From: Chitinophagales bacterium
GTDB taxonomy: Bacteria; Bacteroidota; Bacteroidia; Chitinophagales; JADIYW01
Assembly (NCBI GenBank): GCA_019694955.1
Contig: JAIBAX010000025.1
Location: forward strand, 1-63,228
Length of the DNA: 63,228 nucleotides
Reading direction: 5' to 3'
Below the pieces are notes generated by a model, which was given only the letters and a program-made list of their open reading frames with translations, did no database searches and was not told the DNA's origin. How positions within the stretch are numbered: position 1 is the stretch's first letter; each line of letters opens with the position of its first letter. The position numbers and the translations under genes were made by a program. Below are positions 1-63,228 of the stretch, piece by piece.

Positions 1-119
1 ATCTTGACGAATATTGTTACAAATTCAATAGGAGATATTTTGGTGAAAAAATATTCGATAGACTACTAATTGCCTCAGTTTCATCACCTTGGTATGGAAA
101 TGTTTATAAAAGCGGATAG
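1..119 (+). mobile_element. 3' end of an IS1595-like (ISXO2-type) transposase, cut by the window edge
   Basis: The reading frame that is open from base 3 ends at TAG 117-119 and gives 38 residues beginning LDEYCYKFNRRYFGEK and continuing FDRLLIASVS. The pattern of acidic residues followed by FNRR and a FDRL stretch is what I know from the C-terminus of IS1595-family DDE transposases in Bacteroidota. The catalytic core lies outside the window, so intactness cannot be judged. No terminal inverted repeat can be confirmed with only one end visible. The assignment rests on recalled family appearance. Confidence 0.6.
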
Positions 120-698
120 TCATTTAAGATTAAATAAAATTTCAATGCTTTTGAAAAACTATTTTTCATTTAAATGATTCAATTTGTCTTCTTTTTGATT
201 GCATCGTGTCTTATTGCCTATAATTTGCTTAAAGATAATAAAAAGATCTGAATTTTTGGATGTGGTATTTAGTACGAAGCACAAGGGATTAAGTGCGATA
301 GCCCAAAGCCCGATACTCGGAATGACGATTACTTTGGAACGACTAAGAAAGTGGGGCTGTGTGACCTTTTTAGCGTTAAACTTACAACTATCCCCATCCA
401 TTGGTGATACCGTATATCTGACCCCGCCGGACTCCTCAACAAAATAAAAACTTCAATATATGTGCCAAAGTGGTATGCTCTGCCAAAATTGCACACAACT
501 TATTCATACCCGCTACAAAGTAGCGCATTTCGCACCAAATATATTTGGATACATGCTACTCTTTAACTTTATATTTCTTCGCATAAAAATAAAAATATTT
601 TGTCAAAGTGTAGCTGTTAGGATTTAAAAGAAATCCGCATATGTTTAGTATTGCTATTTATTGTGAAAAATGATATTTTTGGGTTTATTTTTATGATT
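120..698. other. Gene-poor stretch between the transposase remnant and the toxin-antitoxin pair
   Basis: No convincing gene is visible. Two overlapping frames on opposite strands (159-401 minus, 199-447 plus) are open for about 80 codons, but neither resembles a protein family I know, and both lack a clear ribosome binding site. The part after 430 has stops in all frames. It probably holds the right end of the insertion sequence plus decayed sequence and the promoter of the antitoxin. Confidence 0.5.
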
Positions 699-944
699 AT
701 GAGTAAGCACACCTCTATATTATTGAGCGAACATTTTGAGCAGGTTATTCAAAATGGAATTGAATCAGGAAGATATGATTCTGCGAGTGATGTTATAATG
801 GCTGGTTTGCGCTTGTTTGAACAAGAAGAAACTAAGATTAAATTATTGAGGAAAGCAATAGAGGCAGGCGAAAATAGTGGATATGTTGCCAATTTTGATC
901 CCATTGAGCATCTTGAAAAGCTTAATTTACAGTATAAGAAGTGA
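699..944 (+). CDS. parD: ParD-like type II antitoxin
   Basis: 81 residues from ATG 699, starting MSKHTSILLSEHFEQVI. ParD/CopG-type antitoxins have an N-terminal ribbon-helix-helix DNA-binding domain (here about residues 1-45, with the typical SGRYDSASDVI turn and the GLRLFEQEE helix) and a C-terminal tail that wraps the toxin. A longer in-frame start at 651 exists, but the family begins at the SKHTSILL strand, so 699 was chosen. The stop overlaps the GTG of the downstream ParE frame by four bases (941-944), which indicates translational coupling. It would autorepress the operon. With the toxin broken, the antitoxin may persist only as a relic or as an anti-addiction module. Confidence 0.85.
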   Translation: MSKHTSILLSEHFEQVIQNGIESGRYDSASDVIMAGLRLFEQEETKIKLLRKAIEAGENSGYVANFDPIEHLEKLNLQYKK

Positions 945-1234
945 GACATTTTTTTGAATTAAGTAACTTAGCAAAAAGTGATTTGGAAGATATTTGGATT
1001 TATACTGCATCGGAGTAGTCAGTAGGGCAAGCCAATATCTACTATAACTTGATAATGAAAGAAATAGATGTCATTTGTCAAAACCCAAAGATTGGCAAAT
1101 CTATTGCTTATATAAGCAGAGATCATAGAGTAAAGTTCATGAAATCACACCTCATTGTCTATAAAATCATAAACGATAAAATTTATATTGACAGAATTTT
1201 GCATAAGAAAAGAGATTTGGAGAATTTAATTTAA
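941..1234 (+). pseudogene. parE: ParE-like toxin with a premature in-frame TAG
   Basis: From GTG 941 the frame reads MRHFFELSNLAKSDLEDIW, then a TAG at 1016-1018 (codon 26), then continues in the same frame with SVGQANIYYNLI and VKFMKSHLIVYKI to a normal stop at 1232-1234. This is a full-length ParE/RelE toxin (about 97 codons) apart from that codon. In ParE proteins this place usually reads (E/Q)-W-S with W encoded by TGG, so a single TGG to TAG change explains the break. ParE toxins inhibit DNA gyrase. An internal TTG at 1049 could start a fragment that lacks the N-terminal helices and would not be expected to be active. TAG is a normal terminator elsewhere in this window. Confidence 0.85.
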
Positions 1235-1256
1235 ATTTTCCAAATAATCCCTCTCC

Positions 1257-2516
1257 CTACTCCGGATACAACAAATACTTCCTTCTGATAACCTTATAGG
1301 CTTCTAAGTCTTCTTGCCAGCTTTTTCTGATCATTTCTTCTGTTAGTCCGCCGATGATTTGGTTTTTTGTTTCGGTATTGCCGATTAGGTTGGTGAAGAA
1401 ATTATTGAAAAATGCCACTTTCGTAGGGAACTGCTGATAGACTTCTATCAAATATTTTAAGGTGAATCCGGTATTTCTCAGCTCCTCCGGTGTCTTTTCA
1501 GCAAAGGAAACACCGTAACAACGCTGTCCATTGAGCAATGGGTTGTTTGCACCAGGCTTTGGACTTGGTGTAAAAGAAAAAGGGTATTTATTCAAGGTGG
1601 GATGTCCGAATACTTTAAAAGGGAAATCGGTTCCCCGACCTACGCTGATGGGTGTGCCTTCAAACAAACATAGGGAAGGGTATAAGTATATCGCTTGCAA
1701 GTCGCGTAGGTTGGGCGATGGCGGAATAGGAGGGGCGTATGGCTTCTGATGGTCATAGTTCAGGCATTGTATTGCTACTAGATTGCATTGTACACCGTTT
1801 TTTAGCCATTTTTCTCCATTCAGCATTTGTGCATACTCTGCCACCGTTAACCCATGTACTACCGGAATTTTATCCATGCCAACAAAGGAAGCGTTCTCAG
1901 GATGCAATACCGGACCATCCACATAATGCCCATTCGGATTTGGGCGGTCTAAAACAATGACCTGCTTTTCATTTTCCGCTGCGGCTTCCATGACATAATG
2001 TAGCGTTGAAATATAGGTGTAAAAACGTGCACCTACATCCTGGATGTCGAAGATGAGGAGGTCAATGTCTTTCAGTTGTTCGGCGGTGGGCTTTTTATTG
2101 TCGCCATATAACGAAATGACCGGTAATCCGGTTTTGGGGTCTTTGCCGTTGTCGATATGGGCGCCGGCATCAGCATTGCCACGAAATCCATGCTCCGGGC
2201 CGAATATTTTTACAATATTTACATGTAAACTCAATAAACTGTCTACCAAGTGTGTCTTATCGATAATAGACGTTTGATTGACAACTAAGGCTACCCGTTT
2301 GTTCGTTAAAAGGGGCAAATATTCCTTGGTGCGTTGTGCGCCGGTAACGATGGGGAGATTTGCAAATATGGGTTTAGGCGCAACCGTTGTGGGCGTATCT
2401 GTAGAAATATGCTCTTGCACGGATGCCCTATCAGCATTTTCTACAACGCCTTTTATTTGTGCTTTGCACTGTGTAAAACACAGAACGGCTGCCACCAAAA
2501 CGACAAATTTTCTCAT
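1257..2516 (-). CDS. namZ: NamZ-like exo-beta-N-acetylmuramidase (DUF1343), lipoprotein-type signal
   Basis: 419 residues from ATG 2516. The protein opens MRKFVVLVAAVLCFTQCKA, a signal peptide with a plausible lipobox Cys at residue 17. The frame stays open upstream to 3068, but that part lies antisense to the permease gene and has no family resemblance, so it was rejected. The body carries DUF1343 landmarks: VALVVNQTS, IFGPEHGFRG, LIFDIQDVGARFYTY, VLDRPNPNG and GTDFPF. The founding member of the family, B. subtilis NamZ (YbbC), removes terminal MurNAc residues from peptidoglycan fragments in cell-wall recycling. Here it would act in the periplasm or at the outer membrane. It is transcribed divergently from the permease gene across a 79-bp gap. 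Confidence 0.88.
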   Translation of the reverse strand: MRKFVVLVAAVLCFTQCKAQIKGVVENADRASVQEHISTDTPTTVAPKPIFANLPIVTGAQRTKEYLPLLTNKRVALVVNQTSIIDKTHLVDSLLSLHVNIVKIFGPEHGFRGNADAGAHIDNGKDPKTGLPVISLYGDNKKPTAEQLKDIDLLIFDIQDVGARFYTYISTLHYVMEAAAENEKQVIVLDRPNPNGHYVDGPVLHPENASFVGMDKIPVVHGLTVAEYAQMLNGEKWLKNGVQCNLVAIQCLNYDHQKPYAPPIPPSPNLRDLQAIYLYPSLCLFEGTPISVGRGTDFPFKVFGHPTLNKYPFSFTPSPKPGANNPLLNGQRCYGVSFAEKTPEELRNTGFTLKYLIEVYQQFPTKVAFFNNFFTNLIGNTETKNQIIGGLTEEMIRKSWQEDLEAYKVIRRKYLLYPE

Positions 2517-2595
2517 TTTCCTTATTTTGTATTTTAATAATCCCATTTTTATGCCAAAGTTCCTATTTTTACGCTGTGCAAAATAATTTGATTTT

Positions 2596-3825
2596 TTGAG
2601 ATTACCGTTTTTTATTGCGAACAGGTTGGTGATATCCGGGAAAGGGTCTTTTTCTAGATTTATCGCCAATATTGCTGTCATTGCCATTTCTCTCAGTATG
2701 TTGGTAATGATTGTTGCTACATCGATGGTAAACGGTTTTACTACGGAGATTACCAAGAAGATATTCGGCTTTTGGGGACAGGTACATGTCGTGAAAAATG
2801 AAATGAATGATTCATTTGATGAAACACCTATTAGCCAAAATTTACCTGTCGTAAAAAAAATAAAAGCATTAGACGGCATCCAAAGCATTAATGCGTATGC
2901 TACAAAGGCTGTTATCCTCAAAACCAGGGAGGAAATGGAAGGTATTGTCATGAAAGGTGTTGACAAAGAGTATGATTGGACTTTTTTAAAGCAATATCTT
3001 GTCAAAGGAAAACTGCCAGCGTTTACATCGGAAGGATTTTCTCGGGACATCCTTATCTCCTCTACCACAGCACGGCGGCTGAAACTTGAAGTGGGGCAGT
3101 CGGTGTTGGTGTATTTTATGAAAAAAGGCGCAAAAGTTCCTATCGGTCGGAAGTTTGCAGTTTCAGGATTTTATAATACAGGTTTGGAAGAGTACGACCA
3201 AAAGTTTGCACTCTGCGATATCAACCTCATCAGAAAAGTAAATAAATGGACGGATGATCAAGTGGGTGGTTTTGAAATTAAGTTAGAGGACATCAATAAA
3301 ATGGATTATTTCGGCGATGAGATCTACTATAAAATGATCGACCAAAACTTGTTTTCTTATACCATCAAAGAAGAATACCCCAATATTTTTGAATGGTTGA
3401 GGTTGCAGAAATATAATGAGTTTATTATTTTGTTGCTCATGCTTGTGGTGGCAATTTTTACCATGTGTACCACTTTATTGATTCTTATTTTAGATAGAAC
3501 GCAAATGATTGGTATTCTTAAAGCTTTAGGGGCTAATAATTATACCATCATGCAGGTATTTGTTTACCACGCCGCCTTCATTGTATTGAAAGGGATGTTG
3601 ATAGGGAATGTATTGGGATATGGATTGTGCTTGATACAAAAGTACTTTGAGGTCATAAGGCTTCCGGAAGCGGAGTACTATCTGAGTGTTGCACCCGTAC
3701 AATTTACCTTTGGTAGTTTTATCTTTATTAATTTGGTTACTGTGGTGATGTGTACGTTAATGTTATTTTTGCCGTCTCTTCTCGTAGCCAATGTCAAACC
3801 AGTCAAAGCCATCAGGTTTGATTAA
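2596..3825 (+). CDS. FtsX-family (LolC/LolE-like) ABC transporter permease
   Basis: 409 residues from a TTG start at 2596. The N-terminus MRLPFFIANRL followed by a membrane segment at about 22-47 is the standard opening of this Bacteroidota family, which supports the TTG. A periplasmic MacB-type core domain (about 50-270) is followed by three membrane helices near 280-305, 325-350 and 370-400. The segment TQMIGILKALGANN is the FtsX-domain coupling helix. LolC/LolE-type permeases extract lipoproteins from the inner membrane with the ATPase LolD, which is not adjacent here, so the substrate is inferred. Its 3' end faces the response regulator gene across a repeat-filled junction. Confidence 0.85.
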   Translation: MRLPFFIANRLVISGKGSFSRFIANIAVIAISLSMLVMIVATSMVNGFTTEITKKIFGFWGQVHVVKNEMNDSFDETPISQNLPVVKKIKALDGIQSINAYATKAVILKTREEMEGIVMKGVDKEYDWTFLKQYLVKGKLPAFTSEGFSRDILISSTTARRLKLEVGQSVLVYFMKKGAKVPIGRKFAVSGFYNTGLEEYDQKFALCDINLIRKVNKWTDDQVGGFEIKLEDINKMDYFGDEIYYKMIDQNLFSYTIKEEYPNIFEWLRLQKYNEFIILLLMLVVAIFTMCTTLLILILDRTQMIGILKALGANNYTIMQVFVYHAAFIVLKGMLIGNVLGYGLCLIQKYFEVIRLPEAEYYLSVAPVQFTFGSFIFINLVTVVMCTLMLFLPSLLVANVKPVKAIRFD

Positions 3826-3830
3826 CTTTG

Positions 3831-3872
3831 TTAGTACAGCGATGTTCGTATTGCGTATTGCGATAATTAAGT
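3831..3872 (+). repeat. Short block shared with 6773-6805, containing TTGCGTATTGCG
   Basis: TTAGTACAGCGA followed by TTCGTATTGCGTATTGCGA stands six bases after the permease stop. A close copy (TTAGTATAGCGA then TTCGTCTTGCGTATTGCGA) stands four bases after the stop of the secreted protein gene that ends at 6768. Both blocks precede a CCCACATCTCC-type array. The shared composite structure suggests a dispersed 3'-end element. Confidence 0.6.
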
Positions 3873-3879
3873 GTGAACA

Positions 3880-4125
3880 TCTCCACATCTCCATCTTCAA
3901 ATCTACTGTGAACTGTCAACTGTGAGCCGTGAAAATTCTCACATTTCCACAACCTGTCCCAAATTCCCACATCTCCACATCTCCAAATTCCCACATCTTC
4001 AAATCTACCGTGAACTGTGAATCGTGAATTCCCACATCTCCACATCCCCAAATTTTCACATTCCCACATCCTCACATTTCCACATCTCCAAATTCCCACA
4101 TCCTCACATTCCAACATCCTCCCGA
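3880..4125. repeat. Low-complexity array of TTCCCACATCTCCACATC-like words at a convergent junction
   Basis: Degenerate 9- to 12-base words (CCCACATCT, CCACATC, CCAAATT) alternate with GTGAACTGTGAA-type segments. The array fills the junction between the permease (plus) and the response regulator (minus) and reaches into the last codons of the regulator, whose TGA is formed by repeat sequence. A long open frame on the minus strand (3812-4117) is only a translation of this array. Confidence 0.85.
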
Positions 4126-4805
4126 ATGGCTAATTTGAACCCTACGCCGTGAATATTGATGATTTCTATTCTTGGGTCGTCTTTTAAGTATTTTCTTAGT
4201 TTGGTGATGAATACATCCATGCTTCTGCCAACGAAGTAATCGTCATCTCCCCAGATTTTCATCAATATGTCCTCGCGTTTAATGGTTTGGTTGAGAAACT
4301 CGTGCATATATTGTAGAAGTGCGGATTCTTTTTTTGTCAGCTTTGTCTTTTGTCCATTGATTTCCAATTCCAGATCGGCGGTATTTAGTACGTAATTGCC
4401 TAATTTTAGTAAAGTGCCGGTGTTGGAAACAGCAACTGTCCGTTTTAATTGATTTTGAATCCGAAGGAGCAGTTCTTCGAAATTGAAAGGCTTGGTGATG
4501 TAGTCGTCGCCGCCAATCCTTAGTCCAAAATTCTTGTCATCTTGCTGTTCCTTGGCTGTCAGGAAAATGATGGGTGTTTTCTGATCCTTCTTCCGAATGG
4601 ATTCCGCTAAGGAAAATCCGTCCTTTTTGGGTAACATGACATCAAAGAGACAAAGGTCATACGTTTTTATCATATAAGCGTTTTCAGCGTCTTCACCATT
4701 GTCAAAATGGTCGACTTTATAGCCGCTTTCCAATAAATTGTCTTTCACTACGAAGGCCAGGTTGGGATCGTCTTCCACAAATAGTATTCTAACTTTCTTT
4801 TCCAT
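4104..4805 (-). CDS. rprY: OmpR-family response regulator (RprY-like)
   Basis: 233 residues. The receiver domain (about 1-120) has the acidic pair D12/D13, the phospho-acceptor D55 in LFDVMLP, T83 and K105 in ITKPF. A winged-helix Trans_Reg_C domain (about 135-228) ends in the typical NIHGVGFKL hairpin. The final residues REDVGM and the stop are written in the adjacent repeat array, so the C-terminus appears to have been set by the repeat. The gene follows its kinase by three bases and would be co-transcribed. RprY is known in Bacteroides as the partner of RprX and has been linked to stress responses. Here the signal is unknown. Confidence 0.88.
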   Translation of the reverse strand: MEKKVRILFVEDDPNLAFVVKDNLLESGYKVDHFDNGEDAENAYMIKTYDLCLFDVMLPKKDGFSLAESIRKKDQKTPIIFLTAKEQQDDKNFGLRIGGDDYITKPFNFEELLLRIQNQLKRTVAVSNTGTLLKLGNYVLNTADLELEINGQKTKLTKKESALLQYMHEFLNQTIKREDILMKIWGDDDYFVGRSMDVFITKLRKYLKDDPRIEIINIHGVGFKLAIREDVGM

Positions 4806-4808
4806 ATT

Positions 4809-6074
4809 TTATTTTTTTATAGGTAATTGAATGATAAAGGTGGTTCCTTTTCCTAAGGTACTTTCTGCTTTTATTTTTCCTTTGTGTTTGTCAACAATCT
4901 GCTTCACATAGTATAAACCGATACCGAAGCCTTTTACATCATGGACATTGCCACTGGGAACACGATAGAACTTGTCAAAAATATGCCTTAGCCCATCTTT
5001 CTTGATTCCCTTTCCATTGTCAGCTATGGTGATGATAATTGTCTTTCTTTTATTCTCGGTAGAAATTCGAATGTCTGGAATTTTATCACAATATTTGATG
5101 GCATTGTCGATGATATTGTAAAAGATATTGGTAACATGGTTGTCATCGCCAATAATGATATGTTGTATCGCATTCAGGTTTACCGTAAATGCGCCTTGCT
5201 TTTCTTCCACTCTTAAGGACATGTTTTTTAGAATATTCTGGAGTGTGGTATGGACATCTATTTCTGCTTCTTTGAACTGGATTTTCTTATTGTCGAATAA
5301 TGCCACTTGCAAAACAGACTCTACATGTCCTTTTAGGCGCTTGTTCTCTTCGTTGATGATTCTTACATAGTGCTTAAACCTCTCCGGATTGTTGATGATA
5401 TCGTCCTTCATTAATACTTCACTCGACAAGGCTATTGTTGAAATAGGTGTTTTGAATTCGTGGGTCATATTGTTGATGAAGTCGTTTTTTATTTCTGATA
5501 AACGCCTTTGTTTTAATACGGTCCAGATCGTATAGGAGAAGAATAAAAATACGAAAATCAATATTGCGGAGAAGAATATCCAAATATTTAACTGGTTGAG
5601 TAAAAATGTTTGCTTAGAGATAAATAAGACGCCGATGTAGTAGTTTTCCGTTTTTCCGATGTCGAATTCTATTGTTCTATTTGGATTTTGCTCTTTGATG
5701 TCTACGATTTTATGGTAAATCATATTGTCGTTGGCACAATCAAACAAGGCGAATTCAAAGTTGATGTTTAGTCGCTGGTTTTGGAAATTGTGCAAAATGA
5801 TATTTTCCAGATTTTTTGTTTCCACGGGCGCACTGAAATCCAAGGTGTAGTAGTTGAGATTTACCCTGTTGAGGGTTTCAAACTGGACGTTGTGTTTTTT
5901 TGTGGTGTGGATGAGCTCTTCTGCAATACCCATCAAGGCTATTCGTGCCTTATCATCAAACTGGTCAGTTTGTATTTTTAGGGATTTTTTTACCCAATAC
6001 AACTGTACCGCTATGATTCCAACGATGGAAAAAGCAGCGAACATGATAATGGAACGGATGGATGCTTGCGTCAT
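4809..6074 (-). CDS. rprX: Two-component sensor histidine kinase (RprX-like)
   Basis: 421 residues. Membrane segments at about 7-28 and 163-187 enclose a periplasmic sensor of about 135 residues. There is no clear HAMP domain. The HisKA motif NMTHEFKTPIS gives the phosphorylated H205. The ATPase domain shows the N box (NIIDNAIKY), the G1 box (DNGKGI) and the G2 box (GFGIGLYYV). It heads the two-gene operon with the regulator downstream. The upstream region 6075-6273 is shared with a divergent secreted-protein gene, which could be a target, although no operator could be read directly. Confidence 0.88.
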   Translation of the reverse strand: MTQASIRSIIMFAAFSIVGIIAVQLYWVKKSLKIQTDQFDDKARIALMGIAEELIHTTKKHNVQFETLNRVNLNYYTLDFSAPVETKNLENIILHNFQNQRLNINFEFALFDCANDNMIYHKIVDIKEQNPNRTIEFDIGKTENYYIGVLFISKQTFLLNQLNIWIFFSAILIFVFLFFSYTIWTVLKQRRLSEIKNDFINNMTHEFKTPISTIALSSEVLMKDDIINNPERFKHYVRIINEENKRLKGHVESVLQVALFDNKKIQFKEAEIDVHTTLQNILKNMSLRVEEKQGAFTVNLNAIQHIIIGDDNHVTNIFYNIIDNAIKYCDKIPDIRISTENKRKTIIITIADNGKGIKKDGLRHIFDKFYRVPSGNVHDVKGFGIGLYYVKQIVDKHKGKIKAESTLGKGTTFIIQLPIKK

Positions 6075-6184
6075 GTTTTCAAAAATATGTTAATTTTTTT
6101 CCTTCACCACAAATTAACAAAGGTTTAACGACATAAATGCTTACAAGTTAACAAAAATTAAGAGGTTTTTTTGGACATTTTTTA

Positions 6185-6192
6185 TAGTTTTG
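6185..6192 (+). promoter_or_regulatory. Candidate -7 element TAGTTTTG
   Basis: TAGTTTTG fits the Bacteroidota TAnnTTTG box and lies about 80 bases before the ATG at 6274. The same TATAGTTTTG decamer precedes the genes at 38632 and 46410. No TTG is seen at the expected -33 spacing, so this is a weak call. Confidence 0.3.
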
Positions 6193-6273
6193 AAAACTAA
6201 ATGGTCGCTGAAGCATTGTAGGATTTGATGCGATGGCTAAAATTAAAATTTAAAAACTTTTAGTAGTAAGGAT

Positions 6274-6768
6274 ATGAAAAAGTGTTTGGTATTATGCTTG
6301 GTTTTTACATTTTTTTCTGCTTATGGACAGAAATCTGGTTATTTTCAGTATAAGTCATTCAATGGGGATTCTTTGATTAGGAGTTTGAATATTCCTTTGG
6401 ATTCTTTGCAAAATATCGATGGCGATGGCTTTCATTTTAAATGGTCGGACAGTTTGCTGAATAGCATGGATACGGCTTCTTTTTATCAGGGAATTCCGGA
6501 TATTTTCAATCAGTTTTTCCGTTTTGATGATTCAATAGGCGGCTTTTCTTCGCCATTTTCAAATGACTTTTTCGGAAGTCCGTTTGGCAATGATTTTTTT
6601 GGGTTGGATGGGAATTCCATGTTCAATGATATGTTCCTGAACTTTCAACGGATGTTTGAGAACCTAACACCCTTGGAACAAACACCCGAAGTACCTGAAC
6701 AAGAAGAAAAGGGTAAGGAGAAGCCTAAAAAACAAGAAGAGCAACCGTTGAAAACAATACGGATTTAA
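6274..6768 (+). CDS. Secreted protein of unknown function, divergent from the RprXY-like system
   Basis: 164 residues with a clear signal peptide (MKKCLVLCLVFTFFSAYG, cleavage near residue 19). The mature part is rich in F, D, S and G, with repeated SPF(S/G)NDFFG-like words at about 90-115, and ends in a charged K/E/P-rich tail (EQEEKGKEKPKKQEEQ). I do not recognise a family. It is transcribed away from the histidine kinase gene across a 199-bp intergenic region, so regulation by that system is possible, as is often the case for envelope stress genes. This is inference only. Confidence 0.7.
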   Translation: MKKCLVLCLVFTFFSAYGQKSGYFQYKSFNGDSLIRSLNIPLDSLQNIDGDGFHFKWSDSLLNSMDTASFYQGIPDIFNQFFRFDDSIGGFSSPFSNDFFGSPFGNDFFGLDGNSMFNDMFLNFQRMFENLTPLEQTPEVPEQEEKGKEKPKKQEEQPLKTIRI

Positions 6769-6772
6769 TAGG

Positions 6773-6805
6773 TTAGTATAGCGAAATTCGTCTTGCGTAT
6801 TGCGA
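6773..6805 (+). repeat. Second copy of the TTAGTAyAGCGA...TTGCGTATTGCGA block
   Basis: This copy stands immediately after the stop codon of the 6274-6768 gene. It matches the block at 3831-3872 in order and spacing with a few substitutions, and is again followed by a CCCACATCTCC-type array. Confidence 0.6.
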
Positions 6806-6950
6806 CAAGAATAAGTTGTTGCGATAATTTTGAGCAACTTTGTTTATGCTTAGAGGGCTTTGTGATATTTCCTAACCAAGATTTTTCACAAAGTTCACAC
6901 AGATGCTCATATTTTTATAACCTGTCACGATTTATCGATTTATCGGGATC

Positions 6951-7034
6951 TTCAAATTCCCACATCTCCACCGTAATCCGTGAACTCATCTCCAAATTCC
7001 CACATCTTCACATCCTCAAATCCAATTCCCGCAT
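6951..7034. repeat. Low-complexity array of TTCCCACATCTCC-like words at a convergent junction
   Basis: The words TTCAAATTCCCACATCTCC, CCGTGAACTCATC and CCACATCTTCACATCCTC recur and run straight into the TAG stop (7035-7037) of the minus-strand oxidoreductase gene. The arrangement matches the array at 3880-4125: the plus-strand gene ends on one side and the minus-strand gene on the other. Confidence 0.8.
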
Positions 7035-8639
7035 CTACTTCATCTTCACCATTTCCTGTAATAAATTCCTTTTTAAGATAGCGGATGCTGTTATTACGCC
7101 ACTTACTAAAGCGCCACCGATGCCTACGCTTACAATATCTTGACCAGTTAAGTAAAGGTTTTTAAAGGGCGATTGCGGGCGCAAAAACTTTTGGTCAAAC
7201 CTAAACGGCGTGTGGTCTAAACCATAGATTTCGCCATGGGAGTAGTTACAGAAGTTTTTGGTAGTGAGTGGTGTGGAGAGTTCGTAGTACAATTTTTTAC
7301 CTTTTAATTGAGGTTCTACCATGTATAGGTGTTCTAATAACCTTTGTGCAATTTTTTCTTTGAACGACTCGTAATCCTCGCCGCGTTTTTTCCAACGTGT
7401 GCCTTCCCATTTCTTGAACCAGTCATATTCTACTACCGTGATGATTTCTATGGTGGCCTTACCGGGATATCTTTTGTTGAAGTCGGGGTCTTTAGCAGAA
7501 GGAAATGAAATGTACACCACTGGGAAGGGGTTGTTTATGTCTTTGCGATATTCTTGTACGGCTTTGTCGTGGTCTCTGCCATTGGGGTATATCCAATAAT
7601 TTGCTTTTTGAAGTCCCAATTGTTCTGCCGTTTCCTCCAATCCAATATATAAGCTTACGTGGCTGGCAGAGGGTTTTAGCTTTTTGAGCGTTTGCATAAA
7701 AGGGATATTGGGTTGCTGTTCTTTGCTGATGAGTTTTGTGTAAGTGATGTCAGCACCCGTTCCGGAGATAATAATTGGGGCACGGATGATCTTGCCATCT
7801 TTGAGTTTGACACCGATGGCTTTTTTGTTTTCGATGATGATTTCTTCTACGGCAGCATTGATATATACTTTTCCGCCCGCTTTGGAGATGGAAGGTTCTA
7901 TGGTATTGAAAATCTCTGCCGAACCACCGACAGGGTAGGCGCCACCATTGAGGTAATGCTTTGCCAACACGCCATGCATCGCAAAGCTACTCTCTGACGG
8001 CGGCATGCCATAATCGCCATATTGCCCTAATAATACTGCTATTAACAACTCGTTGTCAGTAAGTTCTCTCATGACCTCGAGGGTTGTTTTTTTGTAGAAC
8101 TTCGCTAATTTTCCTCTTAGGAAAGGTGCTGAAAGCGTACTCAACCATTCAGGCATAGCTTTTTCTGCATAAAAATTTCTTCCGGCAGCACTCACTTGAA
8201 ACAAGAGGTCTACATATTTGTCGATGGCCATAGCATCTTTTTCAGTAGGGAAGTACATTTTCATCCTTTCCTTAAAATTGCTTACACCTTTAACATATTC
8301 ATACTCCTTACCTTCGATAATAATTCTGTCGTACACCTCGCCCATGTCTGCCCAGGTTAGCTTGCCTTCTGTCAGGTAATCGAAAAGCAAGTGTAGCATG
8401 GTGCCTTTTTTATGTACTTCTCCTACATAATGTAAACCGACATCCCATTCATAATCATTTCGTGTAAAGGTATGGGTGAATCCTCCGGGTGTATAGTGCT
8501 TTTCGAGAACCAGAACTTTTTTGCCTTCCCTTGCCAGTAATGATGCCGTGGTAAGGCTTCCTAAACCGGAACCGATGCAAATGGCATCAAAAGATTCCGT
8601 TATGTTAGGTTGTTGTTTATAAGAAATATAATTTTTCAT
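7035..8639 (-). CDS. FAD-dependent oxidoreductase of the phytoene desaturase / CrtISO-retinol saturase type
   Basis: 534 residues from ATG 8639. A 14-residue upstream extension to 8681 is possible but has no family support. The dinucleotide-binding fingerprint ICIGSGLGSLTTASLLAREG is followed by the acidic end of strand two (VLVLEKHYTPGG). A C-terminal FAD motif (NLYLTGQDIVSVGIGGA) lies at about 495-515. These are features of the amine-oxidase-fold family that includes carotenoid isomerases and all-trans-retinol 13,14-reductases. The substrate is probably a polyene or another hydrophobic molecule. No other carotenoid gene is nearby. The gene ends in a repeat array and begins six bases from the stop side of the nucleotidyltransferase pair, so the three may share a transcript. 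Confidence 0.85.
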   Translation of the reverse strand: MKNYISYKQQPNITESFDAICIGSGLGSLTTASLLAREGKKVLVLEKHYTPGGFTHTFTRNDYEWDVGLHYVGEVHKKGTMLHLLFDYLTEGKLTWADMGEVYDRIIIEGKEYEYVKGVSNFKERMKMYFPTEKDAMAIDKYVDLLFQVSAAGRNFYAEKAMPEWLSTLSAPFLRGKLAKFYKKTTLEVMRELTDNELLIAVLLGQYGDYGMPPSESSFAMHGVLAKHYLNGGAYPVGGSAEIFNTIEPSISKAGGKVYINAAVEEIIIENKKAIGVKLKDGKIIRAPIIISGTGADITYTKLISKEQQPNIPFMQTLKKLKPSASHVSLYIGLEETAEQLGLQKANYWIYPNGRDHDKAVQEYRKDINNPFPVVYISFPSAKDPDFNKRYPGKATIEIITVVEYDWFKKWEGTRWKKRGEDYESFKEKIAQRLLEHLYMVEPQLKGKKLYYELSTPLTTKNFCNYSHGEIYGLDHTPFRFDQKFLRPQSPFKNLYLTGQDIVSVGIGGALVSGVITASAILKRNLLQEMVKMK

Positions 8640-8686
8640 CGAATTGTTTATGGGTATGAAAATAGCAATTTTTTCAAACACCTTGT

Positions 8687-9760
8687 TTATTTGTATCTTT
8701 CTTGCTGATATAATGCGCTCCTGATATCTATTAATAACCTTTCAGCTTTTTCACTATCAGGGGTGTCTGCTAATGTTGACATTTCTGCAGCAAGTTGAAT
8801 GCGCAACATTTGTTTGTCTGCCATAGTAATCAATTCTTCATATTCAAAATGTCCTGACTTGATGGATAAAAGGAAATCTCTATCCGGGCGTGATACTTGT
8901 ATTGTATTCGTTAGCAAGATTTCTTCTGCCATTTTTAATAACCGGAAAGTGTGCATCATGTTTTTTGTATCGTAACCTTTTCCATGCTGTGCATTGTTCT
9001 CATAACGCACTTCATTGCGTTTTTCAACCCACTCCCAATATTCCCGGTAGTCTTTGCAATATTTCGTGTAACCATCTTGATTGAAATGTAAATATCCAAT
9101 GGGACGTAGGTTTTTAGGTATCGAACTCAAGAGGACAGTGCTAGCATTGTCTTTTTTTAGAATACCTTTAAACCCGAGCGTTGAGTCAGGGTCGTAAAAA
9201 ATGCCAAAGACATCTTTAAAGTGAGGAATGTTAACCAGACCACAGTGTTCTTGTTTTATCTGATGGATATCCAGCCATTTAAGTAAGGGCATGGCACCTT
9301 GTTCGTGTAAGACATAGCAAAATTCCAAGATGTTCTTTTTTTTGCTATCTATGGGGTTGACAATTTTTTTGTTGAGACCCCGAGCTTTTTTTACTTGTGT
9401 CATGGCATAGCCACCAAAGGTGTCTTTGCATCGTTTTGATAAGAAAATTTCGGGAGAAATACCCTCCATCACGGGGTGCTTGATAAGGATTTTATCTGGC
9501 GGTGAAGACAATAATTCTAATATGTTCGGATTGTTTGCTTCTAATAGTTCAAAGAAACGCCCTAATTCATAATATACGATATCGTTGCTTTCATTTGCAA
9601 TTTGCGGTATATAATTCCTTCCGTATAATTGTGATTGCGGTAAGATAAATACACCTTTGATGTCGGTATCAGATGTTGGCGTGTCTAATCCATATGCTTT
9701 GCTTCCGGAAATACACTCGTAGATAATCAGTTGCTTATTTTGTAAATCTTGTATGGTCAC
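8687..9760 (-). CDS. Predicted nucleotidyltransferase, RlaP-type DNA polymerase beta fold (second of a pair)
   Basis: 357 residues. The nucleotidyltransferase signature is visible near the N-terminus: GSKAYGL (about 20-26) followed by SDTDIKGVF with the two metal-binding Asp residues (about 31-33), then ELLEANNPNILELL. This matches the family described as 'RNA repair pathway DNA polymerase beta family' (pfam10127), which often accompanies RNA ligases. The function of the family is not established. The start overlaps the stop of the upstream related gene by four bases, so the two are translationally coupled. No RNA ligase, RtcB, Pnkp or Hen1 gene lies beside them. Confidence 0.75.
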   Translation of the reverse strand: MTIQDLQNKQLIIYECISGSKAYGLDTPTSDTDIKGVFILPQSQLYGRNYIPQIANESNDIVYYELGRFFELLEANNPNILELLSSPPDKILIKHPVMEGISPEIFLSKRCKDTFGGYAMTQVKKARGLNKKIVNPIDSKKKNILEFCYVLHEQGAMPLLKWLDIHQIKQEHCGLVNIPHFKDVFGIFYDPDSTLGFKGILKKDNASTVLLSSIPKNLRPIGYLHFNQDGYTKYCKDYREYWEWVEKRNEVRYENNAQHGKGYDTKNMMHTFRLLKMAEEILLTNTIQVSRPDRDFLLSIKSGHFEYEELITMADKQMLRIQLAAEMSTLADTPDSEKAERLLIDIRSALYQQERYK

Positions 9761-10518
9761 CCGAATTGTTCAAATAAATGTCTGTAATATTCATTAATTC
9801 TTTTTGAATCGATATTTCTGTTTTCTTCTGAAAAGGAATAGTCCTTTATTGCCAGAAATTCTTGTTCGATAAATGTAATAATTGTATCATCTATCTCATG
9901 AAGATATGATTCTTCCGCCGTTGATTTAATCGCAATCAGTTCATTGATTGTTGATACCAGTGTAGCATTTTCTAAAGTTTTTAATAGCATACCTATTGCC
10001 ATTGGAGGAATCGTCTGTTGTTCTATTATCCATTTTGTTGCCAATAATGGTCTTATAATATAAAACAGTTTTTTAAGCTTGATTTTACCTTCTAAGATAT
10101 TCGATTTATAACTGCCCGTCGCTATCCCTCTATAATGGTTGAAGGTATGGTTGCTGGAGAAATATATTGTTGAAAGCGCCCACATTTCAGCGACAAATGT
10201 TGGATTATTGTAGTAAACGATAGGAGATTGTAACCATTCAAATATGGTTGCGTTGGATTTTTTTAGGAGTTGTAAGCACTTGCGGATGTCCCATCCGTTG
10301 ATATCCATGACCTCGTCTTGTAAATATTCGATGGTGTCTTTATATTCATCAATAGAAAGGTATGTTTCCTTTCTTCTTATGTAGATAAAACGTACATCAT
10401 AATCGCTATCTGGCGAAGGAAATCCCCATGCCCTGCTGCCACTTTCTACTGCGAAAAGGACTTTTACTGCATACTTTTCTTCAATGTCTGCAAGGTGCTT
10501 TAATATTTGTTCGTTCAT
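9757..10518 (-). CDS. Predicted nucleotidyltransferase, RlaP-type DNA polymerase beta fold (first of a pair)
   Basis: 253 residues. The motif is ESGSRAWGFPSPDSDYDVRFIY (shown here in its family form: GSRAWG then DSDYDVRF), with the catalytic Asp pair near residues 38-40, followed by DINGWDIRKCLQLLKKSN and TIFEWLQSPIVY. This is closer to the canonical pfam10127 member than the downstream gene. The length is typical for the family. It leads a two-gene unit with a 4-bp overlap. The two proteins share fold and motifs but differ strongly in sequence and length, which suggests an old duplication or a heteromeric enzyme (inference). Confidence 0.8.
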   Translation of the reverse strand: MNEQILKHLADIEEKYAVKVLFAVESGSRAWGFPSPDSDYDVRFIYIRRKETYLSIDEYKDTIEYLQDEVMDINGWDIRKCLQLLKKSNATIFEWLQSPIVYYNNPTFVAEMWALSTIYFSSNHTFNHYRGIATGSYKSNILEGKIKLKKLFYIIRPLLATKWIIEQQTIPPMAIGMLLKTLENATLVSTINELIAIKSTAEESYLHEIDDTIITFIEQEFLAIKDYSFSEENRNIDSKRINEYYRHLFEQFG

Positions 10519-10566
10519 ACTCTAAGTTCTTTTACAAACCTAAGGATGATTTTTAAAAATGCCTAT

Positions 10567-13194
10567 TTATTCTTTAATAAATTTTTGAACATAACTTTTT
10601 CCATTCTTTTGAATGCCACTAATAAAATATGTGCCGGGAGATAAGGTGCTGATATCGATTGGGCTGCCGGAAATATAATTGGATTGTTCTAGCACTTTTT
10701 GTCCATTGCTATTGCTTATATGTATTTCCCATTGTATGCCTTCTGAATCTTTTAATATTATCTGATTGTGAGCCGGATTCGGCAATGTCGTAATATTTGT
10801 CATAAGTTGCTGATGAAGGCTCGTTGGAAGGCTGCTTTTTCCTTTAATTATATAGGTTTTTATCTTCGCCAGAGAAAACGGCACGGCACCTATATTTGTC
10901 AATTTTATGTTGATTTGCTCCTTATCTTTTGTGAATGTTGACGGAATCATATAATATTCTTCCCTAAGTTTGACAAAAGGATTCTTGCCTCCAGAATACC
11001 ATGTGCCCACTTTTAGACCATCTACATACACATCAAAAGCCTGATTAAGGATGCTATAATCGAATATTCTTTGAAGCCTAACGCCATCATTTCCGGGAAG
11101 TATTTTTAGATTAAATTGAATAGAATCGGTGGTTATATAGTCCAAGAATGAAAAAAGAATATTGTCATTATCTCCTTCAAATGTTCCTGAAAGTAGGGAA
11201 GGTGTGCCATTATATCTTACCTGATGGTTGGCAACCTGCGTTTCACTGGCAAAATCTATACTGTCGGTTAAAATAGTTTGTGCAGTGTCTTTTAAGTAAA
11301 AAAAGGTTGTTGCCACGTAGTTGACATCCCAATTGTTGAATTCCCCATGCTCTAAGCCAAAAACACCGTGGTGCAAAAAGCTTATCGGATCGGTAATATG
11401 GTAGCGATACATGGCCCTGTCTTCATAAAATTGCGCTGAAAGACCATGGACGGGTTTATTAAAGGGTCCGGTGTAAAAATAAAAGCCTCCATTGAAATAA
11501 TCTTCTGTGCCGGTGCCGTGTATTTGTGGCGTTTTATTATCGTCCAAATAGAATCTTTCATCACCTTCCAACCACCAATATTTTTCGGGATTGCGTCCTT
11601 CAAGTGTGATGCCTACATACTTACCCCAACCTTGTATATCAGCAAAATTAAAATCAATACTGTCTTGCGTCAACGTATCTCTATAAAAGCTATGGAAATA
11701 ACCAACACTTGTAAAGTCATTGTTGAATACATCACTGCTGATAACATATTTAATTCCGTGTAAAGTAGCATTTCCTTTGTTTTCTAGATATATCTTGCAA
11801 TTTTGCTCAAAAGGCATGGACCAAAAGGCATATAGATTTTTTTGATCATCAACGCCTGTAGGAATCATTTTTACTTCTACAGCATCCATCGTTCCCAACC
11901 CAAAAAATGCACCAACAGGGCAGTTTACAGAAGGATTCGGCTGATTGTTCCAAAAGATTTTAATGAATGTATTTTTAAGGATGTCTTCATTTTTTTGTCG
12001 GATAAAATCCGGTGTGATGATGCCAATTGAATAGGTTCTATACCAAATCTTTTCTGTAATAGAATAATTATGTGCTTCCTCATCTGTAGTATTACCTACA
12101 TCCAAAGAATCGGTATATACGCCATCACAGTATGTCCAATAATAAAATTCATTGGTTGCATTTCCCTCATCATAAGTAGATCTAATTTCTATACTGGTTT
12201 TTCCTTGTGTCAACCTTTTTGGAATACGGATGGGTGATTCAGCAAATTTTTCTATCTTTTCTAAACCGTTTAAAGTCCAAAAAGCCACTAATGAGTCATC
12301 GGCAAATATCTTTACCCGTTGCACTCCTGCGGGGTAATACCATCTTTTTATAAGATATACCGTATCTGCATTCGGATCGATATTCATGGTGAATTTAGTA
12401 CGCCCTTTATATGCTCTTCCATCGTCGGTAATTATTTTGCTATCGTACGAAAAATCTAATTCCGGAAAGTTGATTTTTATTTCCTCAATCGATTTTTTAC
12501 CACTTATATCTGCAATTTTTATCTGTTCACTTTTTTCCAAACCAATGATTTCTCCAGTAGATAGGGTATAATCGCTATTGTCTTTTGGATTGATGCCTGT
12601 TGGGGTGAAATAGGTTTCTAATGCACCTACATCCGTATTTTCTGAGAAGTCTTCAATGATAGAGTCCGGTAAAAACTTCCTATAGCCGATGTGATAAAAT
12701 GCGGTACTGTCTTGAGTAAGGGTAATTTTTACCGACTGGGAAAACGGAATCGGTAAATAGCTGATATATCCTCCGCTATTACTGGTGAATTCGAAAGATA
12801 AGGGCGAAGAATAAGGTTCAGAAGGTTGCTGGAAATAGGCATAAAATGGTTTGTCAATATCAGGAGTGGTAGCGCCATTGAAGTAAAACCTAAGGTGCGC
12901 TGTACTGTCTATCCATGTCATCCACATCCTGTCTATTATACCGGGAGAATTGACCTCACAGAGAACAAATTCTCGAGTTAAATCTCCGGAAACGGCATTG
13001 GCTTGTTCATACAAGAAATTTCCATTGTCGATGCCATCTCTATTCCTCCCTTTAGGGTCATGGCTGTCATCTTGCCCGGAGAGTTGATTGTACTGTAAGT
13101 ACGGAAGGTCTTGTAAGAGGCGATCATAACTTTGACCATTCACGACACTTGTTGTGAGGAAACAAAAAATATATAATATGTAATTTTTAATCAT
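10567..13194 (-). CDS. DUF2961 (GH172-like) secreted protein with T9SS C-terminal sorting domain
   Basis: 875 residues. A signal peptide (about 1-20, ending VVNGQ) is followed by the DUF2961 core with SGDLTREFVLCEVNSPGIIDRMW near the N-terminus. Later come the EGDERFYLDDN and GTGTEDYFNGGFYFY segments that hold acidic residues of the family's active site. DUF2961 proteins belong to glycoside hydrolase family 172, which includes difructose dianhydride I synthase/hydrolase and arabinofuranosidase-type enzymes, so a fructan or arabinan substrate is possible. The last 75 residues (TLPNPAHNQIIL ... SPGTYFISGIQ ... KFIKE) are a type A T9SS sorting domain, which indicates surface display or release. 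It stands alone, without SusC/D partners nearby. Confidence 0.82.
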   Translation of the reverse strand: MIKNYILYIFCFLTTSVVNGQSYDRLLQDLPYLQYNQLSGQDDSHDPKGRNRDGIDNGNFLYEQANAVSGDLTREFVLCEVNSPGIIDRMWMTWIDSTAHLRFYFNGATTPDIDKPFYAYFQQPSEPYSSPLSFEFTSNSGGYISYLPIPFSQSVKITLTQDSTAFYHIGYRKFLPDSIIEDFSENTDVGALETYFTPTGINPKDNSDYTLSTGEIIGLEKSEQIKIADISGKKSIEEIKINFPELDFSYDSKIITDDGRAYKGRTKFTMNIDPNADTVYLIKRWYYPAGVQRVKIFADDSLVAFWTLNGLEKIEKFAESPIRIPKRLTQGKTSIEIRSTYDEGNATNEFYYWTYCDGVYTDSLDVGNTTDEEAHNYSITEKIWYRTYSIGIITPDFIRQKNEDILKNTFIKIFWNNQPNPSVNCPVGAFFGLGTMDAVEVKMIPTGVDDQKNLYAFWSMPFEQNCKIYLENKGNATLHGIKYVISSDVFNNDFTSVGYFHSFYRDTLTQDSIDFNFADIQGWGKYVGITLEGRNPEKYWWLEGDERFYLDDNKTPQIHGTGTEDYFNGGFYFYTGPFNKPVHGLSAQFYEDRAMYRYHITDPISFLHHGVFGLEHGEFNNWDVNYVATTFFYLKDTAQTILTDSIDFASETQVANHQVRYNGTPSLLSGTFEGDNDNILFSFLDYITTDSIQFNLKILPGNDGVRLQRIFDYSILNQAFDVYVDGLKVGTWYSGGKNPFVKLREEYYMIPSTFTKDKEQINIKLTNIGAVPFSLAKIKTYIIKGKSSLPTSLHQQLMTNITTLPNPAHNQIILKDSEGIQWEIHISNSNGQKVLEQSNYISGSPIDISTLSPGTYFISGIQKNGKSYVQKFIKE

Positions 13195-13322
13195 TTAAAG
13201 GCTTAATAATGATGTCTATAAAAGTAATTTATCGCTATTTTTTAAAATATTACAACAAAGTTACTACCAATATTTTAAAAAATCCATTACATTTTTTTTG
13301 AAATGTCGAAAAAAAACTGCCA

Positions 13323-14312
13323 CTACCATACGGCAATATGGTCTTCAACTACGCCAAATCCATTAAAGGATACTGCCTGTCCATTGTGTTTTAGGATGCC
13401 TTTAGCTTCACCAAATGGTTGTGTAAAAAGACTCTTCATAGCGACGATATTTAAATTTTCGGATCTAGCTCCGTATGGGTTGAATTGAAAGTCTATAATG
13501 CCGTCTGTTGTATTAATATTCCAAGTGTTTTTGTCAAAAGGCTTCTTTACGTAAAAATTTGCCTTTGAGGTACAAAGCCGTTCCTCGCCTATCCATATAG
13601 CATTTTCAAGGTTGCCGTTGTGACCATCGACTAAATTTATACCGATGGGTAATCCATTTTCAGTAGTGCCGATAATAGATGCCCAATTCCATACCGTCTC
13701 TCTGGGAGGGTATCCTTTGGAAAAATCAATACTGCCGATCGCTCCTTCAGAAGTATATTTTTTTCCCTTATACTCAATGGTTATTTTGGTATCTAATAAT
13801 AGGTTTTTGTAGGTGAAGTTGAAAGGTCGTTCTTTAGAAGGGCAAAGGAAACTTAAACCGCTTTCGTTTTCTTTCGTCTCTATGGTTGAGTTGAATTTGC
13901 CTTTACAAGATAACTTCATTTTCTTTCCATCGGAGTGGATGTCGAAATTGCCTAAATTCCAACTGTCATAGAGATGTGGGTCAAAGCTGTCTTTGAAACC
14001 TAATGGCAATGTGATTTTATCTTCTACGAATAATTTTTCCGAAGGGATGTAGAAATATGCGAAAGCCGTTGCCACCATGCCGGCATCTACAATTGCCATG
14101 CCTGTAAATAAATCTTTGGAAAATGCGCCAAAATACAACCAGCATTTTCTTTGCGTCCTTCTTCTTTTTAATAAAAAACCGTCGGTATCCCATTCTTTGG
14201 TTGCAGTATTGCCGAACAATCCATCATATACGCCGAAAGGGAGCAATTTGCCTTGAGCAGTAAAGTGTTTATGGTGTTCTAATATCATGTGTTTAGATGG
14301 TATGGTATTCAT
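13323..14312 (-). CDS. DUF2804 family protein
   Basis: 329 residues, without a signal peptide. The segments GVYDGLFGN, RKCWLYFGAFSKDLF, GSIDFSKGYPPRETVWNWAS and GINLVDGHNGN are characteristic of the DUF2804 family (pfam10974), a predicted lipocalin-like beta-barrel fold. The biochemical role is unknown. Family members are sometimes found near lipid or glycerolipid genes, and here the gene lies 74 bases downstream of glpD on the same strand, so co-transcription is possible. The C-terminus FNGFGVVEDHIAVW looks complete. Confidence 0.75.
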   Translation of the reverse strand: MNTIPSKHMILEHHKHFTAQGKLLPFGVYDGLFGNTATKEWDTDGFLLKRRRTQRKCWLYFGAFSKDLFTGMAIVDAGMVATAFAYFYIPSEKLFVEDKITLPLGFKDSFDPHLYDSWNLGNFDIHSDGKKMKLSCKGKFNSTIETKENESGLSFLCPSKERPFNFTYKNLLLDTKITIEYKGKKYTSEGAIGSIDFSKGYPPRETVWNWASIIGTTENGLPIGINLVDGHNGNLENAIWIGEERLCTSKANFYVKKPFDKNTWNINTTDGIIDFQFNPYGARSENLNIVAMKSLFTQPFGEAKGILKHNGQAVSFNGFGVVEDHIAVW

Positions 14313-14386
14313 GAATTTAAAATTAATGAATAAATTTGAAAATAATAGATAGCAAATTTAAATTAAGCACTATTTCATCAAATTTG

Positions 14387-16027
14387 TCAGAAATTTATTA
14401 CACCTTCATACTCTTCCATAAAGTCTTTGTCAAACTTTGAGGACATATCTTCACTATATTGCAAGGTGTTTTTAAAGAATTCTGTGAGTGGGGTTAGTTC
14501 GACCTCTATTGAAGGACGTTCAAAGTATAATCTTCCTGTTCTCCTTACCAAGAAATCGCCAATACTATTGGTCATTTCGTGGTTTAGGCAATAACTAGCT
14601 TCTGCAATAAGTACGTTATTGGGGTGGTCTAAGTATTTTTCAACGGCATCTTTAAGGATGATTTCTGTATTTGACCCAAACTTTCCTACTAGCTCTGTGA
14701 TTTTATCTTTGGCAATAGAATTGAATCTAACGGACAAGTCTTCAACAAGTTTTGCAACGCCTGCTTCTCCATCTAAGCCTTCTCCACCACTAAGTGGGAT
14801 ATGATGGGTGCTACATTTCTTGAATTTCCTTCCTTCGTTTTGTAGGTTTTTACAAACAACATCCACGGAGCGTTGCGCCATTTTTCTGAACCCGGTAAGC
14901 TTACCTCCCGCAATAGAAATTAAACCTGTATCTGAAATGAATATCTCATCTTTTCTGGAGAGGTCAGATGGAGATTTTCCATCTTCATGAATCAATGGGC
15001 GTAGTCCAGCCCAAGAAGATAGTACATCTTTACGTTCCAGTTGCGCATCCGGAAACATGAAGTTGGTGGCACTTAGCACATATTCAACGTCATTAATGTC
15101 TGCAAACGGCTTATTAATATTCTGTTTATAATTGGTGTCGGTCGTGCCCAAATATACTACTTCTCCTCTTGGAATGGCAAACATCATGCGCCCATCCTTG
15201 GGAATGTCAAAATATACGGATTGTTGAATTGGTAATCTTCTTTTAGGTATCACCACATGGACACCTTTGGTAAGATGTAATCTTTTTCCTTTTAAAGAGT
15301 TGTCGATACCTCTGATGGTATCTACCCACGGACCACATGCGTTGATGATGTTCTTTGCTTTAATTTCAAAGGTGCGGTTTTGTAGGGTGTCTTTTATAAT
15401 GGCACCGCTTATTTTTCCTTCCTGATTGTAGCTGAGTTGCTCGCAAGATGCATAATTCAGGCAAGTAGCACCTTTGTTAAAGGCCGTTTTCATTACTTCT
15501 ATTACCAAACGGGCATCATCTGAGCGATATTCGATATACATGCCGCCACCTAATAGAATGTCATTTTTCAGCAGGGGTTCTTTTTGCAGGGTTTCTTCCT
15601 TATTGAGCATATATCTGCGCTCAGATCTTTTTACACCTGCCAGAAGATCATAAACGAATAAACCTAATGAAGTAGATTTTTTACCTAGGGAACCGCCTTT
15701 GATGATTGGCAAGAGCATTTTTTCCGGAATCACCACGTGTGGTGCATTTTTATAAAGTATAGTCCTTTCACGACCTACTTCCCGAACGATGCCAAATTCC
15801 AATTGTTTTAAATATCGGAGTCCACCATGGATGAGCTTTGTAGATCTACTGCTTGTGCCGGCACCAAAGTCATGCTTTTCCACTAAGGCAACTGTCAATC
15901 CTCTGGATACAGCATCCAAAGCTATACCGGCACCTGTAATGCCGCCACCAATAATCAACAAATCAAAAGTTTCTTTTTCAAGCTTTTGAATAAAGGAAGG
16001 ACGCTCTGCTGCGGAAAAATTTGCCAT
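14387..16027 (-). CDS. glpD: Glycerol-3-phosphate dehydrogenase (FAD, respiratory type)
   Basis: 546 residues. The FAD fingerprint is LLIIGGGITGAGIALDAVSRG (about 25-45), followed by the family signature SRSTKLIHGGLRYL at about 62-75, and by GTTDTNY and ISIAGGKLTGFRKMA further on. The C-terminal DAO_C domain (about 390-520) is present. GlpD oxidises sn-glycerol-3-phosphate to dihydroxyacetone phosphate at the inner membrane and feeds electrons to quinone. The start at 16027 fits the family length. It is transcribed divergently from the CarA/CarB-like cluster, and the 238 bases between the two starts contain only promoter-type AT-rich sequence, with no RNA gene seen. Confidence 0.93.
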   Translation of the reverse strand: MANFSAAERPSFIQKLEKETFDLLIIGGGITGAGIALDAVSRGLTVALVEKHDFGAGTSSRSTKLIHGGLRYLKQLEFGIVREVGRERTILYKNAPHVVIPEKMLLPIIKGGSLGKKSTSLGLFVYDLLAGVKRSERRYMLNKEETLQKEPLLKNDILLGGGMYIEYRSDDARLVIEVMKTAFNKGATCLNYASCEQLSYNQEGKISGAIIKDTLQNRTFEIKAKNIINACGPWVDTIRGIDNSLKGKRLHLTKGVHVVIPKRRLPIQQSVYFDIPKDGRMMFAIPRGEVVYLGTTDTNYKQNINKPFADINDVEYVLSATNFMFPDAQLERKDVLSSWAGLRPLIHEDGKSPSDLSRKDEIFISDTGLISIAGGKLTGFRKMAQRSVDVVCKNLQNEGRKFKKCSTHHIPLSGGEGLDGEAGVAKLVEDLSVRFNSIAKDKITELVGKFGSNTEIILKDAVEKYLDHPNNVLIAEASYCLNHEMTNSIGDFLVRRTGRLYFERPSIEVELTPLTEFFKNTLQYSEDMSSKFDKDFMEEYEGVINF

Positions 16028-16265
16028 GACACAAAATTAATTGTTCACATCCATCTAAATGTGTATTCCACTTTTTTAAATCATTAAATTATCTTACCTC
16101 CGCAATAAAGTGCTTGTTTTTTGCCGACAATCCCTGAAAAATGTAATTGTATCTCTATGAAATTGTTATCATTTTTGTAGAATAATAAGTTTGTATAAAA
16201 AAGATTTTATTTTGTCTACGCTAATAAATATTAAAAAAGATGTTCGTTTTAAACATAATCAGATA

Positions 16266-17786
16266 ATGCTGCCACAGTCTTTTTTCGCATACCTCAACTC
16301 TCAAAAGATAGAAAGCTTTAAGGAGGCACTAACCAAGTTAACGCCATACTCGGAAGATACCCAATTGTTTGATTTAGATCATTTTCTTATTGGTTACAAC
16401 AGTTACCTCAGCCACAATCACTATTACTATGATTCAGCCAGCGGTCAAGCGTTTTTTATCGTTGGAAAATGTTATAACCTAGACTTTATTTTCGAAGGAT
16501 TTTACGGTATTACAAAAAAAACTGCTGCCGAAAAATTCTTTATCTTATATCAAAGATATGGTGTAGATATTGTGGCTTCACTAAAAGGAAGGTTTTGTAT
16601 TTGTATTTTTAATGAAGCAAAAAATATCCTTGATGTTTGTACAGATATCAATGGTCAATTTCCTGTGTTTTATGTTCAAAATGGTGAAGAATTGTTTCTG
16701 ACATCAGAATTAAAAGCATTTGTCGGTACAGATATTTTACCCATAAAGCTCATTAATCGTGCTGCATTTTTAAAATTCGACCAGCATCAGCAAGATTATT
16801 CATTTTTAAAAGGATTTAAGAAGGTCATTCCCGGTAGACATTATCGATTTAAGCTTTCTGAGAATAAGATAAGCATTCAAAGTACGGTATTTCGGCAAAT
16901 ACAAATCGGGCAAAACCAGCTTTCCTTTCAGCAAGCAAAGGATAAGATATATGAATTACTGAATAATTATGTGCAGCTAATGGTTGCTTCAGACACACGT
17001 GTCGGCGTGCCGCTTTCTGGAGGGTTGGATAGTGGAATTATTGCTGCTTTAACGGCTAAACATGCAAAGCAGGTAAAGTCGTTTACTATTGGGACGGCAC
17101 TTGGAAACGAATTCCAACAAGCTAAAGAAACGGCAGATTTTTTAGGAACTACTCATGAAGAAATTTTTATCGAAGAAACAACATATTTTCAATCTGTTCT
17201 ACATGGAATATATTTGAATGAGTTTGCTCATCCCGTTTACGCAGAAGGTTTCCCTGGATTTTACCACGTATTGAAAACAGGACACGAACAGGTAGATCTT
17301 TTTTTAACCGGTTATGGTGCCGACCTTCTCTTAGGGGATATTTATCACTTAGAGGATAAAAGCACTATCGCAAAGATTTCTGAGCAATCTTGCTTCCATA
17401 CCGCCTGGACGGGTGAGTTTTCTCCTTTTATTCCTAGATTTTTTAATACCGAACTTGTTCACCCTTTCTGGCAGTTGGACTTAATCAATCTTTCTATTTC
17501 ATTGCCTTCAACCTATAAATATCTCCAGGACGAAGTTAAATATGTGCTTCGGGAAATGGCCGTAGAAAAGGGACTTTTACAATATGATTTGGCATGGCGA
17601 AAGAAAACTGCGTTTAATGTCGGTTCTTCTATGGATAAACTATTGGCAATGATTCTCGGAATAACAGACTATAAAGATTATCAAACGAAAGGGATGTTTC
17701 TATACCATGTGTTGGAAAATATGTTCTCATCGCAACAGCCCTTTGATGAATGGAATTATAAAGATTTAACCACTTTTAAAAAATAA
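16266..17786 (+). CDS. carA: Carbapenam synthetase / beta-lactam synthetase-like enzyme (CarA-like)
   Basis: 506 residues from ATG 16266. An in-frame TTG at 16191 is possible, but MLPQSFFAYL aligns with the N-terminus of beta-lactam synthetase, and CarA is about 503 residues. The protein is of the asparagine synthetase B fold: an N-terminal Ntn-like domain (1-215) without the glutaminase Cys, then an ATP-pyrophosphatase domain with PLSGGLDSG (P-loop, 249-257). What separates it from asparagine synthetase is the beta-lactam-forming triad: Y350 in LTGYGAD, E384 in TGEFSP and K447 in WRKK. CarA has Y345, E380 and K443, and the E-to-K distance (63) is identical. HPFW (399-402), EVKYVLRE and YQTK also match CarA as I recall it. 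It would use ATP to close a beta-lactam ring on a carboxymethylproline-type beta-amino acid. A CarB-like gene follows four bases later. Confidence 0.9.
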   Translation: MLPQSFFAYLNSQKIESFKEALTKLTPYSEDTQLFDLDHFLIGYNSYLSHNHYYYDSASGQAFFIVGKCYNLDFIFEGFYGITKKTAAEKFFILYQRYGVDIVASLKGRFCICIFNEAKNILDVCTDINGQFPVFYVQNGEELFLTSELKAFVGTDILPIKLINRAAFLKFDQHQQDYSFLKGFKKVIPGRHYRFKLSENKISIQSTVFRQIQIGQNQLSFQQAKDKIYELLNNYVQLMVASDTRVGVPLSGGLDSGIIAALTAKHAKQVKSFTIGTALGNEFQQAKETADFLGTTHEEIFIEETTYFQSVLHGIYLNEFAHPVYAEGFPGFYHVLKTGHEQVDLFLTGYGADLLLGDIYHLEDKSTIAKISEQSCFHTAWTGEFSPFIPRFFNTELVHPFWQLDLINLSISLPSTYKYLQDEVKYVLREMAVEKGLLQYDLAWRKKTAFNVGSSMDKLLAMILGITDYKDYQTKGMFLYHVLENMFSSQQPFDEWNYKDLTTFKK

Positions 17787-17790
17787 CATT

Positions 17791-18540
17791 ATGATGCTGA
17801 TAAAAGAAATCCACGACCAAGTAATGGTGTTGACTTTCAACCATGAAAAACCGCAAAATCCATTTAGCGATGCTTTGCAAGAAAGTGTTTTGAATGCACT
17901 GTCAGAAGCTGAAAGCGATGATAATATTCTCGCAGTAGTACTCTATGGTGGACAAGATAGGTCTTTTAGCGTTGGTGGTGATTTCAAAGAAATAATTGAC
18001 AAATCTACTTATGAAATAGTCAGTAAGGCACTGGCGCAAGTGGTGGATTTTTATATCAGCATTTTAAAAATTACCAAACCGGTATTGGCGGCCATTGATC
18101 ATTATTGTATTGGCATGGGTTTTCAGGTATCTTTATGTGTCGATTATCGCGTAGTGAGTGATCGTGCTAAATTTATTATGCCGGAGTTGAAAAATGGAGT
18201 TGCCTGTACTTTAGGTGGGCTGATGTTAGAAAACTTGGTAGGCAGATTGCACATGATTCCAATATGTTTTGATGGCGAAAGAATACCTTTGGAGGACTGT
18301 AAACGCTTCGGTATCGCCAATGAAATTACCTTGGCAGAAGATGTGTTGGAACGTACCATTGCAAAAGCTAAGTACTATGGTAGCTTTCCCAGTGTCGCTT
18401 TTCGTGGTACAAAAAGAGTAAACAATGCTCGATTCATAGCTGCTTTAGAAGCTGTAAAGCAAGATACAATTGATGTACACTTCTCCGTTTTCGATAGTCA
18501 GCAACATCGGAAACATATGGAGAATATCCTGTCGAAATAA
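17791..18540 (+). CDS. carB: Carboxymethylproline synthase-like crotonase (CarB-like)
   Basis: 249 residues (CarB has 250). The crotonase fold shows NPFSDALQ, VVLYGGQDRSFSVGGDF, IGMGFQ and MPELKNGV, which parallel CarB segment by segment. Residues I recall as functional in Pectobacterium CarB (oxyanion-hole Gly62 and Met108, Glu131, His229) correspond to G63, M109, E132 and H230 here, a constant offset of one. CarB decarboxylates malonyl-CoA and adds the enolate to pyrroline-5-carboxylate, giving (2S,5S)-carboxymethylproline. A generic enoyl-CoA hydratase would carry two catalytic Glu residues and would not sit beside a CarA homologue. It begins four bases after the CarA-like stop; ATG 17794 is an alternative start. 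Confidence 0.9.
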   Translation: MMLIKEIHDQVMVLTFNHEKPQNPFSDALQESVLNALSEAESDDNILAVVLYGGQDRSFSVGGDFKEIIDKSTYEIVSKALAQVVDFYISILKITKPVLAAIDHYCIGMGFQVSLCVDYRVVSDRAKFIMPELKNGVACTLGGLMLENLVGRLHMIPICFDGERIPLEDCKRFGIANEITLAEDVLERTIAKAKYYGSFPSVAFRGTKRVNNARFIAALEAVKQDTIDVHFSVFDSQQHRKHMENILSK

Positions 18541-18574
18541 GTCAATTAATAATAAGATTTTCTATTTTTATGGC

Positions 18575-19684
18575 ATGAAGTATGTTCGAATGCCAATAGA
18601 GATAGAGTCGCCTGAACAAATGGGGTATGACGCTATCCGGTGTAACCTTACGGAGAGTTCTGTGAGAGACTTAAGCTTTGAAGATTTAAATATTGACTTA
18701 AATGAGTTGGTCATATGTTATGGACATCATGTAGGGAAGCCGGAATTGCGGGCATTGATTGCGAAGGATAACCAAGGTATTGAAACAGAAGATGTCTTAT
18801 TAACAACAGGAGCAGCAGGCGCCTTATTTATCATTCATACATCTTTATTATCTGCTGACGATCACTTGATTGTTATGCGACCCAATTATGGTACCAATAT
18901 TGAAACGCCTAAGGCTTTAGGATGTGCTACCACTTATATCGATTTGGATATTGCAAATGGTTTTAAGGCGAATATTGATGCTTTTCGAGCAGCGATACAA
19001 CCCAATACCAAGCTCATTAGCATCACGACTCCGCATAATCCCACCGGGGTTTCTTTGACGTTAGCGGAATTACAAGAACTGATAGCGTTGGGTGCTGCTA
19101 ACAAAATCCCAGTTTTAGTGGATGAAACTTATCGGGAAATACCCATTGGAAAAACACCTTTACCGATGGCGGCATCATTGAGTGAATGGGCTATCAGCAT
19201 CTGCTCATTATCAAAATCTTATGGTCTGCCGGGGATAAGATTGGGGTGGTTGGCGACAAAGAACAAAGTGCTGCTTGAAACCTTTTTAGCCGCAAAGGAG
19301 CAAATATATATATGTAATTCAGTGGTTGATGAAGAAATTGCCTATCAAGCTATGTTGCATAAGGAAGCGATTTTAGCAAAGATACGCCATGATATTCAAA
19401 TAAATTTCAACCATGTCATCCAATGGTTGGCACAGGAAAAGCGCTTAGATTGTGTATTGCCCGATGGGGGCGTGGTGGTGTTCCCAAGAATTAAAGTACC
19501 TATTGATATTAATAAATTTTATCGCGTTTTAAATGAGGATTTAGGCACTTATGTCGGACCGGGACATTGGTTTGAGATGGATAAAACATATTTTAGATTG
19601 GGCTTTGGCTGGCCAACAGAAACAGAGCTGCTCGAAGGCTTGGCAAATATTAGTAAGGCATTAGATAGGACGGTAATAGTATAA
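18575..19684 (+). CDS. PLP-dependent fold type I aminotransferase, third gene of the CarA/CarB-like cluster
   Basis: 369 residues from ATG 18575, which is 34 bases after the CarB-like stop. An upstream in-frame start at 18470 would overlap that gene and adds no family sequence. Aminotransferase class I/II landmarks are N155 (PHNPTG), D183 and Y186 (VDETY), the Schiff-base lysine K214 (SLSKSYGLPGIRLGW) and R222. The general look is that of the capreomycidine synthase / aspartate aminotransferase group, but the substrate cannot be read. No aminotransferase belongs to the known car operon. Here it could make an amino-acid semialdehyde or imine for the CarB-like enzyme, or act on the product (inference). 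Spacing and strand support a single operon. Confidence 0.85.
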   Translation: MKYVRMPIEIESPEQMGYDAIRCNLTESSVRDLSFEDLNIDLNELVICYGHHVGKPELRALIAKDNQGIETEDVLLTTGAAGALFIIHTSLLSADDHLIVMRPNYGTNIETPKALGCATTYIDLDIANGFKANIDAFRAAIQPNTKLISITTPHNPTGVSLTLAELQELIALGAANKIPVLVDETYREIPIGKTPLPMAASLSEWAISICSLSKSYGLPGIRLGWLATKNKVLLETFLAAKEQIYICNSVVDEEIAYQAMLHKEAILAKIRHDIQINFNHVIQWLAQEKRLDCVLPDGGVVVFPRIKVPIDINKFYRVLNEDLGTYVGPGHWFEMDKTYFRLGFGWPTETELLEGLANISKALDRTVIV

Positions 19685-19708
19685 CTTAATGATATTAACA
19701 AAATGATG

Positions 19709-19791
19709 GCACCCGAGCGGGCTTTGCGCTTATATCTTTTTGCCTACCCGCAGTCAAAGCTAAAAAAGGATAACGCTTCAATCCCTGGTGC
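19709..19791 (+). repeat. Dispersed Bacteroidota intergenic element (GCACC...GGTGC) with a hairpin
   Basis: The segment contains GCGGGCTTTGCGCTTATATC, a T-rich run, an A-rich complementary run (AAAAAAGGATAACGC) and TTCAATCCCTGG. It starts GCACC and ends GGTGC. I recognise this word order (GGGCTTTGCGCTATATCTTTT ... AAAAGGATA ... CGCTTCAATCCCT) from intergenic repeats scattered through many Bacteroidota genomes. It lies just after the aminotransferase and may serve as its terminator hairpin. The recognition is from memory, not from a search. Confidence 0.5.
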
Positions 19792-19899
19792 ATGGCGTAT
19801 AATAACTTGGACGCATCCTTCAAAAAGTATTGTTGGGTATTGCCAATCTGAAGTGATTTGTCTATCTTTGATTATCATTTAACATAAAAAACTTATTTC

Positions 19900-21675
19900 A
19901 TGAAAACACATCTAAAAAAACTACTGCTACTGCTTTTTTGTGTAGTTTCCTTAAAAACCCACAGTCAAATTATCGTAGATTCCTTTGATATTGACTATCC
20001 CGAATGTACCAATTGCTTATTGCCCGAACAGGAAGGGCCTGCCATGACCATCACGGTTAAACATTATCGCCTCGCTAACCTGCCTGCGTCCGGTAATGCC
20101 GCCGTTATCTTTGTTCCCGGTGGTGGTTTTATTGTCATTAACCCGCAAGGGTTAGCAGACTCAAGTCAACTTAATCCACATAATATCAATGTGGCGGATA
20201 AACTTGCATTGGATTCGGTACATGTATGGTCTGTAAGTTATACCATTTCTAATAGTTTGGATTTAACCAAGATGGTTACGGGGGAAAATTGTGGTATGGC
20301 TACCCAATTTTCCAAGGGAGATTTTGAATTTGCTTCGCTCAAAGCTTTTTGGAGTTTCCGCAAATTGCTGTCTGAGTTTAAGACCGATTCCTTCCCTGCT
20401 TATGGTATCGATACCAATAAGGTATTTTTAGTGGGGCATAGTGCCGGAGCGATACTGTCTATTTATAGCACTTTTTTGGGTGCTAATGATATGCCTACAC
20501 AACTGATGTCAAACTCTTCTTTTAATCCTTCCAATAATAGAAAAAGAATCCCCTCGGCATATAGAACACAGTATTTTCCTGTGATGCGTTTTAAAGGTAT
20601 CATGCCCATGTCGGGCGGCTCTTTATACACCAATATTTTTGATGATAATACGGAATTGTTTGGTTCAAATGGTATGGCAATATATCTATTGCATGGCACT
20701 TGTGATGAAATGTTGCATCCTGATGTGGAGCGATTGCCTGCCCGATGTCCCAACCGGCCCACATTACCGAATTTTGATACCCATAGGATGAATTGGACAG
20801 CCAGTAGCAGCAATAATACCCGATATCCGATTGGATATGGTTCTTCATGGATATTTAAGAAATTATGGGCAGATAGTGCCAAAGTATTGTATGAACAAGT
20901 ATGTGAAGGGGGACACGATATCTTACAGTATTCTATGCGAGGGTCTTGGAATTATGAGGGTTTTGTACCACCAAATGACCCAAGGAATAATTATAATCCT
21001 GTTTTTCTGAGGATAGAAGACTTTGTGCTAAAAACCTTGGGGAAACGCAGTCCGGGTTTTATAAAGGGGTTGACAGGTTTTGTGCCGGATTCCACTAATG
21101 CCAAATGTACCAATGAAAGTGATCCCCTGAAAACGGATACTACTTGGGCGATAACGGCAGATAGCATTACCTATGGATGGGAGGGTACTTGTGCCAACCG
21201 ATACCTCTATGCACAAAAGAAAGGAAGGGAAACTATTGTATATCGTTGGCGTTTCTATCAGGGAAATACACCCGTTACAGGTTGGTTATCTACCATTGAA
21301 CCGAAATTAAATGTAAATTTTGTGCCTGTAAATTCTACTTATACGGTAAAATTGCAAACCCAAAATGGATGTGGATTGGGAGGGATTCAATCCAAAACGA
21401 TTAGCTTTACACCGTTTAGTTGCAGGATGGCAGGAGCGGTTGATGAGGAAGTCTCCAATTCTATAACCAATGCATTGACCGAACCTGATAATATAGATGG
21501 GGAATGGGTGCGTATAGTAGATATGGGCGGCAGAGTTATATTAGAAGGCAAATTTCCGTTAGAGAGTGATTGGCAACAGGTATTTCTCTATGAATTAAAT
21601 GTGCCATCAGGAATATATATTGTACAACAGCTAAGAGAAAACAAGATTATGAATACTAAAATATTTAAACCATGA
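19900..21675 (+). CDS. Secreted alpha/beta-hydrolase (esterase/lipase-like) with T9SS sorting domain
   Basis: 591 residues. A signal peptide ends near residue 23 (LKTHSQ). The hydrolase domain (about 30-385) has the oxyanion motif FVPGGGF at about 70-76 and the nucleophile elbow VGHSAGA (Ser near 180). A histidine in EGGHDILQY (near 345) could complete the triad. The C-terminal part holds an Ig/PKD-like beta stretch (about 415-510) and a T9SS type A sorting domain (WVRIVDMGGRVILEGKF to KIFKP). It is probably a cell-surface esterase acting on polysaccharide or other ester substrates. The stop overlaps the ATG of the next lipoprotein gene by four bases. Confidence 0.8.
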   Translation: MKTHLKKLLLLLFCVVSLKTHSQIIVDSFDIDYPECTNCLLPEQEGPAMTITVKHYRLANLPASGNAAVIFVPGGGFIVINPQGLADSSQLNPHNINVADKLALDSVHVWSVSYTISNSLDLTKMVTGENCGMATQFSKGDFEFASLKAFWSFRKLLSEFKTDSFPAYGIDTNKVFLVGHSAGAILSIYSTFLGANDMPTQLMSNSSFNPSNNRKRIPSAYRTQYFPVMRFKGIMPMSGGSLYTNIFDDNTELFGSNGMAIYLLHGTCDEMLHPDVERLPARCPNRPTLPNFDTHRMNWTASSSNNTRYPIGYGSSWIFKKLWADSAKVLYEQVCEGGHDILQYSMRGSWNYEGFVPPNDPRNNYNPVFLRIEDFVLKTLGKRSPGFIKGLTGFVPDSTNAKCTNESDPLKTDTTWAITADSITYGWEGTCANRYLYAQKKGRETIVYRWRFYQGNTPVTGWLSTIEPKLNVNFVPVNSTYTVKLQTQNGCGLGGIQSKTISFTPFSCRMAGAVDEEVSNSITNALTEPDNIDGEWVRIVDMGGRVILEGKFPLESDWQQVFLYELNVPSGIYIVQQLRENKIMNTKIFKP

Positions 21676-22577
21676 GAAAACTACTTTTTATATTGTTTGT
21701 AATACCTTTCATACAAGGATGTAAACAAGAAGACCCTATTGTATTGCCATTTAACGATAGGTTAAAAGTTACCAGTATTTATTTATTAAATCCAGAATCA
21801 GGAGACAATTATAAAAGATGGACAACATATTTTACCTATAATCAAAAAGGCAGAATAACTCAACAAAAGGAAGTAAGATATAATTATCAATCTAATAATA
21901 GCGACTCTACCACAACTCATTTCGAATACCCAAGCAACAATAAAATAAAAGCTTGGTACAGTACTGATCCGCAAGGGGTCTTTTTAAATGAGTTTTATTT
22001 CTATCACCGTTCGGGAAACTTAGATACTATTGAAACAAGGTTGTCAATTGGCGGAGGGTCTCCCTTTCGGTCTTTTGCATATAATTCTGATGGTGAATTA
22101 ATAAAAGGGTTATGTTTTGGCAATGGTTTGTATGCCAATAATGACACCATGATATATGAAAATGGAAACCTTGTTAAGATTACTGGCAAAAGAGAAGGCG
22201 CACCGGAGCCATACATAAGCGGTAATATCTATACACATGAAATGGAATATTATGGTAGCGTACCACCACCGTATAGAAAATTCCTACAAAACATCAATCT
22301 ATCTACTATCGGAGATTTTGTTGAAGGTAGAGAAATTGCCGCAGACGGTTTAGGGTTAGATGTATTCAGTTGGTATAATTTCACAGGTATAAATTGGTTA
22401 GGGAAGCATCAAAATGCATTAATCAAGCGGTATCGGTTTTCATTTGATAATATATACTATGATGATTTTAGCTTTAGTTATGAATTTGACGCTAAAGGAA
22501 GAACAACGAAAAAGACTACTGTAAACAATGCTATCGGCAAAGTGGTAAGAGTAACCACCTATGAGTATTTCAATTAA
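21672..22577 (+). CDS. Lipoprotein of unknown function with YD-like beta repeats
   Basis: 301 residues. The signal MRKLLFILFVIPFIQGC ends in a lipobox Cys at residue 17. The mature protein contains spaced segments such as FTYNQKGRITQQKEV, FAYNSDGELIKG and FEFDAKGRTTKK, which look like degenerate YD/RHS-type beta repeats common in Bacteroidota lipoproteins. No catalytic motif is visible. It overlaps the upstream T9SS hydrolase gene by four bases, so the two are coupled and likely work at the same surface. The function is unknown. Confidence 0.75.
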   Translation: MRKLLFILFVIPFIQGCKQEDPIVLPFNDRLKVTSIYLLNPESGDNYKRWTTYFTYNQKGRITQQKEVRYNYQSNNSDSTTTHFEYPSNNKIKAWYSTDPQGVFLNEFYFYHRSGNLDTIETRLSIGGGSPFRSFAYNSDGELIKGLCFGNGLYANNDTMIYENGNLVKITGKREGAPEPYISGNIYTHEMEYYGSVPPPYRKFLQNINLSTIGDFVEGREIAADGLGLDVFSWYNFTGINWLGKHQNALIKRYRFSFDNIYYDDFSFSYEFDAKGRTTKKTTVNNAIGKVVRVTTYEYFN

Positions 22578-22606
22578 ATAAATTTCATTTTGGATTTTCG
22601 TGTGGG

Positions 22607-22629
22607 GGCTGTCAATGTATTTGGCAGCC
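22607..22629 (+). terminator. Hairpin after the lipoprotein gene, possible weak terminator
   Basis: GGCTGTCAA and TTGGCAGCC form a 9-bp stem (one G-U pair) around a 5-base loop, 30 bases after the stop at 22577. Only a short mixed TCAAAATTT tail follows, so intrinsic termination is uncertain. Confidence 0.3.
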
Positions 22630-22630
22630 T

Positions 22631-22689
22631 CAAAATTTCCTTTAGAGCGTGATTGGCAACAGGTCTTTATCTATGAATTAGATGTGCCA
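22631..22689 (+). pseudogene. Fragment duplicated from the T9SS tail of the hydrolase gene
   Basis: In one plus-strand frame this stretch reads KFPLERDWQQVFIYELDVP, almost the same as KFPLESDWQQVFLYELNVP in the 3' part of the hydrolase gene (21551-21609). The nucleotide match is close over about 59 bases. No start, no sorting-domain end and no flanking homology are seen. It is a leftover of a gene duplication or of recombination between sorting-domain sequences. Confidence 0.75.
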
Positions 22690-22725
22690 AAAATAAAAAA
22701 AGGTCGGGTTATAATTGCTTTAAAA

Positions 22726-23751
22726 TCATATCCTTTCGCGAATCATGCTTTCCACGGCATTTACCCAATGTTCATTCGTGTTCAGGCTTTCTACCAGTTG
22801 AAGTTGCTCCCCACCATGTTTTTGGAACAATTCGAGATATTCTTCTTTGATTTCATAAATCGTTTCCAAACAATCAGCAACAAACGAGGGACTAAATACC
22901 AATACTTTTTTCTTTCCGGCGGCAGCAAGTTTTTCTAACACTTCCCAAGTGAAAGGTTGTAGCCACGGTTCTTTACCGAGCCGAGATTGGAAACAAAAGG
23001 TACGCATTTCCTTTGGAATGCCCAGTTTTTCTGCTAATGCCTCCGTGGTTGCCCAACATTGCATTCTATAACATAAGGCATTGGCAGAACATTTTTGTTC
23101 GCAACAGTCGTTACTTTTTAAACAATGGTTTCCGGTAACATCTGCCTTCTTCAATTGTCGCTCCGGCAATCCATGATAGCTAAATAGCACATAATCATAG
23201 TTTTGCCACTGATAAGTCTTGCCGATTTGGTACAGCGATTCGATATACAATGGATGGTCGTAATAATTGCTGACAAAGGATAACTCCGGAATAGCCTGCC
23301 AGGTAGATACAATCGCCATCACTTTCTGCATAATAGAGCCGGTAGAAGCAGATGCATATTGCGGATATAAAGGGAAAACAATAATCTTCTCTACACCCGA
23401 TTGTTGTAAACGCTCCATTGCCTTGTCGATGGAAGGTTCTTGGTATCGCATGGCCAATTCTACCAGTATGTTTTCTCCCAGTCTTTCTTTGATTTTTTCT
23501 GTCAACACTTCGGAATATGCAATTAAAGGAGAACCTTTCTCTGTCCATATTTCCCTGTATGTTCTCGCTGAGTTTTTATATCTTGTTGGCACGATAATAC
23601 CTCTAACCAACAGTTGACGGGGTAACCATGGTATATCTATAACCCGTTCGTCTGTGAGGAATTCATTCAAATAGGTGAATACGTCACCATTGGAAGGAGA
23701 CTTTGGCGAACCCAAGTTCACCAATAAAACACCCGTTTTCTTATTTGTCAT
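22726..23751 (-). CDS. hemH: Ferrochelatase
   Basis: 341 codons from ATG 23751 (MTNKKTGVLLVNLGSPKSP). Seven upstream in-frame codons overlap the response regulator and are not needed. Ferrochelatase landmarks are VLLVNLGSP, MRYQEPSI, the FPLYPQYASAS segment and the catalytic His in FSYHGLPERQ. Near the C-terminus FSPSFVADCLETIYEI carries the conserved Glu. The enzyme inserts iron into protoporphyrin (or coproporphyrin) as the last step of heme synthesis. The start lies inside the 3' end of the response regulator gene (11-bp overlap), so it is translationally coupled to a two-component system that also follows hemL. It is the last gene of the minus-strand operon. Confidence 0.93.
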   Translation of the reverse strand: MTNKKTGVLLVNLGSPKSPSNGDVFTYLNEFLTDERVIDIPWLPRQLLVRGIIVPTRYKNSARTYREIWTEKGSPLIAYSEVLTEKIKERLGENILVELAMRYQEPSIDKAMERLQQSGVEKIIVFPLYPQYASASTGSIMQKVMAIVSTWQAIPELSFVSNYYDHPLYIESLYQIGKTYQWQNYDYVLFSYHGLPERQLKKADVTGNHCLKSNDCCEQKCSANALCYRMQCWATTEALAEKLGIPKEMRTFCFQSRLGKEPWLQPFTWEVLEKLAAAGKKKVLVFSPSFVADCLETIYEIKEEYLELFQKHGGEQLQLVESLNTNEHWVNAVESMIRERI

Positions 23752-24436
23752 GCCATTCAAATTTATAACCAATACTTCTTATTGAAATAAAGTAAACAGG
23801 ATTCTTCGGATCCTGTTCAAAGTTTTTCCTGAAATTGAGAATGAAATTGTCAATCGTTCGTGTAGAAGGGTACACATCATAGCCCCAAACAAGGTGTAAA
23901 ATGTCATTTCTGGAGACGACTTCATTTTTTCTGTCTACTAATAATTTTAATAAAGCGGTTTCCTTTTTTGTCAGGTCAAATGTACCCAAATTGCCTTTAG
24001 CCTTGTAATTGCTGAAGTCAATTTCATTTCCATCGAAGGTAAACTTCTCTATAATGCCACCCTTAAGATTGCGTTGGCTTCGTTTGGTGAGGGATTTTAC
24101 CCTCAAGAGAAATTCTTCTAAATTGAAGGGTTTGGTGAGGTAGTCATCTGCCCCTTTTTTTAAGCCCTGGATTTTATCTTCACCACTATCTTTGGCAGTT
24201 AAAAACATAATTGGCACATCATTATTTTTCAGGCGGATGTGTTCACATACGGCAAACCCATCCAATTCCGGCATCATCACATCTAAAATTAATAGGTCGT
24301 AATGACCTTCTTCAAATTTTTTTAGTGCAATATTGCCATTTTCTGCGGTAACTACTTCCATGTCTTCCAACTCAAGGTTCAGCTTTAAGGCATCTCTCAA
24401 GCTTTTTTCATCTTCTGCCAATAATATTCTATACAT
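23741..24436 (-). CDS. OmpR-family response regulator in the heme operon
   Basis: 231 residues. The receiver domain (1-118) has E8/D9, phospho-acceptor D52 in LILDVMMP, T80 and K102 (LTKPF). The winged-helix output domain (about 135-228) ends IRSIGYKFEW. The gene overlaps its kinase by one base and hemH by 11 bases. A DNA-binding regulator placed between hemL and hemH is likely to control genes linked to heme supply or demand, or the operon itself. Its targets cannot be read from the window. Confidence 0.9.
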   Translation of the reverse strand: MYRILLAEDEKSLRDALKLNLELEDMEVVTAENGNIALKKFEEGHYDLLILDVMMPELDGFAVCEHIRLKNNDVPIMFLTAKDSGEDKIQGLKKGADDYLTKPFNLEEFLLRVKSLTKRSQRNLKGGIIEKFTFDGNEIDFSNYKAKGNLGTFDLTKKETALLKLLVDRKNEVVSRNDILHLVWGYDVYPSTRTIDNFILNFRKNFEQDPKNPVYFISIRSIGYKFEWHDK

Positions 24437-25395
24437 CAGTGTTCAAAAGTTATCTTAAAAATGACTCCTTGCGGTATGTTGTTCAGTACTTCCATTTTTC
24501 CGGAATGCAAAGCAACAATTTTTTTTACTAAAAACAAACCCAGACCTGTTCCAATCGTTGTCCGTCGCTCTTCATTGCCAATCCGATAAAACTTGTTGAA
24601 TATCTTATGTTTTTCTTCGTCTGGAATACCGATGCCGTTATCTGCTACTTGAAAGGTGATATTTGCGCCGGATTGTGCCAAAGCAATGCTGATAATACCG
24701 CCTTCAGAGGTGAACTTTATGGCATTCTCTATAAGATTTGAACAAAGGCACTTCAATAGCACTTCATCTCCCCGCAAGTGCACTTCCTGTTGTATTCTGT
24801 TTTCCCACAAGAAATCTTTTTGCTGATGAACGGACCACTCATCAATACATTCCTGCAATATTTTGCTAAAATCGACTATATTGTGGTCAATGTTAAAGAC
24901 ATTCGCCTCTACTTTTGCTGCCAATAATATCTTTTCTACCAATGCATTTAAGCGAAATAAGTCTTGCTCTGCGTTGTTGCAAATCAGGGTTCTCTTCTCA
25001 GTATCCAGATTGAATTTTTTGAGCGTTTGTATGTTAAGCGTTGCGGCAGCAATGGGAGACTTTAACTCATGTGTAACGGACAGGAGGAAGTTGCGTTGCT
25101 GCTCCGCCAACCTAAGTTCTTTGTCGAATGTTCTCTTTAATTGCCAGATAATCCAAATCAAAAGGAGGAAGAAGGTGATTCCTTCTGCAATGATCATGGC
25201 TCTTTGGCGGTTTTTGTCCTTGTGAAATTGTACGAGTTGTTCCGAAGAAAGTACACTTATTTCTTCGCGTTGCTGTGCGAAGATAATTTCATTCTTTTGA
25301 TAGAGCAAATATGTCCACCACGTAAGAAAGGAAAACGAATAGCAAATCAATAATGCTAATACCCATCTTCTTTTATATTTTGTTACGAGCTTCAT
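24436..25395 (-). CDS. Sensor histidine kinase in the heme operon
   Basis: 319 residues. Two membrane segments (about 11-31 and 66-86) leave a periplasmic part of only about 35 residues, too short for a PAS or cache sensor, so the signal may be sensed in the membrane or through a partner. The HisKA motif SVTHELKSPIAAATL gives H109. The ATPase domain shows NLIENAIKF, DNGIGIPDE and GTGLGLFLV. The start overlaps the hemL stop by four bases and its own stop overlaps the regulator by one base. Direct sensing of heme or a porphyrin is an attractive but unproven inference. Confidence 0.9.
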   Translation of the reverse strand: MKLVTKYKRRWVLALLICYSFSFLTWWTYLLYQKNEIIFAQQREEISVLSSEQLVQFHKDKNRQRAMIIAEGITFFLLLIWIIWQLKRTFDKELRLAEQQRNFLLSVTHELKSPIAAATLNIQTLKKFNLDTEKRTLICNNAEQDLFRLNALVEKILLAAKVEANVFNIDHNIVDFSKILQECIDEWSVHQQKDFLWENRIQQEVHLRGDEVLLKCLCSNLIENAIKFTSEGGIISIALAQSGANITFQVADNGIGIPDEEKHKIFNKFYRIGNEERRTTIGTGLGLFLVKKIVALHSGKMEVLNNIPQGVIFKITFEH

Positions 25396-26690
25396 GTTGC
25401 ATAGATAAATGCCAATCCCTCATTTATTTTCATAGCGGCTTCGACAAGATCTTCTTTTTCGTGTGCTGCGGAAACAAAACCTACTTCATAACCGGAAGGG
25501 CCAAAATAAACACCTCTTTCTAATAAAAACCTATGTAGCTTTTTGAAGTAGTCCATAGAATTTGCGTCTATTTCATCGGCAGAACGTACAGCGTCAGCAT
25601 TAGAAAATGACCACCAAAATATGGAGCCGATATGAAAAATATGTACCGGATAGTGGTGCTTATCTATCTCTTTCTGAATTAAATCAATGAAAAACGAGGT
25701 TTTGTCTTCTAAATCTTTGTAAAAATTAGGTTGGAGGCATTTTGTCAATGCTGCAATTCCTGCTGCCATTGCCACGGGATTGCCTGAAAGTGTACCAGCT
25801 TGATAGACAGGACCGTCAGGTGATACTTTGGACATAATTTCTACTGACGCTCCATATGCGCCCACCGGCATACCGCCACCGATGATTTTACCAAATGTTA
25901 CGATGTCGGGATGGATATTATAATGTCCTGAAGCACCAGAAAAACCCACCCTGAATCCGGAAATCACTTCATCGAAGATGAGTAAAATGCCATATTTTGT
26001 ACACAATGCCCTTAAGGAAGTTAGAAAGTTGTTTTCTTGGAGCAATAATCCATTATTGGCAGGAATGGGTTCGATGATGATCGCTGCAATTTCTTGCTGT
26101 TGTGCTAACAATGTTTGCTCTAATGCTTCTAAGTCATTCAAAGGCAATACAATGGTCTCAGCGGCGAAGCTGTCGGGGACTCCGGCAGATGTCGATACTC
26201 CAAAAGTCACCAACCCGGAGCCTGCTTTTACCAATAAACTGTCTGCATGACCGTGGTAACATCCTTCAAATTTGACGATTTTGCTCTTGCCGGTATAACC
26301 TCTGGCGAGGCGAAGCGCAGACATCACTGCTTCTGTGCCACTGCTCACAAATCTAATTTTCTCCACTACCGGATGGTTGTCAATGATTAAGGCAGCTAAT
26401 TGATTTTCTAATGCTGTTGGTGCTCCGAAGGAAGTGCCGTTTCTTACAGCGGCAATAATAGCTTCTTCAACATCTGGATCTGCATGACCTAAGATGAGCG
26501 GTCCCCAAGAACAGCAGAAGTCTATGTATTTATTTCCATCTTCGTCAGTTACATGGCAACCTTTACCATTTTTAAAGAAAATGGGTGTGCCATATACAGA
26601 TCGGAAGGCTCTAACAGGAGAATTGACGCCTCCCGGCATGAGTTGTTTTGCTTTTTCAAATAATTGTTCGGATTGATGGTTCGTGTACAT
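25392..26690 (-). CDS. hemL: Glutamate-1-semialdehyde 2,1-aminomutase
   Basis: 432 residues from ATG 26690 (MYTNHQSEQLFEKAKQLMPGGVNSPVR). The frame continues upstream but runs into the kinase gene. Hallmarks are GVNSPVRAF, SSGTEAVMSALRLAR, FEGCYHGHAD, FDEVISGFR and the PLP lysine K268 in TFGKIIGGGMPVGAYG. The enzyme converts glutamate-1-semialdehyde to 5-aminolevulinate in the C5 pathway, the entry to tetrapyrroles. It starts one base after the upstream kinase ends and overlaps the next kinase gene by four bases. Confidence 0.95.
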   Translation of the reverse strand: MYTNHQSEQLFEKAKQLMPGGVNSPVRAFRSVYGTPIFFKNGKGCHVTDEDGNKYIDFCCSWGPLILGHADPDVEEAIIAAVRNGTSFGAPTALENQLAALIIDNHPVVEKIRFVSSGTEAVMSALRLARGYTGKSKIVKFEGCYHGHADSLLVKAGSGLVTFGVSTSAGVPDSFAAETIVLPLNDLEALEQTLLAQQQEIAAIIIEPIPANNGLLLQENNFLTSLRALCTKYGILLIFDEVISGFRVGFSGASGHYNIHPDIVTFGKIIGGGMPVGAYGASVEIMSKVSPDGPVYQAGTLSGNPVAMAAGIAALTKCLQPNFYKDLEDKTSFFIDLIQKEIDKHHYPVHIFHIGSIFWWSFSNADAVRSADEIDANSMDYFKKLHRFLLERGVYFGPSGYEVGFVSAAHEKEDLVEAAMKINEGLAFIYAT

Positions 26691-26691
26691 G

Positions 26692-29600
26692 CTAATAAAT
26701 GAAATTTGGTAAATTAATGTAGAAGGTGGTGCCACTGGTTTCATTGGATTCAAACCAAATATTCCCACCCGTTTTTTCGATAATATTTTTGGAAATAGCC
26801 AACCCTAAGCCCGTTCCGGAGCTTTTTGTTGTGAAGTTCGGCTCAAACACTTTGTCGATTTTGTCAATGGCGATGCCTGAGCCGTTATCACTTACGGATA
26901 CAGTATGAAAGGCATCTCCGTACTTGAGTCCAATTTTTATATGCCCTTCTTGATCTTCGCTGATGGATTGAACAGCATTTTTTACTATATTGTTTAATAC
27001 TCTAATGAGTTGATTTTTGTCTGCTTTTACAAAGCAAGTTTCCTTCGACAGAGAAAGTTCTAGCGTCAACTTATCGGGGTCGTCAAATATCTCAGAAGTG
27101 GATTCAATGATTTCCTGAAGGTTGACACGCTCATAATTTTCTGCAGGCATCTTGGCAAAATCTGAAAATGCTGAAGCAATGTCTGTAAGGGTGTTGATTT
27201 GTTCTATAAGACCCACGGTTACCTTTTGGGTCAATTCGTTGACATCAGGTCTTTTTTCTGCTAATGCTCTCTGCAAGTGCTGGATGCTAAGCTTCATGGG
27301 CGTGAGTGGATTTTTTATTTCATGTGCCACTTGTTTGGCCATTTCACGCCACGCCGATTCACGTTCAGACCTTGCCAAAAGATCTGCGCTATATTCCAAT
27401 TCCTGAATCATCCGGTTGTACTCTTTAACCAATAAGCCGATCTCATCGCGACTTTCCCATTTTATCGGAATATTTCTCTTCCCCAGCTGTATTTGACGAA
27501 TATTGTCTGTGATGATAGTCAGCGACTCGGTAATAGAGCGGGAGAGGAGTATGGCCAAAATTGCTGATGCCAATATCATGAATACGTAAACATTTACAAT
27601 AGCTACTAAGAAGTAGGAAATATCCGCCCTCAGGCTCTTTTCTCGACCATAATATGGAAAATTCAAATAGGCTAATAAATTGCCTTTTTCATCTTTGAAT
27701 GGTTGGTAGGCAGATAAGAATTTCAACTTGCCAATATTTTCATCTTGAAAATATTTTGATTTATTTTGATATACCAAGTTATAAAAAGCGGTAGGTTCCA
27801 TCTTCCCACTAATCAGTCCACGTTTGAAAATGTCTAATTGCGATGAAATAATGAGATTTCCTTGTTTGTCATACACATTCATATCCAAAGCATGCACATC
27901 TGTGAGTTTTTTGATATTCTCGGCAATCGTATTTTGGAAATAATTGGTGGAGTCTTGATAATCGGCATATTGATATTTTAAATCCGTTGTCAGCGATTCT
28001 ATTTTTTTGAATAATTTATTGTTATGGTAGTTGTTGTATTGGTTTTGAAAGAAATACAAGGTAACGAGGCCGACAATTATCAGCGAAAAAATCACCAATC
28101 CAATCATGGATCGTTGTATTTTATTTTGCAACGAGCGCGTGAATAGTTTCCTTTCTGATTCCATTAGTCCAAGTAGGCTTCTTTTAAATCCTGCTAGCTC
28201 AACGGATAACATAAAAAGGAATACAAAGAATAGAATAAATGAAAAGGTGGAAATGGGATTAAAAACGGAAGTTTTTTGTTGACTGATAATTAAGTACTTG
28301 TTTTCCTTTTTGTAAATGAGGTGTGTGTAATTAGCGGTTTTGACTAAGTTAAATTCCTTGCTTTTTGGAAAAGGGAAATTAAAGTAAGAGTTGTATTCAT
28401 AATCACCGAGTTGAGATATTAGCATTCCTTTGTTATACATTGCAAAGGATTTGGTCTCGAAATCAAGTTTGTCGTTTTCTGCGCCTGAATTCAATAATTC
28501 AGGGTAAATACTGTTGTAACCAAAGAATTTAGGAAATATTTCAATGAAGAGATACCCAATTGTAGCGTCTTTTTCCTTAAACTCGAAAAACCCTAAATAC
28601 TTGCGTCCTTTTTTTTCGACAGGGAAATAGTTGTAGTTTACCGAAAGTTCTTCCTTGTCGGGATTGTTTAATATTTCTTCTAATTCTTCAAATGACTTTT
28701 CGTTGATGCCCTTTAAAGAACCTTTATCCTTGTTGAAGGAGTGAACAACATAGTCGTATTTATTGGTATAGCTATTGAAATATTCTAAGATTATCTTTTT
28801 CTCAATCTCTAAGTCGGTGAGGTAAGGTTTTTTGAAGTAATTCTTAATGAAATTGTCGTTCTTAATTTCTTCTCCGGATTGTAGGAAGAAAAATTCTTCT
28901 GCCATATCTCTCTGTGAGTCAATGGCTTTTAACTCAAATTTTAGCTTTTCAAGTTCTTTTTCATTGGAATATGAAATGACCACATAGGAAATAATGGCTG
29001 ATAAAAAAGATAAGACGAGTAGGTTTTTTAGGAAGATAAATTTTGTTTGTGTATCTAAAAGCTTAAACTCTATGATGATGATGATCAGAAATACGATGTA
29101 AAGTAATAAAAAGGTTAAAATATGTAATTTACTATGGTATACTTCTACTTGTTGAAATATGAAGAATGTTCCAATTATGACAATAATATGTGATGCCGCA
29201 AAGAACTTGCCGTATGATAATTTTACAATTACTTTGGTGGCTAATAATAGTATCAATGCCAGCATTCCAAAGGCTAATAAGCCGAAGAAGCTGTATTTGT
29301 CTAGCTTTACAAAATTATAAAAGTCGAAAGAAATGATTGAGTCTAAAACTAAGCTTCGCGTTATACCGATGGTTAACTGATAGACCAACATTAAAAAGAC
29401 AGCTGAAAGAAATGTAAGGACGGATGAATTTTTGTAATTAAGTTTTTCTTGAACACTTTTTATACTCAACCAACTGCTGATGTGCATGAGTATCCAAAAG
29501 ACCATAAATAATCTAAGCAATAATGCACCTAAGGAATTACCGTAAATCGTACTGGCAAATATGTTTGGTTGAAAGATTTCTCCTGAGAAATTATTGAAAA

Positions 29601-30423
29601 AATATCCTGTTTTTTTTACTAAAAGTTCGGTGACGAGAAAAACTGAAACAATTAGTGCAATAGCGATATATAGTTTTCGTCTTTTAAATGTATAATACTG
29701 AACAAGTAAATTTACTACATAAAAAAAGAAAAGAAATCCCGCCATCTGAAGGTAGTTGCCAACTTTTGTTGAGGTCGGAATGCTTGACGTCGTATAGTTG
29801 ATACTAAATAGCTGCCGCCCTTTGAAATCATGTATGTTTGCTTTTTTACTTTTGTTATTTTGATTGTCGATGATGACGTTTTTTAAAATGGGGTTCTTAA
29901 ATAAAAAGCCGTCTTTAAAATATTTGTTATTGATTTCGAATTTATTATAAATGGGAATAATACCTAATAATACCAAACTGTCTGATAAACGCTTGCTGAT
30001 GATTTCATGATAACCATTTTCCAGTCGATAGAAGTTGATGGTAGAATCATTATAGCGTTCCGGATTTCCGGGCACCATCAGGTTGCTGGTCCAGAAAGTA
30101 GGGATATTATTTTCATAGAGAACGAAATAGTATTTGTTTGTTTTTTGTGATAATTTGTGTAGACTGGCTTTGAGGTCGTACAGATTGCGGATGTTTTTTT
30201 GAATGATGTCATCATTTAGGTTTTTAATGACTTCCTTTTCGATGGGATGCAGATTTTTTTCAATTTGCATTTTTGCTCTAGAAAGATTGTCTTTCCTCAA
30301 GATAAAATAATTGGTCAAAAAGCCTGTTAGGAAAAATAGTACACCAAGCATTATCAGGATGATGATGCTATTTCTAAAATGTAGCTTATTAGACAATATC
30401 TTTTTTTTATCAAAAATAGCCAT
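26692..30423 (-). CDS. Very large membrane sensor histidine kinase, NtrY-like
   Basis: 1243 residues. A membrane helix at about 18-39 precedes a periplasmic domain. Then follows a cluster of membrane helices between about 210 and 500, a second extracytoplasmic region, a helix near 745, a further sensor segment, and a helix near 955 leading into HAMP. The HisKA motif is MAKQVAHEIKNPLTPMKLS (H1034), and the ATPase boxes are NNIVKNAVQ, DNGSGI and GTGLGLAIS. The kinase core resembles NtrY of nitrogen regulation, but NtrY proteins are usually near 750 residues, so the long N-terminal membrane part is extra. No NtrX-type regulator follows; hemL does, one base after the stop. MazG lies upstream in the same direction. 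Confidence 0.88.
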   Translation of the reverse strand: MAIFDKKKILSNKLHFRNSIIILIMLGVLFFLTGFLTNYFILRKDNLSRAKMQIEKNLHPIEKEVIKNLNDDIIQKNIRNLYDLKASLHKLSQKTNKYYFVLYENNIPTFWTSNLMVPGNPERYNDSTINFYRLENGYHEIISKRLSDSLVLLGIIPIYNKFEINNKYFKDGFLFKNPILKNVIIDNQNNKSKKANIHDFKGRQLFSINYTTSSIPTSTKVGNYLQMAGFLFFFYVVNLLVQYYTFKRRKLYIAIALIVSVFLVTELLVKKTGYFFNNFSGEIFQPNIFASTIYGNSLGALLLRLFMVFWILMHISSWLSIKSVQEKLNYKNSSVLTFLSAVFLMLVYQLTIGITRSLVLDSIISFDFYNFVKLDKYSFFGLLAFGMLALILLLATKVIVKLSYGKFFAASHIIVIIGTFFIFQQVEVYHSKLHILTFLLLYIVFLIIIIIEFKLLDTQTKFIFLKNLLVLSFLSAIISYVVISYSNEKELEKLKFELKAIDSQRDMAEEFFFLQSGEEIKNDNFIKNYFKKPYLTDLEIEKKIILEYFNSYTNKYDYVVHSFNKDKGSLKGINEKSFEELEEILNNPDKEELSVNYNYFPVEKKGRKYLGFFEFKEKDATIGYLFIEIFPKFFGYNSIYPELLNSGAENDKLDFETKSFAMYNKGMLISQLGDYEYNSYFNFPFPKSKEFNLVKTANYTHLIYKKENKYLIISQQKTSVFNPISTFSFILFFVFLFMLSVELAGFKRSLLGLMESERKLFTRSLQNKIQRSMIGLVIFSLIIVGLVTLYFFQNQYNNYHNNKLFKKIESLTTDLKYQYADYQDSTNYFQNTIAENIKKLTDVHALDMNVYDKQGNLIISSQLDIFKRGLISGKMEPTAFYNLVYQNKSKYFQDENIGKLKFLSAYQPFKDEKGNLLAYLNFPYYGREKSLRADISYFLVAIVNVYVFMILASAILAILLSRSITESLTIITDNIRQIQLGKRNIPIKWESRDEIGLLVKEYNRMIQELEYSADLLARSERESAWREMAKQVAHEIKNPLTPMKLSIQHLQRALAEKRPDVNELTQKVTVGLIEQINTLTDIASAFSDFAKMPAENYERVNLQEIIESTSEIFDDPDKLTLELSLSKETCFVKADKNQLIRVLNNIVKNAVQSISEDQEGHIKIGLKYGDAFHTVSVSDNGSGIAIDKIDKVFEPNFTTKSSGTGLGLAISKNIIEKTGGNIWFESNETSGTTFYINLPNFIY

Positions 30424-30433
30424 TTTGTTTCAC

Positions 30434-31222
30434 CTAATTATGAATGGTATGTTGCTTTAAGGCCATTTTGGCTTTATTCCATATGATATCTAGTTCTGCA
30501 AGGTTCATTTGTTTCATATCGAGTTGATGTTCCTTGACATATGATTCCATCCATTGAAATCTTTTTATGAATTTTATATTTGTTTTTTCCAGTGCTTGTT
30601 CTGCATCAATATCAATGAAGCGGGCATAGTTGATGAGCGCAAAGAACACATCTCCAAGTTCCATTTCTGTTTCTTCCAAGTTGTGTTGTTGTTCTGCTTC
30701 TTTCAGTTCTGTCAATTCTTCCATTACTTTTTCCATCACTTGCTCCTTATTGTCCCAGTCGAAGCCTATTTGGCGTACTTTTTCCTGTATTCTTTGGGCT
30801 TTTACCATGGGTGCCATTGAGTTGGGAACACCTTGCAAGACACTGGTTTTTCCTTCTTTCAACTTTATCTGCTCCCAGTTTTGTTTCACCTGTTCCTCAT
30901 CATCGGCAACCACATCACCATATATGTGCGGATGGCGGACGATTAGTTTATCGCACACCTTGTTTAAGACTGTTTCGATGTTGAAGACTTCTTTCTCCTC
31001 ACCAATTTTACTGTAAAATACCATGTGTAACATCAAATCGCCGAGTTCTTCTTCTATACTTTTGGGTTCATTTTTGATGATGGCGTCAGATAATTCGTAT
31101 GTTTCCTCAATAGTGAGTTTTCTGAGCGTTTCCCATGTTTGTTTCTTGTCCCAAGGGCATTTTTCCCTAAGTTCATCCATAATATTCAGTAATCGCTCAA
31201 AAGCAGCTAGCCTTTTGTCCAT
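30434..31222 (-). CDS. mazG: Nucleoside triphosphate pyrophosphohydrolase MazG
   Basis: 262 residues with two MazG domains. The N-terminal one shows LREKCPWDKKQTWETLR, then EETYELSDAI and EEELGDLMLHMVFYSKI. The C-terminal one shows FDWDNKEQVMEKVMEELTELKEA and EMELGDVFFALINYARF. The acidic EExxE and ExxD groups bind the metal ions. MazG hydrolyses (d)NTPs to NMP and pyrophosphate and removes damaged nucleotides. The length fits the E. coli type (263). It is the first gene of the long minus-strand operon and stands 10 bases before the NtrY-like kinase. Confidence 0.94.
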   Translation of the reverse strand: MDKRLAAFERLLNIMDELREKCPWDKKQTWETLRKLTIEETYELSDAIIKNEPKSIEEELGDLMLHMVFYSKIGEEKEVFNIETVLNKVCDKLIVRHPHIYGDVVADDEEQVKQNWEQIKLKEGKTSVLQGVPNSMAPMVKAQRIQEKVRQIGFDWDNKEQVMEKVMEELTELKEAEQQHNLEETEMELGDVFFALINYARFIDIDAEQALEKTNIKFIKRFQWMESYVKEHQLDMKQMNLAELDIIWNKAKMALKQHTIHN

Positions 31223-31316
31223 AATTTAGTTATTCGGGTATTAAGATAAGAAATGTTTATAACAAGGAATTATTTTCAATTATGAATGGTTATATTTAAG
31301 CGTTAATTTTTCAAAA

Positions 31317-31904
31317 ATGGTGCTTCTTAAGAACATATTTCTTTTTTTAATATCGGTTTTTTGTCTATTTATTTTTATAAAATTAACCAAATATGGTTGC
31401 CTAACTTTACAAAGGAATACTGTCTTTCTATTTTCAATTCTCTTTGGGTGGTTAATGGTTTTTTTTTCGATAATTTATTTAATAAAAATAATATTTCATA
31501 AATACAATATTGATGGACATACTTCTTTTCAAGAAATGGTTGTTTTATTTGGGAAGAGTAAAGCCATTTTAATTAATTTAGTGTTTATTTTAATTTTTTT
31601 CATAACAGCTGGCTATCACACTTATTGTATTTTAGACATGGTTAATAGAACTGAACTTACTGCACTTGTACAAAACGGCGTTCTTTTAAATGGATATATA
31701 AATAAATTTGGATATGAAGGAAAGGGAGGTGAACAAGCATTTGTGAAATATTCTTTTGACAATAAGAAGTATAATGAGTCTTTTCCGCGAAAGGATACTT
31801 ACACCAAAGGTGATAGTTTAGCATTAATTGTGTTACCTGCTAATCCAAATATCGTAATGCTTACTTCAGAATATTATGAGGCTATACTGGATGATGGAGA
31901 ATAA
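31317..31904 (+). CDS. Membrane protein of unknown function with a DUF3592-like C-terminal part
   Basis: 195 residues. Three hydrophobic segments (about 4-24, 34-62 and 84-106) are followed by a soluble part of about 85 residues with GYINKFGYEGKG, AFVKYSFDNKKY and GDSLALIVLPANPNIVM. Short membrane proteins with such a beta-rich tail resemble the DUF3592 type, but the match is loose. The gene stands alone between divergent mazG and a convergent peptidase gene and is unusually AT-rich. The function is unknown. Confidence 0.65.
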   Translation: MVLLKNIFLFLISVFCLFIFIKLTKYGCLTLQRNTVFLFSILFGWLMVFFSIIYLIKIIFHKYNIDGHTSFQEMVVLFGKSKAILINLVFILIFFITAGYHTYCILDMVNRTELTALVQNGVLLNGYINKFGYEGKGGEQAFVKYSFDNKKYNESFPRKDTYTKGDSLALIVLPANPNIVMLTSEYYEAILDDGE

Positions 31905-31963
31905 CTAACACCATAATCTAATGATTTTTCATTTTTATTTACAAAAGCATGTAGGTTAATAAT

Positions 31964-33718
31964 CTACTTTTTCTCCATCCACTCATCCATTTTTGCTTCT
32001 AAAACGGCAATCGGCAGACATCCGTATTTCAAGAGTTCATTATGGAATTCTTTTACCTCATACTTGTCACCCATGGTGGTTTTTGCCTTTTCTTTAAGTT
32101 CCAATATCTTGAGTTGACCAATCTTGTAGCCGAGTGCCTGTCCGGGCCAAGCCATGTATCTTTCAATTTCTGCGGTAATATTTGCTTCGGAATCCGCTTC
32201 GTTGTCCAAAGAATATTGAATGGCTTGTTCTCTTGTCCAGCCTTTATAGTGCATGCCTACATCTACCACAAGACGAATGGCTCTGTGCATTTCCATGCCT
32301 AATTTGCCAAAATATTGATAAGGATCTGTATATAAACCGAGTTCTTTGCCTAAGCTTTCAGTATAAAGCGCATAACCTTCTCCATACGCACCATACCAAA
32401 GGTATCTTCTGAATTTTGGTAATGCCGTATTTTCCTGTTGTAAGCTGATTTGGTAGTGATGCCCCGGTATGGCTTCGTGCAGGAACAATGCCTCGTCTTG
32501 AAATACATTATAGTCTCTAGGGTCAAGGACGGGGCAATAAAAAATTCCGGGACGACTGCCGTCCGGAGTTCCTTGATAATACTCGGCACTGGCAGATTTT
32601 TCTCTAAAAGACTCTGTCTGGCGGATTTCAAAGGTTGATTTCGGGACTAAATCATACTGCTCTTTTAGAAAGGGTTGCATCCGCTCATAGATCTTATGAA
32701 ATCCTTGTATTACTTCTTCATCTTTCTTATAAGGATGTAGTTGTGGCGCATCGTTGACATATTTGAAGAAAGCTTTTAAATCTCCTGCGAAACCAACTTG
32801 CGTTTTAATAGCCTCCATTTCCTTGCGGATTCTTGCCACTTCTTTTTCCCCTAAAGCAAAAATTTCATCGGGTGTCATGGTGGTGGTGGTGTAATATTTT
32901 GCCATCAATGCATAATATTTTTTGCCATCCGGTACATGACTGATGCCTGTTACTTCTTTTGCCTGAGGGATATATTCTTTTTCCATGAAATCATACAACT
33001 TCTTATAGAAAGGTATAATTTGTTCTTGAATGGCTTTTGTGTAAGCTGCCGTGAATTGCTTCTTTGAACTGTCTGAAAATGTTTTAGGCATATTGGTTAT
33101 GGGGCCATAGAAAATGCTTTTTGTTGGGTCTTCAACAATGATGTCCTTTAATTGTGGCGCTATTTTTATAGCTAAAGATTTTGGCAATATCCAGCCTGTT
33201 TTTATTCCTTCCCGCATTTTAGCGATGGCTGTATCACACCAAACAGGAAAAACATTCATTCTGGAAAGCCAGTTTTGATAGTCCTTTTCTGTTTTAAAAG
33301 GCTGGCTGCCACTTCCTGAACCCAATAATGGGAAGTCCAAATGTTTGCCAGACATCTGATTGATAGGCATTAAGTGGTCTGGGAATTGCATCATTTCTAA
33401 TGCAATATCACAATCCCATTTGAGAATATCATAACTCATTTGATCGTTGGCATCTAATGTTGAGCGGTCATATTCTTTCAACCCATCAGCATATTTTTGG
33501 TAGAAAGCTCGTACTTTATCTCTATAAGCATCAGAAATGTCTATCGGAAATTGGTCATTATACCTATTGTCACCACTGACAGTAGCTGAAAATGGGAATA
33601 GTCCTAATGATTCTTCATAATAATTCTCAAAAAGTGTCTTTATCTCAGAAGCAGGTTTATGTTTTTTACAACCTATAAATAAAATGGATATAAAAATTAT
33701 GATACCAAATTTCCTCAT
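31964..33718 (-). CDS. DUF885 family lipoprotein, predicted zinc peptidase
   Basis: 584 residues. The signal MRKFGIIIFISILFIGCKK gives a lipobox Cys at residue 17. The DUF885 domain fills the rest, with the zinc-site motif LFLHEAIPGHHYQISLQ (HExxxxH) at about 405-420, followed by YGEGYALYTESLGKELG with the downstream Glu ligand and GQALGYKIGQLKI near the end. DUF885 proteins are related to M32-type carboxypeptidases. The substrate is unknown, and location in the periplasm or at the outer membrane is expected. The length is standard for the family. Confidence 0.85.
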   Translation of the reverse strand: MRKFGIIIFISILFIGCKKHKPASEIKTLFENYYEESLGLFPFSATVSGDNRYNDQFPIDISDAYRDKVRAFYQKYADGLKEYDRSTLDANDQMSYDILKWDCDIALEMMQFPDHLMPINQMSGKHLDFPLLGSGSGSQPFKTEKDYQNWLSRMNVFPVWCDTAIAKMREGIKTGWILPKSLAIKIAPQLKDIIVEDPTKSIFYGPITNMPKTFSDSSKKQFTAAYTKAIQEQIIPFYKKLYDFMEKEYIPQAKEVTGISHVPDGKKYYALMAKYYTTTTMTPDEIFALGEKEVARIRKEMEAIKTQVGFAGDLKAFFKYVNDAPQLHPYKKDEEVIQGFHKIYERMQPFLKEQYDLVPKSTFEIRQTESFREKSASAEYYQGTPDGSRPGIFYCPVLDPRDYNVFQDEALFLHEAIPGHHYQISLQQENTALPKFRRYLWYGAYGEGYALYTESLGKELGLYTDPYQYFGKLGMEMHRAIRLVVDVGMHYKGWTREQAIQYSLDNEADSEANITAEIERYMAWPGQALGYKIGQLKILELKEKAKTTMGDKYEVKEFHNELLKYGCLPIAVLEAKMDEWMEKK

Positions 33719-33842
33719 ATGCGTACTTTATGCATATAAAGGTAAAGCTATTTTTGAGTAAATTATGTTAAAAATTGTAGCATATGTGTCGAAGGGATTA
33801 AAAAATAATTTGAGTCCCCCAACATACTATGCATTATTCTAT

Positions 33843-35099
33843 TTACACCATTAATCCTTGCCAAGTAGAAAGCCTTCGTTGTTCTAAGAGTAAATTCTTT
33901 CCTGTTTTGTGTTGTAAGATAATTTCATCCGTGTAGTGGCGAATAGTCAAAAGTGTAAGGTGGTGCTTTTCTTCAATCGTGAAGGTGGACGCCAGCACAG
34001 CTTTTATCTTGGCAATTTTTTCAGGAATATCATCAACACAAGCCTGAAAGGAGATAGCGCCATTTTGCATCATGTTGATTTTAAAATTTGCTTTGGAAAA
34101 GGCATCTAAAAGATGACTGATAACATCTTCAGCAACAAAAGAAAAATCCTTGGTATGGAATGTAAGTAAACATTGATCACCTTTTACCATTCTTACAGCA
34201 GGAAGGTGCTCACTATTTGCAACACCCACTACGGTACCTTTATCCTGAGGTTGGATAAAGGATTTAACCAATAACGGTATATTTTTGTTTTGAAGTGGTT
34301 TGATGGTTTTGGGATGGATAACGGTAGCACCATAGAAAGTCATTTCTACTGCTTCCAAATAGGAAATCTGATCTAATAGTTGCGTGTCATCGAATTTTCT
34401 AGGGTCACCATTGAGAACACCGGGAACATCTTTCCAAATCGTTTGACTTTCAGCATTTAATATATTTGTAAAAATAGCAGCGGTGTAGTCAGAGCCTTCT
34501 CTGCCTAACGTTGTAGTGCAGTTTTCCGGGGTGCAACCCAAAAAACCTTGCGTTAATACAATACCTTTCTCTAATAACGGCAACACTTTTTCATGAATTA
34601 AGGCACTGGTTTTGTTCCAGTCGACCTTCCCTTCCCGGTAGGTGTCGTCCGTTTTTAAGACATCGCGAACATCTAACCATGTGTTGTGGATACCGATGCT
34701 GTTCATGTAGTGACTAATGATGGTCGTAGAAAGTAATTCGCCAACGGAGACTATTTGATCGTAAACATAATTGTATTCTTCCTCCCTTTCCTCTTCCACC
34801 TGCCATTCCATTTCTACAAAGAAATTGCTTAAAGCATCATAAACGGGATGTGTATCATCATCGAATAAGCCCTTACAAATATTAAAATGACTTTCTTTAA
34901 GCTGTGCAATAAGTTTTTTTGTTTCACCATTTTTAGCAAAATATGCTTGTACAACCTCTTCAAGTGCATTGGTGGTTTTTCCAAGTGCTGAAACAACGAC
35001 CACTAGTTTGTCTGACTTATATTGTGCAATGATATTTGCCACATTTTTCATTGATGATGCATCTTTTACAGATGCCCCCCCGAATTTGAATACTCTCAT
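33843..35099 (-). CDS. lysC: Aspartate kinase
   Basis: 418 residues, a monofunctional aspartokinase. The N-terminal motif VFKFGGASVKD binds the phosphates. GREGSDYTAAIF (about 215-226) and VPGVLNGDPRK mark the substrate and ATP sites. A C-terminal ACT region (about 300-418) suggests feedback control by lysine or threonine. It makes aspartyl phosphate for the lysine, threonine and methionine branch and for diaminopimelate. An acetyltransferase gene lies 10 bases upstream on the same strand, which suggests a two-gene unit. Confidence 0.92.
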   Translation of the reverse strand: MRVFKFGGASVKDASSMKNVANIIAQYKSDKLVVVVSALGKTTNALEEVVQAYFAKNGETKKLIAQLKESHFNICKGLFDDDTHPVYDALSNFFVEMEWQVEEEREEEYNYVYDQIVSVGELLSTTIISHYMNSIGIHNTWLDVRDVLKTDDTYREGKVDWNKTSALIHEKVLPLLEKGIVLTQGFLGCTPENCTTTLGREGSDYTAAIFTNILNAESQTIWKDVPGVLNGDPRKFDDTQLLDQISYLEAVEMTFYGATVIHPKTIKPLQNKNIPLLVKSFIQPQDKGTVVGVANSEHLPAVRMVKGDQCLLTFHTKDFSFVAEDVISHLLDAFSKANFKINMMQNGAISFQACVDDIPEKIAKIKAVLASTFTIEEKHHLTLLTIRHYTDEIILQHKTGKNLLLEQRRLSTWQGLMV

Positions 35100-35109
35100 T
35101 TATTACAAA

Positions 35110-35577
35110 TTATTTTAAATTATTGTCCATTAACTTGCAGGTTATCCACTCGTCGTCGAAGCTGCAATTGTATTTTTCGTAAAATTTTATAGCAGGCGCA
35201 TTCCAGTTAAGCACATGCCATCTAAATTGCTTTACTTTTCTTTTTTGTCCCTCGACAAGATAAGCATCAAATAGTAATTTGCCAATTCCATTGCCCCGTT
35301 GATTTTCTTTTATGACAAAATCATCTAAATACAACATCCTTCCCTTCCATGAGGAGTATGCGTCATGAAAAAGCGCTATACCAACGATTTCTTCTTCAGA
35401 AATAGCTATTAATACTTCGAAATACGCATCTTTAAAATCTTGCGTAAAGTCCTCAAAAGTATTAGTGGGCTCCGATGGTTGTTTCTCGTAAACGGCCAGT
35501 TCATGTATCAATTGATAGACACCCTCAAGATCGCTCTCAAGTGCCTTTCTAGTTATAATATGGTTGCTTTTCGTCAA
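35110..35577 (-). CDS. GNAT family N-acetyltransferase
   Basis: 155 residues. The acetyl-CoA binding motif A is ENQRGNGIGKLLFDAYL (about 95-111), and motif B follows as WNAPAIKFYEKYNCSF. The opening LESDLEGVYQLIHELAVYEK and the central LYLDDFVIKENQRG resemble the diamine (spermidine/spermine) N-acetyltransferase branch. The exact acceptor is not certain. The gene precedes aspartate kinase by 10 bases and is divergent from fructose-1,6-bisphosphatase. Confidence 0.85.
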   Translation of the reverse strand: MTKSNHIITRKALESDLEGVYQLIHELAVYEKQPSEPTNTFEDFTQDFKDAYFEVLIAISEEEIVGIALFHDAYSSWKGRMLYLDDFVIKENQRGNGIGKLLFDAYLVEGQKRKVKQFRWHVLNWNAPAIKFYEKYNCSFDDEWITCKLMDNNLK

Positions 35578-35646
35578 TTTTAAATTAAATATGTGAAAAA
35601 AATGGGTTGCAAATATACAGAAACGTCAAAAATCTATTCAAAATTT

Positions 35647-35654
35647 TAACTTTG
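35647..35654 (+). promoter_or_regulatory. Candidate -7 element TAACTTTG of the fbp promoter
   Basis: TAACTTTG fits TAnnTTTG exactly and lies 24 bases before the ATG at 35679. No TTG is seen at 19-20 bases upstream, so only the -7 box is called. Confidence 0.45.
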
Positions 35655-35678
35655 CACTACATTAAAAAAAAGTCAAGA

Positions 35679-36674
35679 ATGTCAGGTAGGATAATAACAT
35701 TGGATGAATTTATTTTTGAAAAGCAAAAAGACTTTCCTTATGCTTCCGGTGAACTCTCCGGATTGCTGAGAGATATCGGTGTGGCGGCGAAAATTGTTAA
35801 TAGAGACTTGGGGAAAGCGGGTTTGGTGGATCATATCATAGGACAAACGGGTACGACCAATATCCAAGGTGAGGAAGTGAAGAAGTTGGATGAATTTGCT
35901 AATAATATATTGATCGAGTGCTTAAAAACCAGTGGAGAATGTTGTGGCGTGGCTTCAGAGGAGGAAGATACTTTTATTTCATTTCACGAAAGCCAACGGT
36001 ATTCTAATGCGAAATATGTGGTTCTATTCGACCCACTTGATGGCTCTTCTAATATTGATGTAGGTGCGCCTGTTGGCACCATATTTTCTATTTATAAACG
36101 TGTATCACCCATTGGTGGCGCATGTACAATAGAAGATTTTCTTCAACCGGGTACGGCACAGGTAGCGGCAGGTTATGTGATGTACGGATCTTCAACTATG
36201 TTGTTTTATACTACCGGAGCAGGCGTAAATGGCTTCACGCTAGACAGGTCGATAGGAGAGTTCTGCTTGAGTCACCCCGATGTAAAAACACCTGTAATGG
36301 CCAAAACATACAGTTGTAATCAAGGCAACTATGCTACTTTTTCGCCAAGTGTAAAAACTTTTATAGACTATTGTCAATCTTCCGACGGTAAAAAGCCATT
36401 CTCTCTGAGATACATCGGCTCCATGGTGGCAGATTTTCATAGAAACCTCATTAAAGGCGGGATTTTCATGTACCCCGGAACAGCCTCAGCACCTAAAGGG
36501 AAATTGAGATTGATGTATGAATGCAATCCATTGGCATTTTTACAAGAACAAGCAGGAGGTAAGGCAGATTGGGGAGGCGGAAGAATCATGGAAATCGTTC
36601 CTACAGAATTACATCAGCGAACTATCGTTTATATTGGTAGTGCCGGGTTGGTGGAAAAGTTGATGGAAGGCTAA
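35679..36674 (+). CDS. fbp: Fructose-1,6-bisphosphatase, class I
   Basis: 331 residues from ATG 35679 ([11 protein letters not shown]), the usual length for class I enzymes. A 24-codon upstream extension overlaps the promoter and was rejected. The metal-binding motif is [15 protein letters not shown], with SEEED before it (about 90-100) and GGIFMYPG and [16 protein letters not shown] near the C-terminus. The enzyme removes the 1-phosphate from fructose-1,6-bisphosphate in gluconeogenesis in the cytoplasm. Confidence 0.95.
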
Positions 36675-36682
36675 GCGTATTC

Positions 36683-38371
36683 TTATTTTACCCTTGGTGG
36701 TGGGGGTGGAAAATCGGAAGAGTTATATTTTTTATAAATTACCTTGTCGGAGTCTTGGTAGTCGTCAATAAATTTAATCTGTTCTAATACATATTCATCA
36801 TCAGGGAAAAATTCAAGAACTTGTTCGTAAACTTCTTTTGCCTTGGTATAATTTTTAGTTAAAAAGTATTCATCAGATATTTCTTCAAAGCACTCAATAA
36901 ACATATCTTTTACATACATTTCTTCAAGATCTTCTGGATAATCTTTCGCTCTTTTTTTGATATTGCTTAATGTTACTTCAGCTTCTTGTAGGTTTTCATG
37001 CTCTATCAAATATCCTATTCTTAAAAAATCACGCGTCCAAGGCAAAACCCTAAAAGCGGTTCCACCTTCTTCATCGACTATAAAAGGATAATTTAACATC
37101 AGGCTGTCAATATACTCTAATGCACTAGAGTCATCATACGATTCATCATAGTTATCTAAAAAATGTTCGAAATCACTAAAAATGACCGCGCTTAGCTGTT
37201 TTTGTACATCTATATTATCGGGTTCAAGGGAGTAAGCATGTATCGGAAATTCTCTTGCTTTTTTAGAATTCATTTTGCTGCTGTAATAAATGTACATAAA
37301 TTTATCTCTTAAAACTATAAGTTCTTTTAACAAAGAAGAATCCTGAATACTTGCTGTAATTTGGTTGTAAAATGCATCAAATTCTTTGGGCGCATTTTTC
37401 TTAGAACTGATTTTACTTGCAAATAGGGTGCTATAACGAATTATATAATCATATGTATTTTCATCAGGTGAAATTTTAGTCAATTTTAGTAGAAATGGTA
37501 TATGGGTTGAATCAGGATTTTTTATATAATTTGAGGAAATATAGTTTATTGTCTGAATCAACATAACATTGGTAAGGTTAGAATTACTTAAGAAATATGC
37601 TTTTTGGAATTCTGAAAATGCTGATTCATAATCCTCGACTTCAAATAACTCAATACCCTTGTTTAAGTACTGTAATGAGGCTAAGTCCAATAATGTCAGG
37701 TTATGTTCTTTTTGGTTTAGTTGTGTCAATACCTCTGAATATCCCTGATTTGTGTACTCAGAATAATCTATTATAGAGGTTGAATAAAGATAATTGTATA
37801 GTTCATTTTTGTTTTTAGGATTCGTTTCAACTAAGCCTTCTGATTTTGCTGTTGATTCAAAAATGATATTTTCTCCATAAGGATCCGCAACCAGAAAAAC
37901 GTGCGCAGGGACTTCCTTAATAATATAGTTGATATGAAGTTCTTTTAGTAACAAAGCATAGAATGCCGTTCCAGTAACACAGTTGAACGTTTTTTTATCA
38001 TATATCTCATTAAAATAAGCAATTAATTGGTATCTCTTCAGAAATTCAGAATACCCTAATGCATATATTCCCTCGAGTGCCTTTCTTTTGCCTTTTTTAT
38101 TTTCTACTACTTCTGTAAAAATGCCTGCAATTGAATCAATAGAAAATTGAATTTTTTTAGCCTTTTCCTCATTCATGGTCGAGTCTACCTAAAGAAATAA
38201 GTAAAGCGGGCTGTAACTAAGTGATTTTACCTTAGAAAAAGCCTCTTTTTCAAAGTTTGAGATAAATGATAAATCTTCAAAGCTAATGTTTATTTCAGAT
38301 TTTATATCTTGACCATGTCCGTTGTAGGTAAGAAATATAACCAAGATGAAGTGTATAATTGCTTTTTTCAT
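36683..38371 (-). pseudogene. Secreted transglutaminase-like/TPR protein interrupted by an in-frame TAG
   Basis: From ATG 38371 a signal peptide (MKKAIIHFILVIFLTYNGHG) and 40 further codons run to TAG 38189-38191. Four codons later in the same frame, ATG 38176 opens a 497-residue protein. This second part has a transglutaminase-like triad (Cys in KTFNCVTGTAFY, His in VPAHVFLV, acidic residue in FESTA) followed by TPR-like helices to a proline-rich end (SDFPPPPPRVK). The reading frame is continuous except for TAG, and a secreted enzyme without its signal makes little sense, so this looks like one gene broken by a nonsense mutation. The downstream part could still be translated from 38176. The family is not firmly identified. 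Confidence 0.7.
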
Positions 38372-38452
38372 ATAAAGACATAGATGACAAAAATATAGAC
38401 TTTAAATTTATTATTCAGCAACTTTTACCTATTATTAATCTAAATTTATTAT

Positions 38453-38467
38453 CAACCTCCGAGGTTG
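38453..38467. repeat. Palindromic repeat CAACCTCCGAGGTTG
   Basis: This is one copy of the short palindrome family AACC(C/T)C(-/C/G)GAGGTT. It lies between the interrupted transglutaminase gene and the divergent VWA gene. Confidence 0.8.
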
Positions 38468-38540
38468 AAAATTTTTTATAATGATTTGATTATGAGTTTA
38501 TTAATATTTTCATGTAAGCCCTGAGTACTGTTTTTTTCCT

Positions 38541-38554
38541 CAACCCTCGAGGTT
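38541..38554. repeat. Palindromic repeat CAACCCTCGAGGTT
   Basis: This is the CTCGAG version of the palindrome, 39 bases before the -33 box of the VWA gene. Confidence 0.8.
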
Positions 38555-38592
38555 AAATTCTGTTAACAATAACATCGCTTAACAATATTTTC

Positions 38593-38623
38593 TTGCCCTT
38601 ATTGTTATTCTGATATAGTTTTG
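38593..38623 (+). promoter_or_regulatory. Promoter of the VWA gene: TTG, 20-bp spacer, TAGTTTTG
   Basis: TTG at 38593-38595 and TAGTTTTG at 38616-38623 fit the Bacteroidota -33/-7 consensus with a 20-base spacer. The ATG follows only eight bases after the -7 box, so the transcript would have almost no leader. Confidence 0.6.
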
Positions 38624-38631
38624 ACAGTACA

Positions 38632-40056
38632 ATGAATACAAAGTATCCCATAGGATTTTTTACGTTAATGGTGGCCATGTTATCACTGGCAGGAATCTCC
38701 GTTAAACCTGCTTTCAAACAAACAAAGTCGGTTAAAAGTGAAGCTGCTCAGAAGCCTTTAGAAACGCAACCGCTCGGCGCTGTACAATTTACTGCCACTT
38801 TGTCTAACCCTTATTTTCGTATACAGCCAAGCGCAGCTGAAGCCTACTTATATGTAGAAGCTAAATCTGATAAATATCAAGCACCCGACCAACAACGTGC
38901 ATCACTTAATCTTTCTTTGGTGATTGATAGGAGTGGCTCTATGAGTGGTGATAAAATAAAATACTGTAAACAAGCCGCAAAATTTGTCGTCGACCAACTA
39001 AGTTCGGAAGATTATCTCTCTTTGGTGATTTATGATAACGAAATTATCGTCTTACAGCCCTCGGTGAAAGTTACTGATAAGCAGTTGTTAAAGAATAAAA
39101 TCGATGAAATTTTCGACCGTGGCGGTACGAATTTATGTGGTGGCATGATGAAAGGATTTGAGCAAGTAGAGGGAAACTTTAAAGCAGGTTTTGTCAATCG
39201 CGTTTTGTTGATGAGTGATGGATTGGCCAATGAAGGTATTACATCAACAGAGCAGATTCAGCAAAAAGCGGCTACTTGGCAAAAAGAAAAAGGTATTACT
39301 ATTTCTACATTTGGTGTTGGAACTGATTATAACGAGGATCTTATGCAAGGAATTGCCGAAAGTGGTATGGGCAATTATTATTTTATCGGTGACCCTGAGA
39401 AAATACCTGCAATATTTTCTAAAGAACTCAATGGTTTACTCAACTTAGTAGCAAAAAATATGACATTAACCATTGAACTGCCGAAAGAAGTTCAGCTAAA
39501 TCAAGTATATGGTTATAAGTACGAACAGATAGGAAATAAGGTTACGGTCAATTTTAGGGATGTCTTTTCAGAAGAAACGAAAGGGGTATTGTTAAAACTG
39601 ACCGTTCCCGCCAATACAACACAAAGTTTGAGTTGTATAAACACCATCCAGTTTGAAGATATGGTACACCATTCCGGTGTTCGTCAATCAAATATTGTGC
39701 AAACGATGAATCCGGTTTATGATACCATCTTATTTAATAATGCCATGTCCAAATTTGTCATGGAGAAGGCAAGTATTTTTGAGGCAAACTATCATATGGA
39801 ACAGGCTCAACGATTATTTGACCAAGGTAAGTATGATGAAGCACGGACATATATGTGGAGTAATAATAGCCAACTAAAGGAAAAAATCAATAAATATGGG
39901 TTTGATTCTGAAGAAATGATGATGATGGACTCACTCAGTACCGAATATGAGTCTCAATTGAAAGATGCGGAAAATATGAGCGAACAAGATAAAAAGTACC
40001 TGCAAAAAGAATCTAAATCGATGAATTATAACATAAAAACCCAGAAACAAAAATAG
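38632..40056 (+). CDS. Von Willebrand factor type A domain protein
   Basis: 474 residues. The N-terminus has a hydrophobic signal or anchor (about 6-24). The VWA domain (about 95-270) has the MIDAS motif LVIDRSGSMSGDK, with a Thr in DRGGTNLCGG and an Asp in LLMSDGLANEG as further metal ligands. The C-terminal part is helical and charged (DQGKYDEARTYMWSNN). Such proteins resemble the secreted chloride-channel/inter-alpha-trypsin-type VWA family and probably bind protein partners at the envelope. The specific role is unknown. A strong terminator follows at 40090. Confidence 0.85.
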   Translation: MNTKYPIGFFTLMVAMLSLAGISVKPAFKQTKSVKSEAAQKPLETQPLGAVQFTATLSNPYFRIQPSAAEAYLYVEAKSDKYQAPDQQRASLNLSLVIDRSGSMSGDKIKYCKQAAKFVVDQLSSEDYLSLVIYDNEIIVLQPSVKVTDKQLLKNKIDEIFDRGGTNLCGGMMKGFEQVEGNFKAGFVNRVLLMSDGLANEGITSTEQIQQKAATWQKEKGITISTFGVGTDYNEDLMQGIAESGMGNYYFIGDPEKIPAIFSKELNGLLNLVAKNMTLTIELPKEVQLNQVYGYKYEQIGNKVTVNFRDVFSEETKGVLLKLTVPANTTQSLSCINTIQFEDMVHHSGVRQSNIVQTMNPVYDTILFNNAMSKFVMEKASIFEANYHMEQAQRLFDQGKYDEARTYMWSNNSQLKEKINKYGFDSEEMMMMDSLSTEYESQLKDAENMSEQDKKYLQKESKSMNYNIKTQKQK

Positions 40057-40089
40057 ACTTTTTTCATAGCGTTACCATATTATTGGATG

Positions 40090-40125
40090 CGGCGTCTGTC
40101 AATCTCCCCGACAGGCGTCGTTTTT
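40090..40125 (+). terminator. Intrinsic terminator after the VWA gene
   Basis: CGGCGTCTGTC pairs with GACAGGCGTCG (11 bp including two G-U pairs) around a 9-base loop and is followed by TTTTT. It lies 34 bases after the stop. Confidence 0.85.
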
Positions 40126-40129
40126 ATGT

Positions 40130-40144
40130 CAACCTCCGAGGATG
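40130..40144. repeat. Degenerate palindromic repeat CAACCTCCGAGGATG
   Basis: This copy has one changed arm (GGATG in place of GGTTG) and lies directly after the VWA terminator. Confidence 0.6.
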
Positions 40145-40205
40145 TAAAAAGCTATATTTATTGATTTTCTTAGGAGAAACATATAATAATACGATGATTT
40201 AAAAG

Positions 40206-40266
40206 TAGTCCACTCTCGTTCATGTGGAGACACGTGAACAGGGAATTGGATTTTACTAATGGACTA
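40206..40266 (+). other. Nested inverted repeats, candidate structured RNA or small mobile unit
   Basis: The outer arms TAGTCCA (40206-40212) and TGGACTA (40260-40266) enclose an inner hairpin GTTCATGTG (40218-40226), GAGA, CACGTGAAC (40231-40239). The inner stem has nine pairs with one G-U and a GNRA-type tetraloop. The element lies in the convergent junction between the VWA gene and rnhA. It may be a structured RNA, a 3'-UTR element or a tiny mobile element. Confidence 0.45.
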
Positions 40267-40297
40267 TTTAATAATTGCTATTGTGATAAAATAATAC

Positions 40298-40783
40298 TTA
40301 ACCCTCGAGGTTGAAAATTCCAGCTTTAGTTTCACATTCATATGCTTCGTCAATCAACAAATCATGTCCGGCGGCCGCTTGCGTAGCCAATTCATCCACC
40401 CTATTGTTAAAAGGGTTTTCCGCATGACCTTTCACCCAAACAAATTTTACGGTATGTTTCCTATAAATCAACAAGAAGCGTCTCCATAAATCTGGATTTT
40501 TTTTGCCCTTGAAACCACTTTTTTCCCAACCAAACACCCATCTTTTTTCGACAGAATCAACCACATATTTCGAGTCAGAGAAAATGGTGACTTCTTCACC
40601 TAAATTTTTTAAGGCTTCTAAACCTATAATAACGGCAAGCAATTCCATACGGTTATTCGTTGTCCGTCGAAAACCCTGAGAAATTTCCTTTTTATGCTGT
40701 TTATACATCAACAAAACACCATAACCACCCGGTCCGGGATTGCCCGTGGCAGCACCATCCGTATAAATCGTTATCATTGCCAT
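40298..40783 (-). CDS. rnhA: Ribonuclease HI
   Basis: 161 residues from ATG 40783 (MAMITIYTDGAATGNPGPGGYG); ATG 40777 is also possible. The four catalytic acids are visible: Asp in YTDGA, Glu in NNRMELLA, Asp in FSDSKYV and Asp in NRVDELA. The enzyme cleaves RNA in RNA-DNA hybrids. The last codons (FNLEG) and the TAA are written by a copy of the AACCCTCGAGGTTG palindrome at 40300-40313, so the repeat sets the C-terminus. It is divergent from nth across 41 bases. Confidence 0.94.
   Translation of the reverse strand: MAMITIYTDGAATGNPGPGGYGVLLMYKQHKKEISQGFRRTTNNRMELLAVIIGLEALKNLGEEVTIFSDSKYVVDSVEKRWVFGWEKSGFKGKKNPDLWRRFLLIYRKHTVKFVWVKGHAENPFNNRVDELATQAAAGHDLLIDEAYECETKAGIFNLEG
40300..40313. repeat. 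Palindromic repeat AACCCTCGAGGTTG inside the 3' end of rnhA
   Basis: The copy overlaps the last four codons and part of the stop codon of the minus-strand RNase H gene. Confidence 0.85.
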
Positions 40784-40824
40784 AAAAGTAAAGAAACCTT
40801 CCTTATTTTTACCAAAATTTTTAA

Positions 40825-41457
40825 ATGAACAAGAAGCAAAAAGCGACATTTATTGTAAATAAACTGGAAGAGCTTTTTCCGGAAGTCCCAATACCTTTGG
40901 ATCATAAAGATGCTTATACATTATTGGTGGCAGTTTTATTGAGTGCACAATGTACCGATGAAAGAGTGAATAAAGTAACACCATATCTATTTGAGTTGGC
41001 AGATAATCCGTTGGAAATGAGTCGTGCTCCTGTGGAAAAAATTAAAGAAATTATTCGCCCATGTGGGCTGTCGCCAAGAAAGTCTCAGGCAATTTCAGAT
41101 CTTTCTAAAATTATCATAGAAAAACATCAGGGACAAGTTCCGGCTACTTTTGTTGACTTGGAGGCTTTGCCGGGCGTTGGTCATAAGACAGCATCCGTGG
41201 TCATGAGCCAAGCTTTTGGCTTTCCTGCCTTCCCTGTCGATACACATATTCACAGACTTGCACAAAGGTGGGGACTAACTCAGGGAAAGAATGTAGAACA
41301 AACTGAAGCTGACTTGAAAAAACTGTTTAAGAAAGAACTTTGGAATAAACTACACCTGCAAATTATCTATTTCGGAAGAAAGTACTGTCCCGCAAGAAGC
41401 CATGATATAACCACATGCCCCATTTGTAGCGTGGTAGCAAAAACTATTGACAAATGA
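40825..41457 (+). CDS. nth: Endonuclease III
   Basis: 210 residues. The helix-hairpin-helix with the catalytic lysine is LPGVGHKTASVV (K121), and the catalytic Asp is D139 in PVDTHIHRLA. The enzyme removes oxidised pyrimidines and nicks abasic sites in base excision repair. The classical enzyme has four cluster cysteines (C-x6-C-x2-C-x5-C). Here only C188, C198 and C201 are seen in that area (YCPARSHDITTCPIC), with different spacing and no fourth, so the iron-sulfur cluster may be absent or altered. I believe similar tails occur in other Bacteroidota. Confidence 0.92.
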   Translation: MNKKQKATFIVNKLEELFPEVPIPLDHKDAYTLLVAVLLSAQCTDERVNKVTPYLFELADNPLEMSRAPVEKIKEIIRPCGLSPRKSQAISDLSKIIIEKHQGQVPATFVDLEALPGVGHKTASVVMSQAFGFPAFPVDTHIHRLAQRWGLTQGKNVEQTEADLKKLFKKELWNKLHLQIIYFGRKYCPARSHDITTCPICSVVAKTIDK

Positions 41458-41504
41458 AGTTTTTAGTTTTTGGTGATAAGTAATGAGTAGCAAAAACTAT
41501 TGAC

Positions 41505-41703
41505 CCAAATTTCCAAATTTCCAAATTTCCAAATTCCCAAATTCTCACATTCCCAAATTCTCACATTCCCAAATTCTCACATTCCCAAATTCCCAAATTC
41601 CCAAATTCACACAATCTCAAATTCCCACATTCCCAAATTCCCACATTCCCAAATTCACAAATTCTCACATTCCCAAATTCTCACATTTCCAAATTCCCAA
41701 ATT
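41505..41703. repeat. Low-complexity array of AAATTCCC / ACATTCCC / AAATTCTC words at a convergent junction
   Basis: About 20 words of 8 to 11 bases (CAAATTTC, CAAATTCC, TCACATTCC) follow each other between nth and the stop codon of accC, whose TTA (41702-41704) overlaps the last word. The open frame across the array (41500-41784) is not a gene. Confidence 0.9.
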
Positions 41704-43174
41704 ACCTCCTCACTTTCCACAAGCTTCTGTTCTCCAAATTTCCTTTTTCAAGGTGTTGCAAGTATTCATTATTGCCTTCAATGAACAAAGCTGCCACTAG
41801 TGACGCTATTTCAAGATCATCTTTATCAAAAGTGCCGGGCTTAAAATAATTGTCAACAAATTTCGTGTCGAAATCACCACTAATAAATGCCGGGTGATTC
41901 ATGACAAACATACCAAAATCAAGGGTCGTTTTAACGCCACTGACCTGATATTGGGAGATGGCAAATTTCATTTTTTCTATGGCCTCTTTTCTATTAGCCG
42001 CATAAACAATTAGCTTCGAGAGCATCGGGTCGTAATAAATGGGAATATCCATGCCCTCTGTGAAACCATCGTCCACACGGATGCCATCACCTTTGGGCGG
42101 TTGATATTTTACTAAAGTGCCAATATCAGGAAGGAAATTATTTTCCGGATCTTCAGCATATACCCTTAGTTCCAAGGCATGACCATTAATTTGTAGGTCT
42201 TCCTGCTTGAAAGAGAGTTGCTCGCCTCGGGCAACTTTTATCTGTTCTTTAACAAGATCAATTCCGGTAATCATTTCAGTTACAGGATGTTCCACTTGTA
42301 AGCGTGTATTCATCTCAAGGAAATAAAACTCCAATTGATTGTTTACAATGAATTCAACAGTACCGGCACCGATATAATTGACCGATTTGGCAACATTTAC
42401 CGCCGCTTCTCCCATTGCTTTGCGGATGGCAGGGGTTAGTATGGCAGAAGGAGCCTCCTCGACCACTTTCTGATGCCTCCTTTGTATAGAACATTCCCGC
42501 TCAAATAAATAAACAATATTGCCATGCTTATCTCCTAAAACCTGTATTTCAATATGGCGGGGTGACGTTACAAACTTCTCAATAAAAACTGACCCATCAC
42601 CAAAGGCAGAAGTAGCTTCGCTAATAGCCATCTTCATCTGTTCCTCCAGTTCTTCTTCATTTTCAACTATGCGCATACCTTTTCCGCCACCGCCGGCAGA
42701 GGCCTTTATCAGAACTGGAAATCCAATCTCCTTGGAGACACGTATGGCTTCCTCAAAATCAGTTATTTTATCCGGTGTTCCCGGAACCATCGGTACATCA
42801 AATTTTGCTACGGCAGCTTTTGCGGCTAATTTTGAACCCATCGTTTCAATGGCTGCTACAGATGGTCCGATGAAGGTAATCCCTGCCGCCTCTACCATTC
42901 GTGCAAAATCTGCGTTTTCCGATAGAAACCCATATCCGGGATGTATGCCATCTACTTGCAAGGATTTAGCGACTTCAATTATTTTTTCCTTTAAGAGATA
43001 AGACTGATTAGAAGGAGCAGGGCCAACGCAAACGGCCTCATCAGCAAAACGTACATGTGGTGACAGTCGATCTGCTTCAGAGTAAATGGCTACCGTTTTT
43101 ATACCCATTTCTTTAGCGGAACGCATCACACGAAGCGCAATCTCTCCTCTGTTGGCAACAAGAATTTTTTTCAT
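41702..43174 (-). CDS. accC: Biotin carboxylase subunit (acetyl-/acyl-CoA carboxylase)
   Basis: 490 residues. The start MKKILVANRGEIALRV is standard. The ATP-grasp region carries the glycine-rich loop KASAGGGGKGMR (about 158-169), FLEMNTRLQVEHPVTE (about 285-300) and a full biotin carboxylase C-terminal domain. It carboxylates biotin on a carrier protein using bicarbonate and ATP. No carrier (accB) or carboxyltransferase gene is adjacent, so it could serve acetyl-CoA, propionyl-CoA or another acyl-CoA carboxylase. The C-terminal extension after 445 is longer than in E. coli AccC and ends at the repeat array. Confidence 0.9.
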   Translation of the reverse strand: MKKILVANRGEIALRVMRSAKEMGIKTVAIYSEADRLSPHVRFADEAVCVGPAPSNQSYLLKEKIIEVAKSLQVDGIHPGYGFLSENADFARMVEAAGITFIGPSVAAIETMGSKLAAKAAVAKFDVPMVPGTPDKITDFEEAIRVSKEIGFPVLIKASAGGGGKGMRIVENEEELEEQMKMAISEATSAFGDGSVFIEKFVTSPRHIEIQVLGDKHGNIVYLFERECSIQRRHQKVVEEAPSAILTPAIRKAMGEAAVNVAKSVNYIGAGTVEFIVNNQLEFYFLEMNTRLQVEHPVTEMITGIDLVKEQIKVARGEQLSFKQEDLQINGHALELRVYAEDPENNFLPDIGTLVKYQPPKGDGIRVDDGFTEGMDIPIYYDPMLSKLIVYAANRKEAIEKMKFAISQYQVSGVKTTLDFGMFVMNHPAFISGDFDTKFVDNYFKPGTFDKDDLEIASLVAALFIEGNNEYLQHLEKGNLENRSLWKVRR

Positions 43175-43236
43175 TTACACATATTTGAGGTTAAAAATAT
43201 GAAAAAGGTAGAGTTGTGACAAATGTTTTTAAAAAT

Positions 43237-43274
43237 CAACCTCGGAGGTTGCCTTAATCTAACCTCGGAGGTTG
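43237..43274. repeat. Two palindromic repeats, CAACCTCGGAGGTTG and AACCTCGGAGGTTG, 9 bp apart
   Basis: Copies at 43237-43251 and 43261-43274 lie in the divergent accC-ccmB intergenic region. The final TTG of the second copy is the -33 box of the ccmB promoter. Confidence 0.85.
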
Positions 43275-43301
43275 ATTTTCCTATCAAAAATACTACCTTT
43301 G
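43272..43301 (+). promoter_or_regulatory. Promoter of ccmB: TTG, 19-bp spacer, TACCTTTG
   Basis: TTG 43272-43274 and TACCTTTG 43294-43301 match the Bacteroidota consensus with the ideal 19-base spacer. The ATG at 43306 follows four bases after the -7 box, so the transcript may be leaderless or nearly so. Confidence 0.65.
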
Positions 43302-43305
43302 CTGC

Positions 43306-43968
43306 ATGAACCAATGGAAAGATACATTCCGCATGTTGGAAAAGGATGTTAGGTTGGAATTGCGTCAGAAAACTTCTATTGCCGGTATTACTTTATATGT
43401 AGTTTCTACAGCTTTTGTAGTGATGTTCGCTTTTAAAGGTAATATGGATGTGCGTTCTTGGGTGGCCGTTTTTTGGATTATTGCATTGTTTTCAGCAACC
43501 AGTGCGGCAACGCGATCTTTCACTAAGGAAGCTACTACTCAGTTTTATTACATGAAATTTTTGGTATCACCACTATCATTGATTTTATCTAAAATTATTT
43601 ATAATACTTTGTTGATTACCTTGCTGAATCTTGTGGGTTGGCTGGTAATGACGCTTTTTTTTGGTTCCTTGATATATAACCTGAATATCTTTTTTTTAGC
43701 AGTCGTGTTGGGAAGTCTTGGATTGGCAAACATATTCACCCTGTTATCGTCTATTTCGGCAAGAACACAAAACCCCGTTTTGCTGTCTATTATGGGGTTT
43801 CCCATTATCATTCCTTTGATTTCATTGCTGATTAAACTTTCATTTTTATCCGGTGTGACCGTCGGGTTTGAAAAGGATAAATACATAGTTATCGGCGGTT
43901 TATTGGTTTTAAATCTGATAATTGTCATACTTTCTGTTGTCTTATTTCCTTATCTTTGGCGCGATTAA
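43306..43968 (+). CDS. ccmB: Heme exporter CcmB (cytochrome c maturation ABC permease)
   Basis: 220 residues with six predicted membrane helices (about 22-42, 47-63, 92-120, 125-148, 155-180 and 195-217). The opening FRMLEKDVRLELRQKTSIAG is typical for CcmB. CcmB works with the ATPase CcmA and with CcmC/CcmD in moving or handling heme for cytochrome c assembly. No ccmA lies beside it here. Its stop is one base from the ccmC start. Confidence 0.9.
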   Translation: MNQWKDTFRMLEKDVRLELRQKTSIAGITLYVVSTAFVVMFAFKGNMDVRSWVAVFWIIALFSATSAATRSFTKEATTQFYYMKFLVSPLSLILSKIIYNTLLITLLNLVGWLVMTLFFGSLIYNLNIFFLAVVLGSLGLANIFTLLSSISARTQNPVLLSIMGFPIIIPLISLLIKLSFLSGVTVGFEKDKYIVIGGLLVLNLIIVILSVVLFPYLWRD

Positions 43969-43969
43969 T

Positions 43970-44665
43970 ATGGAAAAAAATACTTTTTCAGGAATAAAGC
44001 ATTGGTGGTGGAAAGTACTCTGCATGGCATGTTTACTCTATACCGTTGTCATGGGTATTTATAGCGACATCCCTAAATTGAATATACTGGAACAGTCGAT
44101 ACGAAACCTGTTTTTTCATGTGCCCATGTGGTTTGGAATGATATTCATGACCCTTACATCTGTTATATATGGTATGTTGTACCTAAATAAAGGACAAATA
44201 AAGTACGATGTTATTTCAAGTCAGTTGGTGACAGTAGGTTTTATTTTTGGATTATTGGGTCTGATGACCGGTTCTATTTGGGCCAGGGTTACCTGGGGAG
44301 CATGGTGGAGTTTTAGTGAGGTGAAGTTAAATGCTTCTGCCGCAGGCGTATTAACCTATGCCGCATATTTCATATTAAGAAGTTCTTTTGAGGATGATGA
44401 AAAAAAAGCACGCTTCTCTGCAGTATATAATATATTCGCTTTTGTGATGTTTTTTGTGTTTATCATGGTAATTCCAAGACTTGATGTCGGTTCTTTGCAC
44501 CCAGGCAATGGAGGCAATCCGGGCTTTAGTGCCTATGATTTAGACAATAGACTGCGTATCGTATTTTATCCCGCAGTCATCGGTTGGACGCTCATGGGTG
44601 GATGGATTACTCAACTCATGATACGAAGTAAGTTTTTAGAAAGAAAAAAAATAGGGTTAGAGTAA
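43970..44665 (+). CDS. ccmC: Heme-handling protein CcmC/CcsA-type
   Basis: 231 residues from ATG 43970. A longer frame from 43922 would overlap ccmB and was rejected. Six membrane helices are predicted. The tryptophan-rich heme-binding motif is WARVTWGAWWSFSEVKLNASA (shown as W-G-A-W-W), where many relatives read WGxxWxWD. Conserved histidines appear in FFHVPMWFG and in LHPGNGGNPGFS. CcmC loads heme onto CcmE. The gene is followed four bases later by a CcmD-like gene. Confidence 0.9.
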   Translation: MEKNTFSGIKHWWWKVLCMACLLYTVVMGIYSDIPKLNILEQSIRNLFFHVPMWFGMIFMTLTSVIYGMLYLNKGQIKYDVISSQLVTVGFIFGLLGLMTGSIWARVTWGAWWSFSEVKLNASAAGVLTYAAYFILRSSFEDDEKKARFSAVYNIFAFVMFFVFIMVIPRLDVGSLHPGNGGNPGFSAYDLDNRLRIVFYPAVIGWTLMGGWITQLMIRSKFLERKKIGLE

Positions 44666-44669
44666 AGCT

Positions 44670-44873
44670 ATGTTGAAAATTATCTTTTCCATAATGTTAA
44701 CTTTTTGTTACGCAATTACTACATTTGCGCAGTCAAACAGTGAAGTTCAATTTCTTGTAGAGAATTACAAGCTCAATGCCGTTGTGGTTGTTTTTGTAAT
44801 AATTCTGTTGGGTTTGTTTTTTACGTTGTTTAGACTGGAAAAAAGGTTAAAGAATTTAGAAAAGGATAATTAA
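44670..44873 (+). CDS. ccmD: CcmD-like small membrane protein
   Basis: 67 residues. A hydrophobic N-terminus (about 3-20) may be a signal peptide ending at FAQ. A second membrane helix (about 36-55, VVVVFVIILLGLFFTLF) is followed by a charged tail RLEKRLKNLEKDN. This is the usual architecture of the CcmD family in Bacteroidota, which helps CcmC release heme-loaded CcmE. The position directly after ccmC supports the call. Confidence 0.75.
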   Translation: MLKIIFSIMLTFCYAITTFAQSNSEVQFLVENYKLNAVVVVFVIILLGLFFTLFRLEKRLKNLEKDN

Positions 44874-44882
44874 AACAATTTT

Positions 44883-46295
44883 ATGGCACAGACCCGTTTT
44901 TTTGAGAACGTACAGAAGTACGTTGAAAAAGCAGCAGACTTTACAAAACTACCTAAAGGACTAATTCAGCAAATTATTTGTTGCAATGCCGTTTATCAGA
45001 TTAAGTTTCCCGTTCGAATTGGGAATGAAATTCAGGTTATTGAGGCTTATCGTGTGCAACACAGCCACCACCGCCTTCCGACAAAAGGAGGTATTCGCTA
45101 CAGTGAAATGGTGGATCAAGATGAAGTGATGGCACTGGCGGCATTGATGACTTATAAGTGTGCCGTTGTAGATGTGCCTTTTGGTGGTGCGAAGGGCGGC
45201 ATAAAAATTAATGCTAAGAACTATACACCGGCACAATTAGAAAGGATCACACGCCGCTACACTTTTGAACTGATAAAAAAAGGATTCATCGGGCCTTCAT
45301 TAGATGTTCCTGCGCCGGATTATGGAACAGGGGAACGCGAGATGAGCTGGATAGCGGATACATACATTTCTTTCAACCCTTCGCAAATAGATGCTTATGG
45401 TTGTGTAACCGGGAAGCCTGTATCTCAAAATGGTATTCGTGGTAGAACGGAAGCCACGGGAAGAGGTGTTTTCTACGGATTGCGCCAAGCATGCGAGGAT
45501 AAAGATGATATGAAAGTACTCGGATTAACACCTGGAATTGCCGGGAAAACTGTTATCGTACAAGGATTTGGCAATGTTGGCTATCACTCCGCAAGAATTC
45601 TTCAGGAAGAAGGAGATGCCAAAATTATCGGTATTGCCGAGTACGAAGGTGCATTATACAATCCCAATGGTATCGACATAGAAAAATTGAAGAAGTTTCA
45701 AAAGGAAAATAATACCATCAGAGGATATCCGGATGCTAAATTTATCGCAAAATCCAATGATATCTTAGAATATGAGTGCGATATTTTGGTGCCTGCGGCA
45801 TTAGAGAATCAAATAACTAAGGAGAATGCACCAAAGATAAAAGCAAAGATTATCGGTGAAGGTGCCAACGGACCTGTAACACCCGAGGCAGAAGATATTT
45901 TATTGAAAAAAGGTGTGCTCATCATCCCGGATATGTATTTGAATGCCGGTGGTGTTACCGTTTCTTACTTTGAATGGCTAAAGAATCTTTCGCATGTCCG
46001 TTTCGGAAGAATGGAGCGCAGATTTCAAGAAGGTGCTAATATGAATTTGGTGAACCTCATACAAGAAAAAACAGGCAAAAAGCTCTCTAAGTTAGAAATG
46101 GAGAAAATGGTCAAAGGTGCCGATGAAATTGACCTTGTTCGCTCGGGTTTGGAAGATACCATGATATATAGCTATGAATCGATCCATGAAATATGGAAAA
46201 AACATAAGAAAATGGACTCTATACGCACAGCGGCATATGTAAATGCCTTAGGAAAAATTGGAGAAGCATATCTTGAAATGGGCATTTTCCCTTAA
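44883..46295 (+). CDS. gdhA: Glutamate dehydrogenase (Glu/Leu/Phe/Val dehydrogenase family)
   Basis: 470 residues. Catalytic segments are [18 protein letters not shown] (here [12 protein letters not shown]), [12 protein letters not shown] with the active-site lysine, and the dinucleotide fold [14 protein letters not shown] (about 220-233). [12 protein letters not shown] and [14 protein letters not shown] are also family signatures. It interconverts glutamate and 2-oxoglutarate plus ammonia. The cofactor cannot be assigned by eye. The gene follows the ccm genes by nine bases and may share their transcript. An extension of about 40 residues compared with common 430-residue forms is present in the middle/C-terminal part. 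Confidence 0.93.
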
Positions 46296-46384
46296 TGGCA
46301 GGCTCGAAAATTGTTGATACACTGTATTCATTGAAATTTTCTTCACGTTCGTTGAAAATATTTTATGCTGAAACTTAGAAGGTA

Positions 46385-46392
46385 TAGTTTTG
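46385..46392 (+). promoter_or_regulatory. Candidate -7 element TAGTTTTG
   Basis: TATAGTTTTG, identical to the boxes at 6183-6192 and 38614-38623, lies 17 bases before ATG 46410. A TTG at the right distance is not seen. Confidence 0.35.
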
Positions 46393-46409
46393 GTAAAAAT
46401 ATTTATACA

Positions 46410-47132
46410 ATGAAAAATACGAAAATTAAGGTAATGGCAATAACGATGGCAAGTGCCGTGTTGTTGCAAGCTTGCACACAAGTGATTGATGCAATCATTG
46501 TTACTACGGAGGAAGCGGCGCAATCTGCTGCATATGCTATCGCCCTGAATCCTAATGGGATGATGGCGCAAGTAGAGGATGCTATCGCTTTAGCTGATGC
46601 GGAAGGTATTTGCGCCTTCGAATCGGATTCCACTATACATAGGGTAGATGTTGATACCAATGATGTAGATTTTGACTATGTATTGGATTATAACTTTAAC
46701 AGAACCTGTAATGGTGATATGCCTCAAAAATTCTCCTTAACGGCAGCCGGTTCAGGTTTTTATGATGCACCTAAAATGAAAGCCGATGACGCTGTGACTT
46801 TAGATATGTCATTGTCGGGGTTGTCAGAGGGCGCTGATTATAGATGGCTCAACTCAACCTTTAGAAGACAAGGTGCCTTGAAGTCCAAACTGTTTTCTTT
46901 CATTGATTTTGAGAATGACTTAACATTAACGCTGAGTAATATCAAAATTAGTAAGGCAACAGGTTTTGCAGAAACAGGTATTGGAAATCTTAAGATTAGC
47001 ACAAAAACGGCAGGGAATCATAAATATTACTTTAATGGTACAATTGGTTTCCTTCCCGGAAGAAAAGCGGTTATAAAAATTAAGGATGAAACATTTCTGG
47101 TAGATTTGGTTTCAGGAGAGATTATTCGATAA
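46410..47132 (+). CDS. Lipoprotein of unknown function
   Basis: 240 residues from ATG 46410. The signal ends with the lipobox LLQAC (Cys 22). The mature part is rich in Asp (HRVDVDTNDVDFDYVLDYNFN) and beta-strands, with a GTIGFLPGRKAVIKIKDE segment near the end. No family is recognised. The TAGTTTTG box just upstream suggests its own promoter. It lies between gdhA and the convergent methyltransferase gene. Confidence 0.7.
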   Translation: MKNTKIKVMAITMASAVLLQACTQVIDAIIVTTEEAAQSAAYAIALNPNGMMAQVEDAIALADAEGICAFESDSTIHRVDVDTNDVDFDYVLDYNFNRTCNGDMPQKFSLTAAGSGFYDAPKMKADDAVTLDMSLSGLSEGADYRWLNSTFRRQGALKSKLFSFIDFENDLTLTLSNIKISKATGFAETGIGNLKISTKTAGNHKYYFNGTIGFLPGRKAVIKIKDETFLVDLVSGEIIR

Positions 47133-47206
47133 TGTCAGACACCCACTTTGACGAGACAGATTGAAAATACCGCCCACAGAAACGATAGTCTTTTGTTTTA
47201 ATAATT

Positions 47207-47827
47207 CTAATTTTCTTGACGTTTGAAACAGCAAAATAGAAAATTTTGTATTGTGTTAAATGGCGTTATGTGGTCTTCCGTTACACAACGAATTTTGTCA
47301 AATCCATTTTTAAGTTCGTTTGTCAAAGTTTTTTCTGTGTATTGTTTGATTTCAAGACCACTGCATTTTGTTGGTCCGTTTTCTGAAAATGTTCCGATTG
47401 TCATATAACCCTTTACAGATTTTCTAGCGGTGTCCATATATTTTGCAACTTGTTCTGTCGTTGTCAAAAAGTGAAATGTGGCTCTGTCGTGCCAAATGTC
47501 AAAAGTGGTTTTTGGTTCAAAATCAGTAATGTCGCTTACAATCCAATTAACTTTCTTCGCTTTGTCGCCCAAACGATTTTTTACTTTTTCGAGTGCTTTG
47601 GCTGAGATATCTAAAACGGTAATATTTTCAAATCCTTTGTCAAGCAAGTAGTCCACAAGTTTACTGTCGCCACCTCCGATGTCAATAATTTTAGCGTCTT
47701 TTGTCACTTCAAAAGAAGAAATAAAGTCAAGCGAAATTTTTGGAATTTCTTGTGTCCAACTTACTTGGTCTGGATTTTTAGTTTCATAAACTGTTTCCCA
47801 ATGATTCTTTCTATTTGTGTTGTCCAT
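47207..47827 (-). CDS. Class I SAM-dependent methyltransferase
   Basis: 206 residues. The opening HWETVYETKNPDQVSWTQ and the SAM motif AKIIDIGGGDSKLVDYLLDKG (about 43-63, shown as IDIGGGDS) are followed by VLDISAKALEKVK and IVSDITDF. This is a Methyltransf_25-type fold. The substrate is unknown. It has no cysteine pattern like that of ArsM, so arsenite methylation is not supported. It shares strand and low G+C with the arsenic genes but is separated from them by an attC-like hairpin, which suggests a cassette-like arrival (inference). Confidence 0.85.
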   Translation of the reverse strand: MDNTNRKNHWETVYETKNPDQVSWTQEIPKISLDFISSFEVTKDAKIIDIGGGDSKLVDYLLDKGFENITVLDISAKALEKVKNRLGDKAKKVNWIVSDITDFEPKTTFDIWHDRATFHFLTTTEQVAKYMDTARKSVKGYMTIGTFSENGPTKCSGLEIKQYTEKTLTNELKNGFDKIRCVTEDHITPFNTIQNFLFCCFKRQEN

Positions 47828-47868
47828 TTTTATCTGTTTAATGTTTGTATTGTTGTGCGGTTTGGATT

Positions 47869-47972
47869 CGGGCCAACGGTTTTGAGTTTGCCGAAGCGAG
47901 GTTTAATATGCATAAATGCTTAGTGAATATACAAGCAAATAAGTCTCGCTTTTGGCAAAGTACTGTTACCCG
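47869..47972. repeat. Large imperfect hairpin, attC-like cassette end
   Basis: Outer arms CGGGCCAAC (47869-47877) and GTTACCCG (47965-47972) and inner arms TTTGCCGAAGCGAG (47887-47900) and CTCGCTTTTGGCAAA (47945-47959) form an imperfect 104-base hairpin with an AT-rich loop. Imperfect palindromes that begin ...AAC and end GTT... resemble integron attC sites. Similar hairpins flank single genes in many Bacteroidota genomes as I remember them. No integrase gene is in the window. Confidence 0.5.
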
Positions 47973-47977
47973 GTGTT

Positions 47978-48409
47978 TTACTTTTCATCCTTCAAATTTT
48001 CATTTACAAATTTTTCACAGTAATCTTTTATAAGTTCTCTAACTCGTCTAAATTCCGCATTTATTTCTTCTTCTGTTCCTTTTGCTTTAGCAGGGTCAGG
48101 AAAATTGTAATGAAATTTCTTTGCTTTTGTCGGGAAGTAAGGACAGCGTTCTTTGGCGTTGTCGCAAACAGTCATTACAAAGTCAAAGTCTATGTCAAAA
48201 TATTCGTCTATATTATTTGAAGTATGATTAGAAATGTCGATTTCATCTTCTTTCATTGTAGCAATTGCTTTTGGATTTACCCCATGTGTCTCTACTCCAG
48301 CACTATAAATTTTAACACTTCGACCTTGCGTAAAATGTTCTAAATAGCCGTGTGCCATTTGACTTCTACAACTATTTCCTGTGCATAACACTAATACATT
48401 TTTACTCAT
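47978..48409 (-). CDS. arsC: Arsenate reductase, low-molecular-weight phosphatase type
   Basis: 143 residues from ATG 48409 (MSKNVLVLCTGNSCRSQMAHG). The longer frame to 48469 overlaps the preceding small gene. The phosphatase loop is CTGNSCRS (Cys 10 to Arg 16). Further on, VMTVCDNAKERCPYF carries the cysteine pair used for the thiol relay in thioredoxin-coupled ArsC, and HYNFPDPAKA holds the general acid Asp. It reduces arsenate to arsenite. The gene is part of an arsR-led minus-strand operon, but no arsenite efflux gene follows. Confidence 0.92.
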   Translation of the reverse strand: MSKNVLVLCTGNSCRSQMAHGYLEHFTQGRSVKIYSAGVETHGVNPKAIATMKEDEIDISNHTSNNIDEYFDIDFDFVMTVCDNAKERCPYFPTKAKKFHYNFPDPAKAKGTEEEINAEFRRVRELIKDYCEKFVNENLKDEK

Positions 48410-48452
48410 GTTATAATTTTTAATATTTATGGATTCGTGAATGCTTAGCTTT

Positions 48453-48593
48453 TCATAATTTAACCACATTGATAACTACCCATAATAAATTGATTATTGT
48501 AAATCTTGCGTCAAATCCATAATACGTATTCAATACTATAATTCCCACCAAAATGATTAGGAATTTTTTGTGCTTAACGAAGTATTCTTTCAT
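48453..48593 (-). CDS. Small membrane protein between the DUF6428 and arsC genes
   Basis: 46 residues from ATG 48593, sharing one base with the stop of the DUF6428 gene (TAATG). It reads MKEYFVKHKK, then a hydrophobic stretch LIILVGIIVLNTYYG, and a second one IINLLWVVINVVKL. Basic N-terminus, one or two short membrane helices and a stop 43 bases before arsC. The tight coupling and membrane character support a real gene, perhaps a partner of metal handling. No family is known to me. Confidence 0.6.
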   Translation of the reverse strand: MKEYFVKHKKFLIILVGIIVLNTYYGFDARFTIINLLWVVINVVKL

Positions 48594-49048
48594 TAGCAAC
48601 AGCCGCTATTGGGTGAACAACAGGATTGTACTGTGTCTTTAACTTTCTCAAATGCTGGAATACCACATTTGTCACTGGCTAAACATGTAGTGTTTTTTGT
48701 TGTCAATATAAAATTTCCATTCTCAAACGCTACTCCATATTTTCCAATGGTGTCAGCTTGGTATTCAATTTCTATTTCGTGGTCTTCAATATTCAACTTG
48801 TCTATGGAAAGGTCAATTATTGAAATGAGTTTCTTCGGTTCCAGCTTGTGCCAAAAGTCTATACTTTCCCAAAGTTGCATAGAGATAATATGTTCGTTTC
48901 TCACAGTACCACCACAGTCTATAAATCGTTTATTAATTTGTCCAACTTCGGTAATATGAAAATGGGCTGGAACATTTTTTCCGTCAGGCTTAATAAAGGT
49001 TACTTCTGTAACTGTTTTTAATTTGTCTTTAAATTCTGATAAAAGCAT
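48593..49048 (-). CDS. DUF6428 family protein of arsenic operons
   Basis: 151 residues. It has no signal peptide. Segments VPAHFHITEVGQINKRFIDCGGTVR and SMQLWESIDFWHKL are typical of the small protein that lies between arsR and arsC in many Bacteroidota operons (DUF6428). The C-terminus is cysteine-rich (TTCLASDKCGIP and SCCSPNSGCC), which suggests arsenite or metal binding. The gene starts 18 bases after arsR. Confidence 0.75.
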   Translation of the reverse strand: MLLSEFKDKLKTVTEVTFIKPDGKNVPAHFHITEVGQINKRFIDCGGTVRNEHIISMQLWESIDFWHKLEPKKLISIIDLSIDKLNIEDHEIEIEYQADTIGKYGVAFENGNFILTTKNTTCLASDKCGIPAFEKVKDTVQSCCSPNSGCC

Positions 49049-49066
49049 ATTGATAGTTTTATTTGA

Positions 49067-49393
49067 TTAACAGCATTGTTTGTTTTTGAGTTTTGTCGCA
49101 ATTTTTAAAAAATAGTCGATTATTTTTTCAATTGATTTTTCGTTGATACAATAACATATTGCATTACCTTCAATTGTTCCTTTTATTAGGTCTGCATTTT
49201 TAAGTTCTTTCAAATGCTGTGATACCGTTGGTTGTGCCAATGGAAGTTCGTTTACTATATCTCCACAAATACAATTGTTGGCACTTATAAGATATTCAAC
49301 AATGGCAATTCTTGCCGGGTGTCCTAATGCTTTCGTTAGCAAGGCTATTTCGTTTTGTTTGTCTGTAAAATGCTCTGTTTTTGTTGCGCCCAT
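49067..49393 (-). CDS. arsR: ArsR/SmtB-family repressor
   Basis: 108 residues. The winged helix-turn-helix reads LAQPTVSQHLKELKNADLIKG (about 50-70 in the protein), preceded by ALGHPARIAIVEYL and a Cys pair in NNCICGDIV (about 39-41) that fits an alpha-3N arsenite site. Two more cysteines end the protein (KNKQCC). The regulator is expected to release DNA when it binds arsenite. It is the first gene of the operon, and a perfect 12-bp palindrome lies 20 bases upstream. Confidence 0.9.
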   Translation of the reverse strand: MGATKTEHFTDKQNEIALLTKALGHPARIAIVEYLISANNCICGDIVNELPLAQPTVSQHLKELKNADLIKGTIEGNAICYCINEKSIEKIIDYFLKIATKLKNKQCC

Positions 49394-49412
49394 TTGTCTA
49401 AATAAAATTTGT

Positions 49413-49424
49413 ATATTGCAATAT
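49413..49424. promoter_or_regulatory. Candidate ArsR operator ATATTGCAATAT
   Basis: A perfect 12-bp palindrome centred about 25 bases upstream of the arsR start, a common place for an ArsR-family operator. Binding is inferred. Confidence 0.45.
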
Positions 49425-49595
49425 TACGATAAAAATCTGAATTGTCAAAATATTTTTTATTTTCTTGTCTGTAGAATGTTTGTGGTGTGTTAGAAAATGT
49501 CCGGTAATACATGGTTTTACATGCATTTGGTACTTCCTTTCTTTGGAGGTGCAATTTGTCGTTAAAAATGTAGATTTTTGCATAAAAAATAAACA

Positions 49596-50618
49596 TTGTC
49601 AGCAAAACAATTACCGGAGAATAAGCCGCTTTACCACCTCATTGGCTGGTTGGCGTATTTCTTGTTCACCACATTTATCATCATATCCAGTTTTCCATTA
49701 TTCAATACATTGGTCAGGCAAATTACCTTCCTTGTCACGGATGTGATCATGTATTATTTTATCTTTTATTTTCTTTTTCCACGATACTATGAACAAAGAA
49801 AATATTGGCAACATTTTACCATCGGCGGCATTGTTTTTATGGTATTGTTCGTAGTAAGAGGAATAGTGGTGACCAACTTTGTTTTCATCGATCAAATTTG
49901 TGCCGGAAATATCAAGGAATTGCCTGTGTTTATGCAGGGTGGGCTAACATTGCTGACGATAGTGAGTATTGCAACAGGAATAAAAATGTTTTTATTGGCT
50001 TATCGCTACCAAGAGCGGCAGGCTGCTTTGGAGAAGGAGAAGATGTTAGCAGAAATGAATTTCTTAAAAGCTCAAATAAATCCACACTTTTTATTCAATG
50101 CACTGAATAATATTTATGGTTTATCGGTAGTTGGCTCCAATAAGACTCCCGAAATGATTCTAACGCTTTCAGAATTTTTAAGACATAATATTTATAAAAG
50201 TACTTCTGAAAAGGTAAAATTGGGCGATGAAGTGAAATGTATTGAAAATTATACCCAATTATATGCAATGAAATTTTCCAAACCCTTAGATATCTGTTTC
50301 GACCATGAAAATATACACGCCCAACTGGATATTGAGCCATTATTATTGATTAATTTCTTTGAAAATGCATTCAAGCACAGTGGGATAAATCCCGAAAATG
50401 GATATGTACACGCATCTCTGAAAACTGAGGATGACGTTATTTATTTTCATATTGAAAATAGCCTTCCTGATTTTGATATGAGAAAAGATAGGGTAGGAGG
50501 TGTAGGCCTGGAAAATATACAAAAGCGTTTGGCACTTTCTTACCACGAAAAGCATGTGCTGGACATTCAACAAACAACTAACTCATTTATTGTCAAACTT
50601 GAATTACATGGAAATTAA
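49596..50618 (+). CDS. LytS/YehU-type sensor histidine kinase
   Basis: 340 residues from TTG 49596; no ATG fits upstream of the first helix. Four membrane helices (about 13-35, 39-60, 75-97 and 108-130) lead to a coiled linker (RYQERQAALEKEKMLAEMN). The His_kinase motif LKAQINPHFLFNALNNIYGL contains the phosphorylated His near 164. The ATPase part shows LLINFFENAFKHSG and VGGVGLENIQKRL. Such kinases pair with LytTR regulators, and the partner gene follows with an 11-bp overlap. The signal is unknown. Confidence 0.9.
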   Translation: MSAKQLPENKPLYHLIGWLAYFLFTTFIIISSFPLFNTLVRQITFLVTDVIMYYFIFYFLFPRYYEQRKYWQHFTIGGIVFMVLFVVRGIVVTNFVFIDQICAGNIKELPVFMQGGLTLLTIVSIATGIKMFLLAYRYQERQAALEKEKMLAEMNFLKAQINPHFLFNALNNIYGLSVVGSNKTPEMILTLSEFLRHNIYKSTSEKVKLGDEVKCIENYTQLYAMKFSKPLDICFDHENIHAQLDIEPLLLINFFENAFKHSGINPENGYVHASLKTEDDVIYFHIENSLPDFDMRKDRVGGVGLENIQKRLALSYHEKHVLDIQQTTNSFIVKLELHGN

Positions 50619-51312
50619 ACATCCAATAAGTTGCGTTTTGGTAGATGACGAACCGATTGCCTTGGAGTATATGGACTTTTTTATACAAAAAATGCCGGAA
50701 TTAGCGTGTAAAGGAAGTTTTACGAATGCTTTAGAGGCATTGAAATATATACAAGCTCATAAAATTGAATTGGCTTTCCTTGATATACAAATGCCGCAAT
50801 TGACAGGTGTCGAGTTAGCAGGTTTTATCCATTCTGAGACAGGCATAATTTTCACTACTGCATATCCCGATTATGCTGTGGAAGGATTTAATTTAAATGC
50901 CATCGACTATCTATTAAAACCGATTGCCTATGTGCGTTTTCAGCAGGCTGTTCAGAAAGCGGTTCAAAGATTGCGTACATCAAACGAAGGAGAAAAAACT
51001 ATTGCGAGGGATTTTCTTTTGGTAAAAGTAGATTATAAGTGGATTAAAATTTATTTTAGAGACATTCTTTATATAGAAGGATTGAAGGAATATGTCAAAA
51101 TTGTCACGAAGGATAAAGCGTTCGTAACGTTGGAATCTATGAAAAATATGGAGGTGATTTTGTCGAAAGAAGGCTTTCTGAGGACACATAAATCTTTTAT
51201 CATCAACCTTAGTTATGTGACCGCTTGGTACGGAAGTACCATTGAATTGGGGCGTATCGATATTCCCATTGGTGCAACATACAAGGAAGAGGTTATGGCG
51301 AAACTTATGTGA
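50608..51312 (+). CDS. LytTR-family response regulator
   Basis: 234 residues from ATG 50608, inside the 3' end of the kinase gene. The receiver domain (1-120) has CVLVDDEP with the acidic pair, the phospho-acceptor Asp in ELAFLDIQMP (near 57), and LLKPI with the conserved Lys. The LytTR DNA-binding domain (about 135-234) shows YILYIEGLKEYVKI-like (here DILYIEGLKEYVKI) and GFLRTHKSFIINLSYV. It binds DNA directly as a beta-strand domain. The gene ends at a TTGAATT-type repeat. Confidence 0.92.
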   Translation: MEIKHPISCVLVDDEPIALEYMDFFIQKMPELACKGSFTNALEALKYIQAHKIELAFLDIQMPQLTGVELAGFIHSETGIIFTTAYPDYAVEGFNLNAIDYLLKPIAYVRFQQAVQKAVQRLRTSNEGEKTIARDFLLVKVDYKWIKIYFRDILYIEGLKEYVKIVTKDKAFVTLESMKNMEVILSKEGFLRTHKSFIINLSYVTAWYGSTIELGRIDIPIGATYKEEVMAKLM

Positions 51313-51331
51313 AAATTGAAAAAGGGATGTT

Positions 51332-51373
51332 TTAAATTATAAATTATAAATTTTGAATTTTGAATTTTGAATT
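51332..51373. repeat. TAAATTA / TTTTGAA tandem array at a convergent junction
   Basis: AAATTAT repeated and then TTTTGAA repeated about three times fill the gap between the LytTR gene and the stop codon (TCA 51374-51376) of the OstA-like gene. This is the fourth convergent junction with an array that runs up to a minus-strand stop. Confidence 0.8.
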
Positions 51374-53074
51374 TCATTGCGGTTCATTTCTTTTTTCCAT
51401 TTCTGCATCCATTTTTTGAAGGTATTCAATCTGATTTTTATTGCCGTTTCTTACGATATCGTATTTTGTTTTTGGTTTTTTATCCCACCACCAAAAGAAA
51501 CCCTCTAATTGTCCGGCAGCGCCTTCCATTTGTTGCATGGGATTGAAACTGCCTTCAGGATTGTCCAGAAAAACTATTTTCTGCAAACTGTCGTTTTGAA
51601 AATAAATGTCCATCTGACTGCAAATGGCTTTATTAGCACCAACATATGCAGAGGAATCATCTTTGATAAAGTATAGTGACTCGGCATTGCCATTCACTTT
51701 CACGACATCAAGTTCACTGTCCTTAAAATATCCCTGTACAACGCGCCCTTTTACCTGATTGTAAATCTCCGGGTCACTTTGGCTGACAATCAAGCATTTG
51801 CCAGACATATATACGTAATCCACTTCATTATTTTTAAGATAAATAAAGATAGTATCTGCCGAAAATTGGGTAGTGTCTATCCAAACCACCGGATTTTTGA
51901 AAAGCCGTATGATGGAGTCTTGATAGGAAAAATACAAGGAATCGCAGATTGCTGACATCCTGCCTTTTAATACTTTGGTATGATAATAAGCATATAAAAT
52001 ACGGACAGAGTCTTGCTCGTCCGCTTCCTTCAGGCTGTCTGCCAATAAAGGTTCTAGGTAAGAATAGAGTGTATCAGCACTGATGTACAACGTGTCTTTC
52101 TCATCAGCTTTCATGAGAAAAGGGTCGTAATTGGCTTTTACTAAGGTGCTATCGCTCTGATAGAATAGTTTATCTGATAAGATAGTGATGCGTTCACTGG
52201 TGTCTATGTAAACGACGTTATTTTCTGCCAGGCCTTTTTCTTCCGCACCGTCATATTCAATTTTTCCGGCCGTTACTGTGCCATTCTCTCTTTTTAAGAT
52301 GGTATTCCCTTCAAAATAGGCTTTTTCTTTTTGTGTATCGTAATATCCGGCATCCGTCCATATATCGCTGTCTTTCGTGAGGATATGTGTTTTGGTAACA
52401 AAAAGGGCAATTTTCTTTTTCGTATCATACCGCATTGAGTCGGCAAACATGGTGGTTTTCTTATCTTTATACACCACATTTCCATTGAATACTGCCAGAT
52501 TTTGCTTGCTATAATAAGTTCCGGATTCACTGGTTAGTGTTGAGTTTTTCTGAATAACTTCTCCACCCTGTTTGAAGATACCAATGTCATCATTGAGGTC
52601 GAAATCTAAATAGGGCGTTTTGAGCGTAACCTGATTGTCTTTCATTTTAACATTGCCGACGATATTTCCCGTTTTTGTATCGCCGTTGTAAAACAGTTTG
52701 TCGCCCCAAATATCAATGGTATCTTTTTCGATATGTACTTTTTCAAATGCATCAATGGTGTTAAAATTCACATTTATCCAAGCACTGTCGCAATAGAAAT
52801 AGGCACGACCTTGTTTGATGATAACATTGCCCACTAACCTACGCAATTGCATGTCCATGTTTGTCTGCAATTCCATGAAATCCGTTCTAATGATTTCTAC
52901 CCTGTATTTTTTGCCCGGGTCGCTGTTGTTATTTTGAAGGGATGGCGGTGGTGGAACACTATTATTTACAGGCGTTTGCAAATCCATGGGACTTACTACT
53001 CCTTGGGCAAAAACAAGGGATGTTGCAGAAAGTAAAATTAAACAGGCGAAACAATATCTAAAGAGGCTATTCAC
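51374..53074 (-). CDS. OstA-like (LptA/LptD N-terminal domain) protein
   Basis: 566 residues from GTG 53074, which starts eight bases inside the 3' end of the mlaD gene. Codons further upstream (to 53134) only read mlaD in another frame. A signal peptide ends near FAQG. The body consists of repeated OstA-type beta segments (KIIKQGRAYFYCDSAW-like, FYNGDTKTGNIVGNV, VFNGNVVYKDKKTTMFADSMRYD) that form a beta-jellyroll as in LptA. These proteins are thought to carry lipopolysaccharide across the periplasm. It lies in the same operon as mlaD and close to lptD, which supports a role in outer-membrane lipid transport. Confidence 0.8.
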   Translation of the reverse strand: MNSLFRYCFACLILLSATSLVFAQGVVSPMDLQTPVNNSVPPPPSLQNNNSDPGKKYRVEIIRTDFMELQTNMDMQLRRLVGNVIIKQGRAYFYCDSAWINVNFNTIDAFEKVHIEKDTIDIWGDKLFYNGDTKTGNIVGNVKMKDNQVTLKTPYLDFDLNDDIGIFKQGGEVIQKNSTLTSESGTYYSKQNLAVFNGNVVYKDKKTTMFADSMRYDTKKKIALFVTKTHILTKDSDIWTDAGYYDTQKEKAYFEGNTILKRENGTVTAGKIEYDGAEEKGLAENNVVYIDTSERITILSDKLFYQSDSTLVKANYDPFLMKADEKDTLYISADTLYSYLEPLLADSLKEADEQDSVRILYAYYHTKVLKGRMSAICDSLYFSYQDSIIRLFKNPVVWIDTTQFSADTIFIYLKNNEVDYVYMSGKCLIVSQSDPEIYNQVKGRVVQGYFKDSELDVVKVNGNAESLYFIKDDSSAYVGANKAICSQMDIYFQNDSLQKIVFLDNPEGSFNPMQQMEGAAGQLEGFFWWWDKKPKTKYDIVRNGNKNQIEYLQKMDAEMEKRNEPQ

Positions 53075-54092
53075 TTGACTTCGGTACTGGTTGTTCCGTA
53101 ACTGGCGTCTTTGGCTTCCTCTCTTTTCGCTCAATCAGTGAAATGCTGACATAATCTTTAGGATTTGCCTTCAAATCTACCAATAGAGCATCTAAAGATT
53201 TAATAGCTTTGTCTATATCTTTATAAACGCCATCTTCTTTAATCAACTTAGAAATAGTGCCATTGCCATTATTGATTTGTTCTACAATACCGGACAATTC
53301 ACCTAGTGTCTTTTTAACTTCGCCAATGGTTCCTTCTAAATCAACCTGATTGATTTTGCCAGAAAGGGTGTCGAAATTTGCGAGTATAGATTCGATTTTG
53401 CCAGTATTTGCGTTCAGTTTTTCTGTCAAAGTGTTCAGATTGCCAGTGAGTTTCTTTGCATTGCCCATCACGGCATCAATATTGCCTTTCTCAGCATTGA
53501 CGAGTCCGTTGACATTTGCCGTTAATCCATTTACACTCTCTAAAGCGGTAGATAAGGATTTTAAACTCATGCCCAAGTAGTTTTTATCTCCTTTTCCTAA
53601 CGCGGCATTGAGGTTGTTTACTAAAGTATCTAATGAACTTACCAAAACTTCTGCTTTCGCAGTAATGGGTGATAAAGTTTGCGCAACAGACGCCAATAAA
53701 TCTGACTTAACAGAACCCCGAATGATTTTATCGCCTACTAATTGTGAACTTTTTCCGGGTTCGAAGCTGATGCCTTTTTTGCCGAAAAGGTCTAAACTCA
53801 CAATTTCAAACTTACTGTCTTCCGGTATTTTAACATCATCGTCTAAGGACAATTCAAGTAAAACTGGTAAGGAGTCTACACCACTACCTAACTCTATTGT
53901 GCTTATTTTTCCTATCAGCAATCCTTTGTAATAAACAGGATTTGCTTCATAAAGACCGAGCACATCCGAGTACGCAACTTTGACTGTTTGTGTCTTGGTA
54001 AAAATGTCTTCCCCTTTAAGATATCTATATCCTAAGACCAAAATAACAATGGTTATTAGTGTTAGCGCTCCAATTTTTACTTCGTTTTTCAC
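53067..54092 (-). CDS. mlaD: MlaD/MCE-family lipid transport protein
   Basis: 341 residues. A membrane anchor (about 7-24) is followed by the MCE domain (about 38-120) with VAYSDVLGLYEANPVYYKGLLIGKI. A long helical region with many Asn and Leu residues (about 140-300) and a basic/proline tail complete it. MlaD proteins form hexameric rings that carry phospholipids between the membranes. The partner ATPase and permease (mlaF/mlaE) are not in the window. The OstA-like gene overlaps its end by eight bases; the amidase gene is 92 bases upstream. Confidence 0.9.
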   Translation of the reverse strand: MKNEVKIGALTLITIVILVLGYRYLKGEDIFTKTQTVKVAYSDVLGLYEANPVYYKGLLIGKISTIELGSGVDSLPVLLELSLDDDVKIPEDSKFEIVSLDLFGKKGISFEPGKSSQLVGDKIIRGSVKSDLLASVAQTLSPITAKAEVLVSSLDTLVNNLNAALGKGDKNYLGMSLKSLSTALESVNGLTANVNGLVNAEKGNIDAVMGNAKKLTGNLNTLTEKLNANTGKIESILANFDTLSGKINQVDLEGTIGEVKKTLGELSGIVEQINNGNGTISKLIKEDGVYKDIDKAIKSLDALLVDLKANPKDYVSISLIERKERKPKTPVTEQPVPKSSE

Positions 54093-54184
54093 TGTATCTT
54101 TGTATAATTTCCTTCAAAAATAAAGGATTCTTTTAATTTCTATACTTTATTATTGATGATTTTAAAAAATGTTGGCATATTTCT

Positions 54185-55372
54185 TTATTTCAAGTACTTT
54201 GCTGCCTCATTTCCCATCAATCTTACGCCGTCTTTGTAGACTACTACGAAGGCATCGTTAAACCCTAAAGGTACTAATTTTTTTCGGTAACTATTCGCCT
54301 CAGAAAATGTAGTGTAAGGACCACTCAGGTATCTAATAATATCACCTATTTTCTCCGTGTGTAGCTTAGCAACTTTAGAGAATTTTCCCGAAGACGTGTT
54401 TACCGGGACTTTTGTTGCGAAAACCTGTATTTTATAGGTTATGCCGTTAACAATGGTAATGGATGGTTTAATTTCGCTGGGGGATTGCTCTTTTGGAGGT
54501 TCCTTGGGAGGCGCTTGTTCTTTAGGTGGGTCAGGCGTATTGTCTTTGGGATCGGTTGGTTTAGGGTCTGTTTTAACAGAGGATGATTGCTTTTCAATCT
54601 CTAATTTATAATCTTTAAAACCTAGAAAAATGGCGTTTGCAACTTTCAACTGTCCATCTTCTGATACCAGAAAGGCTTCCTCTACATTATTCGTTAAAAA
54701 ACCTGTTTCTACTAATACTGCAGGCATTGTGGTTCTGAATAATACCAAAAATCCTGCTTGTTTGACACCTCTGTTATAGCGTCCAGCTTCTTTAAAATGT
54801 TTTTGAATATGATCGGCCAGTAAAGTGCTTTGTTCAATGTAGGCATTTTGGTTTAAAGATAAGACAATATGGGTTTCTGGAGCATTCGGGTCAAAACCAT
54901 CGTATTGATTCTTATAGTCTTTCTCCATGGTCACTACCTCATTCTCTCTTTTGGAAACATCCAGATTTGCTTCCGTTTTGTGTAAACCCATCAAATAGGT
55001 TTCTGCACCAAAAGCAGTCGTATTCGGATTGGCATTGCAATGAATACTGATAAATAAATCCGCATTATTTCTATTCGCAATAGCGGCACGTTCGTGCAAC
55101 TCAATAAATACATCTGTTTTCCTAGTATATATTACTTTAATATCCGGATATGTTTTATTAATCAGTTCACCCAGTTTCAAGGCAATTGCTAAAGTGACAA
55201 TCTTTTCTTTAGAATTGTGTTGTCCTGAACACCCGTTATCATGTCCCCCATGACCGGCATCTATTACAATGGTTTTTATCTTAAAATTATTAGTAGTCGT
55301 TTGGCTATTCATGTTTGAGAACGGTATTAACATTAAAACCAAAAGAAAACCTATATTTATACCACTTTTCAT
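54185..55372 (-). CDS. amiC: N-acetylmuramoyl-L-alanine amidase with a SPOR-like domain
   Basis: 395 residues with a signal peptide (about 1-23). The Amidase_3 domain (about 33-245) shows the zinc ligands: His in IDAGHGGHD, Glu in SKEKIVTLAI, His in LFISIHCNAN, and the catalytic Glu in VLVETGFLTN. A proline-rich linker (KPTDPKDNTPDPPKE, about 265-305) leads to a C-terminal SPOR-type domain (about 315-390, TYKIQVFATK and KLVPLGFNDAFVV) that binds denuded septal peptidoglycan. The enzyme splits the amide bond between MurNAc and the stem peptide at cell division. It is divergent from the lptD gene. Confidence 0.92.
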   Translation of the reverse strand: MKSGINIGFLLVLMLIPFSNMNSQTTTNNFKIKTIVIDAGHGGHDNGCSGQHNSKEKIVTLAIALKLGELINKTYPDIKVIYTRKTDVFIELHERAAIANRNNADLFISIHCNANPNTTAFGAETYLMGLHKTEANLDVSKRENEVVTMEKDYKNQYDGFDPNAPETHIVLSLNQNAYIEQSTLLADHIQKHFKEAGRYNRGVKQAGFLVLFRTTMPAVLVETGFLTNNVEEAFLVSEDGQLKVANAIFLGFKDYKLEIEKQSSSVKTDPKPTDPKDNTPDPPKEQAPPKEPPKEQSPSEIKPSITIVNGITYKIQVFATKVPVNTSSGKFSKVAKLHTEKIGDIIRYLSGPYTTFSEANSYRKKLVPLGFNDAFVVVYKDGVRLMGNEAAKYLK

Positions 55373-55429
55373 TTTATTTTTGCCATTTATGATGTTTTAA
55401 ATTTTGAAGGGCAAGTAAACAAATATTTT

Positions 55430-58132
55430 TTGAAATTAATATTAAAAATAATCCATATATTGTTGATAATCCTGTCATGTGGGTGTTTATTTGGACAAGC
55501 ACCACCTGATATTGAATCATTGAAGCATTCATCTACCCCAAAAGTTGTTTTTAATGCCGATTCTTCCATTGTCAATAATGATTTCAAAAATAGTACCACA
55601 AAAACGACGGATAGTATTGAAATGGCAACTGTTTCGAGTGATTTTAATGTTAAATATTCTAAAGACTCCTTAAAATCCCCCATCGTCTATCATGCGGTTG
55701 ATTCGATGGTTTTAGACTATCCCGCCAAAAAGGTTTATCTATATGGAAACGCAGAAGTAACCTATGATGATGTGAACATAAAAGCACGGTTTATTGAATT
55801 TAATTATGGCGCAAATGAAGCTTACGCAATCGGTGGTATAAAAGATTCTCTTAATTCTTTGGACAAAATTCAGTTTTCCCAAGGAAGCGAGGAATATTTG
55901 GCGGATGAACTTAGGTTTAATTTTAAAACACAAAAAGGAAAAAGCAAGGGACTGATTACAAAGTATGACGAAGGTTATCTGCACGGCATGGAAATAAAAG
56001 TCGTTAACGACTCCACTTTGTTTGGACGAAATGCGCGCTATACAACTTGTGAATATGAGCATCCACATTTTTATATTGAAGTTGGTAAGGCAAAAATTAT
56101 CCAAGACCGTGTCATTGTAGGGAAACCCGCCAATTTGGTTATTGAAGATGTACGAACGCCATTGGTGCTGCCATTTGGTATATTCCCGGTTTTTAAGCAA
56201 CGTACTTCCGGTTTGATATTACCTAGATGGGGCGAGTCCAGAGAATTGGGATTTTTTCTTCAAGATGGTGGATATTATTGGGCCATCAACGATAAAATGG
56301 ATTTGACCGTTACGGGAACAGTATATACATTGGGTTCTTGGAACCTTAATACGACCTATAACTATCGCAAGAATTATAAGTTTTCAGGGTCCGCTAATGT
56401 GGGTATCTCCCAAACAAGAACCGGAGAAAAGCGAGATCCCAATTATGTAAAACCGGGATTGGATTTCTTTGTTAACTGGAATATGACACTCGACCCCAAG
56501 CGTTTATATAACTCGAATTTTACCGTCTCTGTGTATGCCGGAACACGCACTTTCCACCAGAATACCACCGCAGATCAACAAACTTTTTTATCGAATACTT
56601 ACCGATCTTCGATTTCCTATAGCAAATGGTGGCCAGGAAAGCCTTTCCGACTAAGTGTTAGCGCGAATCATTCGCAAACGACAGACACCAGAAGGATAAA
56701 CTTTAAAGTGCCGGAAATTAATTTCAGTGTTGCCAGAATCAATCCATTTCAGAAAAAAGTACAGAATGCTACCAAAAAATGGTATGAAAATATTGGCTTT
56801 AGCTATACTTTCGACACCAGAAATGAGTTGAATACATTCGATAGTTTGCTGGGACGCCCAGAGACGTACAGGACGATGCAGAACGGCTTTTTACACCAAA
56901 TTCCGGTGACGACAAATTTTAAATTGTTTAAAAGCATTGTCGTTTCGCCCTCTTTTAACTACCGGGAATATTGGTACCTCAACCAAATCAATAAGTCGTT
57001 CCGTGTAGATACTATTATCAATGGTATAGACACTACCTACAATGCTTCTATTGTTAAAGATACTATCTCGAAATTTACTACCGGACGAGATTTTAACCTG
57101 AGCGTTTCTGCCAGTTGGCGGTTGTATGGTACTTTACAGTTCAAGAAAGGCAAACTGCAAGCTGTCAGGCATGTTATTACACCATCTTTGAGTTTGAGCT
57201 ATAAGCCGGATTTCACCAAAGAACATTGGGGATTCTATAAATATGTGCAAAGTGATTTGGAAGGAGACCGACAGCAGTATTCCATATTTGAGAACGGTAT
57301 TTATGGAGGTCCGCCAACCGGAAAAGGAGGGACGTTTAGCTTTGGCTTTGGCAATAACCTCCAAATAAAGGTTTATTCAAAAAAGGATTCTGTAACGCAT
57401 AGCAAAAAAATTACGTTGATAGATAACCTTTCATTGCGGATGTCCTACAATTTTGCGCTGGATTCATTTAAACTTTCTAGATTATCGATGAGTGGTGGTA
57501 CGAATGTCATTGGAAATTTATTGAATTTACAGTTTTCCACAACTTTAGATCCTTATTATACAGATCCTGTTACTAATAGAAGACGAAATGAGTTTAATAT
57601 CCGCAATAAAGAAGGGTTTTTTAGGATGACAGATTTTTCAGTTTCTCTAAATGGTACTGTTTCTTCGAGAAATTTCAATAATAAATCTTCCGGAAAGAAC
57701 TTTATTGAAAACACTACCAGCCCATTCGGGAGCAATCGTGGACTATTAAAGAACAATATCTCTGATATTGGCTCCACTTATGGTGAGATTGATTTTGCTA
57801 TTCCGTGGACGTTGGGATATAGTTATAGTTTGGGTATTACTAAAACATACAGAAACGGTAATGACACAGCATTAATCAATCAGAATTTAAGTATGAATGC
57901 GAATTTTAATGTCACGCCGAAGTGGAAAGTGGGTGTTAGTTCGGGTTATGATTTTAAAAACAAACAAATTAACAATACCAGTATTTCCGTGTACAGAGAT
58001 TTGCACTGCTGGCAGATGGCATTCAATTGGATTCCAATAGGGTCGCGCCAGAGTTTTTCTATCGAGCTGAATGTTAAATCACAAATGCTTAGACAATTGC
58101 GATTGTCCAAAAGAAAAAGTTGGTTCGATTAA
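55430..58132 (+). CDS. lptD: LptD-like outer-membrane LPS assembly protein
   Basis: 900 residues from TTG 55430, which gives a clean signal peptide (MKLILKIIHILLIILSCGCLFGQ). An N-terminal OstA-type domain (about 80-250: VYLYGNAEVTYDDVNIKARFIEFNYG) is followed by a long C-terminal beta-barrel (about 260-900) with alternating aromatic strands. This is the Bacteroidota form of LptD, which inserts lipopolysaccharide into the outer leaflet. It stands divergent from the amidase and near the OstA-like and mlaD genes, a conserved neighbourhood. No LptE gene is visible. Confidence 0.85.
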   Translation: MKLILKIIHILLIILSCGCLFGQAPPDIESLKHSSTPKVVFNADSSIVNNDFKNSTTKTTDSIEMATVSSDFNVKYSKDSLKSPIVYHAVDSMVLDYPAKKVYLYGNAEVTYDDVNIKARFIEFNYGANEAYAIGGIKDSLNSLDKIQFSQGSEEYLADELRFNFKTQKGKSKGLITKYDEGYLHGMEIKVVNDSTLFGRNARYTTCEYEHPHFYIEVGKAKIIQDRVIVGKPANLVIEDVRTPLVLPFGIFPVFKQRTSGLILPRWGESRELGFFLQDGGYYWAINDKMDLTVTGTVYTLGSWNLNTTYNYRKNYKFSGSANVGISQTRTGEKRDPNYVKPGLDFFVNWNMTLDPKRLYNSNFTVSVYAGTRTFHQNTTADQQTFLSNTYRSSISYSKWWPGKPFRLSVSANHSQTTDTRRINFKVPEINFSVARINPFQKKVQNATKKWYENIGFSYTFDTRNELNTFDSLLGRPETYRTMQNGFLHQIPVTTNFKLFKSIVVSPSFNYREYWYLNQINKSFRVDTIINGIDTTYNASIVKDTISKFTTGRDFNLSVSASWRLYGTLQFKKGKLQAVRHVITPSLSLSYKPDFTKEHWGFYKYVQSDLEGDRQQYSIFENGIYGGPPTGKGGTFSFGFGNNLQIKVYSKKDSVTHSKKITLIDNLSLRMSYNFALDSFKLSRLSMSGGTNVIGNLLNLQFSTTLDPYYTDPVTNRRRNEFNIRNKEGFFRMTDFSVSLNGTVSSRNFNNKSSGKNFIENTTSPFGSNRGLLKNNISDIGSTYGEIDFAIPWTLGYSYSLGITKTYRNGNDTALINQNLSMNANFNVTPKWKVGVSSGYDFKNKQINNTSISVYRDLHCWQMAFNWIPIGSRQSFSIELNVKSQMLRQLRLSKRKSWFD

Positions 58133-58185
58133 AAAAACAATGGGGATATGTTTTAAATATCTTATTTTTGAACAAAATTCATAAA

Positions 58186-58845
58186 ATGAAATTCTTTGTA
58201 GATACGGCAAATTTAGATCAGATTCGCGAAGCCAATGATTTAGGCATCTTAGATGGTGTAACCACTAACCCGTCATTAATGGCAAAAGAAGGCATTGTCG
58301 GGGAGAAAAATGTTTTGGCACATTATGTCAAGATATGCGAGATTGTGGAAGAAGGAGATGTAAGTGCCGAGGTAATCTCCACCGATTTCGAAGGTATTGT
58401 GAGAGAAGGATTGATTTTAGCAGATTTACATCCAAATATTGTTGTAAAAGTACCCATGATTAAAGATGGCATCAAGGCAATTCGCTATTTTACAGATGAA
58501 GGAATTAAGACCAATTGTACCTTAGTATTTTCGCCAGGGCAGGCTATTTTGGCAGCCAAGGCTGGTGCTACTTACTTAAGTCCTTTTATCGGTCGTGTAG
58601 ATGATACGGGCTGGGACGGAATGGATTTGATAAAGCAAATTGTTGAAATATATGCCAACTATGGCTTTGAGACAGAGATTTTAGCCGCTTCAATAAGGAG
58701 TTCAAACCATATCATAGAGTGTGCAAAAGCAGGCGCAGATGTGGTTACATGCCCTTTGAGTTCTATTTTAGGACTGTTTAAACACCCGCTAACCGATATT
58801 GGATTGGCACAGTTTCTTTCAGACCATAAAAAAGCCAATCAATAG
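58186..58845 (+). CDS. tal: Transaldolase, short (TalC / fructose-6-phosphate aldolase) type
   Basis: 219 residues from ATG 58186 (MKFFVDTANLDQIREA). The upstream frame from 58120 overlaps the lptD end. The Schiff-base lysine is in VVKVPMIKDG (near residue 85), with LDGVTTNPSLMAKEG near the start and TYLSPFIGRVDDTGWDG and LAASIRSSNHI later. The short class either transfers dihydroxyacetone units in the pentose phosphate pathway or cleaves fructose-6-phosphate; which applies cannot be told by eye. A TATTTTTG box (58163-58170) lies upstream and could start transcription. Confidence 0.92.
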   Translation: MKFFVDTANLDQIREANDLGILDGVTTNPSLMAKEGIVGEKNVLAHYVKICEIVEEGDVSAEVISTDFEGIVREGLILADLHPNIVVKVPMIKDGIKAIRYFTDEGIKTNCTLVFSPGQAILAAKAGATYLSPFIGRVDDTGWDGMDLIKQIVEIYANYGFETEILAASIRSSNHIIECAKAGADVVTCPLSSILGLFKHPLTDIGLAQFLSDHKKANQ

Positions 58846-58857
58846 TAATCCTTTAAT

Positions 58858-60540
58858 ATGAAACCCATACTTTTCTTATTGAGTTTTTGCACATTTATTT
58901 TAAATGTGCATGCTCAAGATACCATTGGCGTCAGAATTTATTCTCCTGAGGTGGAAGACGGTTATGTCCTTTTTTCTCCTGTAAAAGGGGATACAACCTA
59001 TCTTATAGATAAGTGCGGTAGAAGAATTCATCAATGGCCTACCAATACAAATGCTGGGTTATGTGCTTACCTCTTTAAAGAAGGATATCTGTATCGGGGT
59101 GGGAGGGTAAGTAATGATGAGTTTGCTGATGGTGCAGAAGGCGGATTAATAGAAATAATCTCTTGGGAAGGCAATAAAGTATGGCAGTTTAAGTACTCTA
59201 ATGATAAATATTGTCAGCACCATGATATACAACCTCTTGATAATGGCAATGTCTTACTGGTTTCATATGAATACCATACTGCTCAGGATGCCATTGCGAA
59301 TGGGCGAAAACCTACACTGATACCTGTAGGTGGCGGTATATGGTGTGATAAAATTGTTGAACTGAAACCAACAGGCTTTAATACTGCCGATACTGTCTGG
59401 GAATGGTCATCTTGGAACCACCTGATTCAAGGTTTTGATGATAGTAAGCTGAATTTTGGTATTGTAAAAAACCATCCCGAACTCATCGATATCAACTATG
59501 GAATTAGGTTGTCAGGATTATTGGCAGAAGACTGGCAACATTTTAATACAGTAAAATATAACCCTAAGTATGACCAGATAATGGTGAGTGCGCGACAGTT
59601 CAATGAGATATATATCATCGATCATTCCACAACGACCCAGGAAGCTGCCGGACATACAGGAGGGCGTTATGGCAAAGGTGGGGATATCCTTTACCGTTGG
59701 GGCAATGATGCTGCTTTCAAAAGAGCAGGAGAAGCAGAAAGGCATATGTTTTTACAACACTACCCGGTATGGATTCCGGAAGATTATCCTTACGGTGGGC
59801 AGGTGATGTATTTTAACAACCAACATCCCGGCAATGGCTTTGAGTATTCTTCCGTAGATATTATCGATCTTCCTCAGGATACAGCAACGGGATTTTTTAT
59901 GATGAATGCCGATAAAACTTTTGGCCCTGACACCTTATCTTGGACATATTTTGATACTACCCATTTTTTCTCTACAGTGATGTCGAGTGCACAAATGTTG
60001 CGAAATGGGAATGTACTGATTTGTGAAGGTCAGCCGGGCAGACTTTTTGAAATTAACCCAAACAAGGAAATTGTTTGGGAGTATGTCAATCCGGTAGGAT
60101 ATGATAATAAAGTATATGAGCAATATACCCATCCCGTCAATAATATGGTTTTTATTGCAGATCATATTTATGCAGATGATATTCGGTTGAGTGGGAGAGA
60201 CCTTACGCCGAAAGATCCTATAGAAATTAATCCCAATCCATTGCCTTCCCTTTGTGCTCCAGTTACGAATGTTTCCAATGTTTCATCAGGCAACAAGGGG
60301 ATGTGGATATATCCCAATCCTTCAAACGGTAGATTTAGTTTTATTAATTACTATTCGATCGATAATGCTTATATTCAACTGACAGATATTCTTGGAAAGG
60401 TAGTTTTTTCGGAAAACAAACCGATTCAATACTTATCGGAGAATACAATACAAGTAGATTTGAAAAGTGGAATATACTTATTGCAAATATTTGATGATAA
60501 CTTGCGGTTTCTTGAGCAAAAATGCATTATCATTCAATAG
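58858..60540 (+). CDS. Arylsulfotransferase-like (ASST) secreted protein with T9SS sorting domain
   Basis: 560 residues with a signal peptide (1-19, ending NVHA). Segments GLIEIISWEGNKVWQF, YCQHHDIQPLDNGNVLL, DWQHFNTVKYNP and MLRNGNVLICEGQPGRLFEINPNKEIVWEYV are the repeated beta-propeller blades of the arylsulfotransferase family; the HHD and WQH motifs hold histidines at the expected active-site places. The last 80 residues (WIYPNPSNGRFSF ... GIYLLQIF) are a T9SS sorting domain. ASST enzymes move sulfate between phenols, but many family members have unproven activity. It follows the transaldolase gene by 12 bases. Confidence 0.8.
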   Translation: MKPILFLLSFCTFILNVHAQDTIGVRIYSPEVEDGYVLFSPVKGDTTYLIDKCGRRIHQWPTNTNAGLCAYLFKEGYLYRGGRVSNDEFADGAEGGLIEIISWEGNKVWQFKYSNDKYCQHHDIQPLDNGNVLLVSYEYHTAQDAIANGRKPTLIPVGGGIWCDKIVELKPTGFNTADTVWEWSSWNHLIQGFDDSKLNFGIVKNHPELIDINYGIRLSGLLAEDWQHFNTVKYNPKYDQIMVSARQFNEIYIIDHSTTTQEAAGHTGGRYGKGGDILYRWGNDAAFKRAGEAERHMFLQHYPVWIPEDYPYGGQVMYFNNQHPGNGFEYSSVDIIDLPQDTATGFFMMNADKTFGPDTLSWTYFDTTHFFSTVMSSAQMLRNGNVLICEGQPGRLFEINPNKEIVWEYVNPVGYDNKVYEQYTHPVNNMVFIADHIYADDIRLSGRDLTPKDPIEINPNPLPSLCAPVTNVSNVSSGNKGMWIYPNPSNGRFSFINYYSIDNAYIQLTDILGKVVFSENKPIQYLSENTIQVDLKSGIYLLQIFDDNLRFLEQKCIIIQ

Positions 60541-60551
60541 TACATTTTCTT

Positions 60552-61802
60552 CTACATGAGTATTCCGGCTATTGTTGCGGATAAATACGAAGCCAATGTA
60601 CCACATAGCAAAGCTTTCATACCCAGTTTAGCCAAATCGCCACGTCTCTCCGGGGCAAGTTCTCCAATGCCACCAATCTGCATACCGACAGAGCTGAAGT
60701 TTGCGAATCCGCAAATGGCGATACTCGCAATGAGTATGCCTTTGTCCGTCATGGGTGTTAATCCATTCTTTGTCATGTTGAAGAAGGCCACAAATTCATT
60801 AATGGATAGTTTTTGTCCCATTAAAGTGGCTACTGTGTTAACATCTTGATTAGGGACACCCATGCACCATGCCATTGGATAGAATAATTTTCCAAATATC
60901 CAGTCTAATGATAATTTGAAATCAAGGTTTAATTTATCACCCAAGCCACCTAGGAGATTATTTACCAATGCAATTAATGCGATGAATCCAATCAACATCG
61001 CAATAACATTAACGGATATTTTCATGCCATCACTGGCACCATGACTAATGGCGTCAATCATATTTTTATATGGTGTTTTTACTTCTAATTTTACCTTTCC
61101 CATGGTTTGACTTTCCTCTGTCTCCGGGAACACGATTTTAGAAATGACCAATGCACCGGGAGCAGCCATAATACTGGCGGCTAATAAGTATTCGGCTTTT
61201 GCACCAAAACTAACATATATGACCAAAATCCCTCCAGCGATACAGGCCAAACTACCGGACATACTTGCCAGTAATTCGCTCATTGTCATAGTAGATAAAT
61301 AAGGACGAATCATTACTTGTGCTTCTACTTGCCCAACAAAGGCACTGGCTACATTGCTCAAAGCTTCTGCTCCTGATACACGCATGATAAAGTTCATAGC
61401 CTTAGCGATGAGAGAAACAATAAATTGCATAATGCCAAAATGATAAAGTATAGCAACTAATACGCATACGAGAATTATCGTGGCTAATACACTAAAGCCG
61501 AAAACGAAAACACCCGGTGTACTATATGCAACACTCCCTCCGGCATGATTATCTGTCATCAGACCTCCGTACACAAAACCAACCCCTTCATGTGCAAAAG
61601 CTTCAATATAGGTCATGCCTTCTCCTAGTTTTTGAAAAAAAACTTTAACGGGTTCGACTTTAAAAATCAATAAAGCAAGAATAATTTGTAAGAGAATCCC
61701 ACTACCCACCAATCGATAGTTGATTTTTTTCTTATTATTAGAAAATAAAAAAGCAATTCCTAAAATTACTACAATGCCGATTAACCCTTGAAAACGTTCC
61801 AT
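60552..61802 (-). CDS. nupC: Concentrative nucleoside transporter NupC
   Basis: 416 residues with an N-terminal Nucleos_tra2_N part and a C-terminal gate domain. Visible landmarks are FVGQVEAQVMIRPYL (about 158-172), MTMSELLASMSGSLACIAGG, GASDGMKISVNVIAMLIGFIAL and ICGFANFSSVGMQIGG. About ten hydrophobic segments are present. The transporter couples nucleoside uptake to sodium or proton flow. The gene stands alone and is convergent with the arylsulfotransferase-like gene, with 11 bases between the stops. Confidence 0.92.
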   Translation of the reverse strand: MERFQGLIGIVVILGIAFLFSNNKKKINYRLVGSGILLQIILALLIFKVEPVKVFFQKLGEGMTYIEAFAHEGVGFVYGGLMTDNHAGGSVAYSTPGVFVFGFSVLATIILVCVLVAILYHFGIMQFIVSLIAKAMNFIMRVSGAEALSNVASAFVGQVEAQVMIRPYLSTMTMSELLASMSGSLACIAGGILVIYVSFGAKAEYLLAASIMAAPGALVISKIVFPETEESQTMGKVKLEVKTPYKNMIDAISHGASDGMKISVNVIAMLIGFIALIALVNNLLGGLGDKLNLDFKLSLDWIFGKLFYPMAWCMGVPNQDVNTVATLMGQKLSINEFVAFFNMTKNGLTPMTDKGILIASIAICGFANFSSVGMQIGGIGELAPERRGDLAKLGMKALLCGTLASYLSATIAGILM

Positions 61803-61906
61803 ATATTGATTTGTGTTTAGGCAAATATAAAGTTAAATTTTCCTAAATCATACAATTGCTAAAAAATATGAGGCAATTGTCAATAAATATAAATGATGGG
61901 AAGAAA

Positions 61907-62302
61907 TTACCCTTGCTCAGTACTGAGTACCATTTTTAGTTTTAGTTTAGCACCTAGTGACATGATGTCTACCAAATCTTGTACGGTAAGGTTTTCGGCT
62001 ACCCTTAGTACTACCGTTGGATCTTCGCTGTTGCCGACAGAAGCTTTTAGTTCTTGCTCCAGCATTTCAAAAGGCAACTCCCTAGTATTGATATAATATT
62101 TTTTGTCAGAAGTTACTGAAACAGTAATGGGTTGTTTGCTCAGTTTGTCTGTACTGTTAGACTTTGGCAATAACAACTTTATTACGTTTGGATTAGCCAT
62201 GGTTGAAATGATAAGAAAGAACAACATTAGGAAAAACATGATGTCATTCATGGATGCCATGGCATCTTCATCGTGAAATTCTCTTCTACGCTTGATATTC
62301 AT
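61907..62302 (-). CDS. exbD: ExbD/TolR-family biopolymer transport protein
   Basis: 131 residues. One membrane helix (about 20-40, MNDIMFFLMLFFLIISTMA) contains the conserved region with an Asp before it (DAMASMNDIMF), and a periplasmic domain of about 90 residues follows. The protein works with ExbB/TolQ in converting the proton gradient into motion. It starts four bases after the ExbB-like gene. No TonB or TolA gene is adjacent, so the partner is unknown. Confidence 0.9.
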   Translation of the reverse strand: MNIKRRREFHDEDAMASMNDIMFFLMLFFLIISTMANPNVIKLLLPKSNSTDKLSKQPITVSVTSDKKYYINTRELPFEMLEQELKASVGNSEDPTVVLRVAENLTVQDLVDIMSLGAKLKLKMVLSTEQG

Positions 62303-62306
62303 ATGG

Positions 62307-63008
62307 CTAGTTGACTGGTTTTTGAATGCCTTTCACAAACTCAAATATTTGCTTTTGTAATTTCATCGAGTAATTGTCGATTTTAGAAATCAGGAAGTGG
62401 AAACCCATAAAGGCGATAACACCAACAATTAAACCCATCCCTGAGGTTATCATTTTTTGGTATAAGCCGGTAGTAATGGTGCCAATAGCGATGTTTCCAC
62501 CAGATGAAGCGATGTCATAAAAGATTCTTATTACCCCTAATATGGTACCGATAAAACCCAAACGCGGTGCAATACCGGAAATCATACTGATATAGCTGGT
62601 ATGGTTTTCCATCTCATTGAGTTCTATATTAGATTGTATATCAAGCACTTTTTCGATGTGTTCTATGGGTTTGCCGAGTTGGGTGACACCTGAACGAAGG
62701 ACATTGCCTAAGGATGATTTATCGGAAATACAAAGTGCCTCAGCGCCTTTGATATTGCCTTGGTACAATTGATCTAATACTTCATTGACCAAGCTTTCGC
62801 TGAGTTGTGCCTTTTTTTGAATGTATAAGAAACGTTCAATGATGAAAAAAACGGCAATAAAGAGTAGTAATATCAGCGGTATCATCATTATACCACCTTT
62901 AAATAATAGACTCAAATAAGAGATTTTTTCATGGCTACCTGCGGCATCGGCAATGCCTTGCATCGTATCTGTAATGGCTGTATTAGTTGCTTGCAAAAAG
63001 AAAAACAT
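62307..63008 (-). CDS. exbB: MotA/TolQ/ExbB proton channel family protein
   Basis: 233 residues from ATG 63008. Three membrane helices (about 37-60, 130-155 and 180-205) match the family, with GIAPRLGFIGTILGVIRIFYDI and TGLYQKMITSGMGLIVGVIAFMGFHFL as signature regions. It forms the pentameric motor with the ExbD-like protein encoded next. The first codons upstream to 63029 add nothing. A TACATTTG box precedes the start on the minus strand. The tandem palindromic array (63146-63228) lies 138 bases upstream. Confidence 0.9.
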   Translation of the reverse strand: MFFFLQATNTAITDTMQGIADAAGSHEKISYLSLLFKGGIMMIPLILLLFIAVFFIIERFLYIQKKAQLSESLVNEVLDQLYQGNIKGAEALCISDKSSLGNVLRSGVTQLGKPIEHIEKVLDIQSNIELNEMENHTSYISMISGIAPRLGFIGTILGVIRIFYDIASSGGNIAIGTITTGLYQKMITSGMGLIVGVIAFMGFHFLISKIDNYSMKLQKQIFEFVKGIQKPVN

Positions 63009-63145
63009 AAATTCAAACTTTGGTGACAAATGTAAAATTATTCAATTTATAAAAAATGGAAACGTTTTATACCATTGTGGATAATTAACGCAAATGTCGT
63101 GTCAGAAGTGTTTTTCTGCTGGTTTCTTAGGAGAATTTAACTTTT

Positions 63146-63228
63146 CAACCCTCGAGGTTGAAAAGAACCAACCCTCGAGGTTGAAAAGAACCAACCCTCG
63201 AGGTTGAAAAGAACCAACCCTCGAGGTT
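63146..63228. repeat. Tandem array of 23-bp units with palindromic core CAACCCTCGAGGTTG, open at the window edge
   Basis: Copies at 63146-63160, 63169-63183, 63192-63206 and 63215-63228 (cut) are spaced exactly 23 bases, separated by AAAAGAAC. The 8-base spacer is identical each time, so this is a tandem repeat and not a CRISPR array. The total number of copies is unknown. Confidence 0.92.

What the first reader, a model, noticed from the sequence alone, without database searches (positions are those of the whole stretch)
16266..18540. CarA/CarB-like carbapenam pathway genes in a Bacteroidota chromosome
Two adjacent genes encode a carbapenam synthetase-like and a carboxymethylproline synthase-like enzyme. 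The CarA-like protein has Y350, E384 and K447, matching the CarA triad Y345/E380/K443 with the same E-K distance. The CarB-like protein has G63, M109, E132 and H230, matching CarB G62/M108/E131/H229 with a constant offset of one. Lengths (506 and 249) equal those of the reference enzymes. The two known steps together make a carbapenam, a bicyclic beta-lactam. I know of no characterised beta-lactam pathway in this phylum.
Basis: partly seen in the sequence, partly recalled or inferred. Interest (0 to 1): 0.95.

Follow-up and report, generated by a model that had tools for sequence, protein, structure and literature searches.

The report
Split carbapenem-type pathway in Bacteroidota
Two neighbouring genes in a Bacteroidota genome encode relatives of the two enzymes that build the carbapenem antibiotic core, and the same genome carries a carbapenem-synthase-like gene cluster on another contig, so this bacterium is predicted to make a carbapenem-type beta-lactam, possibly with a side chain put on earlier than in the known pathways.

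Summary

Beyond the finding, the same genome has an unlinked gene set (contig C6): CarC-like oxygenase, membrane acyltransferase, acyl-CoA ligase, second CarB, carboxyltransferase. In relative G004, carB-carA and carC-acyltransferase-ligase-carboxyltransferase lie side by side. carA, carB and carC-like occur in the same 3 of 13 family genomes. So the pair is likely half of a split carbapenem-type pathway.

The window CarB has Ala where CarB and ThnE have Trp79; engineered CarB W79A accepts bulky 2-alkylmalonyl-CoA. With the carboxyltransferase this suggests a C-6-substituted carbapenam made at the CarB step (inferred). The aminotransferase-like gene downstream is probably not part.

Limits: no activity or product tested; the Pfam CarA_N profile is not matched; no carD-H-like ORFs in the stretches tested; Trp79 is also lost in other CarB clades. 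A monobactam cluster is already known in the phylum.

The parts
16266..17786 (+). carA-like gene: carbapenam-3-carboxylate synthetase homologue, 506 aa; N-terminal amidotransferase-type domain without the Cys after Met, plus ATP-pyrophosphatase domain with Y350, E384, K447
   Evidence: Best PDB hit CarA 207 bits; tree; triad and N terminus; model and fold search; start shared with P0002
17791..18540 (+). carB-like gene: carboxymethylproline synthase homologue, 249 aa; G63/M109, E132, H230; Ala80 at the place of CarB Trp79
   Evidence: Best PDB hit CarB 184 bits; tree; residue tables
16186..16193 (+). TAAGTTTG, a match to the Bacteroidota -7 promoter consensus TAnnTTTG (consensus recalled, chance not estimated); it covers the alternative TTG start, so the ATG at 16266 is the likelier start
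   Evidence: Sequence read, position
18575..19684 (+). PLP-dependent aminotransferase-like gene (VioD/GntC/PRK07324 relatives), 34 bases after carB; neighbour, probably not a pathway part
   Evidence: Families; matches in 5 of 13 family genomes, 3 of them without carA, and none in carA-bearing G004

Best explanation
The window carries carA-like and carB-like genes that are predicted to form half of a carbapenem-type pathway, with CarC-like and accessory genes on other contigs of the same genome, and the product is likely a carbapenem-type bicyclic beta-lactam. Inferred steps: (1) the carboxyltransferase of the C6 gene set, with a biotin carboxylase that I did not look for, would make malonyl-CoA or a 2-substituted malonyl-CoA from an acyl-CoA that the ligase of the set may supply; (2) the CarB-like enzyme would decarboxylate it to an enolate held by G63/M109 and add it to pyrroline-5-carboxylate, giving (6-substituted) carboxymethylproline; (3) the CarA-like enzyme would adenylate that beta-amino acid with ATP and close the beta-lactam ring with the help of Y350, E384 and K447, giving a carbapenam; (4) a CarC-like Fe/2-oxoglutarate oxygenase (contig C6 or C96) would invert C5 and desaturate C2-C3 to the carbapenem; (5) the membrane acyltransferase would decorate the product. 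Shown here: gene content, residues, tree positions, predicted folds, co-occurrence. Not shown: any activity, substrate or product.
Against: The Pfam model CarA_N (PF09147) is not matched by the window protein, nor by its relatives P0002, L004 and L005, while P0009 and P0010 match it. ORFs of 100 aa or more downstream of carC in a Pectobacterium carotovorum locus (where carD-H would be) found no homologue in 7 stretches of the three family genomes (the whole genomes were not searched for them). CarC-like proteins are only 22-23% identical to CarC, over long branches. The genes lie on three or four contigs in this genome. Position 79 is Tyr in G004 and Leu in carB2, and Trp is also missing in 25 of 34 rows of the sister clade and 12 of 17 of another group, so its loss is not tied to the carboxyltransferase. 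The carboxyltransferases score close to ordinary propionyl-CoA carboxylase subunits.
Confidence: 0.78

Rival explanations
1. A plain carbapenem pathway: CarB uses unsubstituted malonyl-CoA, the carboxyltransferase only raises the malonyl-CoA pool, and ligase plus acyltransferase act on the finished ring. (This shares the carbapenem reading with the best explanation and differs in the side chain.)
For: CarB residues G62, M108, E131 and H229 are all kept. Ligase next to CarC-like also occurs in L033 (Myxococcales) and L042 (Mycolicibacterium MAG) with a hexapeptide acyltransferase and no carboxyltransferase hit, which fits late acylation. Trp79 is also lost in other CarB clades.
Against: Trp79, kept in 14 of 14 proteobacterial CarB rows and in 5o34, is absent from 44 of 44 rows of the window's CarB clade, 17 of them Ala. 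A carboxyltransferase lies with car genes in each of the three family genomes.
Confidence: 0.4
2. The CarA-like enzyme closes another ring or amide (not a beta-lactam) on a CarB product, so the pathway makes a non-beta-lactam bicycle.
For: The CarA clade is deep and lacks a CarA_N match. Relatives of this fold make amides other than beta-lactams (asparagine synthetase, TsnB9; listed).
Against: Tyr/Glu/Lys triad and CarB and CarC partners are kept; the model is closer to CarA than to the other solved structures compared.
Confidence: 0.12
3. A decaying or silent remnant: carA-carB survives but the pathway no longer works because its genes were scattered.
For: carA and carC-like genes lie on different contigs here, and one carC-like and one carboxyltransferase gene stand apart from car genes (C96, C24).
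Against: The frames are open with catalytic residues kept; close relatives P0001 and P0002 exist (98% and 74%); GC of carA and carB (36.0, 39.1%) is like the window (37.2%).
Confidence: 0.06
4. Ordinary primary metabolism: an asparagine synthetase and an enoyl-CoA hydratase that happen to be neighbours.
For: General Pfam families match (PF00733, PF00378).
Against: Trees, missing N-terminal Cys, Tyr instead of Asp in the triad, fold ranking, co-occurrence with CarC-like.
Confidence: 0.01

Closest known systems
carABC of Pectobacterium carotovorum, (5R)-carbapen-2-em-3-carboxylate pathway
   Same: CarA, CarB and CarC homologues; catalytic residues of the three; carA directly before carB
   Different: CarC-like gene unlinked in this genome and divergent in G004; no carD-H-like ORFs in the stretches tested; carboxyltransferase, ligase and membrane acyltransferase added; about 27% (CarA) and 22-23% (CarC) identity; Trp79 of CarB replaced
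Thienamycin pathway ThnE/ThnM, Streptomyces cattleya
   Same: CarB/CarA-type first two steps (PMC6097109, passages); 5o34 carries Gly and Val at 107 and 153, the ThnE numbers given in PMC6542682, so it is likely ThnE
   Different: Thienamycin has no close CarC homologue (PMC6097109, passages) and natural C-6 side chains are likely added late (PMC6542682, section 4), for asparenomycin by TokK (PMC9692996, passage); here CarC-like is present and a CarB-step origin is proposed
Beta-lactam synthetase (clavulanic acid)
   Different: 74 bits against 207 for CarA; makes a monocyclic beta-lactam from another substrate (PMC6097109, passages)
Monobactam cluster BGC0001672 (SQ 28,332), Flexibacter sp.
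   Same: Beta-lactam pathway in the same phylum (PMC9248904, section 5 part 1)
   Different: Monobactam, not a carbapenem; the sequence was not compared here
CarB-ligase clusters of L031 (Bdellovibrionales), L032 and L033 (Myxococcales), L038 and L040 (Planctomycetota), L041 (delta-proteobacterial MAG), L042 (Mycolicibacterium MAG)
   Same: CarB of the sister clade; acyl-CoA ligase in 7 of 7; in the six loci other than L031 a CarC-like oxygenase that scores 170-316 bits with this family's CarC-like profile, where Pectobacterium-type CarC scores 114-126, and groups with it
   Different: Hexapeptide acyltransferase instead of the membrane one in the 3 loci examined (L033, L041, L042); no carboxyltransferase hit; CarA found in 3 of these 7 stretches; no CarC-like hit in L031

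Membership tests
   Y350/E384/K447; YEK in 64 of 73 CarA-type rows, D at the Tyr place in 17 of 17 AsnB-like rows (4 of the 22 CarA ORFs were left out: L017, L019, L029, L043). 7 of the 9 exceptions are P0050-P0056, which lie outside the CarA/BLS group; the others are P0016 and L041 (cut by the locus end)
Carbapenam-3-carboxylate synthetase (CarA) | No N-terminal Cys nucleophile (glutaminase lost) | tested here: met
   Starts MLPQSFF; a Met-Cys-Gly/Ala motif was found near the start of 17 of 17 AsnB-like controls
Carbapenam-3-carboxylate synthetase (CarA) | Pfam CarA_N domain (PF09147) | tested here: not met
   No match in the window protein, P0002, L004 or L005; match in controls P0009 and P0010
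Carbapenam-3-carboxylate synthetase (CarA) | Grouping with CarA and apart from AsnB in a tree and by fold | tested here: met
   (SH-aLRT 99, 72-row CarA/BLS group; quick tree)
Carbapenam-3-carboxylate synthetase (CarA) | ATP-dependent formation of carbapenam from carboxymethylproline | not testable with these tools
   Needs purified enzyme
Carboxymethylproline synthase (CarB/ThnE) | Oxyanion-hole Gly62/Met108 (Val in ThnE), Glu131, His229 | tested here: met
   G63, M109, E132, H230
Carboxymethylproline synthase (CarB/ThnE) | Grouping with CarB apart from enoyl-CoA hydratases | tested here: met
   114-row group at SH-aLRT 99 (quick tree, no bootstrap)
Carboxymethylproline synthase (CarB/ThnE) | Malonyl-CoA plus pyrroline-5-carboxylate to carboxymethylproline | not testable with these tools
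   Needs purified enzyme
carABCDEFGH operon (C3C pathway) | CarC homologue with Fe triad and Tyr165 in the same genome | tested here: met
   Two CarC-like genes in G000, C6 and C96; HD..H and Tyr kept; that they act as CarC is untested
carABCDEFGH operon (C3C pathway) | carC-carH downstream of carA-carB | tested here: not met
   Next gene is an aminotransferase-like gene; no hit of ORFs (100 aa or more) of L053 after carC in 7 family stretches
Asparagine synthetase B | Cys2 glutaminase nucleophile and AsnB-type sequence | tested here: not met
   TIGR01536 scores 152 bits, cut-off 267; no Cys; outside the AsnB-like rows

The most novel reading that the evidence does not exclude
A carbapenem pathway of Bacteroidota that installs the C-6 side chain at the first committed step: a pathway carboxyltransferase makes a 2-substituted malonyl-CoA, and a natural 'W79A' CarB condenses it with pyrroline-5-carboxylate, so CarA and CarC then yield a C-6-substituted carbapenem without late radical-SAM methylation. 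If true, nature already runs the route that chemists built by mutating CarB.
Probability: 0.35. Interest if true: 0.88.

Novelty: new variant of a known kind. Interest (0 to 1): 0.74.

Why it matters
Carbapenems are used against multidrug-resistant infections, are made by chemical synthesis, and depend for activity on their substitution pattern (PMC6542682, section 4). The same section says natural C-6 side chains are likely added late. This genome offers a CarB with the substitution (Ala for Trp79) that engineers introduced to accept substituted malonyl-CoA, in a genome with genes that could supply such units.

Tried and rejected
Aminotransferase as a third pathway gene: rejected as likely, because it matches in 5 of 13 family genomes, 3 without carA, and not in carA-bearing G004; I considered a cyclodehydratase role from its GntC/VioD similarity (below both cut-offs) and have no support for it.

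Ligase as a replacement for CarA: stretches L032, L033, L038 and L040 have CarB, ligase and CarC-like but no CarA hit. Not followed further; a CarA gene may lie outside the stretch or be too divergent for the profile.

Carboxyltransferases: pairwise BLAST did not separate the car-linked ones from an ordinary propionyl-CoA carboxylase-type protein of G007 (34-43% identity either way), so their substrate cannot be read from sequence here.

Ligase in G011: not listed at E 1e-50; the gene is cut at the contig edge (127 aa).

Trp79: I first read its loss as a mark of the window's clade; the table shows it lost in other CarB clades too (W in 9 of 34 and 5 of 17 rows). For that I set the odds of the novel case at 0.35 instead of 0.38 and raised the plain-malonyl rival from 0.35 to 0.40. 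110 of the 136 tree rows are in that table; hydratase-like rows and second CarB-like copies of L015, L037, L039 and L043 are not.

Literature searches by gene name were swamped by carbon, caragana and carbamoyl-phosphate papers; narrower ones listed no Bacteroidota carbapenem. PMC12482188 was searched for Thn/Car names with no hit. One search listed papers on TokK/ThnK, of which one was opened for passages.

Trees are quick ones (SH-aLRT, no bootstrap) and flag long branches; the order of deep CarA branches and the place of BLS are open.

Not tested: self-resistance genes, exporters, biotin carboxylase, pyrroline-5-carboxylate supply.

Full report
WHAT IS THERE. The window (contig C92 of genome G000, 4.14 Mb in 103 contigs) has two ORFs at the stated place: 16266-17786 (+, 506 aa) and 17791-18540 (+, 249 aa), 4 bases apart. 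A TTG start 75 bases upstream is possible, but a TAAGTTTG box at 16186-16193 (consensus recalled) covers it, and relative P0002 begins at the same Met. GC of the genes is like the window (36.0, 39.1 and 37.2%), and a nearby gene carries a Bacteroidota-type secretion tail (10567-13194, PF18962). The genome's family includes G011 and G004, whose car contigs have the lengths and car loci of JADLAH010000024.1 (Chitinophagales bacterium SJ120) and JAGQYE010000041.1 (Bacteroidetes bacterium HKST-UBA57).

CARB. The second protein scores 184 bits with CarB (2a7k) and 157 with 5o34, which carries Gly and Val at ThnE's positions 107 and 153; the next hydratase has 92. In a 136-row tree CarB, 5o34 and the window protein are in one 114-row group (99), hydratases outside, and the window falls in a 44-row clade (97) with the family's other CarB proteins. 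G62, M108, E131 and H229 are kept.

CO-OCCURRENCE. A CarA profile search matched 80 of 396 genomes of the order at E 1e-40, but only 3 (G000, G011, G004) score 592-742 bits; the other listed matches are 168 or less over part of the profile. In the family, 13 genomes: CarB-type in 3, CarC-like in 3, the same three. The C6-type acyltransferase scores 391 or more in the same three and 223 or less elsewhere. The aminotransferase-like gene downstream of carB matches in 5 of 13 and not in G004, so it is probably a neighbour only. Carboxyltransferases are in 13 of 13 and do not separate by score. The ligase matched in 2 of 13 at E 1e-50 (G000, G004), the G011 copy being cut.

POSITION 79. CarB W79F/A/Y/S variants took ethylmalonyl-CoA, and W79A took bulkier 2-alkylmalonyl-CoA (PMC6542682, passages). 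In 14 of 14 proteobacterial CarB rows and in 5o34 this residue is Trp; in the 44-row clade it is Ala 17, Tyr 9, Leu 8, Val 4, Thr 3, Met 2, Phe 1, never Trp; the window and G011 have Ala, G004 Tyr, carB2 Leu. Trp is not universal elsewhere: 9 of 34 rows of the sister clade and 5 of 17 of a mixed group have it. With a carboxyltransferase beside car genes in each of the three genomes, I infer that CarB here takes a substituted malonyl-CoA. The same paper says natural C-6 chains are likely added late (section 4). A plain malonyl-CoA role is not excluded.

WIDER CONTEXT. A scan of the genome-contig collection gave 60 loci, of which 35 hold a CarB-type ORF (33 scored at 200 bits or more, plus L010 and L012, scored there as L005 and L004); 21 of the 35 have a CarA hit in the fetched stretch. 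Stretches with CarB, ligase and a CarC-like oxygenase that groups with this family's occur in Myxococcales (L032, L033), Planctomycetota (L038, L040), a delta-proteobacterial MAG (L041) and a Mycolicibacterium MAG (L042). Of three examined, all have a hexapeptide acyltransferase; L041 and L042 have a MacB/FtsX-type permease and L033 a cytochrome P450. L031 (Bdellovibrionales) has CarB, ligase and CarA.

PRIOR WORK. A survey of 600 Bacteroidetes genomes lists a monobactam cluster in one Flexibacter strain (PMC9248904, section 5 part 1). Searches listed no paper on a carbapenem pathway in the phylum; the lists are capped and the library holds open-licence papers only.

VERDICT. The finding is real and larger than reported. 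I file it as a new variant of a known kind: CarA/CarB/CarC chemistry (inferred) in Bacteroidota, split over contigs, with carboxyltransferase, ligase and acyltransferase added. Activity and product are untested.

Noticed in passing
P0007, P0008, P0011, P0013: Single proteins of 787-806 aa join a CarA-type and a CarB-type enzyme; one record (P0011) is labelled Brachionus plicatilis (a rotifer), which may be horizontal transfer or contamination.
   Followed up: partly
L032, L033, L038, L040, L041, L042: CarB - ligase - CarC-like clusters in Myxococcales, Planctomycetota and other MAGs, not known to me from any paper; four of the six (L032, L033, L038, L040) show no CarA hit in the fetched stretch.
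   Followed up: partly
L016, L023, L028, L036: Bradyrhizobium loci carry two CarB-type genes, the second with Asp and Ala at the places of Gly62 and Met108 and, in 3 of 4, without the His, and no CarA hit in the stretch.
   Followed up: no
L011, L013: Bacillota (Anaerobacterium, Pelosinus) have carB directly before a very divergent carA-type gene.
   Followed up: no
L009 6065-6850 (+): The lone CarC-like gene of the window's genome is nearer to Pectobacterium CarC (107 bits) than the C6 copy (61 bits), so it may be the true epimerase/desaturase.
   Followed up: partly
L004 803-3250 (-): A penicillin-amidase family gene (664 bits) lies about 5 kb from the car genes of G004; whether it is linked in function is unknown.
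   Followed up: no
L008 2933-4309 (-): ORF of 458 aa, hydrophobic to the eye, overlapping the carboxyltransferase gene at the end of the C6 run; no Pfam or NCBIfam match.
   Followed up: no
window 18575-19684: PLP enzyme nearest to PRK07324, guanitoxin GntC and capreomycidine synthase VioD, below their cut-offs; function open.
   Followed up: partly
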